A stretch of DNA of 64,000 nt, taken from assembly GCF_017635265.1 (NCBI RefSeq), contig NZ_JAGBLU010000028.1:58668-122667 (forward strand). Reading direction: 5' to 3'. Position numbers and translations under genes: made by a program. The notes under the pieces were generated by a model that worked only from the letters and a program-made list of their open reading frames with translations, ran no database searches and was not told the DNA's origin. Position 1 is the first letter of the stretch. Each line of letters opens with the position of its first letter. The DNA comes from Butyrivibrio sp. (GTDB taxonomy: Bacteria; Bacillota; Clostridia; Lachnospirales; Lachnospiraceae). Shown here in pieces: positions 1-64,000 of this stretch.

Positions 1-1073
1 CTTCGGATCAGGAACTAATAATACGAATTGATGATAATGGAAATATTTATACGCTTAAAAATACAGAAGATGAAGTAGGGGAAAAGAGTGAATCTAAAGA
101 ATTTCAGTTTATAGATATTGTTGATGATACGATACAAGCTGAAATTGAGTTTAAAGAGGTTGATGACCTGGGGAACCCTCTGGAAAATGTTGAGATTACA
201 CTTTATCGGTTGGAAAACAATGAAAATAGTGCTGATGTGGTGACAAGCTGGATTTCAGATGGAACTTCAAATATTCTTTTACTTAATTACCAGAAAGTGT
301 ATGTTTTAAAAGAAGTCTTAAAGGATTTTGATGGAAATGAAACTGCAATATCTGTAAAATTAACTGTCATTCCGATAGTCAATGGTGATGTTGTTCAGAA
401 TGTTTTAATGTCTATTTCAGAAGATGGTTCAACTACAGAATTGGAAGAACTGACTATCAGTGTTAAATTACCTGAAATTCCAAAGGAGACTGAAAACATT
501 CCAAGTGCAGAGCCTGAACCTGAAAACATTCAGGAAGAAATCAAACCTACTTCGGATACGGAGCCAAAGTCTGAAAATAATCAGGAAGAAAATGCTGTAG
601 TTATTCCTGTTGCTAAAAATGAAGATAGTACTCAACCTAAAACAGATATAGATAATAATCAGGAAACTGTTTCTGAAAAAGAAGAAGTGGATGATGCAGC
701 TGCCGGTAATTCTTCCGAAGAAAATAATAAAGACATAACTGAAAATAATACATCAGATGAAGTGACAGATTCACAAAGTTCAACAAATCCTGATGAGTGG
801 AACGATGACTCGGATGAGTACAGAACTGAAGAAACAGATAGCGATAATGATACAGATACAGGTAGTAGTTCAAATTCAGTGTTAGAAAACATTTTAAATG
901 CACTTTCAGGAGAACTTAGTGCTGATGAAATGGATCTTCCTGATGTACAAGGAGCTTATCTTGCAAAAACAGGCGGCTTCATTGGAACAGTTTTTGCTTA
1001 CATTTTCGGATTTATACTGATTATTTTTGGTTGCCTTGTCTTGTTTAGAAAGAAAAAAGTTAATGAAAAATAA
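1..1073 (+). CDS. Sortase-anchored surface protein, 3' end only (5' end cut by window edge)
   Basis: The reading frame is already open at base 3 and runs to TAA, giving 356 visible residues, so the true start lies left of the window; the TTG at 210 is just an internal codon. Near the start, the stretch with VDDLGNPLENVEITLYRLE resembles a SpaA/Cna-B type prealbumin-like repeat. It is followed by a long acidic spacer rich in Glu, Asn, Ser, Pro and Thr (about codons 160-305), typical of wall-spanning stalks. The C-terminus is a sorting signal: LAKTG (bases 960-974), a hydrophobic segment (about 20 residues, IGTVFAYIFGFILIIFGCLV) and a positive tail RKKKVNEK. The overlapping next gene encodes a sortase, so the pair probably forms an anchoring unit. 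Ligand or substrate cannot be told from what is visible. Confidence 0.8.
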   Translation, partial: SDQELIIRIDDNGNIYTLKNTEDEVGEKSESKEFQFIDIVDDTIQAEIEFKEVDDLGNPLENVEITLYRLENNENSADVVTSWISDGTSNILLLNYQKVYVLKEVLKDFDGNETAISVKLTVIPIVNGDVVQNVLMSISEDGSTTELEELTISVKLPEIPKETENIPSAEPEPENIQEEIKPTSDTEPKSENNQEENAVVIPVAKNEDSTQPKTDIDNNQETVSEKEEVDDAAAGNSSEENNKDITENNTSDEVTDSQSSTNPDEWNDDSDEYRTEETDSDNDTDTGSSSNSVLENILNALSGELSADEMDLPDVQGAYLAKTGGFIGTVFAYIFGFILIIFGCLVLFRKKKVNEK

Positions 1074-1653
1074 GGTTTTTAGAATAATCAACTCATGCAT
1101 TGGTATTTTGATCATATGTATTGGGACGTTAATTATACTGGCCTCAATACAATTGAACGTAGAGCAAAACCATACTAATGAAGAAATTGAAAAAATAAAG
1201 CAGAAGAGAAATGAGTATTATAAGACAGGTGTTTTAGACACTGCGGATATTACTGAGGATAATACTAATGAATACATTTTAAGGATTCCCTCTATAGACA
1301 GTGAGAATCTTGTTGTTGAAGGAACCACAAATGAATCATTAAAAAATGCACTTGGACATGAAAATGATACTTCATTACCCGGTGAATCAGGGAATTGCGT
1401 CATCGCAGGACATAGGAACTATACATTCGGAAAATTCTTTAACAGACTTAATGAAGTTGAAATTGGAGATATGATCTATATTGATACAGCCACTGAGTCT
1501 TTTGGATATAGAGTTTGCGAAATAAAGACTGTTGATCCTGATGATGTAGAAATCCTGGAAAATACGGATAAAGAAATTCTGACGCTTTACACCTGTACTC
1601 CTATATATATAGCCACTCAAAGACTTGTTGTAGTAGCTGAAAGAATTCTTTAA
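1063..1653 (+). CDS. Sortase family protein (class D/E-like transpeptidase)
   Basis: Cysteine transpeptidase that would cleave the sorting motif of surface proteins and attach them to the cell wall or to each other. From the ATG at 1063 (MKNKVFRIIN) it is 196 aa: an N-terminal membrane anchor (about residues 7-28), a charged linker, then the sortase barrel. The catalytic triad can be placed as His117 (AGHRNYTFG), Cys178 (TLYTC) and Arg187 (TQRLVV); TLYTC fits the TLxTC signature of class D/E-like enzymes. It overlaps the 3' end of the upstream surface-protein gene by 11 bp, which implies translational coupling and that the LAKTG protein is its substrate. A longer frame opens further upstream, but the ATG matches the usual membrane-anchor start. 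Confidence 0.9.
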   Translation: MKNKVFRIINSCIGILIICIGTLIILASIQLNVEQNHTNEEIEKIKQKRNEYYKTGVLDTADITEDNTNEYILRIPSIDSENLVVEGTTNESLKNALGHENDTSLPGESGNCVIAGHRNYTFGKFFNRLNEVEIGDMIYIDTATESFGYRVCEIKTVDPDDVEILENTDKEILTLYTCTPIYIATQRLVVVAERIL

Positions 1654-1661
1654 AATATATA

Positions 1662-1781
1662 CATTCTTGAATCAACAATTCAAGAATGCATCAACCAAGC
1701 CATTTTAAATCGACTTCGTCGATGAGGCTTGGTTGACTCTTCACTCATATTCTCACGAAATCCGCAGTATATGCGGATTTC
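1662..1781. repeat. Three consecutive hairpins after the sortase gene
   Basis: Three perfect inverted repeats lie side by side. Stem 1: CATTCTTGAA (1662-1671) with TTCAAGAATG (1679-1688). Stem 2: TCAACCAAGCC (1691-1701) with GGCTTGGTTGA (1726-1736), enclosing a smaller hairpin ATCGAC-TTC-GTCGAT (1709-1723). Stem 3: GAAATCCGCA (1757-1766) with TGCGGATTTC (1772-1781). None is followed by a clear T-tract, so these are not textbook intrinsic terminators, although stem 1 or 2 could still end or stabilise the sortase transcript. Confidence 0.6.
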
Positions 1782-1846
1782 TGAAATTCAGTTCAAGAAG
1801 TCATACATTTTTCCGTTCACAGGTAAATGATGGTCTTATTTTTTTA

Positions 1847-1875
1847 TTGACTTAAACGATTTAAAGCGTTAAAGT
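1847..1875 (+). promoter_or_regulatory. Putative promoter with TTAAAG direct repeats, upstream of symporter
   Basis: TTGACT (1847-1852), 17 bp, then TAAAGT (1870-1875): a fair -35 and a weak -10. The spacer and -10 carry TTTAAAG-type half-sites about 10 bp apart (TTTAAAGCG, TTAAAGTAT), similar to repeats before the acyl-CoA ligase at 18460, so a shared regulator is possible but unproven. Confidence 0.35.
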
Positions 1876-1915
1876 ATTAAAAGAATGTGAAAACACTATT
1901 GTTTGGGAGGTTTGT

Positions 1916-3469
1916 ATGATTATTAAGGTGCTGTTGTTGGTGGTATTTTTTGCAGTAATGCTCTTTATTGGTTTTACCTGCAGAAAGAACTCTACGGATG
2001 TTAATGGATTTGTTCTGGGCGGAAGGTCAGTTGGCCCTTGGGTATCGGCATTTGCTTATGGAACAAGCTATTTTTCTGCTGTGATTTTTGTCGGATATGC
2101 AGGACAATTTGGCTGGAAGTATGGTATTGCTGCAACATGGGTGGGAATAGGTAATGCCCTGATCGGTTCACTTCTTGCATGGGCTGTTCTTGGACGACGG
2201 ACAAGGATTATGACTCAACACCTTGATTCTGCTACAATGCCGCAGTTCTTTGCTGCACGATTTGGTGGAAAGTCACTTAAGATTGCAGCATCTGTCATTA
2301 CTTTTATCTTTTTGATTCCTTACACAGCCTCACTTTATAATGGTTTATCCAGACTTTTTGGTATGGCTTTCAATATTGATTATTCTTTCTGTGTTATAGT
2401 GATGGCTGTACTTACAGGTATATATGTAATTGCAGGCGGATATATGGCAACTGCAATTAATGACTTTATTCAGGGAATAATAATGCTCTTTGGTATATCA
2501 GCAGTTGTAATATCTGTTTTAAACAGTCAGGGAGGCTTTCTGGCATCTCTTGACGGACTGGCAAGGATTTCCGATGACACAGTAAGCAGCACACCCGGTA
2601 TTTTTGCGTCTTTCTTTGGACCTGACCCTTTAAATCTTTTGGGAGTTGTTATATTGACATCTCTTGGAACCTGGGGACTTCCACAGATGGTACAAAAGTT
2701 TTATGCCATAAAAAGTGAGAGAGCAATTTCAAAAGGCACAATAGTTTCAACATTTTTTGCTTTTGTGGTTGCGGGAGGATGCTATTTCCTTGGGGGCTTT
2801 GGAAGGCTCTTTTCAGACAGAGTAGATATTGCAGCAAATGGTTATGACAGCATCATTCCTGCCATGCTTTCAGGACTTCCTGATATTTTGATTGCTGTTG
2901 TGGTTGTTCTTGTTCTTTCAGCATCAATGTCTACACTTTCATCCCTTGTTCTTACTAGCAGTTCAACTCTTACGCTTGATCTTTTAAAAGGGCATGTGGT
3001 TAAAAAGATGGATGAAAAGAAACAGCTCCTTATTATGAGATGTCTCATAGTTGTATTTGTAGCTATATCCGTTGTCATAGCTATTGTCCAGTACAGACAG
3101 AATGTGACATTTATTGCACAGCTCATGGGTGTATCATGGGGAGCTTTGGCGGGAGCTTTCCTTGCACCATTTTTATATGGACTTTACTGGAAAGGTACTT
3201 CAAAGGCTGGAGTATGGTGTAGCTTTGTATTTTCAACAGTTGTAATGCTTGCAAATATGCTTGTAAGATCAAGCTTTCCAACTCTTTTACAGTCTCCGAT
3301 AAATGCTGGAGCTTTTTGCATGATAGCCGGTCTTGTCATAGTACCTGTTATTTCTCTGTTTACCAAAAAGCCTGAAAAGGCGCTGGTGGATGGAGCCTTT
3401 GCATGCTACAATAAGGAAGTTATGGTTCATCAGAGCACATCACTTTCCGATGAGGAAAATATAGCTTAA
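1916..3469 (+). CDS. Sodium:solute symporter family transporter
   Basis: Polytopic membrane protein of 517 aa, the usual length for the SSS (solute:sodium symporter) family, with about 13 hydrophobic segments beginning at residue 3. Family features seen: an early GGRSVGPWVSAFAYGTSYFSA block after TM1 and AGGYMATAINDFIQGIIMLFG in the middle, matching the SSS signature region. It would import a small solute with Na+; the substrate (for example a carboxylate, sugar or amino acid) cannot be assigned by eye. The ATG at 1916 has a strong GGGAGG site five bases upstream. It stands alone between the hairpin array and a GNAT gene and has its own putative promoter with repeated TTAAAG half-sites. Confidence 0.9.
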   Translation: MIIKVLLLVVFFAVMLFIGFTCRKNSTDVNGFVLGGRSVGPWVSAFAYGTSYFSAVIFVGYAGQFGWKYGIAATWVGIGNALIGSLLAWAVLGRRTRIMTQHLDSATMPQFFAARFGGKSLKIAASVITFIFLIPYTASLYNGLSRLFGMAFNIDYSFCVIVMAVLTGIYVIAGGYMATAINDFIQGIIMLFGISAVVISVLNSQGGFLASLDGLARISDDTVSSTPGIFASFFGPDPLNLLGVVILTSLGTWGLPQMVQKFYAIKSERAISKGTIVSTFFAFVVAGGCYFLGGFGRLFSDRVDIAANGYDSIIPAMLSGLPDILIAVVVVLVLSASMSTLSSLVLTSSSTLTLDLLKGHVVKKMDEKKQLLIMRCLIVVFVAISVVIAIVQYRQNVTFIAQLMGVSWGALAGAFLAPFLYGLYWKGTSKAGVWCSFVFSTVVMLANMLVRSSFPTLLQSPINAGAFCMIAGLVIVPVISLFTKKPEKALVDGAFACYNKEVMVHQSTSLSDEENIA

Positions 3470-3501
3470 TAGTTAAAAATACGTAAGGAGATTTACCTTT
3501 A

Positions 3502-3969
3502 ATGATCAGAAAAGCTCAAATTACTGATATTCCCCGCATGATCACATTACTTAATCAGGTGCTGGAAATACACGCTAAGATAAGACCGGACATTTTTGTT
3601 TCCGGCAAAACAAAATATACTGTCGAGCAGTTAGAAGATATTTTGAAAGACGAAACCAGGCCGGTGTATATTTTTGCGGATGATAATGATGAGTGTATGG
3701 GTTATTGCTTTTGTCAGATAAAAGATATTCCTAAGGCCGAATTTATGGCACCCATTAAGATTCTTTTTATTGATGATCTTTGTGTTGATGAGTCAAAAAG
3801 GGGAGAGCATATTGGAAGAAAGCTTTTTGATCATATAAAAGAAGAGGCAAAAAAGCTTGGCTGCTATGAAGTTACGTTAAATGTCTGGGAAGGAAATGAT
3901 TCTGCAATAGCTTTTTATAAAAATATGAATATGAAAGTAAAAGAGTACCAGATGGAATTGATTCTGTGA
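3502..3969 (+). CDS. GNAT family N-acetyltransferase
   Basis: Small (155 aa) acetyl-CoA-dependent N-acetyltransferase. The GNAT fold is visible: IRKAQITDIPRMITLLNQV at the N-terminus, the central strand IKILFIDDLCVDESKRGEHIGRK containing the acetyl-CoA pyrophosphate-binding loop (R-G-E-H-I-G, about residues 102-107), and the C-terminal VTLNVWEGNDSAIAFYKNMNM motif that forms the splayed strand and helix. The acceptor is unknown; members of this group acetylate small amines, peptides or proteins. AAGGAG lies upstream of the ATG. It follows the symporter by 32 bp and may be co-transcribed with it. No signal peptide or membrane segment. Confidence 0.9.
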   Translation: MIRKAQITDIPRMITLLNQVLEIHAKIRPDIFVSGKTKYTVEQLEDILKDETRPVYIFADDNDECMGYCFCQIKDIPKAEFMAPIKILFIDDLCVDESKRGEHIGRKLFDHIKEEAKKLGCYEVTLNVWEGNDSAIAFYKNMNMKVKEYQMELIL

Positions 3970-4045
3970 ACGAATAAATGGTAAAATAAATATGTATTTT
4001 GAAACATCAACCCGGTTTATCACATATCAATTATAGGGCTGAAGC

Positions 4046-5809
4046 ATGAGACAAAAGACATATCGTTTTTACGACTGTAATGAATTAAGTAGCATTATTA
4101 GTGAGATTACATCTTCAAAAGAGTATATTTCTGCATCGGGAATTTTGATGCAGCTTTATAATCCAAGGCTTGATATTGACGAGGATCTTCTTGTAGGGGA
4201 GCTGAATGAAAAATGCTCCAAAGCTTTGCTTACCGGTATGACTGTTGCAAGCATAGCGGAAGAGGAATTTGATATTAAGGATGATCCGGTTCAGTTATCT
4301 GTGTCCTATTTCTTTAAGACAAAGCTATATAGATATGAATATGATCTTAATACCACTACTATGTTTGTGGCAGGAAGAATCATGAATGAGAAAATAGACG
4401 AGCTTGGTGACGTAAAATGTATGCAGACATTTTATGTTACTCCAAGTTCGTCTATTTTAGTTTATTCAAAGGAATTCAGTCATCAGGATCTTCCGGTATT
4501 TGGAGCCAAGGCAGGAAGAAATATAAGAGCTTTAAATACTGCCCATGTTTATGGCAGCAAATGCTACAATAATGCAATTGTTTCCGTGGTTTTTCAGAGT
4601 AAGGACCTTTCGTTATTTATGGATAATAACCTTGACTGGGAAGAAATCGGAAATGAGATGGTTGTCTCAAAGGTTGATGGAGACAGAATTGTGGCAGAAA
4701 TTGACGGAAAGCCGGCAATAGAAGTTTACAGGAAATATCTTAAAGTCTCTCCCAATAAGTTTTTTGTCCAGAATGTATGCGAGTTTCCACTGGTATTTAA
4801 AAGAAACGAAAGCATAATTGCAAGAGTTCCGCAAGGATTTACTGAAGATGGAGGAATAGTTTTTAATTCTGATGTGTTTCAGGGAGAGCATTTTAGGCTT
4901 TCATACTCATTTCCAGAGAAGCTTTTAAAAAAGACTGCTGTAGAGATAAGTGCATTTTCCTGGCTGAGACCGGAGGGAGTTTATTTTTATGAATGTGGTA
5001 ACAGACAGAGATTCTTAGGCGCAATATACAAAAAAGAATACGAGATTTTCAGAGAGTTTTTCCCTGAGTATTCAAGTACGGCAGGATATTCCGAACTATT
5101 TGCCGTTCCCAAAAGCCCGATATCAGATCTTAATAGTGCTCTTGTTACGGTTGGACTTACTGAAAATAAATGCTCAAGAGATCTTTTTGTCCCGGGAGAT
5201 TGCGGACTGTCCATTGAGGAAGATGATGATAATAACAGAGAAATTCCATTTTTTGAAAGATTACTTACATTTTTTGAAAGCACATCAAAGGATCTTGATG
5301 AGCTGAACAAAAAGCTTGGAAAGGTTGCTTTTACTGATCAGCTTACCAAGATTTATAACAGATGGGAGCTTGAGCGAAATATAAATGAAGCTATAACACT
5401 TGCTCAAAGCGGAAAGAAATATTCCTTATTATTCTTTGATATAGATCATTTCAAACATGTTAATGATACATATGGGCATGATGTGGGTGATACTGTTCTT
5501 AAAAGTATAGTTAACATTGTCAGGGGGTTTATTGAAGAAAATCATGTTTTTGGAAGATGGGGCGGAGAGGAGTTTTTATATCTTTTTCCAAATGAGGATA
5601 TTGACAAGGCAGTGGAGCTTGCAGAGAAAATACGGCAGACAATTGATGATACCTGCTTTGTTACTGTAAGGCATCTTACTGTGAGTATTGGAGTCACAAT
5701 GATTCGGGCAGATGACACGATAGAATCATTTGTAAAAAGAGCTGATGAGGCTTTGTATAAGGCAAAAGAAACAGGAAGAAATAGAGTTGTAATAGCAGAT
5801 TTTACGTAA
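4046..5809 (+). CDS. FIST sensor domain - GGDEF diguanylate cyclase
   Basis: Predicted cytosolic enzyme making cyclic di-GMP from two GTP. The 587 residues split into an N-terminal FIST-N/FIST-C region (about 30-370; proposed small-ligand sensing domain), a short acidic and coiled linker (about 390-430), and a C-terminal GGDEF domain (about 425-585) beginning FTDQLTKIYNRWELER. The active-site signature is GGEEF at residues 506-510, so catalysis is expected. The inhibitory I-site (RxxD upstream of the signature) is not evident, suggesting little product inhibition. No membrane segments. It sits directly upstream of the RiPP locus but has its own start context, and a link is only positional. 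FIST assignment is by overall pattern, GGDEF by motif. Confidence 0.88.
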   Translation: MRQKTYRFYDCNELSSIISEITSSKEYISASGILMQLYNPRLDIDEDLLVGELNEKCSKALLTGMTVASIAEEEFDIKDDPVQLSVSYFFKTKLYRYEYDLNTTTMFVAGRIMNEKIDELGDVKCMQTFYVTPSSSILVYSKEFSHQDLPVFGAKAGRNIRALNTAHVYGSKCYNNAIVSVVFQSKDLSLFMDNNLDWEEIGNEMVVSKVDGDRIVAEIDGKPAIEVYRKYLKVSPNKFFVQNVCEFPLVFKRNESIIARVPQGFTEDGGIVFNSDVFQGEHFRLSYSFPEKLLKKTAVEISAFSWLRPEGVYFYECGNRQRFLGAIYKKEYEIFREFFPEYSSTAGYSELFAVPKSPISDLNSALVTVGLTENKCSRDLFVPGDCGLSIEEDDDNNREIPFFERLLTFFESTSKDLDELNKKLGKVAFTDQLTKIYNRWELERNINEAITLAQSGKKYSLLFFDIDHFKHVNDTYGHDVGDTVLKSIVNIVRGFIEENHVFGRWGGEEFLYLFPNEDIDKAVELAEKIRQTIDDTCFVTVRHLTVSIGVTMIRADDTIESFVKRADEALYKAKETGRNRVVIADFT

Positions 5810-5878
5810 AGTTAATAAAATCTTAAACATTTAGATGTTAAAATTAATATTATTATTCGTTTAAGGGGACAACTAGAT

Positions 5879-7285
5879 TTGTTTTACAGACTTCCGGATT
5901 ATATTGCTCTGCGCAGTTGGAGCGACGTACAGCGTGCATATTATGTAAGAAATCAGATTGATGCAAGGCCGCTTTCGCAAAAACAATTTGAAGTTATGCT
6001 TTTGTGTGACGGTGAACATGATATTAGTTTGGATTCCACTGTATTACAGCTTGAAGCTTTGAAGTTGATCATGCCATGTGATAAAGGAGAATATTCATCG
6101 CAGTGGTCGTCCTATCGTAAGTATGACAATAAATATTTTCCCAAAATGAATCTTATGATCACAGGGAAATGCAATTATAACTGTCTTCATTGCTTTAATG
6201 CTGCTGACAATGCACCTATTATGACGGAGTGGAGTTTTGAAGACATAGTCAAACTACTTGATCAATGTGTTGAATGTGGTATAAATGCTTTCACGATAAC
6301 AGGTGGCGAGCCTATGGCTCATAAGCATTTTCTTGATATTCTTACAGAAATACATAAACGAAATATGTTTGTGGCAGAAATAAACACCAATGGTTTTTAT
6401 ATTACGCAGGATATTCTGGATAAAATTAAAGCAATTGGATGTCGACCTCACATGAAGATTTCTTTTGATGGAGTCGGGCACCATGATTATATGAGGAATT
6501 TCAAAGGTGCAGAAGAGATTGCACTAAATGCAATGAAGCTATGTGTTGATAATGGCTTTGATGTTATGTCTCAAACACAGGTTCACAGGAAAAATCTGGA
6601 TTCCATGCTTGAAACGGCAAAGCTGCTTGAAAGCATTGGGGTATATAAAATGAGGATCATAAGAACTACCGAGACACCCAGATGGGCTCAAAATGCTCCC
6701 GATGCATCTTTGCCAATTGAAGAATACTATGACTCAATGCTCGAACTTATCAGGCAGTACATAAAAAGTGATATGCATATGATTCTGACTATTTGGCAGT
6801 TTGCGCAGATTCATCCAAAGAGCCACGATTATGTAATGGAACCTGTATATACACCTGCCGGTACCTACAGGGGCAGCAAACCCGTGTGTAAAGGTAGCAG
6901 GGCTATGATTGCAGTTACCTCTTCCGGGGAAATTGTTCCATGCAATCAGGTTTCCGGAGTGCTTAAGGATTTAAATATATCAATGGGCAATCTGCATGAT
7001 AAGAAGTTAAAAGAACTTATCTCCGGTGGTACTTATCTTGAAAGGGTGTGTCAGACTGTAGCTGATCTTAAAGAAAATAGTTCTAAATGCGGAAGCTGCA
7101 AATACTTTGTGAATTGTACCGGCGGCTGCAGGGCTATGGGGCTTTTATATTCTGGTAAAAATATGGATTTTAATGCTCCGGATATAACTAAGTGTTATTT
7201 CTTTGAAAACGGATGGCACAAAAAGCTTTTAGAGGCTCTTGAGGGATGGACAAATCTGTCTCCAATGGATACTGAAATTATCTGA
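5879..7285 (+). CDS. Radical SAM/SPASM RiPP maturase
   Basis: Radical S-adenosylmethionine enzyme of 468 aa, first gene of the RiPP locus. The [4Fe-4S] motif CNYNCLHC has cysteines at residues 98, 102 and 105 (CxxxCxxC), followed by the GGEP motif (TITGGEPMAHK). The C-terminal third is a SPASM domain with auxiliary-cluster cysteines (VCKGSR, IVPCNQ, KCGSCKYFVNCTGGC, KCYFF). The first 95 residues resemble the small winged-helix recognition regions of peptide maturases, though this is tentative. Family members install thioether, C-C or other side-chain crosslinks or oxidations on precursor peptides; which reaction is made here cannot be read. The likely start is TTG, with AAGGGG about nine bases upstream; no good ATG is in frame nearby. 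Its end lies 25 bp before the next maturase start. Confidence 0.88.
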   Translation: MFYRLPDYIALRSWSDVQRAYYVRNQIDARPLSQKQFEVMLLCDGEHDISLDSTVLQLEALKLIMPCDKGEYSSQWSSYRKYDNKYFPKMNLMITGKCNYNCLHCFNAADNAPIMTEWSFEDIVKLLDQCVECGINAFTITGGEPMAHKHFLDILTEIHKRNMFVAEINTNGFYITQDILDKIKAIGCRPHMKISFDGVGHHDYMRNFKGAEEIALNAMKLCVDNGFDVMSQTQVHRKNLDSMLETAKLLESIGVYKMRIIRTTETPRWAQNAPDASLPIEEYYDSMLELIRQYIKSDMHMILTIWQFAQIHPKSHDYVMEPVYTPAGTYRGSKPVCKGSRAMIAVTSSGEIVPCNQVSGVLKDLNISMGNLHDKKLKELISGGTYLERVCQTVADLKENSSKCGSCKYFVNCTGGCRAMGLLYSGKNMDFNAPDITKCYFFENGWHKKLLEALEGWTNLSPMDTEII

Positions 7286-7310
7286 TAAAGAGGAGGGTGA
7301 ATACACAGGA

Positions 7311-8738
7311 ATGGTGGAGAGAAAGCTGATAATAAGTAAGGACTTTAATGATCCTGAGTATGCTAAAAATGTTGCCAACACAAAGAGAGTTTTAGAAAAA
7401 TTTACGTTGGATAAGGATTTTAACAGTTTATATAAAGAAAACCCGGATAAAGCCCTGGCAGAAGCAGGAATAGAGGTAGATGCAAAGTCTATTGCAATGC
7501 TCTTAAATGATGAAGAAAGTAAAAAAACAAGAAAGGCTCTTCTTGATGGCAGCGTGAAGCTTTTTGATCTTCCGGATTGCTATGTTCGCTATATGTTGTT
7601 CATGCAGGAAAAACTGGATTCACGGGAAGAACTTAGGACAAAGCTATGCATACCTGATGAACCAGGTTTTAAAGAATGGCGCGCAAGACAGGAAAGGCGT
7701 TGTTTTATAGAAATGGGATCTAATGCTAAAAAGATGATCCATGCAACGCTAATGTTTGAACTGACTGAAGGGTGCTCTGTTGGATGTCCTTTTTGCGGTG
7801 TGGCAGCAAAGGGGCTTAAGGGGATTTTCAGGCATACTGATGAAAATGCCAGACTTTTTCGCGACATTCTTAAGCGCATGCATAAGCTTATAGGTGATGC
7901 TGCAGGTTACGGGACTTTGTACTATTCATGTGAGGGGCTGGATAATCCAGACTATGAAATGTTCATTGAAGATTATTTCAATGAATTTGGAAAAGTACCG
8001 CAGACCACCACTGCCGCATCCACACGTGATGTCGAGCGTACAAGGGCATTGCTCAACTATGGCCTTAAGAATTACCCGCATATTGATCGTTTTTCTGTAA
8101 TCAGCGCTGAAATGAGAGACATTTTATTTGAAAAATTCTCTCCTGAAGAACTGCTTGATGTAGAACTGTTGCCACAGTTTACTGATGCACCGGCATCTTC
8201 TTTAGTAAAGGCAGGACGAAACCGCGATGAAACGGATCAGGATTCAGTAAACGGAACTATCGCATGCGCTAGTGGTTTTATCATAAACATGCAGGAAAAA
8301 AGTGTGCGACTTATGACGCCTTTTGTATCGGACAAAGATCATCCTACCGGTGAATGGATTCTTGAGAAGGCTTTTTTCTCATCTGCTGATGAGCTTGAGG
8401 AAATTGTAAGGCGCATGATTTCACAGTATATGAATGTGCAGCTTGAACTTGACAGGCCCTGCCTGGCTTCCTGTGATTTTGAACTGGTTAATAAAGATGG
8501 CAAAATATGGGCTATTGGTCATGGTAATGGTATTTCTTCATATGATTCTTTCTTGGATCAGGAAGTGCTTGATAAGCTACTAAGTCTGCTCAAGGAGAAA
8601 AAGTATACGGGATATGAAGTATTAAATCTTTTGCCTGAGGATGTGAATTATTCACTTGTTATATTACTTCTTAAATTCCTTTGGAACTACGGACTTATAC
8701 ATCAATCGCAATCTAAAAAAGAAATGGAGGACATGTAA
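7311..8738 (+). CDS. Radical SAM peptide epimerase, PoyD-like RiPP maturase
   Basis: 475-aa radical SAM protein from the ATG at 7311 (MVERKLIISK); AGGAGG lies 14 bases upstream, rather far. The cluster motif GCSVGCPFCGVAAKG has Cys155, Cys159 and Cys162. The pattern C-S-V-G-C-x-F-C-G and the general layout fit the PoyD/OspD family of radical SAM epimerases, which convert L- to D-residues in proteusin cores; this is from memory of the family, not a search. No SPASM domain is seen. The N-terminal 60 residues (DFNSLYKENPDKALAEAGI) resemble the leader of the precursor encoded next (ELLKKFQDNPEEVLKEAGI), so the enzyme carries a leader-like module. Its stop codon shares one base with the precursor start, implying coupled translation. 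Confidence 0.82.
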   Translation: MVERKLIISKDFNDPEYAKNVANTKRVLEKFTLDKDFNSLYKENPDKALAEAGIEVDAKSIAMLLNDEESKKTRKALLDGSVKLFDLPDCYVRYMLFMQEKLDSREELRTKLCIPDEPGFKEWRARQERRCFIEMGSNAKKMIHATLMFELTEGCSVGCPFCGVAAKGLKGIFRHTDENARLFRDILKRMHKLIGDAAGYGTLYYSCEGLDNPDYEMFIEDYFNEFGKVPQTTTAASTRDVERTRALLNYGLKNYPHIDRFSVISAEMRDILFEKFSPEELLDVELLPQFTDAPASSLVKAGRNRDETDQDSVNGTIACASGFIINMQEKSVRLMTPFVSDKDHPTGEWILEKAFFSSADELEEIVRRMISQYMNVQLELDRPCLASCDFELVNKDGKIWAIGHGNGISSYDSFLDQEVLDKLLSLLKEKKYTGYEVLNLLPEDVNYSLVILLLKFLWNYGLIHQSQSKKEMEDM

Positions 8739-9148
8739 TGAATCAGAACGAACAGAACAAACAAATCAGAATTAAGTATGCAGAGCTTTTGAATCGCTTA
8801 TGGGATGACCCAGAGCTGTTGAAAAAATTTCAGGATAATCCTGAAGAGGTATTAAAGGAAGCTGGAATTCCTACAATTCCAGGTGCTAAGTACCATATTG
8901 TAGCTCCTGAAGATATGAAGCCTATTACAGAGACGGACATTTATCTTCCTTATACGCCAAAACCTGACTCACAGGAGCTCATGGATGAAACACTGGCAAG
9001 CATTACAGGTGGTGATTGCGTATATACTGAGCAGAATATTGTATTTCACTTCCATACTGTTACAGAAACTGAAGCAGTTGCAACCACTACAGCTACAATG
9101 ACAGCAGAGGTTGTAGCAGCTGTAGTTGCAGTTGCAGTTGTAGTATGA
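8738..9148 (+). CDS. Proteusin-type RiPP precursor (nitrile-hydratase-like leader, NHLP)
   Basis: 136-aa precursor peptide. Residues 1-92 form a long leader resembling the nitrile hydratase alpha-subunit (LLNRLWDDPELLKKFQDNPE, then EEVLKEAGIPTIPGAKYHIV) and ending in the double-glycine site ITGG (residues 89-92), where the C39 exporter downstream should cut. The predicted 44-residue core starts DCVYTEQNIVFHFHTVTETE and ends VVAAVVAVAVVV. By count 12 residues are Val, 9 Thr and 8 Ala, with one Cys (residue 94) and no Ser. Such beta-branched and small residues are typical targets of PoyD-type epimerases in polytheonamide-like peptides. It lacks nitrile hydratase metal ligands and is not an enzyme subunit. 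GGAGG lies seven bases before the ATG. A hairpin terminator follows, which would favour high precursor expression over the exporters. Confidence 0.87.
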   Translation: MNQNEQNKQIRIKYAELLNRLWDDPELLKKFQDNPEEVLKEAGIPTIPGAKYHIVAPEDMKPITETDIYLPYTPKPDSQELMDETLASITGGDCVYTEQNIVFHFHTVTETEAVATTTATMTAEVVAAVVAVAVVV

Positions 9149-9162
9149 TTACCAATTGATTG

Positions 9163-9214
9163 AATAAGCCATATTTATGAGCCATGACTGGCTTGTTTAA
9201 TATGGCTTATTTTT
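9163..9214 (+). terminator. Attenuator/terminator between precursor and export genes
   Basis: A 13-bp perfect stem, AATAAGCCATATT (9163-9175) with AATATGGCTTATT (9199-9211), encloses a smaller hairpin AGCCA-TGAC-TGGCT and is followed by a short T-run (9210-9214). It probably stops most transcripts after the precursor gene and lets a fraction read into the exporters. Confidence 0.75.
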
Positions 9215-9236
9215 CAATGAGATAAGGAGCATTATT

Positions 9237-9656
9237 GTGGCAGATAATAGTAAAGGTCCTTATAGAAAAAAAGCGCTGGAAAGAATTACAGATCCGGAAC
9301 AGTTTGGAGATTATTTAAAGGTCATAAATCCTGAAATATGGCTTATTTTTGGTGCAATCTTATCCCTGGTAATAGGTCTTTTTATATGGGGGTCAACAGG
9401 TAATCTTGAGAATCTGGAAGGTGGTATTGCGGTTGTAAAAGATAATACAGCTGTGATAACAGTCAATAACGACAATGTAGAAATAGAATCGGGAATGGAT
9501 GTCCGCGTATATGAAGAAGTTTTTACCATTTCATCTGTCAGTAAGAATGAATATGGCCGAACGGTTGCATATGCACCTGTTTCAGTACCTGATGGCATCT
9601 ATGATGTTGAGATTATTACTGAAAGTATTCATCCTATAGCATTTCTTTTAAGATAG
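9237..9656 (+). CDS. Short NHLM-type HlyD-like secretion adaptor
   Basis: 139-aa single-pass membrane protein. Residues about 34-52 (IWLIFGAILSLVIGLFIWG) form the membrane segment after a basic N-terminus (PYRKKALERITDPEQFGDYL), the arrangement seen in NHLM bacteriocin-system secretion (HlyD family) proteins. The rest is a small beta-rich domain; the long coiled-coil and lipoyl halves of normal membrane-fusion proteins are absent, so it is far shorter than usual (about 250-400 aa). It is not obviously broken: the frame is clean and the next gene follows 16 bp later. The start is GTG with AAGGAG upstream. It would help couple the two ABC exporters to release of the mature peptide. It could instead be an NfeD/OB-fold-like accessory; function is inferred from position. 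Confidence 0.7.
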   Translation: MADNSKGPYRKKALERITDPEQFGDYLKVINPEIWLIFGAILSLVIGLFIWGSTGNLENLEGGIAVVKDNTAVITVNNDNVEIESGMDVRVYEEVFTISSVSKNEYGRTVAYAPVSVPDGIYDVEIITESIHPIAFLLR

Positions 9657-9672
9657 AAAGGCCCTGATTGTA

Positions 9673-11850
9673 ATGACGAAAAAGAATGTAAAGACTCCAT
9701 TAAAAAAGGGAATAGCAAAAGTACCTATAATAATGCAGCTCGAAGCACTGGAGTGTGGGGCAGCATCTCTTTGCATGGTTATGGCGTACTACAAAAAGTG
9801 GATCCCTATCGAAGTTGTAAGAACGGATTGCGGAGTTTCACGTGACGGTGCCAATGCTCTTGCCATAGTAAATGCGGCAAAAAGTTATGGCTTTTCGGTT
9901 CATGCTTATTCCTGGGAAACTGAAAACCTAATTGAATCAGGGCAATTTCCATGTATTATTCACTGGAATTTTCACCATTTTGTTGTACTTAATGGTTTTA
10001 AAGGCAAATATGCCTATATAAATGATCCTGCCAGAGGCCTGGTAAAGGTAACTATGGAGGAATTTGATAATTCTTTTACCGGAGTAGTTATTCTGATAGA
10101 ACCAGGGGAAAATTTTATACCTGAAGGCAAACAAAAAAGCATTCTTGAATTTGCACTTTTAAGGTTAAAAGGCTCTTCTGCAGCTATTCTTTTAGTTGCA
10201 TTTGTGACTATTCTTGCTTCATTATTTGGAATCTTAAATCCTGTTTTTTCCCGAGTATTTATAGATAATCTGCTTACCCGCGATTACCATCAGTGGCTTA
10301 TGCCCTTTATTCTGATAATGACGGTTGTTGCTATAATGCAGATCATTGTTGAATTAGTAAGAGTATTATTTGGGCTTAAGATAAATGGAAAGCTGGCTAT
10401 TATTGGTAGCAGTACTTACATGTGGAAGATATTTCATATTCCCGTTGAGTTTTTTGAACAGAGATCTGCCGGTGATATACAGATTCGAAGAGAGAGTAAT
10501 GAAAGCATAGCAAAGGCCCTTGTAGATATTTGCGGGCCTTTTTTTATCAACGTATTATTACTTGTGGTATATCTTGTGCTTATGCTTAAACATAGCATAC
10601 TACTTACTGCGGTCGGGATAACAAGTCTGGCACTTAGTATGATGGTTGCCAGAAAAGTTTCCAAAGAGAGAGTGAATATTACAAGAGTTATGCAAAGGGA
10701 CACCGCAAAGCTTATATCTGCCACAGCATCAGGTATAGATATGATTGAAACCATAAAGTCAAGCGGGGCAGAAAAAGGTTTTTTCAGAAAATGGGCGTCG
10801 TATCAGGCATCTTATGATGCGCAGCTGATGAAATCAATTAAAGTAAACAACTACATTGGAATGATTCCCAGTTTTATTTCCACCCTGGCAAATTATACGG
10901 TTTTGATACTTGGAATATGGCTGGTAATGAATAAACAGTTTACACTTGGAGCAATGCAGATGTTCCAGGGACTTCTTCAATCATTTATGAATCCTGCATC
11001 TACACTTATTCAGTCCGGGCAAAGTCTTCAGGAAATGAGAACGGAGATGGAGAGAATTGAAGATGTAATGAAGTATCCGGACGATGAAAATGTAAAAAAT
11101 GAAGAAATAGATATTACTGATGCAAATAAACTAAAGGGTAACCTTGAAGTAAGAGATGTGACATTTGGTTATTCGAGACTTGGAAAACCTGTCTTAAAAA
11201 ATTTTTCCATGAAAGTTAATGCTGGAGGAAGCGTCGCTATTGTAGGCATGTCAGGAAGCGGAAAGTCAACAATAGCTAAGCTTATCGCAGGTCTTTATGA
11301 TCCCTGGGAAGGGGATATTTTATTTGATGAAAAGAAAAGAAGCGAGTACCCCCGTGAAGTAATGTCAGGCTCTATAGGTGTTGTAAGCCAGGAAATTACT
11401 CTGTTTGAAGGAACAATCAATCAAAATATCAAGATGTGGGATGATTCCATAGAGGATTTTGAAGTAATCATGGCAGCAAGGGATTCTATGATCCATGATG
11501 ATATTTTGGAAAGAGGTCATGGTTATGATGAAAAAATAATTTCCGGTGGAAGAGATTTGTCCGGCGGACAGTGCCAAAGGCTTGAAATTGCAAGAGTTTT
11601 GGCCCAGACTCCGTCAATCATAATACTTGATGAGGCCACCTCTGCTCTTGATGCAAAGACTGAAAATGAGGTCATGAAGGCTATAAGAAACAGGGGAATT
11701 ACATGTATAGTAATAGCCCACAGACTTTCAACTATCCGTGACTGTGAAGAGATCATCGTGTTGGATAAGGGAGAGATTGTTGAAAAAGGAAACCATGATG
11801 AGCTTATAAGGCTTGGTGGTAAATATCTGGAACTCGTGACAAGTGAGTAA
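9673..11850 (+). CDS. NHLM-type ABC exporter with C39 leader peptidase
   Basis: 725-aa exporter that would remove the leader after GG and pump the core out. The N-terminal peptidase C39 domain (about residues 1-140) has the complete catalytic set: Cys28 (LECGA), His102 (HHFVVLNG) and Asp118 (YINDPARG). A six-helix transmembrane domain (about 160-440) and an ATPase domain follow, with Walker A GMSGSGKST (525-533), signature LSGGQ (629-633), Walker B IIILDEATSALD and the H-loop IVIAHRLST. All ATPase motifs look functional. The start ATG has only a weak site (AAAGG). It lies between the short adaptor and the second ABC protein (3-12 bp gap), so the three are likely one export complex serving the precursor at 8738. 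Confidence 0.93.
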   Translation: MTKKNVKTPLKKGIAKVPIIMQLEALECGAASLCMVMAYYKKWIPIEVVRTDCGVSRDGANALAIVNAAKSYGFSVHAYSWETENLIESGQFPCIIHWNFHHFVVLNGFKGKYAYINDPARGLVKVTMEEFDNSFTGVVILIEPGENFIPEGKQKSILEFALLRLKGSSAAILLVAFVTILASLFGILNPVFSRVFIDNLLTRDYHQWLMPFILIMTVVAIMQIIVELVRVLFGLKINGKLAIIGSSTYMWKIFHIPVEFFEQRSAGDIQIRRESNESIAKALVDICGPFFINVLLLVVYLVLMLKHSILLTAVGITSLALSMMVARKVSKERVNITRVMQRDTAKLISATASGIDMIETIKSSGAEKGFFRKWASYQASYDAQLMKSIKVNNYIGMIPSFISTLANYTVLILGIWLVMNKQFTLGAMQMFQGLLQSFMNPASTLIQSGQSLQEMRTEMERIEDVMKYPDDENVKNEEIDITDANKLKGNLEVRDVTFGYSRLGKPVLKNFSMKVNAGGSVAIVGMSGSGKSTIAKLIAGLYDPWEGDILFDEKKRSEYPREVMSGSIGVVSQEITLFEGTINQNIKMWDDSIEDFEVIMAARDSMIHDDILERGHGYDEKIISGGRDLSGGQCQRLEIARVLAQTPSIIILDEATSALDAKTENEVMKAIRNRGITCIVIAHRLSTIRDCEEIIVLDKGEIVEKGNHDELIRLGGKYLELVTSE

Positions 11851-11862
11851 GGGGTGTCTATA

Positions 11863-14043
11863 GTGAGCTGGTTTGAGAATCAATTACAACAAAAGAAAGA
11901 ATATGATCAGCAGCGCTTTGAAGATTCATTCTATCATGCTGCCGGTGCAGTCCTTGGACGAGGCGCAGCAAAAACAATTGAAAATGAACATATAGTATCC
12001 ACGAATACTATTCAGGATATTCTTAAGTACTATAACTTAAAAGAAGAAGATATCCCAAGTGCTCTGACAAGTCATAAGGAAAAGCTTGAATATTGCCTTA
12101 GAAAACACGGAATATACAGCAGAGAGATATCTTTGTCTGAAAAGTGGTACAAGGATGCATTTGGCCCAATAATGGGATATAGCAAGACAGATGACAAGCC
12201 GGTTGCTCTTTTGCCCGGTAAGATAGCTGGTTATTATCATATTGATTATACGAGAAACAAAAAGATATGGATAAATAAGGAGAATGCAAAAGAGTTAAAA
12301 TCTGATGCCTATTGTTTTTACAGGCCTCTTCCTCAAAAGGCTCTAAAGCTTAGACATCTTATGAGCTATATAAAAAGTTATATTGATATTGGTGATATTG
12401 TGCTTCTTATTCTATCAGCTCTTGTGCTTACTCTTGTTGGACTTTTGTTTCCAAGATATACCAAAGCTCTTACAGGCCCAATACTGATGGATGGAAATGA
12501 GAAAATACTTATATCCATGATTCTTTGCATATTGTTTACGGCTATTTCATCTCAGCTTTTCACATCCATAAAAGGAGTATTATATCAAAGATTGATGTAT
12601 AAACCAGCTCTGGGGCTTCAGGCTGCTATGATAATGCGCATGCTGAGCCTCCCGGCAAGCTTTTTTAAAAGTTATTCCACCGGTGAACTTTTAAATCGTT
12701 TACAGGCTGTAAATTCAATATGTGGGCTGCTTATCGGAACTTTTCTTGGGACAGGTCTTATGTCAGTTGCCTCACTTTTATATTTGCCTCAGATTTTTCA
12801 GTATGCGCCGGCTCTTACTATCCCGGTAATACTGGTACTTATAATTACAGTGGTAAATGGTACAATTACAGTTCTTTTACAGATGAGAGTCAGTGAGAGA
12901 CAGATGGCTTTAAAAGCAAAGGAATCTGGAGTAAGTTATTCTGTAATAAGTGGAATGTCCAAGATTAAACTGGCCGGGGCTGAAAAAAGATTTTTTGCCA
13001 GATGGCTTAAGGTATATGCGGATTCTGTGCAGCTTGTATATTCACCTCCGACATTTCTTAAGGTGAACAGCGTGATCACCCTTGGTGTTGGACTTATAGC
13101 AAATGTTATACTATATTTTCTGGCTGTGGAAAGCAATATGAGCCAGTCTGATTTTTATGCATTTACTGTATCTTACAGCATGGTTTTAGGAGCTTTTAAT
13201 TCTCTTGCAGGCGTGGCACTTTCAGGAGGTCAGATCAAGCCTCTTTTGGAAATGGCTAAACCGTTTCTTGATGAAGTTCCGGAGGCTTCTGATAACCGCG
13301 AAGAGGTATTCAGGCTTTCCGGAAGCATTGAATTAAGTCATGTTAGTTTCAAGTATGAAGAACATTCGCCATATATTTTAAATGATCTGTCTTTGAAAAT
13401 TAAAAGTGGAGAATATGTGGCAATAGTTGGAAAAACCGGATGTGGTAAGTCTACACTGGTAAGATTGCTGCTTGGGTTTGAAAAGCCCAGGAAGGGATCA
13501 ATTTTTTATGGCAAAAAAAATATAAACAGTTTGGATCTTAGTTCACTAAGAAGACATATAGGCGTTGTAATGCAGAATGGAAGATTATTCCAGGGGGATA
13601 TATATTCCAATATTGTGATATCTGCTCCGGAACTTAATCTCGACGCTGCATGGAAAGCAGCAGAAATAGCTGGTATAGCAGATGACATCAGAGCAATGCC
13701 TATGGGAATGAATACTATGCTCTCAGAGGGGCAGCTTGATATCTCAGGAGGGCAGAAGCAGCGCATTATGATAGCCAGAGCCATAGCTCCAAAACCAAAG
13801 ATTTTGATATTTGATGAAGCTACAAGTGCACTTGATAATCTTACCCAGAAAAAGGTGAGCGATGCTTTAGATGAGATGGGGTGTACCAGAATAGTTATAG
13901 CTCACAGACTTTCCACTATCAAAAATTGTGACCGCATTCTTGTGATGGATAACGGAAAAATAATTGAAAGTGGAAAATATGATGATCTTATGGCTTTAAA
14001 TGGCTTTTTCACTGAACTCGTAAAAAGGCAAAAGCTTGATTAG
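11863..14043 (+). CDS. NHLM-type ABC exporter, second subunit (no peptidase)
   Basis: About 726-aa ABC half-exporter, partner of the preceding C39 exporter. The first 160 residues are a hydrophilic domain without the C39 catalytic Cys/His pattern, as in the second ABC protein of NHLM systems. A transmembrane domain (about 175-440) and ATPase domain follow. Motifs, numbered from the alternative GTG at 11854: Walker A GKTGCGKST (526-534), signature ISGGQ (630-634), Walker B ILIFDEATSALD, H-loop IVIAHRLST. Two GTG starts are possible: 11854, or 11863, preferred because AAGGGG lies eight bases before it. The gene directly follows the first exporter and ends the RiPP operon, meeting the convergent ACT gene 13 bp later without a visible terminator. 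Confidence 0.9.
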   Translation: MSWFENQLQQKKEYDQQRFEDSFYHAAGAVLGRGAAKTIENEHIVSTNTIQDILKYYNLKEEDIPSALTSHKEKLEYCLRKHGIYSREISLSEKWYKDAFGPIMGYSKTDDKPVALLPGKIAGYYHIDYTRNKKIWINKENAKELKSDAYCFYRPLPQKALKLRHLMSYIKSYIDIGDIVLLILSALVLTLVGLLFPRYTKALTGPILMDGNEKILISMILCILFTAISSQLFTSIKGVLYQRLMYKPALGLQAAMIMRMLSLPASFFKSYSTGELLNRLQAVNSICGLLIGTFLGTGLMSVASLLYLPQIFQYAPALTIPVILVLIITVVNGTITVLLQMRVSERQMALKAKESGVSYSVISGMSKIKLAGAEKRFFARWLKVYADSVQLVYSPPTFLKVNSVITLGVGLIANVILYFLAVESNMSQSDFYAFTVSYSMVLGAFNSLAGVALSGGQIKPLLEMAKPFLDEVPEASDNREEVFRLSGSIELSHVSFKYEEHSPYILNDLSLKIKSGEYVAIVGKTGCGKSTLVRLLLGFEKPRKGSIFYGKKNINSLDLSSLRRHIGVVMQNGRLFQGDIYSNIVISAPELNLDAAWKAAEIAGIADDIRAMPMGMNTMLSEGQLDISGGQKQRIMIARAIAPKPKILIFDEATSALDNLTQKKVSDALDEMGCTRIVIAHRLSTIKNCDRILVMDNGKIIESGKYDDLMALNGFFTELVKRQKLD

Positions 14044-14056
14044 TTTTTTGTGGGCT

Positions 14057-14491
14057 TTAGATATTTGCAATATCTTCCTGAGTAAGGAGCTTAAGACCCT
14101 TTCCCAGGAGCTTTGCTTCGGCAGCTTTTGTGTCGGCAACTCTGAAGATCATATAGGCATGATTTGAAGAGCCCTTTCCAGGGAAGGCATACATGTACTC
14201 TATATTGACTTCAGCTTCTGCAAAAACTTCAAGGAGCTTATCAAGTCCTCCTGCTTCGTCGGGTATTTCTACTGCAAGAACAGGAGTAAGGCTTGCCACA
14301 AAGTCATTTTCTTTTAAGGTATTTACAGCCTCCAAAGCGTCGTCAACTATAAGTCTTGCAATTCCAAAATCCTTGGTTTCAGCAAGGGAAGTGGCACGCA
14401 TGTCGATATTATTTTTTGCCATAACGCTTGTGAGTTTTTTTAATGTACCGGGCTTATTCTCAAGGAAAACTGATATCTGTTTTATGCTCAT
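14057..14491 (-). CDS. Tandem ACT-domain amino-acid-binding protein
   Basis: 144-aa protein made of two ACT modules: residues about 1-68 (IKQISVFLENKPGTLKKLTS ...) and about 70-138 (VLAVEIPDEAGGLDKLLEVF ...). ACT domains bind amino acids and regulate metabolism; no catalytic domain is attached. In many anaerobes this gene follows phenylacetate-CoA ligase and indolepyruvate oxidoreductase genes, exactly as here, so it probably senses an aromatic amino acid and modulates this pathway. AGGAGG lies upstream of the ATG. It is the last gene of the minus-strand set and is separated from the ligase gene by 67 bp containing a possible TATACT -10, so it may also have its own promoter. Confidence 0.9.
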   Translation of the reverse strand: MSIKQISVFLENKPGTLKKLTSVMAKNNIDMRATSLAETKDFGIARLIVDDALEAVNTLKENDFVASLTPVLAVEIPDEAGGLDKLLEVFAEAEVNIEYMYAFPGKGSSNHAYMIFRVADTKAAEAKLLGKGLKLLTQEDIANI

Positions 14492-14558
14492 GATAGAATC
14501 CTCCTATATTTCTAGTATAGAATAAATTAGTAATTAATGCTGAAAAATTATTGTTATA

Positions 14559-15860
14559 TCAGATTTTTCTTTTATCAATAACTCTGACAGCCTTACCTTC
14601 ACTTCTTGTAATTGATTTAGGAGCAAGAAGTGAAATCTTAACCTTGATACCGAGCATAGAATACATATCGGAAGCAAGCTTTTTCTGGCGTTCCTCAATT
14701 TCACCTACATTATCAGTAAACATCTCAGGAGTCATCTCTACCTGAACATCAAGAGAATCGGTGTTATTGGCTCTGTCTACAACTATCTGGTAGTTTGCAG
14801 CATATCCATTGTTCAAAAGAACTGTTTCGATCTGGCTCGGGAATACATTTACGCCTCTTACGATAAGCATATCGTCTGAGCGGCCCATAGGCTTAGCCAT
14901 TTTTATAAAGGTTCTGCCACAGGTGCATTTTCCCCTTGTGAGTTTGCAGATATCTCTTGTGCGATAGCGCAGCATTGGGAAGGCTTCTTTGTCTACAGCA
15001 GTAAATACCAGCTCGCCCTGTGAACCTTCAGGAAGGACTTCTTCAGTGTCAGGATCAATAATTTCTGCTATGAAATGATCTTCATTTATATGCATTCCGT
15101 TCTGTTCGCAGCATTCAAAGGCAACACCAGGGCCTGACAGCTCTGTGAGTCCGTATATATCAAATGCCTTGATTCCCAGAGTGTTTTCAATGTCCTGACG
15201 CATTTCCTCGCTCCAGGCCTCAGCTCCGAAAATACCGGCTTTTAGTGGAATATCATCAGGACCATAGCCTTCTTCCTTGAAACGCTCTGATATATATGCA
15301 GCATAACTTGGTGTACAGCATAGAATAGTAGCTTTAAGGTCATTTATAAACATCATCTGTCTGTCGGTGTTGCCGGAGCTTATAGGAACTGTAAGGCAAC
15401 CAACTTTATGAGAACCACCGTTTAAACCGGCGCCCCCTGTAAAGAGCCCAAATCCATATGCTATCTGACATACATCTTCATCAGTTCCGCCTGCTGCAAC
15501 TATGGCTCTTGCACAACAGTCCTCCCAGAGATCAATGTCATGCTGTGTATAGAAAGCGACAACTCTTTTACCTGTTGTTCCTGATGTTGAGTGGATTCTT
15601 ACACAGTCCTTCATTGGAGCACCAAGGAGGCCCGTTGGATATGCATCTCGCAGATCCTTTTTTGATAAAAATGGGAGCTTGTGAAGGTCATCAACTGACT
15701 TGATATCATCAGGAGTTACGCCTTTTTCTTCCATTTTTTTGCGATAGTAAGGCACATTGTCCCAGACTCTTTTTACCTGCTTTACAAGCTTTTCGCTCTG
15801 AATCTTTTTTATTTCTTCATAAGGTGCTGTTTCAATATCTTTTTGAAAATATCGCTCCAT
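14559..15860 (-). CDS. paaK: Phenylacetate-CoA ligase (AMP-forming)
   Basis: 433-aa adenylate-forming enzyme activating an aryl acid (phenylacetate, 4-hydroxyphenylacetate or indoleacetate) to its CoA thioester with ATP. The N-terminus (RVWDNVPYYRKKMEEKG) and length are typical of PaaK. The phosphate-binding loop is HSTSGTTGKRV (about residues 93-103), the A5 region YGLTELSGPG follows, and the hinge/C-terminal block contains RYRTRDICKL, MGRSDDMLIVRGVNVFPSQI and the terminal ITRSEGKAVRV. The ATG at 15860 is chosen over an in-frame TTG at 15875 because GGGGAG lies just upstream of it. Downstream of iorB, it would run on acyl products of that oxidoreductase in either direction, with ATP gain when reversed. 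The exact aromatic substrate is an inference. Confidence 0.93.
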   Translation of the reverse strand: MERYFQKDIETAPYEEIKKIQSEKLVKQVKRVWDNVPYYRKKMEEKGVTPDDIKSVDDLHKLPFLSKKDLRDAYPTGLLGAPMKDCVRIHSTSGTTGKRVVAFYTQHDIDLWEDCCARAIVAAGGTDEDVCQIAYGFGLFTGGAGLNGGSHKVGCLTVPISSGNTDRQMMFINDLKATILCCTPSYAAYISERFKEEGYGPDDIPLKAGIFGAEAWSEEMRQDIENTLGIKAFDIYGLTELSGPGVAFECCEQNGMHINEDHFIAEIIDPDTEEVLPEGSQGELVFTAVDKEAFPMLRYRTRDICKLTRGKCTCGRTFIKMAKPMGRSDDMLIVRGVNVFPSQIETVLLNNGYAANYQIVVDRANNTDSLDVQVEMTPEMFTDNVGEIEERQKKLASDMYSMLGIKVKISLLAPKSITRSEGKAVRVIDKRKI

Positions 15861-15907
15861 ATTTTTTCTCCCCAAAACAATTCTTTTTACTGTTAAAAAG
15901 TGATCAT

Positions 15908-16483
15908 TTATGCATGGTTTTTACCGAGTTCAAATGCTTTTTTATTCATATCAAGGAATTTGGCAGGTACATTTGCTTCAAGACTCTTCATCCATTCATC
16001 CTCCGGCAGGTCAAAATAGTGAGATAGTCTTCCTAAAAGAACTATATTTACAGCTTTTGATGATCCTGCTTCATTAGCAAGTGTAAGACAGTCCAAGGCA
16101 TCTACCTTTGCACCTGTAGCCTTGATTTTTTGAATGATATCTTCAGGATATTCAGCAGCACCTGTAATTACAGGCATTGGATCAATCTGCTGAGTATTTG
16201 TTACAATTTGTCCATCTTTTTTGAGATATGGAAGCCATCTGGCTGCTTCAAGTGCTTCAAAGGATACAATATAATCAGCTTCACCTTTATCGATAACAGG
16301 AGAGTATACTTTATCACCATATCTTACATAGGTTACAACACTTCCGCCACGCTGGCTCATGCCGTGTACCTCTGAAACTTTTACATCATATCCCTGAGCC
16401 ATTAAAAGATGTCCTAAAAGTTTACTGGCAAGAAGTGAACCTTGTCCACCTACACCTACAATCATAATGTTCTTTGTTTCCAT
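15908..16483 (-). CDS. iorB: Indolepyruvate ferredoxin oxidoreductase, beta subunit
   Basis: 191-aa gamma/beta-type subunit of a 2-oxoacid:ferredoxin oxidoreductase. It begins NIMIVGVGGQGSLLASKLLG, the glycine-rich motif of this family, followed by VSEVHGMSQRGGSVVTYVR, also diagnostic. With IorA it oxidatively decarboxylates aryl pyruvates (from Trp, Phe, Tyr transamination) to aryl-acetyl-CoA, reducing ferredoxin. The start has a strong GGAAGGAGG site and lies three bases after the iorA stop, so the two are translationally linked in equal amounts. Length is normal; all expected motifs are present. Indolepyruvate rather than pyruvate specificity is inferred from the pairing with a two-subunit IorA and PaaK. 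Confidence 0.93.
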   Translation of the reverse strand: METKNIMIVGVGGQGSLLASKLLGHLLMAQGYDVKVSEVHGMSQRGGSVVTYVRYGDKVYSPVIDKGEADYIVSFEALEAARWLPYLKKDGQIVTNTQQIDPMPVITGAAEYPEDIIQKIKATGAKVDALDCLTLANEAGSSKAVNIVLLGRLSHYFDLPEDEWMKSLEANVPAKFLDMNKKAFELGKNHA

Positions 16484-16486
16484 TGC

Positions 16487-18241
16487 TTAAGCCTCCTTCC
16501 CGGGAGCTTCGAAGGCTCCAACCGGACATAGCTGACTACATACATTGCAGCCTACGCAAAGAGTATCATCGATTTTTGCCTGTCCATCTTTAATGGAGAT
16601 TGCAGGACAGCCGATTCTCATGCAGGATTTGCAGCCAATGCATTTGTCTTTGTTAACTTTAAGAGGCGGATTGTGCTTAACATATTTAAGAAGAGCACAA
16701 GGACGTCTTGATATTATTACGGAAGGAGCATCTATGCTAAGTTCTTCTTTTAGAACTTTGTCACACTCTTCAAGATTATAAGGATCAACAACTCTGACTC
16801 TGTCAAAGCCCATTGCTTTGCATAGAGCTTCAAGATCAATCTTACCTGCAGGGTCACCTTTTATGTTATAGCCGGTTGTAGGATTCTGCTGATGACCAGT
16901 CATGCCGGTTATGGAATTATCGACAATTATGATTGTTGAATTTGACTGATTGTAAGCAACGTTAGCAAGTCCTGTCATACCGGAGTGCATGAAAGTTGAA
17001 TCGCCAATGACAGCAACTGTTTTGTGTTCACTTTCAGCGCCTCGTACTTTATTAAAGCCGTGAAGGGCTCCTATGGAAGCACCCATACAAAGAGTCATTT
17101 CAATAGCGCCAAGAGGTGGAACAGCGCCAAGTGTGTAGCATCCAATATCCCCAAGTACTGTGCAGTTATTTTTCTTAAGAGTATAAAAGAGACCTCTGTG
17201 AGGGCAGCCTGCACACATAACAGGTGGACGGTTAGGGATTTCTTCATCAAGAGTAAATGATGCTTCTGTCTTTTTTCCGAATTTCTCTGAAATCAAATTC
17301 TGAGAGAATTCATCAACGATTGGAAAAAGCTCTTTTCCTGTAACTTCAAGACCAAGTGCCTTAACATGGTTTTCAATAATAGGATCAAGCTCTTCAACAA
17401 CATAAAGTTTTTCAACTTTTGCGGCAAAATCTTTAATAAGCTTTTCGGGAAGAGGGGTTGTCATTCCGAGCTTAAGAACGCTTACGCTGTCTCCAAATAC
17501 TTCTTTTACATACTGATAAGAAGTAGAGCAGGTGATGATACCTGTTTTTGTATCACCCATTTCAACTCTGTTAAGAGGACAGTCTTCAGCATAAGAAATA
17601 AGGTCCTTTGTTCTCTGCTCAACGATAGGATGACGCTTTTTGGCATTGCCCGGCATCATTACGTATTTTGCGATATTTTTTTCGTATGGCTTATCGGGAA
17701 CAGTTCTTTCGCCTGTACTTACGAGAGACTGAGAGTGTGCAACTCTTGTGCACATTTTTAAAAGAACAGGAGTGTCAAATTTTTCAGAAATTTCATATGC
17801 AAGCTTTGTGTATTCGAGGGCTTCGCTTGAATCAGAAGGCTCAATCATAGGAACTTTGGCAGCGATAGCGTGGTGTCTTGAATCCTGCTCATTCTGTGAT
17901 GAGTGCATTCCTGCATCATCAGCAACTACGATCACAAGACCTGCATTAACTCCTGTATAGGACATTGTGTAAAGTGGATCTGCAGCCACATTAAGACCAA
18001 CGTGTTTCTGAGCGCAGAAAGCTCTTTTTCCTGCAAGTGATGCGCCAAAAGCAGATTCCATAGCCACCTTTTCGTTAGGAGCCCATTCACAGTAAATATC
18101 ATCATATTTAGCAGCTTCTTCGGTTACTTCAGTGCTTGGAGTTCCCGGATAGCTTGATATGAAGCATACTCCGGCTTCATACAATCCCCGGGCAACTGCC
18201 TTGTTGCCAAGCATGAGCTGCTTGCCATTGTTTTCGCTCAT
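16487..18241 (-). CDS. iorA: Indolepyruvate ferredoxin oxidoreductase, alpha subunit
   Basis: 584-aa catalytic subunit. Residues about 1-350 hold the pyrimidine-binding and middle domains (LMLGNKAVARGLYEAGVCFI, SYPGTPSTEV), and about 350-520 the thiamine-pyrophosphate domain (PPVMCAGCPHRGLF, GDIGCYTLG, IGDSTFMHSG, IIIVDNSITGMTGHQQNPTTG with GD...N Mg2+/TPP ligands). The C-terminus is a two-cluster ferredoxin: CIGCKSCMRIGCP and CVGCNVCSQLCP. It uses TPP to decarboxylate aryl pyruvates and passes electrons to ferredoxin through its clusters. First gene of the minus-strand aromatic set, divergent from the acyl-CoA ligase at 18460; AGGAGG precedes the ATG. Confidence 0.95.
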   Translation of the reverse strand: MSENNGKQLMLGNKAVARGLYEAGVCFISSYPGTPSTEVTEEAAKYDDIYCEWAPNEKVAMESAFGASLAGKRAFCAQKHVGLNVAADPLYTMSYTGVNAGLVIVVADDAGMHSSQNEQDSRHHAIAAKVPMIEPSDSSEALEYTKLAYEISEKFDTPVLLKMCTRVAHSQSLVSTGERTVPDKPYEKNIAKYVMMPGNAKKRHPIVEQRTKDLISYAEDCPLNRVEMGDTKTGIITCSTSYQYVKEVFGDSVSVLKLGMTTPLPEKLIKDFAAKVEKLYVVEELDPIIENHVKALGLEVTGKELFPIVDEFSQNLISEKFGKKTEASFTLDEEIPNRPPVMCAGCPHRGLFYTLKKNNCTVLGDIGCYTLGAVPPLGAIEMTLCMGASIGALHGFNKVRGAESEHKTVAVIGDSTFMHSGMTGLANVAYNQSNSTIIIVDNSITGMTGHQQNPTTGYNIKGDPAGKIDLEALCKAMGFDRVRVVDPYNLEECDKVLKEELSIDAPSVIISRRPCALLKYVKHNPPLKVNKDKCIGCKSCMRIGCPAISIKDGQAKIDDTLCVGCNVCSQLCPVGAFEAPGKEA

Positions 18242-18298
18242 TTAAATTCCTCCTACCAATTCTATTTTCATACACTTAAGTCGAATGACATTGTTTTG

Positions 18299-18442
18299 AT
18301 TTAAAGTGATAAAGTGCATATACATTAGAATAATAAATATTAAACATAAAATCAAGAATGAAATAATGGAAGTACAGATTCTGCCTGTATTGACCTTTTA
18401 CATAAATGTCTTTATAATCTACTTTAGTGCTTTAAAGTGCAC
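18299..18442. promoter_or_regulatory. Divergent promoter region with repeated AAAGTGC half-sites
   Basis: The 218-bp space between iorA (minus) and the ligase (plus) carries two pairs of direct half-sites: TTTAAAGTG and ATAAAGTGC (about 18300-18317), and TTTAGTGC and TTTAAAGTGC (18424-18440). The second pair lies just downstream of the plus promoter, where a repressor would block transcription. A regulator protein is not encoded nearby, so the assignment rests only on repetition and position. Confidence 0.35.
18390..18418 (+). promoter_or_regulatory. Sigma-A promoter of the acyl-CoA ligase gene
   Basis: TTGACC (18390-18395), 17-bp spacer, TATAAT (18413-18418): close to consensus. The predicted transcript start is about 35 bases before the ATG and is followed by the AAAGTGC half-sites. 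Confidence 0.75.
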
Positions 18443-18459
18443 AAGAAGGGGATTACAAA

Positions 18460-20094
18460 ATGCCAATTACAGATTTACTTGAAAGAAACAGTAAGTTATA
18501 TGGGGAAGAAGTTGCTCTTGTAGAGATAAATCCTGAGATAAAGGAAGAGCAGCGAGTAACATGGAAGGAATATGAACTTATTCAGCCCACAAGCACTTCC
18601 TATTACAGAAGACAGATCACATGGTCTGTATTTGATGAAAAAGCTAACAGAGTAGCCAATATGCTCATGGAAAGGGGCATTAAAAAAGGACAGAAGTGCG
18701 CAATACTACTTATGAACTGTCTCGAATGGCTGCCTATTTATTTTGGAATATTAAAAAGCGGAGCTGTGGCTGTTCCTTTAAACTTCAGATTTACATCTGA
18801 GGAAATTGATTATTGTCTTAAGGCTTCAGATTCCGATGTTATTTTTTATGGTCCTGAATTTATAGGAAGAATAGAAGATATTGCTGAAAAAATAAAAAAA
18901 GAAATGCTGCTGTATTATGTTGGAGATCAGTGTCCTTCATATGCTGAGGATTACTATAAACAGGTTTCCAACAGTTCGTCTACGGCTCCGAGAGTTTTGA
19001 TAGAAGATAAGGATGACGCTGCGATTTACTTTTCATCAGGAACTACGGGCTTTCCGAAAGCTATTTTGCATATTCATACTGCACTTATGCAGTCGGCGCA
19101 GATGGAAGCAGTGCATCACGAGACTACTCATGCAGATAATTTCCTATGCATACCGCCGCTTTACCATACAGGTGCAAAAATGCATTGGTTTGGCTCTTTG
19201 TATACGGGAAGTAAGGCAGTTCTTTTAAAAGGCAATTCACCGGAGTCAATTTTCAGTGCTGTATCAGAGGAACAGTGTACAATCGTTTGGCTCCTTGTGC
19301 CGTGGGCCCAGGACATACTGGCAGCTCTTGACAGCGGTAAGCTTAAAATTGAGGATTATAAGCTTTCTCAATGGCGCCTTATGCATATCGGTGCTCAGCC
19401 TATTCCGCCGAGTCTTGTAAGGCATTGGCTTAAATATTTTCCACATCACAAATATGATACCAACTATGGACTTTCAGAATCTACAGGTCCCGGCTGCGTT
19501 CATCTGGGAATGGAAAATGTTCACAAGGTCGGTGCAATCGGAGTTCCCGGTTACGGATGGAAAACAAAGATTGTTGATGAAGAGGGGAATCCTGTTAAGC
19601 AGGGCGAGATCGGAGAGCTCTGTGTCAAAGGCCCGGGTGTTATGGTCTGCTATTACAAGAATCCTGAAGCAACAGCTGAGATTCTTAAAAACGGATGGCT
19701 CTTTACAGGTGATATGGCCCGTCAGGACGAGGACGGCTTTATATTCCTTGTAGATCGTAAAAAGGACGTTATCATTTCAGGTGGTGAGAATCTGTACCCA
19801 GTTCAGATTGAGAACTTCCTCATGAAAAATGACAAGATCCATGATGCAGCTGTTATAGGTCTTCCTGATCAGCGTCTTGGTGAAATTGCTGCAGCAATTA
19901 TTCAGGTAAAAGAGGGAATGACTCTTACAGAGGAAGAAGTAGATGCTTTCTGCGTTGATCTTCCAAGATACAAAAGACCAAGGAAGATTATTTTCGATCA
20001 TGTTATCAGAAATGCTACAGGCAAGATTGACAAACCAAAGCTTCGAGAGAAGTATTGCGGGGATCATCTTGTGGAGAAGCAGAACCGAGGGTAA
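18460..20094 (+). CDS. AMP-dependent acyl-CoA synthetase/ligase
   Basis: 544-aa class I adenylate-forming enzyme: carboxylate + ATP + CoA to acyl-CoA. Motifs in order: phosphate loop YFSSGTTGFPKA (about residues 190-201), YGLSESTGPG (A5), GWLFTGDMARQDEDGFIFLV (A7, ATP ribose-binding Asp), DRKKDVIISGGENLYPVQIE (A8 hinge) and the A10 lysine in NATGKIDKPKLREKY. Substrate cannot be assigned; medium/long-chain or aryl acids are possible, and divergence from the iorA-paaK set hints at an aryl or branched acid. An unusual insert after residue 36 (YELIQPTSTSYYRRQITWSV) lies between the first strand and the usual first helix. AAGGGG precedes the ATG. Strong promoter with candidate operator upstream; a hairpin follows the gene. 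Confidence 0.88.
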   Translation: MPITDLLERNSKLYGEEVALVEINPEIKEEQRVTWKEYELIQPTSTSYYRRQITWSVFDEKANRVANMLMERGIKKGQKCAILLMNCLEWLPIYFGILKSGAVAVPLNFRFTSEEIDYCLKASDSDVIFYGPEFIGRIEDIAEKIKKEMLLYYVGDQCPSYAEDYYKQVSNSSSTAPRVLIEDKDDAAIYFSSGTTGFPKAILHIHTALMQSAQMEAVHHETTHADNFLCIPPLYHTGAKMHWFGSLYTGSKAVLLKGNSPESIFSAVSEEQCTIVWLLVPWAQDILAALDSGKLKIEDYKLSQWRLMHIGAQPIPPSLVRHWLKYFPHHKYDTNYGLSESTGPGCVHLGMENVHKVGAIGVPGYGWKTKIVDEEGNPVKQGEIGELCVKGPGVMVCYYKNPEATAEILKNGWLFTGDMARQDEDGFIFLVDRKKDVIISGGENLYPVQIENFLMKNDKIHDAAVIGLPDQRLGEIAAAIIQVKEGMTLTEEEVDAFCVDLPRYKRPRKIIFDHVIRNATGKIDKPKLREKYCGDHLVEKQNRG

Positions 20095-20131
20095 GAAAAA
20101 AATTACTGAATGTAAAGAGATACTAAGGTCA

Positions 20132-20179
20132 AAGGTCATCACCCGCTTCAAGTTGTCTTGAATGTGGGTGAGCGACCTT
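20132..20179 (+). other. Compound hairpin downstream of the acyl-CoA ligase
   Basis: AAGGTC and CACCC (20132-20144) pair with GGGTG and GACCTT (20166-20179); inside is a second stem TTCAAG-TTGT-CTTGAA (20147-20162). No T-tract follows, so it may protect or fold the 3' end rather than act as a simple terminator. Confidence 0.5.
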
Positions 20180-20225
20180 ATGACACAATATGAATTACAA
20201 AGCACGAAACAATCCGTGTTATCGT

Positions 20226-20272
20226 AAAATAAAAACGCGGCCAAGATAGAGATATGCTCCACCAAAGCCGCG
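20226..20272 (-). terminator. Intrinsic terminator of the flagellin-like gene
   Basis: Read on the minus strand: CGCGGC stem, 25-base loop, GCCGCG, then TTTTTATTTTA. It lies about 20 bp after the flagellin-like stop codon. Confidence 0.75.
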
Positions 20273-20289
20273 TAACGAATATTCATTTA

Positions 20290-21063
20290 TTATGCGAAAA
20301 ACATTTGTGAACGCTTTTCAGCGTCATCTTGCTGTTTCTTTTGCAGCATCATCTGATACTGATCAAGTGCCTGCTTTTTCTTTAAATCCTGAAGGGCATT
20401 AATGGCTCTGTCTTCATTCTTATCCATTGCGTAGCCGTTAAGTTCAAGAGATGCCTTTGAATTATAGCTGGATGCATAATCTATACGATTTGTCTCTGCA
20501 CCTACATTTGCCCTGCTGCTTGTTACTATTTCCAAGGCATTATCTATATCATCAATACTAAAATTACCACTGGTTACATCAAATCCCGCAAGACCAAGAC
20601 TTGCAACAGTACTGTCATAGGTCGAAACATTAGCTGTACTACCTTCAGCATCAGCTGCAATCGTAAGGTCTCCTGATGAGCCGTCCAAAAGATTTATCTC
20701 GTTAAAGGTGGTTCCGTTTGCTAAATCATTTATACCATCGAGATACTGATTTATCTGCTGTTGAATATATCCTTTGTCTTCATCAGATAAAAGACCGTTC
20801 TGAGCCTGTACAGCCAGCTCTCTTATTGACTGGAGATAATCTGTAATCCCTTCAAGAGCACTATCCTCTATGTTTAAGGCTGATTTGCCCATTGCAAGAT
20901 TTTCGCTGCCTTGATCCAAACCTCTTGTCTGAGCTTCAGTTTTCTGTTCTATAGCAAGTCCGGAAGCGTCCTGAGCTGCGCTCTGAAGTGCTCCGCCACT
21001 AGCTATCGTTGAATATGGTGAATATGAAGTTCCATAACTTCCTACCGATCCTACGCTGCTCAT
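20290..21063 (-). CDS. Divergent flagellin-like protein
   Basis: 257-aa relative of flagellin. The N-terminal conserved helix is recognisable from IASGGALQSAAQDASGLAIE (aligned with LSSGxRINSAxDDAAGLAIS) through NLAMGKSALNIEDSALEGI, QSIRELAVQAQNG and NGTTFNEINLLDG; the C-terminal side has SRANVGAETNRIDYA. But both tips are wrong for a filament protein: the first 25 residues are a Gly/Ser/Tyr-rich stretch instead of the INxNxxAL heptad helix, and the end is a charged KKQALDQYQMMLQKKQQDDA tail instead of the usual coiled D0 helix. No flagellar genes are nearby. It may be a minor or secreted non-filament variant, or interact with the assembly pathway. AAGGAGG precedes the ATG, and a terminator follows, so it is a single-gene unit. 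Confidence 0.8.
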   Translation of the reverse strand: MSSVGSVGSYGTSYSPYSTIASGGALQSAAQDASGLAIEQKTEAQTRGLDQGSENLAMGKSALNIEDSALEGITDYLQSIRELAVQAQNGLLSDEDKGYIQQQINQYLDGINDLANGTTFNEINLLDGSSGDLTIAADAEGSTANVSTYDSTVASLGLAGFDVTSGNFSIDDIDNALEIVTSSRANVGAETNRIDYASSYNSKASLELNGYAMDKNEDRAINALQDLKKKQALDQYQMMLQKKQQDDAEKRSQMFFA

Positions 21064-21408
21064 AAAGTGACCTCCTTATTCAAAATAACTATGAATTCCG
21101 TTTCTTAGCATCATAGTAACATGCATGAACGAAAAAACAACCACCAAAATGCACTTTTTTAGGGTAAAACGAAATCTTATTTCACAAATGCAATGAGTTT
21201 TTTTCGATTAATATTTCATTCTGCATTCCGTTCAAATTTTTTTAATATTATAAAATAATTATTAAATTCACACTATTTTGTGATTTTATTTTCAAAACAT
21301 TCGTATAATAGAACAATAAAGCTATTTAATTTGCGAACTTTTAGCTTTTTACAACTAATAAAAAAAACTATAATTTTTTTATTAAACAATCTTATAGGAG
21401 GAGTTATT
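21064..21408. promoter_or_regulatory. AT-rich divergent intergenic region
   Basis: This 345-bp stretch separates the flagellin-like gene (minus) and the DUF975 gene (plus) and holds no convincing gene. It has a TATAAT at 21304-21309 that may serve the plus gene, though no good -35 sits 17 bp away, and long A/T runs. I looked for a sigma-28-type GCCGATAA box before the flagellin-like gene and did not see one. Confidence 0.4.
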
Positions 21409-22092
21409 ATGTGGACTCGAAGTGAAGTAAAGGAAAAGGGTAAGGAAAGCTTTAAAAGAAATTACTGGATGTCGGTTATAGTTGCATTTATTTATTCCCT
21501 GTTTTTTGCATCTGCAACTTATAGTGCAAGTCGCAATCAGGGGGAAGTAGAAAGCCAGCTTTCAGGAGAAGCTGCGAATAATCCTGATTTTGGTCTTGTA
21601 TTGCTGGTGGTACTCGGAATTTTAGGAGTGGTTTTACTTGTTTTAAAACTTATAGATCTTTTTGTATTTAATCCTTTAGAGGTTGGTTGTAACAGATTTT
21701 TCCTGGTAAATCAGGATACAAATGCACAGCTTCCTGAAGTTTTGTATGCATTTAAAAACAATTATATCAATTCTGTACTTGGATTATTTATCAGAGACAT
21801 TGTTATTGCGATCGGCTGCATCTGTTTTATAATACCGGGACTGATCCTGTCGTATTCTTACAGAATGGTTCCGTATATTCTTGCTGACAATCCGTCTGTT
21901 TCACCGATTGAGGCTCTAAAGACATCAAGAGCCATGATGAAAGGTCAGAAGTGGAACTGCTTTGTATATGATCTTTCTTTTATAGGCTGGTATATATTAT
22001 CCGCATGTACGTTGGGAATTCTTGCAGTTTTCTATGTAAACCCTTATAAATACAATTCAAATGCGGAGCTTTACCGAAGAATCAAAGGATAA
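21409..22092 (+). CDS. DUF975 family membrane protein
   Basis: 227-aa polytopic protein of unknown function. It starts MWTRSEVKEKGKESFKRNYW, the charged amphipathic N-terminus typical of DUF975, followed by about four to five membrane segments (residues 22-40, 63-85, 120-145 with VIAIGCICFIIPGLILSYSY, 178-205). The internal LADNPSVSPIEALKTSRAMMKGQKW block is also characteristic. No catalytic motif. The frame extends 43 codons upstream, but the ATG at 21409 has AGGAGG six bases before it and matches family starts. Single-gene unit ended by a strong terminator. Confidence 0.85.
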   Translation: MWTRSEVKEKGKESFKRNYWMSVIVAFIYSLFFASATYSASRNQGEVESQLSGEAANNPDFGLVLLVVLGILGVVLLVLKLIDLFVFNPLEVGCNRFFLVNQDTNAQLPEVLYAFKNNYINSVLGLFIRDIVIAIGCICFIIPGLILSYSYRMVPYILADNPSVSPIEALKTSRAMMKGQKWNCFVYDLSFIGWYILSACTLGILAVFYVNPYKYNSNAELYRRIKG

Positions 22093-22121
22093 AGCAATAA
22101 TAAAATGTGATGAATTTTGTG

Positions 22122-22165
22122 AAAGAAGTTAGCTGTAACTTAAAATTAAGCTAACTTCTTTTTTT
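22122..22165 (+). terminator. Intrinsic terminator after DUF975 gene
   Basis: A 13-bp perfect stem AAAGAAGTTAGCT / AGCTAACTTCTTT with a 14-base loop runs into seven T residues. It insulates the copper operon that begins right after it. Confidence 0.9.
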
Positions 22166-22175
22166 GAAAAAACAC

Positions 22176-22202
22176 TTGCAATATACCCCTTGGGGGTATA
22201 AT
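22176..22202 (+). promoter_or_regulatory. Copper-operon promoter with embedded CsoR operator
   Basis: The palindrome ATACCCCTTGGGGGTAT (22183-22199) matches the CsoR box (TACCCC...GGGGTA) and fills the spacer between a -35-like TTGCAA (22176-22181) and TATAAT (22197-22202), overlapping the -10. Apo-CsoR bound here would block polymerase until Cu(I) releases it. The gene for CsoR follows, so the circuit is autoregulated. Confidence 0.9.
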
Positions 22203-22262
22203 ATGTTTTTGACAAATGAATTTTATAAAATCATTTTTTATTTGAAAAAGATAGGAGTTTTT

Positions 22263-22577
22263 ATGGCTTGTCCAAAATGTACATCTGATGGCAAAGATGA
22301 AAAAAAGAAAATAAGGGAAGAAAAAGAGTACAAAGATCTGGTAAACAGGCTAAAAAGAATAGAAGGGCAGATCAGAGGTATAGAGGGAATGGTTGAAAAC
22401 AACTCGTATTGCACGGATATTCTTACTCAGGTCGCTGCCGCAAACAAAGCCCTTAACAGTTTTGCAAAAGTTCTTTTATCCAATCATATAAAAACTTGTG
22501 TTACTAATGACATAAAGGCCGGTAAGGATGAGACGGTAGATGAACTTTTGGATGTACTACAAAAAATGATGAGGTGA
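22263..22577 (+). CDS. csoR: Copper-sensing repressor, CsoR family
   Basis: 104-aa all-helical DNA-binding repressor. The core reads [20 protein letters not shown] followed by the Cu(I) ligands Cys (SYCTDIL) and, about 25 residues on, His and Cys in NHIKTC, matching the C-H-C set of copper sensors rather than formaldehyde (FrmR) or nickel (RcnR) sensors. It binds the CsoR box at 22183-22199. A longer open frame begins upstream, but it would overlap the operator/promoter; the ATG at 22263 ([10 protein letters not shown]) has AGGAG upstream. The N-terminal CPKC pair is an extra CxxC of unknown role. It nearly touches copA: the CopA start is 6 bp after the csoR stop. Confidence 0.93.
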
Positions 22578-22582
22578 CAAGG

Positions 22583-25252
22583 ATGGAAAAATATATTGTT
22601 ACTGGCATGAGCTGTGCAGCTTGCCAGGCAAGGGTTGAAAAAGCTGTAAGTAATGTTGAAGGAGTTACTTCCTGTAATGTTAATCTGCTTACTAATTCAA
22701 TGGGAGTTGAGGGCAGTGCAAATGAGGAAGATATTATAAAAGCTGTTGAAAATGCCGGGTACGGAGCAAGGTCAATGGCAGATATAGCAGGCAGTGAAAA
22801 GTTAAATGCCGGCGGCGCGGCTGACAATATGTTCGCCATGGAAGAGGAGGCATTAAAGGATACTGAGACTCCAATCTTAAAAAAGAGATTACTTACATCT
22901 ATAGGTTTCCTGATTGTACTTATGTATTTCTCAATGGGACATATGATGTTTGGATGGCCACTTCCTGCATTTTTTGATGGAAACCATGTGGCAATGGGCA
23001 TTGTTCAGATGCTTCTTACAATTATTATTATGTTCATAAACAGAAAATTCTTTATAAGTGGTTTTAAGGGACTTCTTCATGGCGGCGCCAACATGGATAC
23101 TTTGGTTGCTCTCGGAAGTTCGGCTTCCTTTGTCTATAGCCTTGCATCTTTGTTTCTCATGACTGATGCGCAGGTTAAGGGTTATATGGATGGTGTAATG
23201 CACTATATGGATGAGTTTTATTTTGAATCCGCAGCAATGATCCTCACACTTATTACTGTCGGGAAAATGCTTGAATCACTTAGCAAAGGTAGAACAACAG
23301 ATGCCATAAAAAGTCTTATGAAGCTTGCACCTAAGACTGCAAATATTATTGATGAAGCAGGCGAAGAAAAAAATGTTTCTATTGAGTCAGTACAAATTGG
23401 AACTGTTTTCGTAGTAAGACCCGGCGAAAGTATCCCTGTGGACGGAGTTGTTATAGAAGGAAGCAGTTCTGTTGACGAAGCTGCTCTTACAGGTGAAAGT
23501 ATTCCTGTTGATAAAACTGTTGGAATGGAAGTATCTGCAGCAACAATCAACCAGTCAGGTTTTATAAAGTGCAGGGCTACAAGGGTTGGAAGGGATACAA
23601 CACTTTCGCAGATCATTCAGATGGTGAGCGATGCAGCATCAACCAAGGCACCAATTGCCAAGGTTGCCGACAGAGTATCAGGGGTTTTTGTTCCTGTAGT
23701 TATTGGAATAGCTCTTTTAACAATATTTGTCTGGCTGCTTTTGGGGGCAGAGTTTGGTAATGCCCTTGCAAGAGGTATTGCAGTTCTGGTAATCAGTTGT
23801 CCCTGTGCTCTCGGTCTTGCAACTCCTGTTGCAATTATGGTTGGAAACGGTATTGGCGCCAAGAACGGTATTATGTTTAAAACGGCAGCTTCTCTTGAAA
23901 TGCTTGGAAAGACACAGATTGTTGCTCTTGATAAGACCGGAACAATTACAAAGGGTGAACCAATAGTTACAGATGTTTTTTCTGTTGATTCCATTGATAA
24001 AAGCGGTTATACAGCCAGCAAGTATGAAAGTTTTGACGATCAGCTCATAAAAATAGCAGGTCTTCTCGAATCAAAAAGTGAGCACCCCTTGGCTAAGGCG
24101 ATAGTAAAGCATGTTAATGATCTTCATGTAGAGCTTGATGATGAGATAACAGATTTTAGAGCCGTGTTTGGAAATGGACTTGAGGCTAATTTAAACGGAT
24201 CAATTATACGAGGTGGAAAGAGACACTTTATTGAGAAATACGCCAGAATTCAAGGTGAGATTTTACAAAAGGCTGAAGGCCTTGCCTCCGAAGGAAAAAC
24301 ACCTCTGTATTTTTCTCAGGACAGTAAGCTTATTGGAATAATTGCTGTTGCAGATACTATAAAAGAAGATTCTGCTCAGGCCATAAACGAACTCAAAAAC
24401 ATGGGAATCCGCGTTGTAATGCTTACAGGCGATAATGAGAAGACTTCAAAGGCTATTGGAGGAAAAGCCGGTGTTGATGACATTGTGGCAGAGGTTCTTC
24501 CAGATGAGAAAGAAAAGATAGTTGGAAAGCTTTCTGAAAGAGGTATTACTGCAATGGTAGGAGATGGTATAAATGATGCTCCCGCCCTTACCCGAGCAGA
24601 TACAGGTATTGCTATCGGTGCCGGAACGGATGTTGCAATTGATGCGGCGGATGTTGTTCTTATGAAGAGTAGTCTCCTTGATGTTTCAAGGGCAATCAGA
24701 CTATCAAGACAGACGCTTAAAAACATTCATGAGAATTTGTTCTGGGCATTCTTTTACAATGTTATCGGAATCCCACTTGCGGCAGGCTGTTATATTAAGC
24801 TTTTCGGATGGTCACTTAGTCCTATGTTCGGAGCTGCTGCAATGAGTTTATCAAGCTTTTTTGTGGTAACCAATGCACTTAGACTTAACCTGTTTGATAT
24901 TACAGATTCATCTAAAGACAAGACTATTAAAAACAGAATTATAAATCTTGATATTAAGGAAATAAAAGAAGTAAATAGTGCTGAAGACAAAAAAACAGAT
25001 TCAGCTTCTAATTTAAATAATTCAGAAAAGAGGAATAATACTATGACAAAGACAATGAAAATTGAAGGAATGATGTGTGGACATTGTGAGGCAACTGTTA
25101 AGAAAGCTCTTGAAGCACTTGATGGAGTAACAAACGCTGAAGTCAGCCATGAGAAAGGTGAAGCAGTTGTTAATCTTTCTGCTGAAGTTGCTGAAGATGT
25201 CCTTAGAAAAGCTGTAGAAGATGAGGATTACAAGGTAATTTCAATAGCTTAA
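22583..25252 (+). CDS. copA: Cu(I)-exporting P1B-type ATPase with C-terminal CopZ-like domain
   Basis: 889-aa copper pump that expels Cu(I). Domains in order: N-terminal heavy-metal domain (GMSCAACQ, residues 8-15), eight membrane segments, the actuator TGES loop ([10 protein letters not shown]), the intramembrane CPC site (VISCPCALG), phosphorylation motif [16 protein letters not shown], and [10 protein letters not shown]. After the last membrane helices a 60-residue polar linker leads to a second heavy-metal domain ([18 protein letters not shown]), resembling the chaperone CopZ. That domain has its own internal start (next feature). The ATG at 22583 is preferred over an overlapping GTG at 22574. 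Regulated by CsoR from the shared operon promoter; a bidirectional terminator follows. Confidence 0.95.
25043..25252 (+). CDS. copZ: Nested CopZ-like copper chaperone (internal start in copA)
   Basis: In frame with copA, ATG at 25043 begins a 69-residue segment ([20 protein letters not shown]) that is by itself a complete heavy-metal-associated domain of CopZ length. AGAGGA lies eight bases upstream, a good ribosome-binding site inside coding sequence, so a free chaperone may be made in addition to the fused form. This would parallel the E. coli copA product CopA(Z), which is made by frameshifting rather than internal initiation. The fused domain is certain; separate translation is inferred. 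Confidence 0.5.
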
Positions 25253-25261
25253 TACAAAAAT

Positions 25262-25303
25262 AAAAAATCACTCACAACCAAAAGAGGTTGGAGTGATTTT
25301 TTT
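25262..25303. terminator. Bidirectional terminator between copA and dUTPase gene
   Basis: AATCACTC-A-CAACC pairs with GGTTG-GAGTGATT around an AAAAGA loop. Seven T residues follow on the plus strand and A-runs before it give T-runs on the minus strand, serving both convergent genes. Confidence 0.88.
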
Positions 25304-25304
25304 A

Positions 25305-25742
25305 TTACTGTTTCCCTGTTGTTCCAAATCCTCCGCGATCAGAGTTACCAAGGTGATCACATTCATCAAAAATTATCTTTGGCTGATTTTCCATAATGCG
25401 GAATTGGCAGATTCTGTCATTAAATGAAATATGTGTATCTCTCATGGCGATAGCGGCCATAAACCACTGATCATTGTCGCCACAATAGGAATGGTCAACT
25501 ACTCCCATATGATTTGACTGAATGATACCAAAATTCTTATAGGTTGAACTTCTTGGTACAATGTGAGCTTCATAGCCTTCAGGTATTTCCATGGCTACGC
25601 CCAGTGGAATAAGGTGAAATTCACCTTTTTTAAGGTCTACGTCCTCAGCACTTCTAAGATCGATCCAGTCTGATTTTCCATCAATATATGTAAGCTTTTC
25701 GATTTTGTCATTTAAATATTTGATCTTAATAACTTTCTCCAT
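25305..25742 (-). CDS. dut: dUTP diphosphatase
   Basis: 145-aa trimeric dUTPase that hydrolyses dUTP to dUMP and pyrophosphate, limiting uracil in DNA and supplying dTMP synthesis. The five family motifs can be followed: [12 protein letters not shown] (motif 1), [12 protein letters not shown] (motif 2), [15 protein letters not shown] (motif 3, uracil-binding), [13 protein letters not shown] (motif 4) and the C-terminal GGFGTTGKQ (motif 5). The motif-3 variant YCGDNDQW differs from the common YRGE but is seen in some bacterial and phage enzymes. GGAGG precedes the ATG at 25742, chosen over an upstream in-frame ATG. Single minus-strand gene, convergent with copA. Confidence 0.92.
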
Positions 25743-25874
25743 TTTTCCTCCATTTAAGCTCTTGATCATTTTAAAGTTAGTATACATTTGACAGTTTAAA
25801 GATTCAAGGTAAATGCTTCTTCGAAAGTGATCATTTAAGTGCTGAACTATTTAAAATACATGGATGTCAATTGC

Positions 25875-25902
25875 TTGAAAAAAATATGTTATATGATAGA
25901 AT
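25875..25902 (+). promoter_or_regulatory. Probable gltX promoter
   Basis: TTGAAA (25875-25880), 16 bp, TAGAAT (25897-25902). The rest of the 259-bp space between dut and gltX holds no gene; a short GCTTAA/TTAAGC inverted repeat lies before the gltX start, but no T-box specifier or antiterminator pattern was found. Confidence 0.5.
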
Positions 25903-26001
25903 GTCATTTGTTGTTTTGTTATAAAAAACGTGATATTACTATATAGAGGCGCTTAAAGATAGTCATTTTAAGCACATCTAATAAAGAAGATAGGAGCAGA
26001 T

Positions 26002-27465
26002 ATGGTTAAGATTCGTACAAGATATGCACCGAGCCCAACGGGACGTATGCATGTAGGAAATTTAAGAACAGCTCTTTATGCTTATCTTATTTCTAAGCAT
26101 GAAGGCGGTGACTATATATTAAGAATCGAGGATACAGATCAGGAACGTTTTGTAGAGGGCGCTACAGAGATCATCTACAGAACACTTAAGGAGACTGGTC
26201 TCATTCATGATGAGGGTCCGGATATCGGTGGACCTGTTGGACCATATGTTCAGAGCGAGAGACAGAAGGCCGGCATTTACATGCAGTATGCCAAGGAACT
26301 CATCGATAAGGGCGAGGCATATTATTGTTTCTGTGATGAAGAGAGACTTAAGAGTCTTGTTCAGAAAATTGAAGTTGATGGTGAGACAAAAGAGATCAGT
26401 GTTTATGACAAGCATTGTCTTCACTTATCAAAAGAAGAAGTTGAAAAGAACCTTGCTGAGGGTAAGCCTTTTGTTATCAGACAGAATAACCCAACAGAGG
26501 GAACAACTACATTCCATGATGAGCTTTACGGGGATGTATCCGTTGAGAATAAAGAGCTTGATGATATGATCCTCATTAAGTCTGATGGATATCCAACATA
26601 CAACTTTGCTAATGTTGTAGATGATCATCTTATGGGAATCACACATGTTGTTCGTGGTAATGAGTACATTTCATCATCACCTAAGTACAACAGACTTTAT
26701 GATGCATTTGGCTGGGAAGTACCAAAGTACATTCACTGCCCACTTATTACAGATGAAGAGCATCATAAACTTTCAAAGAGATCAGGACATTCATCTTTTG
26801 AAGATCTTATCGAGCAGGGCTTTTTACCAGAGGCTGTTGTTAACTTTGTAGCACTTCTTGGCTGGTCTCCTGAGGATAATGAAGAGATCATGAGCCTTGA
26901 AGACCTCATCAAAAAGTTTGACTACAAGAGAATAAATAAATCTCCTGCAGTATTTGATTATACAAAGCTTAAATGGATGAACGGCGAGTACTTAAAGAGA
27001 ATGGATGATGACAGATTCTTTGAGCTTGCAAAGCCTTATCTTGAGAAAGCTATCACAAAGGATCTTGATCTTAAGAAAATCGTCAATATGGTTAAGACTA
27101 GAATTGAGATCTGGCCTGATATTGCACCAATGGTTGACTTCTTTAACGAAGTTCCGGAGTATGACACAGCAATTTATTGCCATAAGAAAATGAAGACTGA
27201 TACTGAAAGCAGTCTAAAAGTTCTTAAGGAAGTTCTTCCTGTTCTTGAAGCACATGATGATTATACAAATGATGCACTTTATGCATGCCTTTCAGATTTT
27301 GTTAAATCTCACGAGTACAAGAACGGATATGTTCTCTGGCCAGTAAGAATCGCTCTTTCAGGAAAAGAGATGACTCCTTGCGGAGCTACAGAGCTCATGG
27401 AAGTTATTGGCAAAGAAGAGTCAATTAAGAGAATTAAAGAAGGAATAGCATTACTTGAAAAATAA
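26002..27465 (+). CDS. gltX: Glutamyl-tRNA synthetase
   Basis: 487-aa class I aminoacyl-tRNA synthetase that charges tRNA-Glu. The HIGH-like motif is [15 protein letters not shown] near residue 9, and the KMSKS-like loop is [11 protein letters not shown]. Other family blocks: [33 protein letters not shown] and the C-terminal anticodon-binding helical domain. Length is typical for bacteria. AGGAGC precedes the ATG. It shares its 3' end with the start of the helicase gene, so both are likely one transcript. Confidence 0.97.
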
Positions 27466-29377
27466 TAGTTTTCAAGGTAATTCCGCTCAGATGATGGCTA
27501 TCAGTCATTACAAAGGCCCTGCAATGGTACTTGCAGGGCCCGGTAGCGGAAAGACCTTTGTTATAGTTTCGAGGATACGCTATCTCATTGAAGTAAGAGG
27601 CGTTGTACCATCCAGTATTCTGGTAATTACTTTTACCAAAGCGGCTGCTTTAGAGATGCAGCAGCGATTCATGAAAAATACGGATAGTTCTTATCCGGAA
27701 GTGACTTTTGGAACATTTCATTCTATCTTTTATCAGATAATCAAAAATTCTGGTCACTATAATTCCAAACACTTAGAAATTGCAAATGAAAGCTTTAAGC
27801 AAAAGATCATTTATAATATTCTTTTTTCTATTGCAGAAAAAGATCCGCTTCTAAAAGAGGAAATGGATTCAGACACTGACATATGTAAGAATGTGCTATC
27901 TGAAATATCAAGAATTAAGAACAGCTCTTTAAAGAGTGATGACTGCAACAGCTGTTTTGCCTTTTCTAAGCATTTTAAAGAGATATTTGAGAAGTATAAA
28001 AGGGCATTAAAGGAATTTGAAAAAATAGACTTTGATGACATGATACTTTTGTGTTATGAGCTTCTATGCAATGATGAGACGCTGCTTGATCTGTGCAGAA
28101 AGAGGTTTCGGTTTATCCTTATAGATGAGTATCAGGATATAAATGAAATGCAATATAAGGTCATTGAACTTATGCTGGGGGATGAGAAGAATCTTTTTAT
28201 TGTCGGAGATGATGATCAGTCCATTTATGGCTTTCGAGGCTCTAAACCACAGTTTATGCTGGAGTTTGCCGATGAGTACAAAGAATATAATTCAAAGACC
28301 TATAATCTTAATATAAACTACAGATGCGGACGAGAAATATTAAATAGTGCTCTTTTAGTGATTGGCGATAATAAAAACAGACTGTTAAAGGATCTTAAGG
28401 CAGATATATCTAACGGAAGCGGCGTTTTTGTGCCGCTTATGTTTACCACAAAGGAAATACAGTACAACTCCATAAAGAAATTTCTTTTAAAGCAAATAGA
28501 TAATATTGGTAATATCGCTGTTATATGCAGGACTAATTCTGAATGTATGGGCGTAGCGTCTGTGCTTAAAGAATCCGGAATCCCTACAAACCTTGATGGA
28601 TATTCTGAATGTTTTCTTGATTCCGAAGCGGTAAAGATAATGATAAATTATCTTAAATTTGCCTGCATAGAAAGAAAACGTGAGTATTTTTATAAAATAA
28701 TGAATAAACCGCTTCGTTATATATCAAGAGAAGCTGTTTTATGTGAGAAGGTAAATGAGCTATCGGTTAAGAGATTTTATGATAGCAATCCTAAAATGAA
28801 AGATAGGGTAAGTAAACTCTTTTCACAGATTAATATGATATCTCATATGAGGCCTGCACTTTCTGTAAGGTATTTAAGAAAAGAAGTCGGAATAGAAAAA
28901 GAGTTTCCAAAAGAAAAAGATAAAATTGATGAGTTTGAAAACCTTGCCGGAAAATACTCTGATACAAAACTGTTTTTGAAGGAAATAGAAGATACATTTA
29001 AAGAAAAAAACGGTGATAAAATTCGTGCCAAAAGAAATAATGGTAACTTTGTAAGACTTCTTACAATGCATGGATCTAAGGGACTGGAATTTGATATGGT
29101 TTGGATTCCGGATATAAATGAAGGAATAATCCCGTCAAGGGGAACATTTACAGAAGACCAGATAGAAGAAGAGCGCCGAATGCTCTATGTGGCAATGACA
29201 AGGGCAAAAAAGGCGCTCATGGTAAGTTATGTAACAGGAACAAAAGAAAACGCTGTGCTCCCATCAAGGTTTTTAAGACCAATTAAAAATAAGTGGCTGG
29301 AAAAATATAAAGATCAGCCATCAAGTCCTTCTTCCGGAAGGTCAACGAGTTCATCAAACTCTACATCGTCAAGATAA
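27455..29377 (+). CDS. UvrD/PcrA-like superfamily 1 DNA helicase
   Basis: 640-aa ATP-dependent 3'-5' helicase, shorter than PcrA/UvrD (about 720-750). Motifs: Q-motif region [20 protein letters not shown], Walker A AGPGSGKT, Ia [78 protein letters not shown]. All are intact, so an active motor is expected. The TTG start at 27455 overlaps gltX by 11 bp and is preferred over a later ATG because only it keeps the whole Q-motif region. The C-terminus ends in a Ser/Thr-rich tail ([18 protein letters not shown]) that overlaps, tail to tail, the DUF1292 gene on the other strand by 64 bp. Confidence 0.9.
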
Positions 29378-29670
29378 AGATTAAAGGCCTCGGCAACAGC
29401 TTCATATTCGGCATCATCACTAATATATCCCAGTTCCGGATCTTCATCCTCACCTTTATAGATGAATTCATAAAACCAAACATTACCGTCATTGTTTTGT
29501 CCGTTTTTATCGAGAGGAAGAAGAACAATATAGTCCTTTGAATTTACAGTAAGGACAATGATAATTGCACAAGTAACAACTTTGCCTCCATCAAGTTCCA
29601 CATCTACTGTCATCTGCTCGTCGTTTTCGATTTTGGTATTCATGTCTGTGGCAATTTTAGAAAATTCCAT
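29314..29670 (-). CDS. DUF1292 family protein
   Basis: 118-aa acidic small protein. The region GGKVVTCAIIIVLTVNSKDYIVLLPLDKNG, followed by WFYEFIYKGEDEDPELGYISDDAEYEAVAEAF, fits DUF1292 (YrzB-like), a widespread Firmicutes family of unknown function. GGAGG lies upstream of the ATG at 29670; upstream in-frame sequence is not conserved-looking and contains the promoter. Its last 64 bp overlap the helicase 3' end. A TATAAT extended -10 lies just upstream on the minus strand, so it is transcribed alone. Confidence 0.85.
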   Translation of the reverse strand: MEFSKIATDMNTKIENDEQMTVDVELDGGKVVTCAIIIVLTVNSKDYIVLLPLDKNGQNNDGNVWFYEFIYKGEDEDPELGYISDDAEYEAVAEAFNLYLDDVEFDELVDLPEEGLDG

Positions 29671-29712
29671 TAATAATCCTCCTGAAAAAACTTTTCGTTT
29701 TAATATATCAAG

Positions 29713-29718
29713 ATTATA
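29713..29718 (-). promoter_or_regulatory. Extended -10 of the DUF1292 gene
   Basis: Minus strand TGCTATAAT, an extended -10 (TGnTATAAT), about 40 bp before the ATG; the -35 is weak. Confidence 0.5.
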
Positions 29719-29797
29719 GCACGACCGGGTGCAGTATGAGAAGTTTTGTGATAAAATATTATGGCTTATGTATTTGTACATGTAGAATGGAGAAAAA

Positions 29798-31735
29798 ATG
29801 GCCAGAAAGCTTGAAATTCTTAAGGAAAAACCTTACCCACTTGGTTGCTACATTGATTATGACAAGTCGCTTGTGGTACGAACAGTTTTTGATAATGCAA
29901 AAAGCTGCGGACTTGCCCTTTATAAAGGCATTTCCGGAGATAAGGATTCTGCCCTTAAGATAAAACTGCCGGAAACTGTAAAACGAGGTTCTATTTACGC
30001 GGCAAGGATCAAAGGAATTGAGGATATAGATGAATATGCTTCATACAATTATTTTGCGGATTCCGAGTTCTTTTGCGATTCCTATGCCAAGCACCTTGTA
30101 GGCCTTGAAACCTTTGGTAAGGACGTGCCTGATACCGATATAAGGGCCAAGCTTGATAACAGATCGACACTGAAGGCATCCGAATATTCTTTTAACTGGG
30201 AGGATGATGCTTTTCCGGATATTCCTTATGAAGATAGTTTTGTATATCTTCTTCATGTGAGAGGCTTTACTAAATCTCCGGGCAGCATGGTACCTGCTGC
30301 CCATAGAGGAACATTTTTAGGCATTATTGATAAGATTCCTTATCTGAAATCTATAGGTGTAACTACAGTAGAACTGATGCCTGCCGTTGAAATGAATGAA
30401 ATAGAATCAGTTAAGGTCAGAGGCGGCAAGTCCGTGGGAGATCTTTTATATTCAAAGGACGGAAGTATATCAAACAGAAATTCCATAAAACCCAAGCTTA
30501 ATTTCTGGGGATATAAAAAGGGGTATTATTTTGCGCCGAGAACAGCCTACTGTGCCAATCCCGATGATGCTGAAAATGAGTTTAAGTTCTTCGTAAAGAC
30601 AATGCATAAATACGGATTGGAAGTTATAATGCAGTTCTTTTTCGAGGAAAATGAGAACGAAAGTCTTATTTTGGATGCACTAAGGTATTGGAGATGCTCG
30701 TACCATGTTGACGGATTCCACTGTAAAGGTGCTAAAATACCGATAAATCTGATAAAAAGAGAGCCCCTTTTTGCTGATGCCAAGCTGTGGTATGACTGGT
30801 TTGATGAAGAGGCCGGTGTTTCAAAAAAATATCTGGCAACCTACAATAACGCCTTTTTGTATTCCAGCAGAAGGTTTTTAAAAAGTGACGATAATTCTGC
30901 GGGTGATTTTCTTCATGGTATGATAACAGGTTCACTAAGTCACGGTGTCATAAACTACGTGTGTGACTATGAAGGTTTCAGACTGTCTGACCTTGTTAGC
31001 TATGAACACAAGCACAATGAGGAAAACGGCGAAAACAATAAGGACGGCACAGACAATAACCTCAGTTGGAACTGTGGAATAGAAGGGCGTACAAGAAAAC
31101 ACAGTATTTTAGAACTTAGGAAAAAGCAGATAAAAAATATTTTGACAATGCTTTTTTTGGCACAGGGTACACCTATGATATTTAGCGGAGATGAATTCTG
31201 TTCTTCACAGGGCGGCAATAATAATCCTTATTGTCAGGACAATGAAACGGGATGGGTAGATTGGAAGGCGCTTGAAAAAAATGCTGAAATATTTGATTAC
31301 TTTAAATTCCTTGTCAACCTGCGATTTGAACACAGAATACTTCATCAAAGCGAGCCTTTTAAACTGATGGATTACATTACCTGCGGTTATCCTGATCTTT
31401 CCTGTCACGGAAGAGAGGCCTGGAGACCGGATTTTACCGGTCACAGTCATATTCTTGGAATGCTTTATTGCGGTAAATATGATAAAGAAGATAAAAACAG
31501 TCCTTTTATCTATGTCTGTTATAATATGCACTGGACACAGGAGGAAATAGCTCTTCCCAAATTGCCGGATGGCCTTAGATGGAAAATGATTTCTGACACA
31601 GAAAGTGCATCAAGAATAGAGGAACATGCCGGCAAAAAGGAAGCAGTAGAAAAAATGAGTGAGAGATCGGTTCGAATCTATGTCAGCGAATCTGATCCTG
31701 ATAATAAAAGTAAAAGGAAGTCAAAAAGAAAATGA
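29798..31735 (+). CDS. GlgX/isoamylase-like GH13 protein lacking catalytic residues
   Basis: 645-aa protein clearly of the glycogen-debranching GH13 group: N-terminal CBM48-like part (YPLGCYIDYDKSLVVRTVFD), then LLHVRGFTKSPGSM, FLGIIDKIPYLKSIGVTTVE, KGYYFAPRTAYCANPDD, LVSYEHKHNEENGENNKDGT and IFSGDEFCSSQGGNNNPYCQ. But each catalytic block is changed. Region I DVVFNHT reads QFFFEEN; the nucleophile block GFRFDLA is GFHCKGA (Asp to Lys310); the acid/base Glu block (AEAWD) has Asp333; region IV CHDGF is DYEGF (His to Tyr391, Asp to Glu392). The frame is intact, so it is selected for something other than hydrolysis, such as glucan binding or regulation. It heads the operon pepT-miaB-mutS (4-bp overlap with pepT). 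Confidence 0.85.
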   Translation: MARKLEILKEKPYPLGCYIDYDKSLVVRTVFDNAKSCGLALYKGISGDKDSALKIKLPETVKRGSIYAARIKGIEDIDEYASYNYFADSEFFCDSYAKHLVGLETFGKDVPDTDIRAKLDNRSTLKASEYSFNWEDDAFPDIPYEDSFVYLLHVRGFTKSPGSMVPAAHRGTFLGIIDKIPYLKSIGVTTVELMPAVEMNEIESVKVRGGKSVGDLLYSKDGSISNRNSIKPKLNFWGYKKGYYFAPRTAYCANPDDAENEFKFFVKTMHKYGLEVIMQFFFEENENESLILDALRYWRCSYHVDGFHCKGAKIPINLIKREPLFADAKLWYDWFDEEAGVSKKYLATYNNAFLYSSRRFLKSDDNSAGDFLHGMITGSLSHGVINYVCDYEGFRLSDLVSYEHKHNEENGENNKDGTDNNLSWNCGIEGRTRKHSILELRKKQIKNILTMLFLAQGTPMIFSGDEFCSSQGGNNNPYCQDNETGWVDWKALEKNAEIFDYFKFLVNLRFEHRILHQSEPFKLMDYITCGYPDLSCHGREAWRPDFTGHSHILGMLYCGKYDKEDKNSPFIYVCYNMHWTQEEIALPKLPDGLRWKMISDTESASRIEEHAGKKEAVEKMSERSVRIYVSESDPDNKSKRKSKRK

Positions 31736-32979
31736 ATAAACCTGATGTTATTTCTAAATTTTTAAATTATGTCAAATTTGACACTCAGTCTGATGATACA
31801 ACAGGAACTTCACCTTCTACCATGAAGCAGCATGAGCTTGCAAAGTTTTTGGTAAAAGAGCTGGGTGAGATCGGCGCTTCTGATATTTATTATGATGAAG
31901 AACACTGCTATGTATATGCATCAATTCCTTCAAATATAAATGATGGAATTGAAAGACCTGCAATCGGATTTATTTCCCACATGGACACATCCGATGAAGT
32001 CAGCGGCAAGGATGTAAATCCGAGACAGGTTGAAAATTATGACGGCGGAGATATAGTTCTTAATAAAGAACTTGGCGTTGTGCTTTCTCCTTCAGATTTT
32101 CCAGAGCTTAAAAATCATGTTGGCGAGACACTTATTGTTACAGATGGAACAACTCTTCTCGGAGCTGATGATAAAGCAGGAATAGCTGAGATTATGACAA
32201 TGGCTGAGACTCTTTTAACCAATCCTGACATTCCTCACGGAGATATTAAGATAGCCTTTACTCCCGATGAAGAAATAGGTGAGGGTACAGCTTATTTTGA
32301 TATTGAAAGGTTCGGTGCGAAGTTTGCTTATACAGTAGATGGAGGTAAGCTTGGGGATCTTGAGTATGAGAATTTCAATGCAGCTGAAGGGAAGATTTTT
32401 GTAAATGGCAGAAGTGTTCATCCCGGTGATGCAAAAGACAAAATGGTTAATGCTTCACTTATCTGCTATGAGTTCCATTCTCTTTTACCTGTTCAGATGA
32501 ATCCAATGTATACGCAGGGCAGAGAGGGATTTTTCCACCTGACTGAAGTCAGCGGCTCTACTGAAAAAGCCAGTGCAAGTTATATTATCCGTGACCATGA
32601 TGAACAGCTGTTTGAAAAGAAAAAGCAGTTGTTTGTCTCTGCGGCTGAGTACCTTAATAAAAAGTACGGTGTAGGAACAGTTGAAGTAAAAGTGAGAGAT
32701 CAGTATAAGAACATGATTGAAAAAATCAGACCTCATATGCACCTTATTGAAAATGCAAAAAAGGCCATGACGGATATCGGTGTAACACCTCTTGAATTCC
32801 CGATAAGAGGTGGCACAGACGGAGCGAGCCTCTCTTACAAAGGGCTTCCATGTCCAAACCTTTGTACAGGTGGTTACAACTATCACGGCAAATATGAATA
32901 TGCTTCAGTTCAGGAAATGAGAAAAACTGTAGATATTCTCCTTGGAATTGTTAACGAGTACGGAAAGAGTTATAAGTAA
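31732..32979 (+). CDS. pepT: Peptidase T (tripeptide aminopeptidase)
   Basis: 415-aa zinc M20B metallopeptidase removing N-terminal residues from tripeptides in the cytosol. Family blocks: FISHMDTSDEVSG (first zinc His/Asp), LLGADDKAGIAEIM (bridging Asp), FTPDEEIGEG (catalytic Glu and metal Glu), YTVDGG, and GGTDGASLSYKGLPCPNLCTGG with NYHGKYEY (metal His). All are present and the length is standard. The ATG overlaps the GH13-like gene by 4 bp, and the stop overlaps miaB by one base, so it is translated in a tight chain. Confidence 0.95.
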   Translation: MNKPDVISKFLNYVKFDTQSDDTTGTSPSTMKQHELAKFLVKELGEIGASDIYYDEEHCYVYASIPSNINDGIERPAIGFISHMDTSDEVSGKDVNPRQVENYDGGDIVLNKELGVVLSPSDFPELKNHVGETLIVTDGTTLLGADDKAGIAEIMTMAETLLTNPDIPHGDIKIAFTPDEEIGEGTAYFDIERFGAKFAYTVDGGKLGDLEYENFNAAEGKIFVNGRSVHPGDAKDKMVNASLICYEFHSLLPVQMNPMYTQGREGFFHLTEVSGSTEKASASYIIRDHDEQLFEKKKQLFVSAAEYLNKKYGVGTVEVKVRDQYKNMIEKIRPHMHLIENAKKAMTDIGVTPLEFPIRGGTDGASLSYKGLPCPNLCTGGYNYHGKYEYASVQEMRKTVDILLGIVNEYGKSYK

Positions 32980-34439
32980 TGGAATTAAATAAAGAAATAA
33001 ATATATTAAATGCAAGTAAAGAAGAAGTAAGCGACGCTGAAAGCTTAAAACAGCTAGGCTTTATTGAAGAAGCGAAAAAGTATGTTGCAGACCTTAAAGA
33101 GGAACTTGGAAGAACTCCTAAGGCATGTGTTGTAACCTTTGGCTGTCAGATGAATGCAAGAGATTCCGAGAAGCTTTTGGCAATATTAAAACTTGTAGGA
33201 TATGAAGAAACTGATTCAGAAGAAGCTGACTTTGTTTTATATAATACCTGCACAGTCAGAGATAATGCTGATCAGAGAGTATATGGAAGGCTCGGATCCT
33301 GCGGAAGTCACAAAAAGAAAAATCCACATATGAAGATTGCTATATGTGGATGTCTTATGCAGGAAGCGAGCGCTGTTGAGAAGATTAAAAAGAGCTACAG
33401 ATTTGTTGATCTTATTTTCGGAACACATAATATATACAAGTTTGCAGAACTTTTATGTACCAGCCTTGTTTCTGACAGAATGATAATTGATATCTGGAAA
33501 GAGACAGACAAGATCGTTGAGGATTTACCTGTATTTAGGAAGTATCCATTTAAGTCAGGTGTGAACATTATGTTCGGCTGCAATAATTTCTGCACATACT
33601 GTATTGTTCCTTATGTAAGGGGAAGAGAGCGCTCCAGAAATCCCAAAGATATCATAAGAGAATGTGAAAAGCTTGCAGCAGATGGCGTTAAAGAAGTAAT
33701 GCTCCTTGGTCAGAACGTCAATTCTTACGGTCTTGACTTTAAGGAAGGTGATTCAAACAGAATTTCTTTCCCTGAACTTTTGGAGGAAGTTTCCAAGGTT
33801 AAGGGAATTGAAAGAGTTAGATTTATGACTCCTCATCCAAAGGATTTTTCGGATGAACTTCTTGAGACAATAGCAAGAAATCCTAAGATTGCCAGACACA
33901 TTCATTTGCCTTTGCAGTCCGGAAATACTGAAATTCTTCGCAGGATGAACAGAAAATACACCAAGGAAAGCTATCTTGAACTGGTAGATAAGATTCATAA
34001 AATGCTTCCTGATGTTTCAATTACCACAGATATTATCGTTGGTTTCCCCGGTGAAACGGAAAGTGATGTTGACGATACGATTGACGTAGTAAAAAAGGCT
34101 GCTTTTGATAATGCATTTACTTTCATTTATTCAAAGCGTACAGGGACACCTGCTGCCTCCTTTGAAAATCAGGTTCCGGAGGAAGAGGTAAAGAAAAACT
34201 TCGACAAACTCCTTAAGGTGGTTCAGGAAACTGCAAGAAAGCAGTCCGAGAAGATGACAGGCAAAATAGATAAGGTTTTAGTTGAAAGTGTTAACGAGCA
34301 GGACAACTCTCTTATGACAGGTAGACTTTCGAACAATACGTTGGTTCATTTCCCAGGAGATGAATCACTTATCGGATCATTTGTTGATGTGAGTCTCGAT
34401 GAATGCAAGGGCTTCTACTTCATGGGACATACTGTTTAA
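32979..34439 (+). CDS. miaB: tRNA-i6A37 methylthiotransferase
   Basis: 486-aa radical SAM methylthiotransferase that adds a 2-methylthio group to i6A37 of tRNAs reading codons starting with U. N-terminal UPF0004 domain with Cys in VVTFGCQMNARDSEK, NTCTVRDNAD and CGCLMQE; radical SAM cysteines in GCNNFCTYCIVPYVRGRERS; C-terminal TRAM domain (KVLVESVNEQDNSLMTGRLS). Residue spacing fits MiaB rather than MtaB/RimO (GxxxxCxYCIVPYVRGRE). Its partner miaA, which makes the i6A substrate, is encoded downstream. A large palindromic repeat separates it from mutS. Confidence 0.95.
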   Translation: MELNKEINILNASKEEVSDAESLKQLGFIEEAKKYVADLKEELGRTPKACVVTFGCQMNARDSEKLLAILKLVGYEETDSEEADFVLYNTCTVRDNADQRVYGRLGSCGSHKKKNPHMKIAICGCLMQEASAVEKIKKSYRFVDLIFGTHNIYKFAELLCTSLVSDRMIIDIWKETDKIVEDLPVFRKYPFKSGVNIMFGCNNFCTYCIVPYVRGRERSRNPKDIIRECEKLAADGVKEVMLLGQNVNSYGLDFKEGDSNRISFPELLEEVSKVKGIERVRFMTPHPKDFSDELLETIARNPKIARHIHLPLQSGNTEILRRMNRKYTKESYLELVDKIHKMLPDVSITTDIIVGFPGETESDVDDTIDVVKKAAFDNAFTFIYSKRTGTPAASFENQVPEEEVKKNFDKLLKVVQETARKQSEKMTGKIDKVLVESVNEQDNSLMTGRLSNNTLVHFPGDESLIGSFVDVSLDECKGFYFMGHTV

Positions 34440-34453
34440 ACGATTACTATGGC

Positions 34454-34599
34454 TGCAGTTTTGTGCTAAGTGCGTAGGCGATTTTGCGAGCCTTTGTGCT
34501 CGTCGGTACTTGCGAATGTTTTTTATGAGCTAGTACCGCTACGAAGCACAACGGAGCGAAAGCGTCCGCAAAATGACTACGCACGAACAAAAAACTGCA
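34454..34599. repeat. Palindromic repeat element, copy A
   Basis: A nested imperfect palindrome between miaB and mutS. Stems: TGCAGTTTT/AAAACTGCA (34454-34462/34591-34599), GTGCGTAG/CTACGCAC (34470-34477/34577-34584), TTTTGCG/CGCAAAA (34482-34488/34567-34573), TTGTGCT/AGCACAA (34494-34500/34545-34551), CGGTAC/GTACCG (34504-34509/34533-34538). On the minus strand it carries GACGCTTTCGCT, CGTAGCGGTACTAG and AAGTACCGACG, the same ordered blocks as copy B at 53015-53183, while the neighbouring stem sequences differ but are still self-complementary. Probably a mobile miniature or a structured RNA element. Confidence 0.8.
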
Positions 34600-34637
34600 T
34601 CATTGCACAACGAATAAAAAGAAATGGGGATATAAAC

Positions 34638-37331
34638 GTGGAGAACACTACCATGTTTGAAAATGTAGATATAGAAAAAGTTTCACCTATGATGCAGCAC
34701 TATTTACAGACAAAAATGGAGTATAAGGACTGCATCTTGTTTTACAGACTGGGTGATTTTTATGAACTCTTTTTTGATGATGCGAAGGTTGCTTCAAAAG
34801 AACTTGAACTGACACTTACAGGTAAGGCGTGCGGTCTGGAGGAAAGGGCTCCCATGTGCGGAGTTCCATTCCATGCTGTAGATTCTTATTTAACAAAGCT
34901 TGTGTCAAGAGGATATAAGGTTGCTATCTGTGAGCAGACAGAGGATCCAAAGCTTGCTAAAGGAATAGTAAAAAGAGATGTAACAAGAATCGTAACTCCG
35001 GGAACAAATCTTAATATGCAGGCTTTGGAGGAGTCCAAGAATAACTATATCATGAGTGTTCTTTATTCTCCCGATAATATAGGAATATCGATTGCCGATG
35101 TGACTACAGGCGATTATTTTCTGACGGAAGTAGATTCGCTTCGTGCATGTACCGATGAAATTGTAAAATATATGCCTTCAGAGATTATCTGCAATGAAGC
35201 ATTTACATTTTCAGGAATTGATATAAACGATTTAAAGAACAGATTAGAAGTATATGTTAATCCTCTGGATTCCAGATATTATGATGAGGATTCCTGTAAA
35301 AGACTCTTACTTAAGCACTTTAAGGTTTCTTCACTCATAGGACTTGGGATAGATGATTTTCCAAATGGTATCGTGGCTGCGGGATCTCTTTTACAGTATC
35401 TGACAGACATGCAAAAGTCGGATATTTCCAATATCACTCATATCTATCCATACCTGACAAGCAAGTACATGCTTCTTGACAGTTCGACAAGAAGAAATCT
35501 TGAGCTTGTTGAAACTATGAGGGATAAACAGAAAAGAGGCACACTTCTGTGGGTTCTTGACAAAACCAAAACAGCTATGGGCGCCAGAACATTAAGAAGC
35601 TTTATAGAGCAGCCGCTTATAGATAAAAATGTTATTTTGTTAAGGCAGGGCGCTGTAGGAACTTTGGTTAAAAATGTAGTTACCAGAGAAGAAATCAGAG
35701 AATATCTAAATCCTGTTTACGATCTTGAAAGACTTATGTCAAAGATTGTTTTTAAAACTGCAAATCCAAGAGACCTTTTGGCATTCAGGAATTCAATTAA
35801 GATGATTCCTGCAATAATAACTGCTCTTATGGATATACAGTCTGATCCTGAGATTAAAGAATTAACTTCAAAACTCGATCCATTAACTGATATTCATGAC
35901 CTTATTGACAGTGCAATAGTTGAAGAGCCGCCTTTGGCAATAAAGGAAAGCGGCATAATTAAAGATGGTTTTGATAAAGATATTGATCACTTCAGAGAAG
36001 CCGGAACGAATGGAAAACAGTGGCTTTCGCAGTTGGAGGAAGAGGAAAAGGAAAATACCGGAATTAAGAACCTCAGAATAAAGTACAGTAATGTATTCGG
36101 ATATTCTTTTGAAGTTACAAATTCTTTTAAAGACAAGGTTCCCGATTACTTTATACGAAAGCAAACCCTTACAAACTGTGAACGTTACACAACTCCCAAG
36201 TTAAAGGAATTGGAGGACACAATCCTTAATGCTCAAGATAAGCTCAATAACTTGGAGTATGACATGTTCTGCAAAATAAGGGATTCTATCGCACTTGAAA
36301 TCGGCAGGATTCAAGACACTGCCAAAGCGATAGCTCTCTTGGATGTATATGCAAGTCTGGCCTTTGTTGCTGAAAAAAACAGATATGTTAAGCCAAGTCT
36401 TAATGATAAGGGTGTTATCAATATTAAGGATGGAAGACATCCGGTAGTTGAGAAAATGCTTGATTCTTCTGATATGTTTATTTCAAATGATACGTTTCTT
36501 GATAATAAAAAGCATTGTATCTCAATTATCACAGGCCCTAATATGGCAGGTAAGTCAACTTACATGAGACAGACTGCACTTATTGTTTTAATGGCACAGA
36601 TCGGTTCTTTTGTTCCTGCGCAAAAAGCAGACATATGCGTTGTTGACAGAATCTTTACAAGAGTCGGAGCTTCGGATGATCTTGGTAGCGGCCAGTCAAC
36701 ATTCATGGTTGAGATGAATGAAGTGGCTAACATCTTAAGAAATGCGACTCCCAACTCACTTTTGATACTTGATGAGATTGGACGTGGAACTTCAACCTAT
36801 GACGGTCTTGCTATAGCATGGGCAGTTACGGAACATATCAGTAACAGGAAAATCCTTGGTGCCAAAACATTATTTGCAACTCACTATCATGAGCTTACCG
36901 AACTTGAAGGTAAAATGGACAACGTAAACAACTATTGCATAGCTGTTAAAGAAAATGGTGATGACATTGTCTTTTTGAGAAAAATAATAAAGGGCGGTGC
37001 TGACAAGAGCTATGGTATTCAGGTTGCCAAGCTTGCGGGAGTGCCTGATATGGTAATTGACCGAGCCAAAGAGATAGTAGCTGAACTTACTGACAATGAC
37101 ATTACTGAGAAGGTTCAGAGTATAGCCAGAGATTCAAAAAATGACAAAAAAGTAAAAGTACAACATTATGATGACGTTGATATAGACCAGATGACTCTTT
37201 TTGATACCGTTACCGACGAAGATGTACTAAAGAGGCTTCAGGAAATAGATATAACGACACTTACTCCCATGGATGCACTTAATACGCTTTATAAGCTTCA
37301 GAGTGATTTGAAAAACAGGTGGAAAAACTAA
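34638..37331 (+). CDS. mutS: DNA mismatch repair protein MutS
   Basis: 897-aa mismatch-recognition ATPase. The mismatch-binding Phe-x-Glu motif is in GDFYELFFDDA, near residue 45. The clamp/lever domains follow, then the ABC-type ATPase: Walker A GPNMAGKST (residue 633), LGSGQSTFMVEM signature, Walker B LLILDEIGRGTSTYDG and FATHYHEL. Everything expected of MutS1 is present. The GTG at 34638 is chosen because TGGGGA lies seven bases upstream; further upstream frame runs through the palindromic repeat and does not look coding. mutL follows directly. Confidence 0.96.
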   Translation: MENTTMFENVDIEKVSPMMQHYLQTKMEYKDCILFYRLGDFYELFFDDAKVASKELELTLTGKACGLEERAPMCGVPFHAVDSYLTKLVSRGYKVAICEQTEDPKLAKGIVKRDVTRIVTPGTNLNMQALEESKNNYIMSVLYSPDNIGISIADVTTGDYFLTEVDSLRACTDEIVKYMPSEIICNEAFTFSGIDINDLKNRLEVYVNPLDSRYYDEDSCKRLLLKHFKVSSLIGLGIDDFPNGIVAAGSLLQYLTDMQKSDISNITHIYPYLTSKYMLLDSSTRRNLELVETMRDKQKRGTLLWVLDKTKTAMGARTLRSFIEQPLIDKNVILLRQGAVGTLVKNVVTREEIREYLNPVYDLERLMSKIVFKTANPRDLLAFRNSIKMIPAIITALMDIQSDPEIKELTSKLDPLTDIHDLIDSAIVEEPPLAIKESGIIKDGFDKDIDHFREAGTNGKQWLSQLEEEEKENTGIKNLRIKYSNVFGYSFEVTNSFKDKVPDYFIRKQTLTNCERYTTPKLKELEDTILNAQDKLNNLEYDMFCKIRDSIALEIGRIQDTAKAIALLDVYASLAFVAEKNRYVKPSLNDKGVINIKDGRHPVVEKMLDSSDMFISNDTFLDNKKHCISIITGPNMAGKSTYMRQTALIVLMAQIGSFVPAQKADICVVDRIFTRVGASDDLGSGQSTFMVEMNEVANILRNATPNSLLILDEIGRGTSTYDGLAIAWAVTEHISNRKILGAKTLFATHYHELTELEGKMDNVNNYCIAVKENGDDIVFLRKIIKGGADKSYGIQVAKLAGVPDMVIDRAKEIVAELTDNDITEKVQSIARDSKNDKKVKVQHYDDVDIDQMTLFDTVTDEDVLKRLQEIDITTLTPMDALNTLYKLQSDLKNRWKN

Positions 37332-39335
37332 ATGGCTTTTATTAACGAACTGGACAAAAATACTATAGATCAGATTGCTGCAGGAGAAGTAGTTGAAAGA
37401 CCGGCAAGTGTTGTAAAGGAGCTGGTTGAGAATGCTATAGACAGTGGTGCCAATGCTATTACTGTTGAGATAAAAGGCGGCGGAATTGACATGATCCGTG
37501 TAACGGATAACGGAAGCGGAATTGAAAAAAGTCAGATTCGTAAAGCTTTTAAAAGACATGCAACAAGTAAGCTTACTTGTATTGATGATCTTTTTACCAT
37601 TCATTCTCTTGGCTTTAGAGGTGAGGCTCTTTCAAGTATTTCGTCTGTTGCGCAGGTCGATATGATAACCAAGACAGCTGATGATCTTACCGGAACCAGA
37701 TATACCATAAACGGTGGAGAAGAGGTGGCATTTGAAGAGATAGGAGCTCCGGACGGAACGTCCCTTATTGTAAGAAATTTATTCTACAATACTCCTGCCA
37801 GAAAAAAGTTTCTAAAGACTCCTCAGACTGAAGGAAGCTATATCGGAGATGTAATGGAGCATCTTGCACTGGATAATCCGACGGTTTCTTTTCACTATAT
37901 AAATAATAAAGAAGATAAGTTTTCTACTACCGGTAACGGGGATCTTAAAGAAATCATCTATCGTATTTACGGCAGAGATATTTCTGTAAGTCTCGTTCCT
38001 ATAAATGTATCAGAAAACGGATATACTCTTGAAGGGTATCTCGGAGAGCCTTCCATCAACAGGTCTAACAGAAACTTCGAGATATTCTTTGTAAATGGCA
38101 GATATGTTAAAGACAAGGTGATGTCAAAAGCTCTTGAAGAAGGTTACAAGCAGTATCTGATGATGCATAAGTTTCCTTTTGCGGTTTTGCATTTAAGACT
38201 TGACCCTTCGATGGTTGATGTAAATGTACATCCTGCAAAGCTTGAAGTCAGATTTGGCAATCAACCTGCTCTTTATGAGTTTATCAGGCAGAATGTGGAA
38301 ACGACTCTGCGAAATAAGGAAATGATACCTGATGCACTTCTTGGTGAGGATGAACCTGTAAAGAAAAAGACAGAGGAAGTAGTTAATGAAGGTAACGTGT
38401 CAGGAAACGGATCAAATTCAAGTAATACTGAAGTTATAAGTGATTTTGAAGATAATGACAAGCCTCAAAAGAGCATTGCACCTCAGCCATTTGAAAAAAT
38501 TCGTTTTGAGGAAAATCGTCTAAAAGAGGATGAACCTGTATTTGCTACCGGAGTAAAGGCAGAGCCGATTAAGATAGAGGATTCCAATAAATCAGCTGTA
38601 TGGACCAGAATATTTGGAGATTCAGACGGTTCAAAGGCCAAGGAAGCTGAAAAGCCCTCACCAATCATTAAGCAGGATGAAGCTGTAATCGTAGAAAAAC
38701 CTGTTCAATTAAATCTTTTTGATGAAAAAGTTCTTTCAAGAGAGAATGTAAAAGAATATGAGATTATTGGACAGATTTTTGGGACTTACTGGATTATAGG
38801 CTTTAAGGATAAAATATTCCTTATGGATCAGCACGCTGCTCATGAAAAGGTTAACTACGAGCGTATGATGAAGAGATACAAGGCAGGAGAGCAACTTTCT
38901 CAGATGGTAAATCCTCCTGTTATAATCTCACTTTCGGCTGCTGAGGAAGAGTTGTTTATTAAATACAGACAGTATTTTGAAAAACTTGGATTTAATATAG
39001 AGAACTTTGGCGGACATGAATATGCCATGAGGGCAATTCCCATTGATCTTTTCGGGTGTGACAGTGAAAAAGAAATGTTCATTGAAATTCTTGACGAATT
39101 GTCCCATGAAACAAACCTTGACAGAACACCTGATGTAATAAATTATAAGATTGCAAGTATGGCCTGCAAGGCTTCTGTTAAGGGCAACACAAAAATGAGC
39201 AGGCAGGAGTTGGAGGCTCTTTTGGATGAGCTTTTAACCTTGGATAATCCATATAATTGTCCTCACGGCAGACCAACCATAATATCAATGTCAAAATACG
39301 AAATTGACAAGAAATTTAAGCGGGTAGTTGAATGA
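37332..39335 (+). CDS. mutL: DNA mismatch repair endonuclease MutL
   Basis: 667-aa mismatch repair protein that couples MutS to strand nicking. GHKL ATPase motifs at the N-terminus: VVKELVENAIDSGA, VTDNGSGI, RHATSKL, LGFRGEALSS. After a variable acidic linker (about residues 345-470) the C-terminal dimerisation/endonuclease domain carries DQHAAHEKVNYE (DQHAxxExxxxE metal motif), ACKASVKG and CPHGRP, so it should be a nicking MutL as in Firmicutes lacking MutH. Starts at the base after the mutS stop and overlaps miaA by 4 bp. Confidence 0.96.
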   Translation: MAFINELDKNTIDQIAAGEVVERPASVVKELVENAIDSGANAITVEIKGGGIDMIRVTDNGSGIEKSQIRKAFKRHATSKLTCIDDLFTIHSLGFRGEALSSISSVAQVDMITKTADDLTGTRYTINGGEEVAFEEIGAPDGTSLIVRNLFYNTPARKKFLKTPQTEGSYIGDVMEHLALDNPTVSFHYINNKEDKFSTTGNGDLKEIIYRIYGRDISVSLVPINVSENGYTLEGYLGEPSINRSNRNFEIFFVNGRYVKDKVMSKALEEGYKQYLMMHKFPFAVLHLRLDPSMVDVNVHPAKLEVRFGNQPALYEFIRQNVETTLRNKEMIPDALLGEDEPVKKKTEEVVNEGNVSGNGSNSSNTEVISDFEDNDKPQKSIAPQPFEKIRFEENRLKEDEPVFATGVKAEPIKIEDSNKSAVWTRIFGDSDGSKAKEAEKPSPIIKQDEAVIVEKPVQLNLFDEKVLSRENVKEYEIIGQIFGTYWIIGFKDKIFLMDQHAAHEKVNYERMMKRYKAGEQLSQMVNPPVIISLSAAEEELFIKYRQYFEKLGFNIENFGGHEYAMRAIPIDLFGCDSEKEMFIEILDELSHETNLDRTPDVINYKIASMACKASVKGNTKMSRQELEALLDELLTLDNPYNCPHGRPTIISMSKYEIDKKFKRVVE

Positions 39336-40270
39336 GTAAACAAAAGCTTGTTATTTTGACCGGGCCAACAGCTGTTGGAAAATCAAAACTATCAATTGAA
39401 CTTGCAAAAGCTATCGGCGGAGAGATTATCTCCGCTGATTCTATGCAGGTATATAAGTATATGAACATTGGTACTGACAAGATATCTCCCGAAAAAACGG
39501 GAGGTGTCAGACATCATTTGATTGATTTTCTTGACCCGAAAGAGGATTTTAATGTCTTTTTATTTCAGAAATTGGTAAAAGAAGCGATCGATGATATTTC
39601 AAGCAGAGGAAAAGTTCCGATTATGGTGGGAGGTACCGGCTTTTATATTCAGGCGGTTCTCCGTGATATTGATTTTACAGAGACCGATGAGGATGATTCC
39701 TATAGAAAAGAACTTGAAAAAAGAGTTGAAAATGGTGAGGCTCATGAACTTTTTGAAGAGCTTAAAAGCGTTGATCCTGAGTCGGCGAAGGTTATTCATG
39801 AGAATAACTCAAAACGTGTAATAAGAGCACTTGAGTATTACAAGAAAACAGGAAAAAAAATATCAGATCACAATAAAGAACAAAGCAGTAACGACTCTCC
39901 TTATGACTTTAAGTATTTTGTTTTGACAGATGATAGAAAAGCGTTATACTCACGCATAGACGCTCGCGTTGATAAGATGATTGATGATGGTCTTGAACAG
40001 GAAGTCAGAAAACTTGTTAAATTGAACATTCCGATGACTGCAACATCTATGCAAAGTTTAGGATACAGGGAAATGATCGGATACATAAATGGTGATTATG
40101 ATCTTGAAAGAGCAATTTATCTTATCAAACTTAATACCAGACATTTTGCAAAAAGGCAGTTAACCTGGTTTAGACGTGAAAGAGATGTAATATGGCTTGA
40201 TAAAGAAAAGTTTGGCCATGATGATGATTTAATATTGAAAGAGATAATTAGGATTTATGGAAATGAATAG
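39332..40270 (+). CDS. miaA: tRNA dimethylallyltransferase
   Basis: 312-aa enzyme transferring dimethylallyl to N6 of A37 in tRNA, giving i6A. P-loop GPTAVGKSKLS (near residue 10), EIISADSMQVYKYMNIGTDK (DSxQxY motif), HHLIDFLDPKEDFNV, MVGGTGFYIQAV, SLGYREMIGYI and RHFAKRQLTWFRRE are all typical. With MiaB encoded upstream it forms the ms2i6A pathway, interrupted here by mutSL. Overlaps mutL by 4 bp. Confidence 0.96.
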   Translation: MSKQKLVILTGPTAVGKSKLSIELAKAIGGEIISADSMQVYKYMNIGTDKISPEKTGGVRHHLIDFLDPKEDFNVFLFQKLVKEAIDDISSRGKVPIMVGGTGFYIQAVLRDIDFTETDEDDSYRKELEKRVENGEAHELFEELKSVDPESAKVIHENNSKRVIRALEYYKKTGKKISDHNKEQSSNDSPYDFKYFVLTDDRKALYSRIDARVDKMIDDGLEQEVRKLVKLNIPMTATSMQSLGYREMIGYINGDYDLERAIYLIKLNTRHFAKRQLTWFRRERDVIWLDKEKFGHDDDLILKEIIRIYGNE

Positions 40271-41546
40271 TAATATGTACGAATCACTTGGTATTTCCAA
40301 GGAAGTTTATGAATTTGGAGAAAAAATTTGTAAAGACCTTGAGGCGAGGTTTAAGACTATAGATGAAACAGCTGAATATAATCAGCTTAAAGTCCTAAAG
40401 GCTATGCAGGACAATAATGTAAGTGAGGCTTGTCTTTTAGGTACTACAGGCTATGGCTATAATGACATGGGAAGAGAAAAGCTTGAAGCTGTTTATGCAT
40501 CGGTATTCCACACAGAGGATGCACTTGTAAGGCCTCAGATAACTTGTGGAACGCATGCTCTGGCGCTTGCTCTTATGAGTAATCTTCGCCCCGGTGACAT
40601 GCTTTTTTCACCTGTCGGAAAGCCCTATGACACACTCGAAGAGGTAATAGGAATCAGACCGTCTAAAGGTTCTCTTGCAGAATATGGCGTTTCATATTCG
40701 CAGGTGGATCTTTTACCGGATGGCAGTTTTGACTTTGATAATATTAAAAAAGTTCTTCTTGCAAATGACAACATTAGGCTTGTGACTATTCAAAGGTCAA
40801 AGGGCTATCAGACAAGACCGACTCTTTCCGTTGAAAGAATAGGTGAACTTATAAGCTTCATAAAGAATATAAAGAGTGACGTTATCTGTATGGTTGATAA
40901 CTGTTACGGTGAGTTTGTAGAGAGAATTGAGCCTACAGACCTTGGTGCCGATATGGTTGTGGGATCTCTTATTAAGAATCCCGGCGGTGGACTTGCTCCA
41001 ATTGGCGGATACATTGCAGGTAAAAAAGAATGTGTTGAAAATGCTGCATTCAGACTAACTTCACCGGGACTTGGAAAAGAGGTTGGAGCTTCCCTTGGAA
41101 TACTTCCTCAGTTTTATCAGGGATTTTTCCTTGCTCCTACAGTAACAGCTTCTGCGCTTAAGGGTGCAATTTTTGCAGCTAATATATATGAAAAACTTGG
41201 GTTTGATGTATGTCCAAACGGTAGTGAAGACAGGTTTGATATTATTCAGGCTGTGACTTTTGGTAAACCTGAGGGAGTTATTGCTTTTTGTGAAGGCATT
41301 CAGGCCGCTGCGCCGGTAGATTCTTTTGTCACACCGGAGCCTTGGGATATGCCGGGATATGATGCACAGGTTATTATGGCTGCAGGAGCATTTGTATCGG
41401 GTTCATCAATTGAACTTTCGGCTGATGGTCCTATAAAGGAGCCTTATTCAGTATTTTTCCAGGGAGGACTTACCTGGCCTCATGCCAAATATGGCATTTT
41501 AAAGACTTTACAAAAGCTTTATGATGTAAAAATGGTATCTTTGTGA
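40263..41546 (+). CDS. PLP-dependent methionine gamma-lyase family (aluminum-resistance-type) protein
   Basis: About 427-aa fold-type I pyridoxal-phosphate enzyme of the family once named aluminum resistance protein (ynbB-like). It starts NMYESLGISKEVYEFGEKI and has GTTGYGYNDMGREKLE, RPQITCGTHALALAL, MVDNCYGEFVE, and the PLP lysine in VVGSLIKNPGGGLAPIGGYIAG. These proteins resemble cystathionine/methionine gamma-lyases; the natural substrate is unsettled. Three closely spaced ATGs exist; 40263 has AGGA nine bases upstream. It overlaps miaA by 8 bp, an arrangement common in Clostridia. Confidence 0.88.
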   Translation: MNSNMYESLGISKEVYEFGEKICKDLEARFKTIDETAEYNQLKVLKAMQDNNVSEACLLGTTGYGYNDMGREKLEAVYASVFHTEDALVRPQITCGTHALALALMSNLRPGDMLFSPVGKPYDTLEEVIGIRPSKGSLAEYGVSYSQVDLLPDGSFDFDNIKKVLLANDNIRLVTIQRSKGYQTRPTLSVERIGELISFIKNIKSDVICMVDNCYGEFVERIEPTDLGADMVVGSLIKNPGGGLAPIGGYIAGKKECVENAAFRLTSPGLGKEVGASLGILPQFYQGFFLAPTVTASALKGAIFAANIYEKLGFDVCPNGSEDRFDIIQAVTFGKPEGVIAFCEGIQAAAPVDSFVTPEPWDMPGYDAQVIMAAGAFVSGSSIELSADGPIKEPYSVFFQGGLTWPHAKYGILKTLQKLYDVKMVSL

Positions 41547-41572
41547 TAAACTAATAGCTGTATCTTTTTATA

Positions 41573-41620
41573 CTTTTCTGATCACCCGGAGAACTTGTGT
41601 ATAGCACAAAATCAGAAAGG
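41573..41620 (+). promoter_or_regulatory. Hairpin covering the radC ribosome-binding site
   Basis: CTTTTCTGAT (41573-41582) pairs with ATCAGAAAGG (41611-41620, one G-U), enclosing a second stem TTGTG-TATAG-CACAA (41595-41609). The 3' arm contains the AGAAAGG ribosome site of radC, five bases before its ATG, so folding would hide it. Confidence 0.5.
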
Positions 41621-41625
41621 TAAAA

Positions 41626-42339
41626 ATGAATACAATTAATAAAAAGTTATTTGAATGTGATGCATATAAGGAAATGCTTCCTTATGAGCGCTTTATCAAT
41701 GCAGGACCTGAAAGTCTTACGGATGCTGAGCTTTTGGCTATTATTATCCGTACGGGAAGTGGAACCTTGACTCCCATTGAGATTGCACATCAAATTTTGA
41801 ATTTATCAGGCGGGAAAGAGCGTGGGCTGAACAGTCTGTATACGCTTACACTTGATGAACTTAAAAGTGTCCATGGAATTGGTGAAGTTAAGGCAGTAAA
41901 GCTAAAATGTTTGTCGGAGCTGGCAAAGAGAATGGCTTATCAGGGCTCTTTTAGTGGTACTTTTTTTGAATCATCAAGGCAGATTGCCGGGCAGTACATG
42001 GAAAAAATGCGCCACGATGACAGGGAAAGGGCTGTTTTGTTATGTTTAAACAACAAACATAAGCTTTTAAATGAGACAGTTCTTTCTATTGGAACAGTCA
42101 ACTCAGCATCGGTATCACCAAGGGATTTATTTATTCATGCCCTAAAAACAGGTGCTTCGTCCATAGTTCTTTTACATAATCATCCCAGTGGAGACCCAAC
42201 TCCTTCAAGGGCTGATGTAGAACTTACAAATAAGATCAGTGAGTCGGGCAATATGCTTGATGTCAGATTACTTGATCATATAATTATAGGAAATCAGTCA
42301 TATTACAGCTTTAACGAAAAAGGGCTTTTATGGCAATAA
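41626..42339 (+). CDS. radC: RadC family protein (JAB/MPN metalloprotease-like)
   Basis: 237-aa protein. N-terminal helix-hairpin-helix region (YERFINAGPESLTDAELLAI, LTLDELKSVHGIGEVKAVKL) and C-terminal JAB1/MPN domain with the zinc motif LLHNHPSGDPTPSRAD (HxHPSGxxxPSxxD). The RadC name comes from a historical repair assignment; the biochemical role is unclear. RBS may be masked by an upstream hairpin. mreB starts nine bases after its stop, as in many Firmicutes (radC-mreBCD). Confidence 0.93.
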   Translation: MNTINKKLFECDAYKEMLPYERFINAGPESLTDAELLAIIIRTGSGTLTPIEIAHQILNLSGGKERGLNSLYTLTLDELKSVHGIGEVKAVKLKCLSELAKRMAYQGSFSGTFFESSRQIAGQYMEKMRHDDRERAVLLCLNNKHKLLNETVLSIGTVNSASVSPRDLFIHALKTGASSIVLLHNHPSGDPTPSRADVELTNKISESGNMLDVRLLDHIIIGNQSYYSFNEKGLLWQ

Positions 42340-42348
42340 GGAGAAAAA

Positions 42349-43353
42349 ATGGCTAATATTTTTGGAATTGATCTTGGAACAAGTAACATCAAAATCTTTA
42401 ACAGAGATGAGGATAGTCTTACAGTTGAAAAAAACATGATAGCTATTGAAAATAAGACTAACATCTTTGCATACGGTAATTCCGCTTATGAGATGTATGA
42501 GAAGGCTCCTGATAAGATTAAAATTTCATATCCTCTAAACAGTGGTGTTATCGCAGATATTGAGCATATGGAAACCCTTGTTAAGCTCTTTATAACAGAT
42601 CAGATGAAGGGTAGTGTTAAGCCCTGCGATGTTTATATCGCAGTACCCAAGGATGTAACTGAAGTTGAGAGAAGAGCTTTCCATGACCTTATTAACGATG
42701 CCGGAATCAAAGCCAAAAAGATTATGATGGTTAAAAAGCCTCTGGCAGACGGCCTTGGAATGAACGTAGATGTTATGAACTCTCAGGGTGTTTTGGTCGT
42801 GAATGTCGGATACGATACAACTGAAATCTCTATTCTTTCTCTTAGAGGAATTGTTGTCAGTAAACTTATAAAGGTTGGTGGTAAGAAGTTTGATGAATCA
42901 ATAAGAAATGTTATTCGTAAGGAATTTGGTCTTCTTATTGGTGAAAAGACTTCTGAAAGTGTTAAGATTTCCCTTAAGGAACTTGAAAAAGAGGGCAAGG
43001 ATGCGGTTGTTTACGGAAGAGATATTGTTACAGGACTTCCTGTAGAGAGAAAAATTCCTACAGACCTTCTTAATCAGGCACTTGTTGAGAACTTTGACGT
43101 TATTCTTGATAATGTTAAGGCTACTCTTGAAAAGACTCCGCCGGAGCTTGCAGCTGATATCTTTAAGCATGGTCTTTATCTTACAGGTGGTGCTTCTCAG
43201 GTTTGCCATCTTGCGCAGAGACTTAGCAATGGTGTAGGACTGAACGTAAACCTTGCAGAGAACCCTATCGGTTCAGGTGCTCTTGGTCTTGCCAAGATCA
43301 TTAAAGATGATCAGTATAAACCTCTTGCATACGGTATTGAAGAGGATAGATAA
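42349..43353 (+). CDS. mreB: Rod shape-determining protein MreB
   Basis: 334-aa bacterial actin guiding cell-wall synthesis along the cylinder. Phosphate-1 motif FGIDLGTSNIKIF, YPLNSGVIADIEHME, VYIAVPKDVTEVERRA, VLVVNVGYDTTEISIL (phosphate-2) and LYLTGGASQV (adenosine) are visible. The common VGxxA...GR signature region is somewhat divergent, so an Mbl/MreBH-type paralogue is possible. AAGGAG precedes the ATG; mreC follows without gap. Confidence 0.92.
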   Translation: MANIFGIDLGTSNIKIFNRDEDSLTVEKNMIAIENKTNIFAYGNSAYEMYEKAPDKIKISYPLNSGVIADIEHMETLVKLFITDQMKGSVKPCDVYIAVPKDVTEVERRAFHDLINDAGIKAKKIMMVKKPLADGLGMNVDVMNSQGVLVVNVGYDTTEISILSLRGIVVSKLIKVGGKKFDESIRNVIRKEFGLLIGEKTSESVKISLKELEKEGKDAVVYGRDIVTGLPVERKIPTDLLNQALVENFDVILDNVKATLEKTPPELAADIFKHGLYLTGGASQVCHLAQRLSNGVGLNVNLAENPIGSGALGLAKIIKDDQYKPLAYGIEEDR

Positions 43354-44223
43354 ATGAGTCCTATTATAAGGCAGAGAGGAGAAGAATTTACCCTTCCAAG
43401 TAAATATCTCCTCTTTATTTTAACAATTCTATGTACGGCACTTATTGTGATTACATTTAACACAAACCTGTTTACGGGACCTCTTAATTCCTTTGCAGGT
43501 ATTTTTGTGGTGCCTTTTCAAAAGGGTATTACGGTTTGTTCCAGCTATATAAAGGATACAACAGATAAACTTGCATCAATCACTCAGCTTTTAGACGAAA
43601 ATGAGAAGCTAAAACAACAGATAGATGAGCTTACAATTGCAAATACAAACCTTGAACAGGAAAAGTATGAATTGACGGAATTGAGAGCTTTGTATGAGCT
43701 TGATTCCAAGTATGCGGATTATCCTAAGACCGGAGCCAGAATTATCGCTAAGGATGCCGGAAACTGGTACTATTCATTTGTAATCGATAAAGGTTCTGAT
43801 GACGGGATTACTGTTGATATGAATGTTATCGCCGGAGCAGGACTTGTTGGAAGAGTAATTGATGTTGGCCCTGACTGGGCAAAAGTACAGTCTATAATTG
43901 CAGATAATTCTGCAGTGAGCGGTATGGTTTTATCTTCATCGGACAATCTTATAGTTTCAGGTGATCTGGAGCTTTACAGAAGTGGGTATATCAGTTTTTC
44001 AAAGCTTGTGGATGATGCTGATAAAGTAAGCATAGGAGATAAGATTGTCACTTCCAATATCAGTGATAAGTATTTGCCGGGAATCCTTATTGGATATATT
44101 GCAACACTTGAAGATGATTCCAATAATCTGACAAAGTCGGGAACCCTTTCTCCGGCTGTAGATTTTGAACATATGAATGAAGTACTTGTAATACTTCAGG
44201 TTAAAAATAACGGCGGAAATTGA
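43354..44223 (+). CDS. mreC: Rod shape-determining protein MreC
   Basis: 289-aa bitopic protein: one membrane segment (about residues 18-38), a coiled coil (about 65-110, ITQLLDENEKLKQQIDELTI), then the beta-domain with ARIIAKDAGNWYYSFVIDKG and VDMNVIAGAGLVGRVIDVG. It links MreB to the PBP2/RodA synthases. ATG immediately after mreB stop. Confidence 0.95.
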   Translation: MSPIIRQRGEEFTLPSKYLLFILTILCTALIVITFNTNLFTGPLNSFAGIFVVPFQKGITVCSSYIKDTTDKLASITQLLDENEKLKQQIDELTIANTNLEQEKYELTELRALYELDSKYADYPKTGARIIAKDAGNWYYSFVIDKGSDDGITVDMNVIAGAGLVGRVIDVGPDWAKVQSIIADNSAVSGMVLSSSDNLIVSGDLELYRSGYISFSKLVDDADKVSIGDKIVTSNISDKYLPGILIGYIATLEDDSNNLTKSGTLSPAVDFEHMNEVLVILQVKNNGGN

Positions 44224-44230
44224 TTTATTT

Positions 44231-44755
44231 ATGAATATTAGGCGTATACTTGTAAACTTCATATTTATTATTGTGTCATTTATTTTACAGACTACGCTTT
44301 TCAGAGCCTTGGATTTTGGAGGTATTGCCCCCAATATCCTTATGATAATGACTTCTTCGACCGCTTTTATCAAGGGTGATAAAGCCGGTCTTTTGACGGG
44401 TTTTTTCTGTGGCCTTCTTGTCGATATTTTCTTTGGTACATATTTGGGATTTTATGCTCTTATTTATATGTACATAGGTTTTATTGTAGGAAAGCTTCAC
44501 ATTATCTTTTTTTCTCAAAATGTAGCTATCCCAATACTTGTAATTACAATTTCAGACTTTGTTTTTGGTTTTATTTGTTATGTACTTATGTTCCTTTTCA
44601 GAACAAAGTTTAATATTGGTTACTACATGGAAACCGTTATTTTGCCGGAAGTGGTTTATACAGCAATAGTGGCTATTTTTATTTATCCATTTATCCTGAA
44701 AGTCAATAATTCCATTGACGAAAAGGAACAAAGGAGCGCCAGGAAATTTGTTTAA
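44231..44755 (+). CDS. mreD: Rod shape-determining protein MreD
   Basis: 174-aa polytopic membrane protein with about five to six hydrophobic segments, starting MNIRRILVNFIFIIVSFILQ, and GLLTGFFCGLLVDIFFGTYL. Identity rests on topology, size and its place between mreC and the PBP2 gene. Its last codons overlap the PBP2 start. Confidence 0.88.
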   Translation: MNIRRILVNFIFIIVSFILQTTLFRALDFGGIAPNILMIMTSSTAFIKGDKAGLLTGFFCGLLVDIFFGTYLGFYALIYMYIGFIVGKLHIIFFSQNVAIPILVITISDFVFGFICYVLMFLFRTKFNIGYYMETVILPEVVYTAIVAIFIYPFILKVNNSIDEKEQRSARKFV

Positions 44756-47606
44756 TGAAATTAAAGATAATATCATAAAATTTATAACTTCAAGAGCAGT
44801 AATTGTTTCTTTTGTTCTTTTTTCATTGGCTTGTGTAATGATATACAGGCTTTTTTCCTTGCAGATAATCAACGGAGATTATTACCTTGATTCATTTAAG
44901 CTTAGGATAAAAAAAGAAAAGACAATTGCAGCGACAAGAGGAAATATTTACGATAGAAACGGTAATCTTTTAGCATACAATGAGCTTGCCAATTCAGTAA
45001 CGATTGAAGATGTTTACAAGTCGGGCTCAGGAAAAAATGCTGCTATTAATCAGACTTTAAATATCCTTATAGATATTATTGAAGGCAACGGAGATACTGT
45101 TGATCAGGATTTCAATATTATTCTTAATGAGAGTAATGAGTTTGAGTTTAAAGTTACAGGAAACTCGCTCCTTAGGTTCCTTGCAGACATTTACGGACAT
45201 ACTTCAATAAACGATCTTAAGTATGAGGAAAAAACAAAAACCCCTGAAAATGTAATCGATGATCTATGCAAGAAATTCGGTGTCGGAGAATATGAAACAC
45301 CAGGTGATTCCTCATCTTTTGTAGCCCGTCAAGGGTATACGAATGACAGGGCTCTAAAAGTGTTAACTGTACGTTATAATATGGACTCCAACAGCTATCA
45401 GAAATATATTGATACAACTGTCGCATCAGATGTCAGTGATCAGACCGTTGCGGATGTTATGGAGAATCTTGGAACTTTGGACGGTGTTTCAATCGAGGAG
45501 AGCACAGCCAGAAAATACGTGGATTCAGAGTACTTTTCGCATCTTCTTGGATATACAGGCAAGGTTTCTGAAGATGAACTTGCAGAGCTTCAACAGACAA
45601 ATGCAAGCTATGGTTTAAATGATACTGTTGGTAAATCCGGTATTGAGCAGTCAATGGAGTCTGTACTTCAGGGAACAAAAGGTTCTGAAACAGTCTATGT
45701 AGATAATACCGGTCAGGTAATTGAGACCAGTAACTATGTGGATTCTATTGCCGGTAATGATGTGTATCTTACCATTGATAAGGATCTGACTGAAGCCTGT
45801 TACGATATTATTGAACAGTCACTTGCAGGTATTTTGGTTTCAAAAATTCAGAATGTTAAGACATATACGTATACGGAAACCAGCAGTTCAAGCAGTATTG
45901 TAATTCCTATTTATGATGTCTATTACGCAATATTTGATAACGATGTTGTAGATATCCCTCACTTTGCCGAAAGCGATGCTAAGGATACTGAAAAGGCTGT
46001 ATATCAGTCATTTGTTGAAAAGAATGCTTCCGTTTTATCAAATCTTAGAGATGAATTTGAAGTTATCCAAACTCCTTATAATGCTCTTTCAAGTGAGTAT
46101 CAGTGGTATATGAGCCATATTGCAGCAATGCTTTATTCAGACGGTGTTATTAATTCTACTCTTGTTGATAAAGAAGATGATGTTTATATTGCATGGACTA
46201 CGGATGAGACAATTTCTCTTACCGAATACTTAAAGTATGCCATTGCAATGAACTGGATTGATGTTTCAAAACTTAGTATTGATAATCAATATGCAGATTC
46301 TGAAGAGATTTTTTCTCAGATAGTAGATTATATTATAGATAAAATGTCATCTGATTATGATTTCCAGACAAGACTCTATAAATATCTTTTGCTTGATGGA
46401 AATATTACAGGTACACAAGTCTGCAATCTTTTGCTCGAACAGGACGTTGTGACTTTATCAGAAGAAGAACAGGGCATTTGGGACAGAGGCGGAGAGACTG
46501 CTTATACATTTATGACAAACAGGATTTCATCGCTTGATATTACACCTGCACAGCTTGCCCTTGACCCATGCACGGGATCAATGGTTGTTACAGATGTTAA
46601 TACGGGTGATGTTTTAGCTCTTGTTTCATATCCGGGTTATGACAATAATAAAATGGCCAATGGAGTAGATGCTGAGTACTACGCCAAACTTCGCAGTGAT
46701 AATTCTAATCCTTTATATAACTATGCAACCCAGCAGAAAACAGCTCCCGGTTCTACTTTTAAGATTGTTTCTGCGACAGCAGGCTTGACTGAAGGTGTAA
46801 TAACAACTGATTCAACAATTTACTGCGGCGGTATTTTTGATAAACTGGATCATCCGCCTAAATGTTGGATTTATCCTAGTGGACATGGAAGTCTGAATGT
46901 AACTGGCGGCATTAGAAATTCCTGTAACGTATTTTTCTATGAAGTGGGTTATAGATTAGGACTACTTGGAAACTCCTATTCTTCAGAGACAGGTCTTGAA
47001 AAACTTGCAACATACGCAGATATGTATGGACTTACAGAAAAATCCGGAATTGAGATTGCAGAGTCAGAGCCTTCTGTATCAGATCAGGATGCTGTCCGTT
47101 CAGCTATCGGTCAGGGTAGTCACTCATATACAACAGTAGGACTTGCACGATATGTAACGACAATTGCCAATAGCGGAACATGCTATAATCTTTCTTTGAT
47201 TGATAAAACCACCGATTCAAGCGGTAATTTATTGGAAGATTATAGTGCTTCTGTCAGGAATACCATTGAGATGCCTCAGTCTTATTGGAACGCAATACAT
47301 CTTGGAATGAGGCAGGTTGTTCAGGATAAATCTTATTATGCAAATCTTGGAGTTAATGTAGCAGGTAAGACAGGTACAGCGCAGGAATCCAAGAGCAGAC
47401 CTAACCACTCATTGTTTATCTGCTATGCTCCTTACGAGAAACCTGAGATAGCGATTGCAACAAGAATTGCGTATGGTTATACATCAAGTTATGCTGCCCA
47501 GATAACAAAAGAAGCATTGTCATACTATTTCGAGCTTAGAGACGAAGATGATATTTTGTCAGGAACAGCCAGAGAACTTTTGGATGGTGCAACTAACGCA
47601 GATTAA
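44748..47606 (+). CDS. mrdA: Penicillin-binding protein 2 (elongation transpeptidase), enlarged
   Basis: 952-aa class B penicillin-binding protein, transpeptidase partner of RodA. N-terminal anchor (about residues 15-36), dimerisation region (AATRGNIYDRNGNLLAYN, DRALKVLTVRYNM, YFSHLLGYTGKVS), then the transpeptidase: catalytic Ser669 in APGSTFK, SCN in RNSCNVFFYE, KTG in AGKTGTAQE. E. coli PBP2 has its serine at 330, so about 300 extra residues lie between pedestal and active domain (about 350-620), containing no motif I know. Start chosen as TTG 44748 with AAGGAG eleven bases upstream; an in-frame TTG at 44715 is an alternative. Overlaps mreD; rodA follows. Confidence 0.92.
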   Translation: MFNEIKDNIIKFITSRAVIVSFVLFSLACVMIYRLFSLQIINGDYYLDSFKLRIKKEKTIAATRGNIYDRNGNLLAYNELANSVTIEDVYKSGSGKNAAINQTLNILIDIIEGNGDTVDQDFNIILNESNEFEFKVTGNSLLRFLADIYGHTSINDLKYEEKTKTPENVIDDLCKKFGVGEYETPGDSSSFVARQGYTNDRALKVLTVRYNMDSNSYQKYIDTTVASDVSDQTVADVMENLGTLDGVSIEESTARKYVDSEYFSHLLGYTGKVSEDELAELQQTNASYGLNDTVGKSGIEQSMESVLQGTKGSETVYVDNTGQVIETSNYVDSIAGNDVYLTIDKDLTEACYDIIEQSLAGILVSKIQNVKTYTYTETSSSSSIVIPIYDVYYAIFDNDVVDIPHFAESDAKDTEKAVYQSFVEKNASVLSNLRDEFEVIQTPYNALSSEYQWYMSHIAAMLYSDGVINSTLVDKEDDVYIAWTTDETISLTEYLKYAIAMNWIDVSKLSIDNQYADSEEIFSQIVDYIIDKMSSDYDFQTRLYKYLLLDGNITGTQVCNLLLEQDVVTLSEEEQGIWDRGGETAYTFMTNRISSLDITPAQLALDPCTGSMVVTDVNTGDVLALVSYPGYDNNKMANGVDAEYYAKLRSDNSNPLYNYATQQKTAPGSTFKIVSATAGLTEGVITTDSTIYCGGIFDKLDHPPKCWIYPSGHGSLNVTGGIRNSCNVFFYEVGYRLGLLGNSYSSETGLEKLATYADMYGLTEKSGIEIAESEPSVSDQDAVRSAIGQGSHSYTTVGLARYVTTIANSGTCYNLSLIDKTTDSSGNLLEDYSASVRNTIEMPQSYWNAIHLGMRQVVQDKSYYANLGVNVAGKTGTAQESKSRPNHSLFICYAPYEKPEIAIATRIAYGYTSSYAAQITKEALSYYFELRDEDDILSGTARELLDGATNAD

Positions 47607-47618
47607 TTGGGGGCTTTT

Positions 47619-48743
47619 ATGTTAAAGAAGTACAAAATTATCGATTATGATTTTCCGCTTATCATAATGGTAGTGGGACTGACAATATTCGGAATAATGG
47701 CCATTAGTTCTGCCAATCCTTCATATGTCTCCAAGCAGACTGCAGGAATGGTGTTTGGAATAGTTTTGATGATATTTATATCGCTGCTTGATTATTCTTT
47801 TATCATCAAGCTGTATATTCCGTTTTATCTTATAAATGCCGCTTTGCTGGGACTCGTTTTATCACCTCTTGGCAGTAGTACAAACGGAGCTCAAAGATGG
47901 ATAAGTCTGTTTGGCATTACTTTTCAGCCTTCGGAAGCGGCTAAAATTTTATTGATTTTATTTTATGCTCAGTTTATCATGAAATATAAAGACAAAGTTA
48001 AGAATATAAGCTTTGTTTTTATTTGTTTGGCATTGCTGGTTATTCCTTTAGGGCTTATTTATTCACAGCCTGACCTGTCTACATGTATTATGGTAATGAT
48101 GATCTTTTCATCTATGATATTTGTTGCAGGTGTTAACTGGAAACTGGTAGCTTTCGTATTATCTGTTTCAATTCCAACAGTATTATTTGTAATTTATAAT
48201 GCTGTACAGGAAGATAGTAGCATTCTTAAGGATTATCAGCAGAGAAGAATTCTTGCATGGTTACATCCGGAGGAGTATGCTAACTCTGAAGCTTATCAGA
48301 CCCTTAATTCTATGATGGCTATTGGTTCAGGGCAGCTTTATGGCAAAGGATACAATACTAATGAAATTAGCTCTGTACTAAATGGTGGCTTTATTTCCGA
48401 ATCTCAGACAGACTTTATCTTTACTGTTATCGGAGAGGAGTTTGGCTTTATTGGCGCATGTATAGTTGTGGTTCTTATCCTTGCGATTGCCATAGAATGT
48501 TTTATGGTTTCCATGAGGGCTAAAGATAAGGCTGGCGAGGTCATCGCTGCCGGCGTAGGTGGATGGATTGGTTTTCAGGGTATAATAAATATCGGCGTTG
48601 CAACCGGTGTTTTACCCAATACAGGACTTCCGCTACCATTTGTCAGTGCGGGTCTTACTTCACTTCTGAGTGTTTATATTGGCATAGGCTTTGTGCTGAA
48701 TGTCAAGCTTCAGGGTAATAAATATATTTTGGGGAGAGGTTAA
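47619..48743 (+). CDS. rodA: RodA/FtsW family peptidoglycan glycosyltransferase
   Basis: 374-aa SEDS protein polymerising lipid II during elongation with PBP2. About ten membrane segments; SEDS blocks [54 protein letters not shown] and [18 protein letters not shown], with the catalytic-type Asp in the QPDLST block. ATG 47619 is preceded by a GGGGG site. RodA rather than FtsW by context with mreBCD-mrdA. Confidence 0.93.
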
Positions 48744-48747
48744 CAGT

Positions 48748-49143
48748 ATGAATATTGCTTTAATTGCACATGATGCGAAAAAGAAACTTATGCAGAATTT
48801 CTGTATAGCTTATAGAGGTATTCTCAGCAAAAACGATCTTTATGCTACAGGAACTACAGGAAGGCTTGTAGAAGAGGTTACAAATCTTTCGATTCATAAA
48901 TATCTTGCGGGACATTTGGGTGGCGCTCAACAGCTTGGAGCTGCTATCGAACACAACGAGATAGATCTTGTTATTTTCCTTAGAGATCCATTAACTGTAA
49001 AATCTCATGAACCGGATATCAGCAATATCATGTCTTTATGTGATATGCATAATATTCCGGTTGCTACTAATCTTGCATCAGCCGAGCTTTTACTAAAGTC
49101 ATTGGATAGGGGAGATTTTGAGTGGCGTGAAATGTACAAGTAA
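48748..49143 (+). CDS. mgsA: Methylglyoxal synthase homologue with catalytic Asp replaced
   Basis: 131-aa protein aligned well with methylglyoxal synthase (dihydroxyacetone phosphate to methylglyoxal and phosphate): [62 protein letters not shown]. Residues matching E. coli Asp20, Asp91 and His98 remain. However the block GPMGGDQQ reads GHLGGAQQ: the position of Asp71, the catalytic base of the E. coli enzyme, is Ala60 here, and a Pro is His. It may be inactive, slow, or use another base. GGGGAG precedes the ATG. The gene overlaps the start of the carboxypeptidase gene. Confidence 0.85.
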
Positions 49144-50089
49144 GATAGCTTTATTATTATGTCTTTTAGTAGGAACGACCGGATTAACCGGCTGTTCTTA
49201 CTTTTCATATTCAGCAAAGTATTCTGTATCAACTTCTGATGATGATACCAGAAAAACTCTTTATTATCCGACTTTTGCTTCTGATCTGTGTGTAGCTGAC
49301 GAAGACGTTACAGGTGAAGAGGATTCTCTTTCTGAAAATATCAGCGCCGGACTTTTTGATTTAAATAACAAGGAAACTTTATATGCCAAAAGTGTAAATG
49401 TACAGGTTCATCCGGCCAGCCTTACAAAGGTCATGACAGCTCTTGTTGCACTTAAGTATGGTAAGCTTGATCAGGTACTTGTAGCTGATAGTAATGTTTA
49501 TGTTAATGAGAGCGGAGCTCAGAAAGTCAACTTAAAAGAAGGCGACAGGATGACTCTTGACCAGGCTCTCAGAATTCTTTTGGTTTATTCCGCCAATGAT
49601 GTGGCTAATCTTATTGCTACAAATATTGGAGGATCTATTGAAGGTTTTGCAGAACTTATGAATACTGAAGCTCTTGCAATCGGAGCCACTAATTCTCATT
49701 TTAGCAATCCTCATGGTCTGACAGATGATAATCATTATGTAACAGCATATGATATGTATCTTATCTTTAATGCTGCCATGCAATACGATACATTCAGCGA
49801 AATTATCAATATGACGGAGTACACCACAAGCTATCTGGATTCGTCAGGTAATTCAAAAGAAATCTCTATTTCCAATACGAATGCGTATTTATCAGGAAGT
49901 CAGTCTGCACCGATGGGCGTAACTGTTATCGGAGGAAAAACAGGTACAACATCTGCCGCAGGACATTGCCTTATACTGCTTGCAAGAGATACTAACGGAA
50001 GTCCGTATATTGCTGTAATCATGCGCGATACAGATAGTGGGACACTATATTCGGATATGTCATCTTTGCTCGGAGAAATAACCAAATAG
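49127..50089 (+). CDS. Lipoprotein D-alanyl-D-alanine carboxypeptidase (S11)
   Basis: About 320-aa serine carboxypeptidase that trims the terminal D-Ala of peptidoglycan stems. The N-terminus is a lipoprotein signal ([18 protein letters not shown]) with lipobox LTGC, so it should be tethered to the outer face of the membrane. Active-site motifs: SLTK in [18 protein letters not shown] in [12 protein letters not shown] in [13 protein letters not shown]. It lacks the C-terminal amphipathic anchor domain of DacA, consistent with lipid anchoring. Start is GTG 49127 or TTG 49118; a GGGGAG site lies upstream, too close to TTG and a little far from GTG. It overlaps mgsA. Confidence 0.9.
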
Positions 50090-50162
50090 AGTTGTTTTTT
50101 AGCATCTATTATTCTATAATTAATATAAGAATTTTAATTCTAACTTGCAGGAGGGTATGCCG

Positions 50163-50582
50163 ATGGTTCAGTTAATTGTTGGGAAAAAGGGTAAAGGAAA
50201 GACAAAATGTTTATTGGACAAGGTTAATACCGAGGTTAAGAATGTACTCGGAAGCGTAGTATTTCTTGATAAGAACACCAAGCACATGTATGAATTAAAC
50301 AATAAGATAAGACTTATTGTAGTTCCAGAGTTCATGATTTCAAATTCTGATGAGTTCATCGGATTCGTAAGTGGTATCATTTCTCAAGACCACGATCTCC
50401 AGCAGATGTATTTCGACGGTTTTTTAAATATTTCCTGTTTAGAGGGCAAGGATATAACAGATACTGTAGAAAAACTCGAAAAGCTTTCTGAAAAATTCAA
50501 TATTGATTTTATCTTAAGTGTATCGATGGATGAATCAGAACTGCCGGAGAATGTTAAATCCAAAGTTGTAATTTCACTTTAA
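50163..50582 (+). CDS. Small P-loop protein of unknown function
   Basis: 139-aa protein beginning MVQLIVGKKGKGKTKCLLDK, a Walker A-like loop (GKKGKGKT) right at the N-terminus, followed by LGSVVFLDKNTKHMYELNNK. No clear Walker B (a candidate is NIDFILSVSMDE near the end). Homologues in Clostridia are sometimes labelled PilT-like, but there is no pilus context and the size is too small for PilT. AGGAGG nine bases before ATG 50163 decides the start. It is the last gene of the wall-synthesis run and is followed by a strong hairpin. Confidence 0.75.
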   Translation: MVQLIVGKKGKGKTKCLLDKVNTEVKNVLGSVVFLDKNTKHMYELNNKIRLIVVPEFMISNSDEFIGFVSGIISQDHDLQQMYFDGFLNISCLEGKDITDTVEKLEKLSEKFNIDFILSVSMDESELPENVKSKVVISL

Positions 50583-50596
50583 TTTAAAGTATAAGA

Positions 50597-50629
50597 TATA
50601 TAAGCCGCGGGCTTTCCGCGGCTTATATA
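50597..50629. terminator. Strong hairpin (terminator-like, no T-tract)
   Basis: A 14-bp perfect stem TATATAAGCCGCGG / CCGCGGCTTATATA with a GCTTT loop, GC-rich at the top. Only scattered T residues follow, so it is an atypical terminator or a 3'-end stabiliser. Confidence 0.65.
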
Positions 50630-50676
50630 ATGTAATAATGTTTTTAAAAATCTATTTTATTTAACAGGAACTTATA

Positions 50677-52302
50677 ATGGCCAAAAAGAATAGCCGTGTT
50701 ACAAAATATCCGGGCAATATAAATAATATAAATATAGGTATGATATTTTTTGCTGTAATGGCAATTTATATTATTATCAGTGTAATTACTTATATGCGCA
50801 GGGATCATATGGTTGGATATCAGGTAAAAGAAGGTGCTCTTTCAACCAATAATATCTATGATGCAGTGGCTGTTCGAACAGAAAAAATAGTTACAAGTGA
50901 TAATGCAGGTTATGTGAACTACTTTGCTACTGAAGGAGGAAGAGTGGCAGTAGGTAACCTTGTTTATACTGTAGATGAGTCCGGACAGCTTCTTGAATAC
51001 CTTAAATCGCAGGGCTCCGAAGAGGTTGCTCTCGGGGATGAAGATCTTTCAGAACTCAGAAGTCAGATTGTAAATTTTGGTTCTACATTTGATCCTCAAA
51101 ATTTTTATACAGTATATGATTTTAAAACCAGTATTGACGGAACGGTTCAAAAACTTTCCAACAATAATATTTTACAGAATATACAGTCTCTTAATTCAAG
51201 TAGCGGAAAATTGTCATCCATTAGTTATAAAAATGCTCCGGATACCGGAATTGTTGTATATTCCATTGATGGATATGAAGATCTTACCCTTGAAACCATG
51301 ACAATTGATAAGCTTGATCAGAAAAATTATGAAAAAAATCAGCTTATAAATAATACTCTGGTTAAAGCCGGAGATCCGGTATATAAACTTTGTACGAATG
51401 AGGAATGGTCTATTATCATCAATGAACAGGATCCTGAAAGAGTTAAAGAGTTTGAAGAGCTTGAATATATTAAAGTAAGATTTATAAAAAATCAGGATGA
51501 ATCGTGGGGAAAAGTTTCAACTTATACAAATGTGGATGGTGATAGTTTTGTTCAACTGACATTTACTAATTCCATGATTACATTCTGCAGAGACAGATTT
51601 CTAAATGTTGAATTGATTACAGAAGATGAGACAGGACTTAAGATTCCGAATTCTTCAATTGTAAATAAGAGCTTTTTCCTTATTCCAAAGTCTTATCTCA
51701 TCAGTAATAATGACAATTCCACAGGAGTACTTAGAGAAAAGTATGATGAACAGGGCAATGCATCTACTGAATTTGTGAATTTGTCGATATATAATGAAAC
51801 TGATACGGAGTATTATATTGATACAGATACTCTGCGTGCAGGAGACACACTAATCAAGCCTGATTCAAATGAAAGGTTTACTGTTAGCAAGACAGATACT
51901 CTTATAGGAGTTTATAATATTAATAAAGGATACGCTGATTTCAGGCAGGTTAAGATTCTTTATCAAAATGATGAATATGCTATAGTACGTTCAAATACTA
52001 TGTATGGTCTTAATGTTTACGACTATATAGTTCTTGATTCTACAACAGTGGATGAAAATGCATCTGAAGCATCGGATGCTGCAAGTGATGAAGAGCAGGA
52101 TAATAGTGATACAGCAAATAGTATTCAGGATGAGAGCGTATATGGGAGTAGTAATGCTTCAAATGAAAGTACTGCAGAAGCTTCAAGCGAAAGTTCTTCT
52201 GATAGTTCTTCAGGTAGTTCTTCTGATGATGCTACAGAAAACTCATCCGAAAGTTCAACCGCTGCCGGTGGTGAAGAAAGTTCTTTATCTGAAAATACAT
52301 AG
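50677..52302 (+). CDS. HlyD-like membrane protein with Ser-rich tail
   Basis: 541-aa protein: one membrane segment (about residues 17-38), then a long extracytoplasmic region starting with a biotinyl-lipoyl-like barrel half (EKIVTSDNAGYVNYFATEGG, RVAVGNLVYTV), a helical insert and a second barrel half (STGVLREKYDE). The pattern fits the HlyD/periplasmic-adaptor-like proteins found beside sepF in Clostridia; no ABC exporter accompanies it. The last 80 residues are a Ser/Asp/Glu/Ala-rich low-complexity tail, likely surface exposed. Possibly involved in division or wall assembly. RBS is weak (AGGAAC). Confidence 0.75.
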   Translation: MAKKNSRVTKYPGNINNINIGMIFFAVMAIYIIISVITYMRRDHMVGYQVKEGALSTNNIYDAVAVRTEKIVTSDNAGYVNYFATEGGRVAVGNLVYTVDESGQLLEYLKSQGSEEVALGDEDLSELRSQIVNFGSTFDPQNFYTVYDFKTSIDGTVQKLSNNNILQNIQSLNSSSGKLSSISYKNAPDTGIVVYSIDGYEDLTLETMTIDKLDQKNYEKNQLINNTLVKAGDPVYKLCTNEEWSIIINEQDPERVKEFEELEYIKVRFIKNQDESWGKVSTYTNVDGDSFVQLTFTNSMITFCRDRFLNVELITEDETGLKIPNSSIVNKSFFLIPKSYLISNNDNSTGVLREKYDEQGNASTEFVNLSIYNETDTEYYIDTDTLRAGDTLIKPDSNERFTVSKTDTLIGVYNINKGYADFRQVKILYQNDEYAIVRSNTMYGLNVYDYIVLDSTTVDENASEASDAASDEEQDNSDTANSIQDESVYGSSNASNESTAEASSESSSDSSSGSSSDDATENSSESSTAAGGEESSLSENT

Positions 52303-52363
52303 TTACAGTTCAGTAAATAGTAACAATACATTAAATTAAAAATTGTTAATATCACTATAAAAT

Positions 52364-52393
52364 TTGACATATTACGTAAAACTACGTTAATAT
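52364..52393 (+). promoter_or_regulatory. sepF promoter with palindromic spacer
   Basis: TTGACA (52364-52369), 18 bp, TAATAT (52388-52393). The spacer contains ATTACGTA-AAAC-TACGTTAAT, an almost perfect inverted repeat, an operator-like position for a repressor. Confidence 0.65.
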
Positions 52394-52441
52394 TAAATGA
52401 GATTTTTGTTGGGAAAATATTTGTGAGGAGCATTAGATAAA

Positions 52442-52966
52442 ATGAGCGTAATGGACAAATTCTTAAAAGCAATTCAGCTTAATGGGGATGAAGATGGTTA
52501 TTATGACGAGGATGACACATATTATGATGGTGGATCCAAGATTGAGTCAATAAATAATCAGGCTCCTATTGGAAAAGATGATCCCACTATTGATGTTTCT
52601 GAAAAAGAAACTAAAAAAGCCACACCAAAAGTTGTTCCGTCAAGATCAAAAAAAGCTTTATCAGCTGCAGGAATGGAAGTTTGTGTTATTAAGCCAACGT
52701 CAGTAGAGGATGCCAGGGAGATCACAGAAACTCTTTTAGCTAACCGTACTGTAGTGCTTAATTTAGAAGGACTTGATGTTGATATTGCCCAGAGAATTAT
52801 TGATTTTACATCCGGTTCAACATTTGCTATTTCAGGTAATCTTCAGAAGATATCAAGATACATTTTCATTATTACACCAGCGTCAGTAGATATATCAGGT
52901 GATTTCCAGAATATTTTAAGTGGTTTTGGAAGTGGTATTCCGGAAGGACCTCATCAAATCGATTAA
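52442..52966 (+). CDS. sepF: Cell division protein SepF
   Basis: 174-aa FtsZ-binding protein that tethers and bundles FtsZ. N-terminal amphipathic membrane helix (MSVMDKFLKAIQL), acidic linker (GYYDEDDTYYDGG), and the conserved C-terminal domain: VCVIKPTSVEDAREITETLL, TVVLNLEGLDVDIAQRIIDF, GSTFAISGNLQKISRYIFIITP. Standard length and motifs. GAGGAG lies 12 bases upstream. Own promoter; followed by palindromic repeat copy B. Confidence 0.95.
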   Translation: MSVMDKFLKAIQLNGDEDGYYDEDDTYYDGGSKIESINNQAPIGKDDPTIDVSEKETKKATPKVVPSRSKKALSAAGMEVCVIKPTSVEDAREITETLLANRTVVLNLEGLDVDIAQRIIDFTSGSTFAISGNLQKISRYIFIITPASVDISGDFQNILSGFGSGIPEGPHQID

Positions 52967-53014
52967 TCGCACAAGCTGCTGCATTCACAGCAGCTTAATT
53001 TTTTTAGTTTTTGT

Positions 53015-53183
53015 ACAGTTACCAGTGTATATTGAAAACCGTTTATGTCTGTTTTGACTGACGCTTTCGCTTCGTGAAAAACGTAGCGGTACTAGGTTAT
53101 TATAAAACAATAACCAAGTACCGACGTTTTTCAAGACAGCCAAATCATACATAAACTTATTTCAATATACACACTGTTAACTG
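53015..53183. repeat. Palindromic repeat element, copy B
   Basis: A nested imperfect palindrome between sepF and aroB. Stems: CAGTTA/TAACTG (53016-53021/53178-53183), GTGTATATTGAAA/TTTCAATATACAC (53025-53037/53160-53172), GTTTATGT/ACATAAAC (53041-53048/53149-53156), CTGTTTTG/CAAGACAG (53049-53056/53132-53139), GAAAAACG/CGTTTTTC (53076-53083/53125-53132), CGGTAC/GTACCG (53087-53092/53118-53123), GGTTATT/AATAACC (53095-53101/53109-53115). Conserved blocks GACGCTTTCGCT (53060-53071), CGTAGCGGTACTAG (53082-53095) and AAGTACCGACG (53116-53126) recur, in the same order but on the minus strand, in copy A at 34454-34599. Confidence 0.8.
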
Positions 53184-53214
53184 AAATATACGTTAATAAT
53201 AAAGGATACAAGAT

Positions 53215-54315
53215 ATGGAAAGTTTAGTTGTTAACTATGGTGGAAAGCCATGTTATGAGATTATATTTGAGAAGGATTTTAATGGCCTGAGTGATAAGGT
53301 TAAGGAGCTTGGCTTTGAGGAGAGAAAAATTGCAATCATCACTGATAGTAATGTCGAAAAGCTCTATGCTAAAGATGTTTCAGATGAGCTATTAAAAGTT
53401 TCAGATAAGGTATTTACCTATGTCATTCCTGCCGGTGAAGAGAATAAGAATCTTAAAGAAATTGAAAAGATATATAAATTTTTAATTGAAAATCATTTTG
53501 GCAGACACGATTTGATAGTTGCTCTTGGTGGCGGTGTTGTCGGTGATATGGCAGGATTTGCTTCAGCTACATATCTTAGGGGAATCGACTTTATTCAGAT
53601 TCCCACAACTCTTTTGGCTCAGAGTGATAGCAGTATCGGTGGCAAAACAGGCGTTGATTTTGATGAATATAAAAATATGGTCGGCGCATTTCATATGCCA
53701 AGGCTTGTATATATGAATATTTCAACGCTTAATTCACTTAGTGACAGGCAGTATGCATCCGGTTTTGCAGAAGTAATGAAGAATGGCCTTATTAAAGATG
53801 CTGCATTTTATTCCTGGCTTATTGAGAACATGTATGAAATAGAAGATAAAGACACAGATGTTGTTCTTGAAATGGTTAAAAGAAGCTGTGAGATTAAGAA
53901 AGCTGTTGTGGAAAAGGATCCAACCGAAAAGGGTGACAGAGCGCTTCTTAATTTTGGACATACTCTCGGACATGCAATAGAAAAAGCTAAGGAATTCTCA
54001 CTACCTCATGGAGAATGTGTAGCCCTTGGTTGTGTGGCTGCTGCTTTTATTTCGTGGAAAAAAGAGTTGATTTCAATGGAAGAGTATTACGAGATAAGAG
54101 ATATGTTTGTACCATTTAATCTTCCTATTTCAGTTGAAGATATTGATGCGGATGAAGTCATAAGATTCACAAAGTCAGATAAAAAATCTGATGGAAATAA
54201 AATCAAGTTTATACTTCTTAAAAAAATCGGAAAGGCATTCATTGACACATCTGTTAGTGAGGATGAAATGAGAGCAGCTCTTGATGAAATTATTTATGTG
54301 GAGAATGGAGACTGA
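53215..54315 (+). CDS. aroB: 3-dehydroquinate synthase
   Basis: 366-aa shikimate-pathway enzyme converting DAHP to 3-dehydroquinate, NAD- and metal-dependent. NAD motif VALGGGVVGDMAGFASATYL, RGIDFIQIPTTLLAQSDSSI, GGKTGVDF, FAEVMKNGLIKD, and metal His ligands in NFGHTLGHAIEKA and LPHGECVALG. Complete and of normal length. Other shikimate genes are not in the window. lspA follows 10 bp later. Confidence 0.96.
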   Translation: MESLVVNYGGKPCYEIIFEKDFNGLSDKVKELGFEERKIAIITDSNVEKLYAKDVSDELLKVSDKVFTYVIPAGEENKNLKEIEKIYKFLIENHFGRHDLIVALGGGVVGDMAGFASATYLRGIDFIQIPTTLLAQSDSSIGGKTGVDFDEYKNMVGAFHMPRLVYMNISTLNSLSDRQYASGFAEVMKNGLIKDAAFYSWLIENMYEIEDKDTDVVLEMVKRSCEIKKAVVEKDPTEKGDRALLNFGHTLGHAIEKAKEFSLPHGECVALGCVAAAFISWKKELISMEEYYEIRDMFVPFNLPISVEDIDADEVIRFTKSDKKSDGNKIKFILLKKIGKAFIDTSVSEDEMRAALDEIIYVENGD

Positions 54316-54325
54316 TTAAGTTTAT

Positions 54326-54868
54326 ATGAACAATACACTTTCAAAAAAGAAAAAAATCTTTTTATTCGTTGATTTTTTACTGATAATTCTTTTGGTATTT
54401 TTGGATCAGTTCACTAAATATTTAGCTGTACAGCATTTGGAAGATAAGCCTGCAATCAAAATTATTGATGGTATTTTAGAACTTAATTTTCTTAAAAACA
54501 GTGGCGCTGCCTTTGGACTTTTGCAGAATCAGAAGGTTTTCTTCATATTGGTTGCTGTAATTATCCTGTTTATTATAGCCTATGTATTATTCAGAATGCC
54601 CGATGATAAAAAATATAATATCATGCATATTCTTCTTGTGATGATAGCAAGCGGTGCTGCCGGCAATATGATTGACAGAATAAAAAATGACTATGTTGTT
54701 GATTTTATTTATTTTGTAATTATCAATTTCCCAATATTTAATGTGGCTGATATTTATGTTACTGTTTCGACATTCCTTTTTGTTTTACTTTTTCTTTTTT
54801 ACTACAAAGAAAATGATTTTAATTTCCTTAGTTTTAACCAGCAAAAGAAATTCAGGGAAATAAAGTAA
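54326..54868 (+). CDS. lspA: Lipoprotein signal peptidase II
   Basis: 180-aa integral aspartyl protease that cleaves lipoprotein signal peptides after lipidation. Four membrane helices; LDQFTKYLAVQHL, ELNFLKNSGAAFGLLQN and the catalytic aspartates in AAGNMIDRIKNDYVVDFI and FPIFNVADIYVTV. The C-terminal extension (KENDFNFLSFNQQKKF) is polar. Its stop overlaps the rluD start (TAATG). Confidence 0.95.
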   Translation: MNNTLSKKKKIFLFVDFLLIILLVFLDQFTKYLAVQHLEDKPAIKIIDGILELNFLKNSGAAFGLLQNQKVFFILVAVIILFIIAYVLFRMPDDKKYNIMHILLVMIASGAAGNMIDRIKNDYVVDFIYFVIINFPIFNVADIYVTVSTFLFVLLFLFYYKENDFNFLSFNQQKKFREIK

Positions 54869-55800
54869 TGGAAAATGAAGTAAAAAGTTTTGAATATTCA
54901 GTCACGGATGAATATGAGGGGTTAAGAATTGATAAGCTTCTTTCTGAGCTTTGTCCTTCTTTTTCCCGTACTTACATAAAAAAGCTTATTGATGATAAAA
55001 AGGTTTTTTGCAATGGAAAGAATGTAAAAGCCAGTTTCCAGATATCTGAAAATGATTTCATAAGGATGGAAATTCCTCCGGCGCAGATTCCTGAGATACT
55101 TCCTCAAGATATACCTCTTGATATCATTTATGAAGACAGTGATGTTTTAGTGGTTAATAAGCCAAAGGATATGGTTGTTCATCCGGCGGCAGGTCACTAT
55201 AAGGATACGTTGGTCAATGCTGTAATGTATCATTGTCACGATAACCTTTCAGGTATTAATGGAGTTATGAGACCTGGAATTGTTCATAGAATTGATAAAG
55301 ATACTACCGGATCAGTTATTATATGCAAAAATGATAACGCACATCAGAAAATTGCTGAGCAGTTAAAAGAGCATTCAATTAATAGAGTATATCATGCTAT
55401 ATGCTACGGAATCATAAAAGAAGATGAGGGGACTATCTCGTCTTTGATAGGAAGAAGCCCCACTGATAGAAAGAAAATGGCAGTTGTTCTCTCCGGTGGG
55501 AAAGAAGCAATCACTCATTTTCGGGTTCTAAAGCGATTTGAAGCTGACAATATGACCTATATTGAATGCAGGCTGGAAACGGGAAGAACTCATCAGATTA
55601 GGGTTCATATGGCTCATATCGGCCATCCTTTACTTGGTGATGAGGTCTATGGTAATGGCAGAAAAAGCAAATTTAAGCTTAAAGGACAATGTCTTCATGC
55701 AAAAACTTTAGGCTTTATACATCCTGTTACAAACGAGTATATTGAAACAGATGCAGAGCTTCCTGAATACTTTACGCATTTGCTCAATGTTCTTAAATAA
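54868..55800 (+). CDS. rluD: Large-subunit rRNA pseudouridine synthase, RluD family
   Basis: 310-aa pseudouridine synthase. N-terminal S4 RNA-binding domain (LRIDKLLSELCPSFSRTYIK) and catalytic domain with the Asp in VHRIDKDTTGSVIIC (HRLDxxTSG class), VVNKPKDMVVHPAAGH and ECRLETGRTHQIRVHMAHIG. Family RluA/C/D; RluD by gene order with lspA. Site of modification not proven. Confidence 0.94.
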   Translation: MENEVKSFEYSVTDEYEGLRIDKLLSELCPSFSRTYIKKLIDDKKVFCNGKNVKASFQISENDFIRMEIPPAQIPEILPQDIPLDIIYEDSDVLVVNKPKDMVVHPAAGHYKDTLVNAVMYHCHDNLSGINGVMRPGIVHRIDKDTTGSVIICKNDNAHQKIAEQLKEHSINRVYHAICYGIIKEDEGTISSLIGRSPTDRKKMAVVLSGGKEAITHFRVLKRFEADNMTYIECRLETGRTHQIRVHMAHIGHPLLGDEVYGNGRKSKFKLKGQCLHAKTLGFIHPVTNEYIETDAELPEYFTHLLNVLK

Positions 55801-55836
55801 TGTAAAATAAGAAAAAGGGGAAAGGGGTGATAATTT

Positions 55837-56472
55837 ATGAATACTATAATCACTATTGGAAGACAATTTGGATCAGGCGGAAGAGAAATAGGTGAGATGG
55901 TTGCTGATCACTTCGGAATTAAATGTTACGACAAAGAGCTTCTTTCCAGAGCAGCAAAGGAAAGCGGTTTTTGCGAAGAAATGATTCAAAATCACGACGA
56001 ACGTCCAACTAACTCATTTCTTTATAATCTGGTTATGGATACATATTCTTTTGGATATAATTCTTCAAGCTTTGTCGATATGCCGATTAGCCATAAAGTG
56101 TTTTTGGCACAGTTTGACACCATAAAAAAGATAGCTCAGGAAGGTCCTTGCGTGATTGTTGGAAGATGCGCCGATTATGCGCTTTCAGATTTTCCGAATG
56201 TATTAAATCTTTTTATCACGGCTGATGAGGAATGTAAGATTAAACGTATTAAAGAGCGTTTTGAAGACATCAATTCCGATGATAAAGCAAGAGAAATGAT
56301 GAACAAAAAGGATAAGCAGCGTCAAAGCTATTATAATTATTATTCTTCAAAAAAATGGGGACGTGCTGATAGCTATGACCTATGTATTAATTCAAGTATT
56401 CTTGGAATCGAAGGTACTGTTAAGTTTATTACTCAGTACATTGAAGATTACGAGCAGGCAAAAAGAATTTAA
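55837..56472 (+). CDS. Cytidylate-kinase-like family protein
   Basis: 211-aa P-loop kinase-like protein (Cytidylate_kin2 family). It starts NTIITIGRQFGSGGREIGEM, an atypical Walker A (GRQFGSGGREIG), and has CVIVGRCADYAL, LFITADEECKIKRIKER and KKDKQRQSYYNYYSSKKWG (kinase lid). The substrate is unknown; it is not the canonical Cmk. AAAGGGG precedes the ATG. Stands 36 bp after rluD and may be the last gene of that run. Confidence 0.88.
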   Translation: MNTIITIGRQFGSGGREIGEMVADHFGIKCYDKELLSRAAKESGFCEEMIQNHDERPTNSFLYNLVMDTYSFGYNSSSFVDMPISHKVFLAQFDTIKKIAQEGPCVIVGRCADYALSDFPNVLNLFITADEECKIKRIKERFEDINSDDKAREMMNKKDKQRQSYYNYYSSKKWGRADSYDLCINSSILGIEGTVKFITQYIEDYEQAKRI

Positions 56473-56670
56473 AGTTCATATGCGTATACTTGCAAGAAAG
56501 TACACTTTTTAACACTGAATAAAAGTTTCATTATTGCAACTATATTTTTGTAATTTTATTATGAACAATATGTAATTTAATATTTATTTAATTGGTTAAT
56601 GGATAATAAGATGATACGCTAGAGCCATAAAACAATAATTGTGTGATTTTTTCCCATTTCACGTTTTCTT

Positions 56671-56699
56671 GCACAGAACGGAGTCTGTGCCATGTTTTT
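56671..56699 (+). terminator. Small hairpin with T-run just before the ribosome site
   Basis: GCACAGA (56671-56677), loop ACGGAG, TCTGTGC (56684-56690), then GTTTTT and the AAGGAGG at 56701. Could be a leader attenuator for the following gene. The rest of the 242-bp gap is A/T-rich and shows no gene. Confidence 0.45.
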
Positions 56700-56714
56700 C
56701 AAGGAGGAATGACT

Positions 56715-57308
56715 ATGGCAGCTGGTATAAGTAATAATGTTAGCCAATTATACAGGAATGTCGCAAATGCCGGCAAAAACCTTAAAGTAACCGACAAATC
56801 CAAATCCGCTCTTACTGACAAAACCAAGGAATCTCAAAGTAAATCCAGTATTTTCGGAACAGGAATAGGAAATAGTGCTACCGTATCTTTTTCACCCGAA
56901 GTGGAAATGTATGGAAGAGTTGTTGACATGCTTCAAAAAAAGTATGAAAACGCAGATATTTTTGTGGCAGGTCCGGATGATGATCTCTCTCAAATTGGAG
57001 GAGAGCAGGAATATAGCATTATTCTTTCTGAAGATGAAATGAAGCTTCTTGCTTCAAATGATGAAAAAGATAAAGAAGCCAAAGATAAACTGCTTGGTCA
57101 AATTGATGATGCCATGAGAAAAATTAGTGATATGAGCCAAAAAATCAGCGAAATTACAGATGATAAAGATGAAATTTCCAATTTTGGTCTTAACATTGGA
57201 AAAGATGGAAAAATTAATTTCTTTGCAGACATAAACGGTAATTCTTATAGCAACAATTCCTTGGATGAAATTATTAAGTCATTGGTTACAGACAAAACAA
57301 AAGAATAA
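56715..57308 (+). CDS. Uncharacterised protein (possible DUF6033)
   Basis: 197-aa soluble protein, no signal peptide or membrane segment, that I do not recognise with certainty. N-terminus is Ser/Lys/Asn-rich (GISNNVSQLYRNVANAGKNL), followed by VSFSPEVEMYGRVVDMLQKK, a charged helical middle with coiled-coil character (about 125-165, DDAMRKISDMSQKISEITDD), and a C-terminal strand-rich part. Small clostridial families around flagellar/surface genes have similar layout (DUF6033 is possible). ATG 56715 is chosen because AAGGAGG lies seven bases before it. Own leader hairpin and own terminator show it is a single-gene unit. Confidence 0.65.
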   Translation: MAAGISNNVSQLYRNVANAGKNLKVTDKSKSALTDKTKESQSKSSIFGTGIGNSATVSFSPEVEMYGRVVDMLQKKYENADIFVAGPDDDLSQIGGEQEYSIILSEDEMKLLASNDEKDKEAKDKLLGQIDDAMRKISDMSQKISEITDDKDEISNFGLNIGKDGKINFFADINGNSYSNNSLDEIIKSLVTDKTKE

Positions 57309-57324
57309 TTCTCAATAACCATGA

Positions 57325-57352
57325 GCACAGGCGAAAAACCTGTGCTTTTTTA
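57325..57352 (+). terminator. Intrinsic terminator
   Basis: Stem AGCACAGG / CCTGTGCT around CGAAAAA, followed by six T residues. Confidence 0.9.
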
Positions 57353-57443
57353 ATGATTTTTTTATATTTTTCCTCAATTAAATAACTTATTATTAATATG
57401 GATGTTTTAGTTTGGAAATCAGGAAAATAAAGCAGGTAAAAAT

Positions 57444-58010
57444 ATGGTGAAACAATTTGATGAAAAAAGCGTTACTATCAGAAATCAGATATATGAAATT
57501 CCGGAAGGTACTATGATCCTTAAGGAAGGCGAAATTAACCTTGATATGTACAAGATACTTTCCGGAAATGTTGAAATGTACACAGGCTATGGAACCGACA
57601 ATGAAGTTCTGTTGGGAATGCTTGGAACAGGGGCGTGTTTTGGAGAATTTGGAATTCTCACAAAAAGGCCGGCCATATATACTATAATTGCCTATTCAAA
57701 CATCAAGATTTTGCGTATTACTGAGAATCTTATCATGGATTTTATGAAAGATAATCCTGAAAATGTTTTGAAGATTATGCAGAATATGGCTAACCTGATG
57801 ATGAAAATGCAAAGCCAGATTGAACAGCTTGGTAGCGAACTTAACGTTGCCAATAATAGTGAAAACAAAGTTTTCTCTGATATGCTCAAAAATATGCTAC
57901 GAGAATATGCCATTTTTGATAACAATGTTCCTAAAAGTACAGATGAAACTGAAGGCATTATGAGATTTATGAGTAAACAAAGATTAAATGTTACGGATTT
58001 GCATAAATGA
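57444..58010 (+). CDS. Cyclic nucleotide-binding-domain protein without HTH
   Basis: 188-aa protein with a cNMP-type beta-roll (about residues 15-115): EGTMILKEGEINLDMYKILS, then the phosphate-binding cassette ACFGEFGILTKRPAIYTIIA (FGE...RPA). The C-terminal helices have no winged-helix DNA-binding domain, so it is not a Crp-type transcription factor; it could sense a nucleotide and act on a partner. RBS is poor. It begins the set that continues through the formyltransferase, DUF2156, MATE and SpoIIE genes. Confidence 0.85.
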   Translation: MVKQFDEKSVTIRNQIYEIPEGTMILKEGEINLDMYKILSGNVEMYTGYGTDNEVLLGMLGTGACFGEFGILTKRPAIYTIIAYSNIKILRITENLIMDFMKDNPENVLKIMQNMANLMMKMQSQIEQLGSELNVANNSENKVFSDMLKNMLREYAIFDNNVPKSTDETEGIMRFMSKQRLNVTDLHK

Positions 58011-58081
58011 TTTTTAGTCAAATAGACATAAATATTAATTAAACATATTAAAATCTCCACACAAGTCAAAAAGAGGTACCT

Positions 58082-58888
58082 ATGAAAGTAGCATATGTTG
58101 GCATAGATATTTTATATCCTGCACTTACAAGTCTTTATGATACACAGGCAGAAATAGTTAAGGTCATTACCTGTAAGACTGATAATTACACAGAATTTAA
58201 TGAAAAAATCCTTGAATTTGCCAAAAAGCATAATATTCCGTCAGAGATAAAAAAAATAACAAAGGAAGATCTTTATGAGCTGGTTAAAATGGGCTGTAAA
58301 TTTGTATTGGTAGGTGGTTATTACCATGTTATACCTGTTATACCGGAGCTGAAAATAGTCAATATCCATCCGGCGCTTCTTCCTTTGGGAAGAGGTGCAT
58401 GGCCAATGCCGTTAACAATTTTAAAGGGGCTTAAAGAAAGTGGGATTACCATGCATCAGATGGAAAAAGATCTTGATACGGGAAAGATTCTTATTCAGAG
58501 AAAATGCCCCGTATATCCGGATAAAGACAACTTGACCACACTTTCAAACAGACAGTGTCAGCTTATTCCCGAAATGGTAAAAGAACTGGTTTCAAACTTT
58601 GATAAGCTATGGGATAATGCAAGACCTCAGGAAGGAAAGGCAGAATACTGGGAAATGCCAACCAAAGAAGATTATACCGTTTATAGTGATATGTCTTTTG
58701 ATGATGCAGATTTGATTTTAAGGGCTTTTAAGGGCTATGAGTGCATATATATGGAACGACAGCAACAGGAACAATTTGAAATTATCGATGGCGTTGCCTG
58801 TAAATCAGAGAATAATGATTATGTCCCTCAAAATGCACTTAAACTTAAAGATGGGTATATAGTCTGTGAAAGGATACGCAAGATTTAG
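58082..58888 (+). CDS. Formyltransferase-family protein
   Basis: 268-aa protein of the methionyl-tRNA/UDP-sugar formyltransferase fold. Catalytic triad present: Asn94 and His96 (NIHPALLPLGRG) and Asp132 (KDLDTGKIL). It is shorter than Fmt (about 310 aa) and has a distinct C-terminal domain, so it likely formylates a small molecule (sugar or amino acid amine) from 10-formyl-THF. The acceptor is unknown. DUF2156 gene starts two bases after its stop. Confidence 0.85.
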   Translation: MKVAYVGIDILYPALTSLYDTQAEIVKVITCKTDNYTEFNEKILEFAKKHNIPSEIKKITKEDLYELVKMGCKFVLVGGYYHVIPVIPELKIVNIHPALLPLGRGAWPMPLTILKGLKESGITMHQMEKDLDTGKILIQRKCPVYPDKDNLTTLSNRQCQLIPEMVKELVSNFDKLWDNARPQEGKAEYWEMPTKEDYTVYSDMSFDDADLILRAFKGYECIYMERQQQEQFEIIDGVACKSENNDYVPQNALKLKDGYIVCERIRKI

Positions 58889-58890
58889 GT

Positions 58891-59775
58891 ATGTTGCAAA
58901 TAGCTACTGAAAGTATAGATCTGACCATGTCGAAAGCCGTCTCCAAGCTATACAAAGAGTATGGAAAAAATGACAGCGCTCATGCCTTTAATTCTCTTTA
59001 CATATGGGCTAAAAACATGAAACTATCCATATATCTTTCTCCGGATTTATATGCTGTAAAACTTAATGATGCCGGAACAAATACCTGGTTTTTTCCTGTT
59101 GGAAAAAAGGCGCAGAAAATAGATTTTATTAAAAATCGGCTAAAAGATGGAGAGTTTAGTCTTAGATACATGACCCGGGAAGATACAGAATTTATTAGAG
59201 AAAGCTTTCCTGAATGCTTTCAGATCAAAAAAGCGCCAAATGACTGCGAGTATCTTTATGACAGAGATACAATTGAAAATCTTCCCGGAAAGGTTTTTTC
59301 AAAAAAAAGAACATATGTAAGGCAGCTGTTAAGAGAACATATTTTTGAAACAAAACCTCTGAATGAGCTTACGATTCCGGATGTCAGATATATATTGGGA
59401 ATATGGGAAAGAAATAAAGAAAAGAATAAAGAAAAAGAAGTAAACTCTAATGATAAAGCTGCTATGCAGACAATTTTAAGCGCATACTCACAAATGGATG
59501 TGGAAGGAATTGTTATATATATGGATGGAATTCCATGTTCGGCTGTGGCCGGATATTTTCTAAATGATGATACCTTTGATTGTTGTCTTCAAAAATCCGC
59601 CATTAACATAAATGGACTTCAGTACTACATCAGAAAAGAGTTTTCGCTGCAACGCCCCATAAATGTAGCCTATTACAACTGGGAGGAAGATCTGGGAATA
59701 GAAGGGCTAAAGCTTTCAAAAAAAATAATGCATCCATGTGGAATGGTTGATATGTATACAGGTAAACAGCTATGA
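58891..59775 (+). CDS. DUF2156 / lysylphosphatidylglycerol-synthase-like GNAT protein
   Basis: 294-aa soluble protein resembling the catalytic C-terminal half of phosphatidylglycerol lysyltransferase (DUF2156): KRTYVRQLLREHIFETKPLN, VEGIVIYMDGIPCSAVAGYF and INVAYYNWEEDLGIEGLKLS. No membrane flippase part is fused. It may aminoacylate or acylate a lipid or small acceptor. It overlaps the MATE gene by 4 bp (ATGA). Confidence 0.82.
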   Translation: MLQIATESIDLTMSKAVSKLYKEYGKNDSAHAFNSLYIWAKNMKLSIYLSPDLYAVKLNDAGTNTWFFPVGKKAQKIDFIKNRLKDGEFSLRYMTREDTEFIRESFPECFQIKKAPNDCEYLYDRDTIENLPGKVFSKKRTYVRQLLREHIFETKPLNELTIPDVRYILGIWERNKEKNKEKEVNSNDKAAMQTILSAYSQMDVEGIVIYMDGIPCSAVAGYFLNDDTFDCCLQKSAININGLQYYIRKEFSLQRPINVAYYNWEEDLGIEGLKLSKKIMHPCGMVDMYTGKQL

Positions 59776-61529
59776 CAAAACAAAAAGTATCACAATTTAC
59801 CATACAAATGTTTGCAAAACAATATCTGCCTGCACTATCTTCAGCAGTAGTACTTTCTATTGCCGACATGGCAGATGCTCTTGTGGTTGGTAATAGAATG
59901 GGAGCAACGGGACTTGCTGCCATTGCATTTGCAATTCCTGTTTTCATGATTTACAACGTTATAATGCATTCTTTTGGGCTTGGTGGTGCAGTTGTTTTTT
60001 CAAGTAAGATGTCCAAAGGAATGGAAAAAGAAGCAGAAGCGGACTTTAGAGGAATAATATGCACATTATTCATCATTGGTCTTTTCTTTGCCATCATTGG
60101 AAATGTATTTGCTAACGGAATAGCATCTCTTTTAGGAGCCAAAAGTTCAAATCCTGAACTGTTTGAAGCAACGGTAATATATTTAAGAGTGCTTTTTGCG
60201 GCAGCTCCATTTATGTTCTATTCATATGCAGTCAGCTACTTCATGAGAAATGATGATCTATCCTGGGAAACATCTATTGCGTCACAAATTGGAAATGGCT
60301 GTGATTTTTTTCTGAATATTATTTTGGTTTTATTTTGCGGTCTCGGAGTTATGGGTGCAGCTCTTTCAACTTTACTGGGAGTTGTCATTACCAGTGGTAT
60401 AGAAATATTTTTTATTTATTATAAATTTTCGCACCTTCGTTTAGACTTTTCATGTATCAGCTTTAAAAGTATTTATAAGAGCTTTAAAACAGGTATTTCT
60501 TCCTGTATATCTTATATTTATACCTTTATTTTTATTTTCATAGCAAACAATGCACTGTTTAAAATTGCCGGGGAATTGGGTGTTGCTGTTTTTGAGATTG
60601 TTCAGAGTATAAGCTATATGATGGGCTATATATTCAATGCGGTCAGCATGGCTTCTCAGCCAATTTTGACTGCCTATGAATCTGAATGTAATTATGAGGA
60701 AAGCGATAGGACACAGAGTCTTTTAAGAAAGGTAACCATAGTTACTGCTTTCGTGCTGATCATACTTATAGGGGCTTTTGCAAAGGAAATATGTATATTG
60801 TTTGGTTTATCCGGCGAAAAGTCTCTTGGATATGGAATATTTGCACTTAGAATCTTTTGTCTGTGTATTCTTTTTGCAGGGCTAAATATTATAGAGGCCA
60901 ATATTTATACCGCGCGAGGTACAAGCGTTCCTGCTTTTTTGCTATCAACACTACGGGGCTTTGTAGTATTGGTGCCGGTTATGCTTATCGCAATCAGTAT
61001 CGGTAACAGAGCTTTTTGGTACACCTATTTTGTCGCTGAAGCAGTAACTTTGCTCATTATATATATTTATCTTAAGTTTATTTTAAAAGAAACCAAGAGA
61101 ATAGAAAAAGACAGAATATACACCAAGACTCTTCATGGCAGTATGGATGAGCTTAGTCTGATGCTTCCTGAAATAGAAGAATTCTGTGAAAAATGGGAAG
61201 CTGATATGAAGCAGATTTATTACATGCAAATGACTGTTGAAGAGGTTTGCTCAACCATTATTCAAAGTGGTTTTGGAAAGATGGGCAAAGATAAAGGACT
61301 TATCCAGCTGACTCTTATATCAAGCGGTCAAAAGGGCTTTGCACTCCATATTAGGGATAATGCAGTCAGCTTCAATCCATTTGCCATGGATAAAAAGAAG
61401 ATAACTGAGGTTGATGATTCCTCTGATAAGGATTTCAATGCCCTTGGAATGGATGTAATCAAAAAAAAATCAAAATCTTTTTACTATAGAAGATATCAAG
61501 GATTTAATACAATGGTGGTGAAAATATGA
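59772..61529 (+). CDS. MATE-type exporter fused to RsbW-like ATPase domain
   Basis: 585-aa fusion. Residues about 1-440 are a MATE antiporter (twelve membrane segments; LSSAVVLSIADMADALVVGN, GLGGAVVFSSKMSKG). After a basic linker, residues about 450-585 form an anti-sigma-factor kinase-type GHKL domain (RsbW/SpoIIAB group): MTVEEVCSTII (N-box Glu491, but the Mg-binding Asn position is Thr495), LHIRDNAVSFNPF (G1, DNA instead of DNG) and ALGMDVIKKKSKSFYYRRYQ (G2). The altered N-box suggests weak or no kinase activity. The next gene is a SpoIIE-type phosphatase with 4-bp overlap, so the domain is probably part of a partner-switch. Exported substrate unknown. Confidence 0.85.
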   Translation: MTKQKVSQFTIQMFAKQYLPALSSAVVLSIADMADALVVGNRMGATGLAAIAFAIPVFMIYNVIMHSFGLGGAVVFSSKMSKGMEKEAEADFRGIICTLFIIGLFFAIIGNVFANGIASLLGAKSSNPELFEATVIYLRVLFAAAPFMFYSYAVSYFMRNDDLSWETSIASQIGNGCDFFLNIILVLFCGLGVMGAALSTLLGVVITSGIEIFFIYYKFSHLRLDFSCISFKSIYKSFKTGISSCISYIYTFIFIFIANNALFKIAGELGVAVFEIVQSISYMMGYIFNAVSMASQPILTAYESECNYEESDRTQSLLRKVTIVTAFVLIILIGAFAKEICILFGLSGEKSLGYGIFALRIFCLCILFAGLNIIEANIYTARGTSVPAFLLSTLRGFVVLVPVMLIAISIGNRAFWYTYFVAEAVTLLIIYIYLKFILKETKRIEKDRIYTKTLHGSMDELSLMLPEIEEFCEKWEADMKQIYYMQMTVEEVCSTIIQSGFGKMGKDKGLIQLTLISSGQKGFALHIRDNAVSFNPFAMDKKKITEVDDSSDKDFNALGMDVIKKKSKSFYYRRYQGFNTMVVKI

Positions 61530-63193
61530 AAGCTGCAAAGAAAATGTCATTAGGCTTAAAAAGTGTTTTGATGGTCGTTATCATGGTTGTAGTCATGAGT
61601 GCTGTTGAAGGGACTTTGACTAAAGTAGTATTCGACAGAACGATTAATTCCGAGTATGAAAAAAATGTAACCAATCTTGCCCATACAGTGGCTTTAAGCG
61701 TAGACGGAGATACTATTGAAAAACTAAAAAACCAGGTAGTAGATACCTATGAAAAGTCTTCCAATAAGATGGGAAGTGACGAAATGGGTACTCCTGAATT
61801 TGATGAGTATATAAAAAGCTTCCAATATATTAAAGACACTCCTGAATATAAAAGCGAAGTTGAAAAGCTAAGACGCATCAGTAAAGCCAATGATGTAGAC
61901 ATATACCTGATATATGTTTATCCCAAGGATAAGATAACTCTTTATATTGCTGACGGATCAGAAATAGCAAATGATCCCGGTGTATTTGACCCATTATATG
62001 AAGTTAACTATGCGGTTTTAGATGACCCTTCCGTAGGTTTTCCTGCTTATATTACAAATACTCCGGAATACGGATGGCTTGTTTCTGCAGCATACCCGGT
62101 TTATAACTCAAAAGGAGATGTTGTTGCACTTGGAATGGCCGATATATCCATGAATGATATAAAGGCTAAAGAAAGATCTTTTTCCATGATTCTTGCTGTA
62201 CTTAGCGTTATTATCGCAGTTATTCTCAGTACAATTTATATTCTGATAATTAAAAAACGTGTTGTCAGTCCAATCAATAAGCTTTCAAATGCAGCTCTTA
62301 ATTATTACAACACAGAAAAGGGGCATGCTTTTAATAGCCTTAATATCACAACAGGTGATGAGATTGAGAACCTTTCAGATGCCATGAAACGCATGGAGCA
62401 GGATATTAATGATTATGTGGAAAGCGTAACTAATCTTACTGCTGAAAAAGAAAGGATTGGAGCGGAGCTTAATGTAGCAACTCAGATTCAGGCAGATATG
62501 CTTCCCAGAATATTCCCGCCATTTCCTGATATTGAGGAGTTTGATCTGTTTGCTTCTATGAACCCTGCCAAGGAAGTTGGAGGTGATTTCTACGACTTCT
62601 TTATGACCGATAAAGAACATCTTTGCCTTGTCATTGCTGATGTGTCAGGTAAAGGTGTTCCCGCAGCTCTTTTCATGGTCATTGCCAAGACTCTTATAAA
62701 AAACAGGGCACTAATGGGGGGAACTCCTTCAGAAATATTAAGCTATGCCAACGAACAACTATGTGAGGGAAATGAAGCTGAATTATTTGTTACCGTATGG
62801 ATTGCGATAATTGATATTAGGACCGGTAAAGGTATCGCCGCAAATGCAGGACATGAGCATCCGGCGTTAAAAAAAGCAGGAGAAGACTATGAACTTGTTG
62901 TTTACAAGCATTCTCCGGCTGTGGCAACGATGGAAGGAATACGATATAAAGAACATGAATTTGAGCTAAAGCCCGGAGATATGCTATTTGTTTATACAGA
63001 TGGCGTTACTGAGGCGACTAATAGAAATAATGAATTATTCGGCGAAAAGAGATTGATTGATGCATTAAATTCCGATAAAGATGCGATTCCTGAAAAAGTC
63101 CTTGAAAACGTAAAAAGTCATATTTCCGATTTTGTTAATGATGCAGATCAGTTTGATGACATTACAATGCTGTGCCTTAAGTATAACGGATAA
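61526..63193 (+). CDS. Membrane sensor SpoIIE/PP2C phosphatase
   Basis: 555-aa protein. TM1 at about 9-30, an extracytoplasmic sensor region (about 31-227; Cache-like, VDIYLIYVYPKDKITLYIAD), TM2 at about 228-250, HAMP and coiled linker (about 250-325), then a PP2C/SpoIIE phosphatase: IQADMLPRIFPP, KEVGGDFYDFF, VIADVSGKGVPAALFMVIAK, FVYTDGVTEATN, DDITMLCLKY. The Mg/Mn-binding aspartates are all present, so it should dephosphorylate a Ser/Thr-phosphorylated STAS protein. No STAS protein is encoded in the window. Last gene of the set. Confidence 0.92.
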   Translation: MKAAKKMSLGLKSVLMVVIMVVVMSAVEGTLTKVVFDRTINSEYEKNVTNLAHTVALSVDGDTIEKLKNQVVDTYEKSSNKMGSDEMGTPEFDEYIKSFQYIKDTPEYKSEVEKLRRISKANDVDIYLIYVYPKDKITLYIADGSEIANDPGVFDPLYEVNYAVLDDPSVGFPAYITNTPEYGWLVSAAYPVYNSKGDVVALGMADISMNDIKAKERSFSMILAVLSVIIAVILSTIYILIIKKRVVSPINKLSNAALNYYNTEKGHAFNSLNITTGDEIENLSDAMKRMEQDINDYVESVTNLTAEKERIGAELNVATQIQADMLPRIFPPFPDIEEFDLFASMNPAKEVGGDFYDFFMTDKEHLCLVIADVSGKGVPAALFMVIAKTLIKNRALMGGTPSEILSYANEQLCEGNEAELFVTVWIAIIDIRTGKGIAANAGHEHPALKKAGEDYELVVYKHSPAVATMEGIRYKEHEFELKPGDMLFVYTDGVTEATNRNNELFGEKRLIDALNSDKDAIPEKVLENVKSHISDFVNDADQFDDITMLCLKYNG

Positions 63194-63532
63194 TATTAAA
63201 ATAGAAAATGGACTGTTTAGGCATATGACTAAGCTTAATCGGAAAGCCTGGGATGATTACTTTTGAAAGTTTAATTTTGAGCAAATAAATGATAAAATAT
63301 CTATATTGAGTTTATGAAGAGGGGTTGACAGTTAATGGTGCAGAAAATACAATTGCTAACAGCACAGCACAGCACAGCACAGCACTGAATAACTATGCCC
63401 ATTTATGCCCTCTAGTTAGTATTTCATCCAATATATATGTGAGAAAAAATAGTCAAATCTAGCAAATTATGCTTGGTTTGGCTTTTTTTGTGCGCTAAAG
63501 CAGCGTAAATAAATACAATTCAGGAGGAAATA
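63194..63532. other. Intergenic region before surface protein gene
   Basis: 339 bp without a clear gene. It contains the AGCAC tandem repeat. A 17-codon open frame (63335-63388; ATG GTG CAG ... TGA), with AGAGGGG ten bases upstream, runs through the repeat. A T-run (63483-63489) and the AGGAGG (63522-63527) of the next gene follow. Confidence 0.4.
63361..63385. repeat. Five-copy AGCAC pentanucleotide tandem repeat
   Basis: Five exact copies of AGCAC in a row, ending a short open frame that starts at 63335 with a good ribosome site. A change of one copy (5 bp) would shift that frame, the hallmark of slippage-based variation. Confidence 0.85.
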
Positions 63533-64000
63533 ATGTTAAAGATTAGAAAGTTTTTGAGTGTATTAGTTGCATTTGTTGTTTTTGGGGTATCATTTAGAGG
63601 ACTTAGCGTAAATGTTGAAGCTGCAACCCAGCATCAGCCTTGTACTGTTACTATTAATACTCCTGGTAGTTACACAATCACAGGAGGTTCAAATACTTAT
63701 ACTGCTGATGCAGGAGATGATGTTATCTTTGATTTTACAATTATTAACAATTCAACCGACGACTACACTGTAGCTGGGACGATACCTATATCTAAAACTG
63801 GAGGACAAGCGAGTGTAAGTGGGCAAATTACATATAATGGTACTTCAACTCGTACATCTTCTATGCGGTTATCTAATACTAATAATCCGATTGATCTTGA
63901 ATATACTGTAAACTGGACTGCAGCGCCAACGCCGCCATCAGGTGGTGGAGATTCTTCATCTGATACATCTTCCAAAACGAGTACTCCTGTGTCTCATACT
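63533..64000 (+). CDS. Secreted surface protein, 5' part (cut by window edge)
   Basis: ATG at 63533 with AGGAGG five bases upstream opens a frame that runs to the right edge (156 codons). A signal peptide (LKIRKFLSVLVAFVVFGVSF, cleavage near VEA-ATQ) is followed by a Thr/Asn/Gly-rich beta domain (CTVTINTPGSYTITGG ... LEYTVNWT) and a Pro/Gly/Ser/Thr-rich linker (AAPTPPSGGGDSSSDTSS). It looks like a cell-surface adhesin or anchored protein; any sorting signal would lie outside the window. No enzyme motif seen. Confidence 0.85.
   Translation, partial: MLKIRKFLSVLVAFVVFGVSFRGLSVNVEAATQHQPCTVTINTPGSYTITGGSNTYTADAGDDVIFDFTIINNSTDDYTVAGTIPISKTGGQASVSGQITYNGTSTRTSSMRLSNTNNPIDLEYTVNWTAAPTPPSGGGDSSSDTSSKTSTPVSHT

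What the first reader, a model, noticed from the sequence alone, without database searches (positions are those of the whole stretch)
5879..14043. Complete proteusin/NHLM RiPP locus with a Val/Ala/Thr-rich core
Seen: two radical SAM genes, a 136-aa precursor with nitrile-hydratase-like leader and ITGG site, a short HlyD-like protein, a C39 ABC exporter and a second ABC exporter, in one direction with tiny gaps. The core is 29/44 Val, Thr or Ala and ends VVAAVVAVAVVV. Known: NHLP precursors with PoyD-type epimerases give D-residue-containing proteusins such as polytheonamide. Inference: the product is a hydrophobic peptide with several D-residues, possibly membrane-active. The combination with a SPASM maturase in a gut-type Firmicute may be new.
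Basis: partly seen in the sequence, partly recalled or inferred. Interest (0 to 1): 0.85.

Follow-up and report, generated by a model that had tools for sequence, protein, structure and literature searches.

The report
Gut bacterial D-amino-acid peptide cassette
A six-gene cassette in an uncultured gut-type bacterium looks built to make, partly mirror-flip and export a greasy 44-residue peptide; it belongs to a known kind (proteusins) but carries an extra radical enzyme of unknown chemistry.

Summary
In detail: two radical-SAM genes, a 136-aa precursor, a mini-HlyD and two ABC exporters lie on one strand at 5879-14043. The second radical-SAM protein is a PoyD-type epimerase (366.9 bits, cut-off 325). 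The core (29 of 44 V/T/A) is not a chance repeat: 25 of 49 precursor cores found near PoyD genes share a T-rich, AE[VA], aliphatic-tail layout (at most 12 in shuffles). Six genus relatives lack the genes at this site, and homology with two of them breaks at 5797 and 14056: the cassette came or went as one unit. It is a mosaic: epimerase nearest an Oscillospiraceae gene, exporters of the genus's own type, SPASM maturase 55% identical to one beside a lanthipeptide synthetase. Proteusins in rumen Firmicutes and an epimerase+SPASM cluster (plp) are already in print; four other loci here have neighbouring pairs. Open is the SPASM chemistry, perhaps on the head DCVYTEQNIVFHFH. Side result: many PoyD enzymes carry an N-terminal segment resembling the proteusin leader. 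D-residues, cleavage and bioactivity are inferred; structure prediction could not be run.

The parts
5798..14055 (.). whole cassette, absent at this place in close relatives
   Evidence: blastn of the empty sites of L193 and L195 against the window stops at 5797 and resumes at 14056; none of 6 relatives' sites holds a cassette gene by tblastn, E up to 1e-15
5879..7285 (+). radical SAM/SPASM peptide maturase, 468 aa, CX3CX2C (CNYNCLHC) and, by eye, a complete 7-Cys SPASM pattern; chemistry unassigned
   Evidence: Pfam PF04055, PF13186; none of the 25 NCBIfam hits shown (of 75) reaches its cut-off, best AhbD 112.1 of 500 bits; 55% identical to L162 homologue
7311..8738 (+). PoyD-type radical SAM peptide epimerase (ORF listed from TTG 7239; ATG 7311 preferred by inference)
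   Evidence: TIGR04517 366.9 bits, cut-off 325; Cys343 (numbered from 7239) conserved in 98 of 99
7404..7481 (+). leader-like segment in the epimerase's N-terminus (residues about 56-81 numbered from 7239)
   Evidence: hhalign of leaders against PoyD N-termini, probability 93%, 26 columns; NCBIfam TIGR04509 21.3 bits at residues 46-99, below cut-off 34
8738..9148 (+). precursor, 136 aa: leader to ITGG (92 aa), core 44 aa DCVYTEQNIVFHFHTVTETEAVATTTATMTAEVVAAVVAVAVVV
9014..9145 (+). core-coding stretch: head DCVYTEQNIVFHFH, T/E-rich middle, V/A tail
   Evidence: boundary inferred from the GG site
9155..9218 (+). hairpin whose 3' arm ends in a T run, between precursor and exporter genes: attenuator or 3' stabiliser (inference)
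   Evidence: -29.9 kcal/mol, z -8.5, 0 of 200 shuffles as stable; the terminator pattern scan did not list it
9237..9656 (+). mini-HlyD-like membrane protein, 139 aa
   Evidence: TIGR03794 positions 1-74 of 421; 73-160 aa in 17 of 18 fetched exporter loci of the genus
9673..11850 (+). C39-peptidase ABC exporter (NHLM ABC1), expected to cut after GG
   Evidence: TIGR03796 861.4 bits over cut-off; PF03412 111.9 bits
11854..14043 (+). second NHLM ABC exporter subunit (ABC2), no C39 hit
   Evidence: TIGR03797 700.9 bits, just under cut-off 709.4; Pfam

Best explanation
A self-contained proteusin cassette. The PoyD-type epimerase abstracts alpha-hydrogens from V, A and perhaps T/I residues of the core and a conserved cysteine returns hydrogen from the other face, giving several D-residues, mostly in the V/A tail. 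The SPASM enzyme modifies the polar, aromatic head DCVYTEQNIVFHFH, most economically by linking its only cysteine to a nearby residue as a thioether (my odds for the thioether about 0.4). The C39 exporter cuts after ITGG and, with mini-HlyD and the second ABC subunit, secretes a 44-residue peptide with a capped head and a membrane-seeking tail, probably acting on other bacteria. Shown by sequence: gene order, families, catalytic motifs, core layout, cassette boundaries. Inferred: D-residues, SPASM target and bond, cleavage, secretion, bioactivity. The confidence is for an epimerised, exported proteusin; the SPASM step is much less sure.
For: Epimerase over the family cut-off; cluster cysteines 99 of 99 and Cys343 98 of 99 in homologues; PMC8326336 (passages) reports one strictly conserved cysteine, Cys372, in almost 70 PoyD homologues, proposed hydrogen donor. 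Leader has LXXXXL at -12 to -7 as reported for proteusins (PMC10858898, passages); hydrophobic at both places in 53 of 53 leaders, L/L in 46. Core layout shared with 25 of 49 cores, shuffled mean 5.7, maximum 12 of 500 shuffles. Epimerase tree: sister to L114, support 98, inside a clade that is 37 of 39 rows Bacillota or Coriobacteriia. Cassette boundaries. Cys, Tyr and Phe of the head are absent from L114's core, whose locus shows no SPASM relative within 8 kb; loci with SPASM relatives have Cys-containing precursors where one was recognised (L067, L077, L081, L082, L083, L094, L120; none recognised in L078, L080). First PDB sequence hit is the sactisynthase SkfB, E 6.8e-11.
Against: Precursor scores below NCBIfam's NHLP cut-off (23.8 of 50.9) as does L114's (26.6), while 8 of 8 other precursors tested pass. 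SPASM reaches no named family's cut-off among hits shown. Cores with Cys and Tyr or Phe also occur where no SPASM gene was found (L092, L005), which weakens the head-as-target argument; L114's core keeps two His. The tail has no strict alternation and no NX5N motif. Many of the 49 cores are close relatives, so the motif count is not independent. No immunity gene recognised by eye. No expression, mass or activity data; the genome is an 88% complete bin.
Confidence: 0.75

Rival explanations
1. Same epimerised proteusin, but the SPASM enzyme makes another bond: a carbon-carbon cyclophane at Tyr/Phe/His of the head, or a further epimerisation or oxidation.
For: Best NCBIfam hits are to diverse SPASM enzymes (heme, ScmE, DynA, WgkB), none over cut-off; head holds Y, F, H, F, H.
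Against: First PDB hit SkfB is a sactisynthase; Cys is present in recognised precursors of related SPASM loci. Neither is decisive.
Confidence: 0.35
2. The SPASM gene is a remnant of a different (Nif11/lanthipeptide-like) pathway carried along in the cassette and does not act on this precursor.
For: The nearest homologue seen (55%, G1164, L162) sits beside a LanM (DUF4135 and LANC_like) and a Nif11-like precursor (18.1 bits, under Pfam's 23.8); L114 has no SPASM relative within 8 kb.
Against: It is the first gene of a tight gene row with intact radical-SAM and SPASM motifs, and PoyD+SPASM neighbours recur in 4 of 80 other loci.
Confidence: 0.17
3. The V/A core is an artefact of a simple repeat read in the wrong frame; the real core is the CSSCSCSCSCS reading of another frame.
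For: Another frame reads SRGCSSCSCSCSCS.
Against: That frame has a stop about 20 codons before it and is not joined to the leader; related precursors end in V/A tails in the leader's own frame.
Confidence: 0.02
4. The product is a signalling peptide rather than a membrane-active bacteriocin.
For: PMC8326336 says proteusin activities are largely unknown (passages).
Against: Strongly aliphatic tail (mean Kyte-Doolittle 2.8 over the last 14 residues).
Confidence: 0.25

Closest known systems
Proteusins with PoyD-type epimerases (polytheonamide, aeronamide, pythonamide, landornamide)
   Same: NHLP-like leader, GG-type site, radical SAM epimerase with conserved Cys; pythonamide's core is epimerised at V10, A12, A14, V16, V18, V29 and V44 or V45 (PMC9259500 passages).
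   Different: No NX5N motif, no C- or N-methyltransferase, no LanM or arginase in the cassette; a SPASM gene instead; C39 exporter in the cassette.
plp cluster of Pleurocapsa (PlpD epimerase + PlpX SPASM splicease)
   Same: Epimerase and SPASM radical SAM enzyme in one cluster with NHLP- or Nif11-like leaders (PMC11002830 passages).
   Different: SPASM here scores 71.1 of 725 bits on TIGR04103 (that TIGR04103 is PlpX's family is recalled); the core has no Tyr-Gly, so no tyramine excision is expected.
L114, Ruminococcaceae bacterium RUG13571
   Same: Epimerase 55-56% identical, precursor 103 bits, V/A-rich stretch near the end of the core.
   Different: No SPASM or ABC-exporter relative within 8 kb (an HlyD_3 family protein, 30.8 bits, lies 4.5 kb upstream); head of core Pro/Glu-rich, without Cys, Tyr or Phe.
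Selenomonadaceae-type proteusin loci (L085-L090, L092, L093, L095-L101, L107)
   Same: PoyD genes, NHLP precursors in nearly all, cores such as ...TTTTLEFEAEVGVVAVAVAVLV.
   Different: Often several precursors per locus, leaders near 130 aa, HlyD 317-318 aa where found, no SPASM relative found.

Membership tests
PoyD-type RiPP epimerase (TIGR04517) | score above the curated cut-off | tested here: met
   366.9 bits, cut-off 325
PoyD-type RiPP epimerase (TIGR04517) | CX3CX2C and one further conserved Cys (hydrogen donor) | tested here: met
   Cys179/183/186 in 99 of 99, Cys343 in 98 of 99; PoyD itself was not aligned
PoyD-type RiPP epimerase (TIGR04517) | L-to-D conversion in the precursor core | not testable with these tools
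   needs D2O co-expression and MS/MS
Proteusin (NHLP-leader RiPP) | leader homologous to NHLP leaders, with LXXXXL before a GG site | tested here: met
   TIGR03793 positions 8-77 of 77, E 2.9e-5, but 23.8 bits against curated cut-off 50.9, so the curated score itself is not reached; LMDETL at -12 to -7; homologue L114
Polytheonamide-type proteusin | NX5N core motif | tested here: not met
   one Asn in the 44-residue core
Polytheonamide-type proteusin | C- and N-methyltransferases in the cluster | tested here: not met
   no such hit among the six cassette genes; the rest of the genome was not searched for them
Landornamide-type proteusin | LanM and peptide arginase in the cluster | tested here: not met
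   no such hit among the six cassette genes
Spliceotide (PlpX) pathway | PlpX-family SPASM protein and Xaa-Tyr-Gly in the core | tested here: not met
   TIGR04103 71.1 of 725 bits; the core's only Tyr is in VYT
NHLM export system | ABC1 with C39 peptidase, ABC2, full-length HlyD | tested here: inconclusive
   ABC1 over cut-off; ABC2 700.9 of 709.4; HlyD 139 aa matching 74 of 421 positions, short as in 17 of 18 fetched loci of the genus

The most novel reading that the evidence does not exclude
A two-part peptide: a head cross-linked by a SPASM enzyme with new chemistry joined to a D/L V-A tail that inserts into membranes, assembled by mixing modules of lanthipeptide and proteusin loci; and PoyD-type epimerases carry their own leader-like segment, which would explain why they are reported to work without the substrate's leader.
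Probability: 0.25. Interest if true: 0.7.

Novelty: new variant of a known kind. Interest (0 to 1): 0.48.

Why it matters
To my knowledge (recalled, and the reviews seen) characterised proteusins come mainly from marine symbionts and cyanobacteria. A compact, self-exporting cassette in a gut-type Firmicute, with one precursor and two maturases, is a tractable system for placing D-residues and finding what an unassigned SPASM clade does. The leader-like segment in the epimerases makes a reported puzzle, leader-independent epimerisation, directly testable by deletion.

Tried and rejected
Rejected: wrong-frame core; decayed HlyD, since short HlyD is the rule in the genus loci fetched; FIST-GGDEF gene (4046-5809) as part of the system, since it lies there without the cassette in 2 of 6 relatives (L193, L195; the other four have neither at this place); polytheonamide, landornamide and spliceotide types. 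Led nowhere: scans of viral contigs with precursor, epimerase and A1 (none confirmed), first genome-contig scan with the epimerase alone, phages with the precursor, PDB for the epimerase (none), Rfam and tRNA (none), repeats of 14 nt or more at the insertion ends (no pair of copies at the two breakpoints). Plasmid tblastn found 49 records, 46 of them Rhizobium, Sinorhizobium or Mesorhizobium; the 20 listed are 34-35% identical epimerases.

Rows dropped: the epimerase set of 99 leaves out L104 (= L005) and L150 (= L020) and ORFs under 400 aa. 59 precursors, 54 with a GG site by my pattern (5 dropped); 53 after removing duplicate L104; 49 with cores of 24 residues or more. The 80 'other loci' are these 77 plus L005, L006, L019, L020, L021 less the two duplicates; L127 and L128 overlap; many contigs are short, so a missing gene may lie outside. 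One search misplaced the GG site in two precursors (L115 9502, L118 787); corrected.

Structure prediction of the epimerase (A2) was never accepted: the machine was busy; no model, no fold search.

Full report
What is there. Six genes on the + strand between 5879 and 14043: a radical SAM/SPASM protein, a PoyD-type radical SAM epimerase (366.9 bits on TIGR04517, cut-off 325), a 136-aa precursor, a 139-aa HlyD-like protein, a C39-peptidase ABC exporter (861.4 bits on TIGR03796, cut-off 853.3) and a second ABC subunit (700.9 on TIGR03797, cut-off 709.4). The epimerase ORF is listed from TTG 7239, but ATG 7311 is the likelier start (inference: it avoids the overlap and gives 475 aa, the length of L114's). 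The SPASM start at TTG 5879 is supported by alignment from residue 1 with its homologue in L162. A strong hairpin lies between precursor and exporter genes (-29.9 kcal/mol, 0 of 200 shuffles as stable), as expected if the precursor is made in excess; the terminator pattern scan did not list it.

It is one unit that came or went. In six genus relatives whose neighbouring ligase gene is 92-97% identical, none of the stretches fetched (17-19 kb) holds a cassette gene by tblastn at E up to 1e-15; a diverged HlyD could be missed at that limit. In two of them (L193, L195) the FIST-GGDEF gene is followed within about 60 bases by the ACT-domain gene; the other four have no FIST-GGDEF match there. For those two, alignment to the window stops at 5797 and resumes at 14056. 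No repeats of 14 nt or more pair the two ends.

It is rare and mosaic. Epimerase matches over the family cut-off: 1 of 79 genomes of the genus (a second, G1195, is below it), 3 of 397 of the family, 1 of 391 of the class, 3 of 398 of the phylum; the window's genome is counted in each. By contrast 49 of 79 genus genomes carry a match to the C39 exporter at E up to 1e-120, the best other one 61% identical. I fetched 18 of the 66 other places listed there (three from this genome); HlyD-like proteins of 73-160 aa are found in 17 of the 18. The epimerase groups with that of L114 (Ruminococcaceae RUG13571; support 98), then L094 (Atopobiaceae; 98), within a 39-row set (97) of which 37 are Bacillota or Coriobacteriia, window included, and 2 Planctomycetia (quick tree, SH-aLRT only). 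The SPASM protein is 55% identical to one in G1164 of the same genus that lies beside a LanM (DUF4135 205.5, LANC_like 100.5 bits) and a Nif11-like precursor (18.1 bits, under Pfam's 23.8).

The core. A scan of named genomes with the epimerase alignment gave 77 loci (capped). Many of their precursors share a layout: T/E/N-rich start, a TT run, AE[VA], aliphatic tail. 25 of 49 cores match TT..AE[VA], against a mean of 5.7 and maximum of 12 in 500 shuffles; 38 of 49 have a last-12 stretch at least 75% V/A/I/L/M/F/G. Examples reach from a cyanobacterium (L116) and Myxococcota (L118) to Selenomonadaceae (L096). The window's AVATTTATMTAEVVAAVVAVAVVV belongs here. This settles the frame and rejects the Cys-Ser reading. 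Relatedness among Selenomonadaceae means the count is not of independent events.

Leader and epimerase. The leader scores under NCBIfam's NHLP cut-off (23.8 of 50.9), as does L114's (26.6), while 8 of 8 other PoyD-linked precursors tested pass. It has LXXXXL exactly at -12 to -7, the place reported for a proteusin leader (PMC10858898, passages). In 99 epimerases the only near-invariant cysteine besides the cluster ones is window Cys343, 98 of 99; the next reach 72 of 99. PMC8326336 (passages) reports a single strictly conserved Cys372 in PoyD, proposed hydrogen donor; I did not align PoyD itself.

SPASM enzyme. None of the 25 NCBIfam hits shown (of 75) reaches its cut-off. PDB sequence search puts the sactisynthase SkfB first (E 6.8e-11). 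Neighbouring PoyD and SPASM-type genes occur in 4 of 80 other loci examined. In L094 and L120 the SPASM protein is related to the window's (198 and 181 bits; in L094 the genes are 0.5 kb apart with a small opposite-strand precursor-like ORF between; Pfam SPASM 21.6 and 17.6 bits, cut-off 21.5). In L006 and L019 the second radical SAM protein is of another branch (28 and 32 bits to the window's; best NCBIfam hits Clo7bot and Cys-rich maturases, below cut-off; SPASM domain TIGR04085 over cut-off shown for L006 only), and L019's epimerase is under the family cut-off. In L159 a 42-bit hit lies about 6 kb from the epimerase. Precursors of these four loci contain Cys; those of L006 and L019 are partly A/V-rich but without the T-run layout. 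The published plp cluster pairs PlpD with PlpX (PMC11002830, passages). So the pairing is known; the pairing with this core layout was not seen elsewhere in the sample. The head DCVYTEQNIVFHFH is my candidate target, since L114, without a SPASM relative within 8 kb, lacks its Cys, Tyr and Phe. Against this, L092 and L005 cores have Cys and Tyr or Phe and no SPASM gene was found there. A thioether from the single Cys is my first guess, at about 0.4.

Leader-like segment in the epimerase. The window epimerase itself hits an NHLP-related model at residues 46-99 (TIGR04509, 21.3 bits, cut-off 34). A profile of precursor leaders scores 5 bits or more on the N-terminal 150 residues of 34 of 99 epimerases, 1 of 990 shuffled and 0 of 402 other long ORFs; at 10 bits 11, 0 and 0 (profile from 51 leaders cut with a crude pattern). 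So 65 of 99 do not reach even 5 bits on their own. Profile-profile alignment: 93% probability, E 3e-7, 26 columns; C-terminal control 0.3%. The shared motif, about DxxFxxxfxxDPxxxLxxxG, lies in the leader's N-terminal helical region; assigning it to the helices reported to matter for OspD is my inference. OspD is reported to act nonetheless without the leader (PMC10858898, passages). A built-in leader could explain that. I made no dedicated literature search for this idea.

Literature. Ten searches over open-licence papers. Proteusin clusters in rumen Firmicutes are in print as counts: 10 in camel rumen, found only in Firmicutes (PMC9177762, passages), 2 in Hungate1000 (PMC13289728, passage); also in cattle epithelium bins, phylum not stated in the passages (PMC12918008). 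None of the passages describes this cassette. Parent 2018 is not held and I did not look up Morinaka 2014, so the core layout may already be described.

Verdict. A real, intact proteusin cassette, present or absent as one unit: known kind, new variant by its SPASM gene and mosaic make-up. Function of the product is not shown.

Noticed in passing
L109:3005-3736: Lachnospiraceae bin (Candidatus Darwinimomas equi) with two PoyD genes and a precursor whose core has a polytheonamide-type NX5N ladder: 7 pairs, 0 of 2000 shuffles as many. Also L138 (8 pairs), L122 (4), L119 (4), L127 (3), each 0 of 2000.
   Followed up: partly
window 7404-7481; PoyD homologues: Epimerases carry an N-terminal segment resembling the proteusin leader's helical region; 34 of 99 reach 5 bits singly.
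   Followed up: partly
L060:12989-13654, L063:12818-13132 (-), L069:435-773, L077:8446-9863: Double-glycine precursors with zinc-ribbon-like CxxC...CxxC cores (by eye) beside NHLM exporters or a SPASM gene; purpose unexplained.
   Followed up: no
L005, L102, L103, L106, L108, L109, L110, L113: Eight loci (seven named Lachnospiraceae) with two neighbouring PoyD genes, one from each of two separate clades of the tree; precursors found in six of the eight have cores of 54-93 residues.
   Followed up: no
L005:8410-11274, L109:3660-8198: Giant repeat-containing protein starting at or just after the precursor's end in two such loci.
   Followed up: no
window 9199-9214 and 9335-9350: The 3' arm of the intergenic hairpin (16 nt, AATATGGCTTATTTTT) is repeated exactly inside the HlyD-like gene.
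   Followed up: no
G000 contigs C45, C84, C117 (L074-L076): The same genome has three more exporter loci of this type; its only PoyD gene found is the window's.
   Followed up: no
L120:7974-9109: The epimerase gene of an Olsenella bin is split over several ORFs beside a SPASM gene; described only.
   Followed up: no
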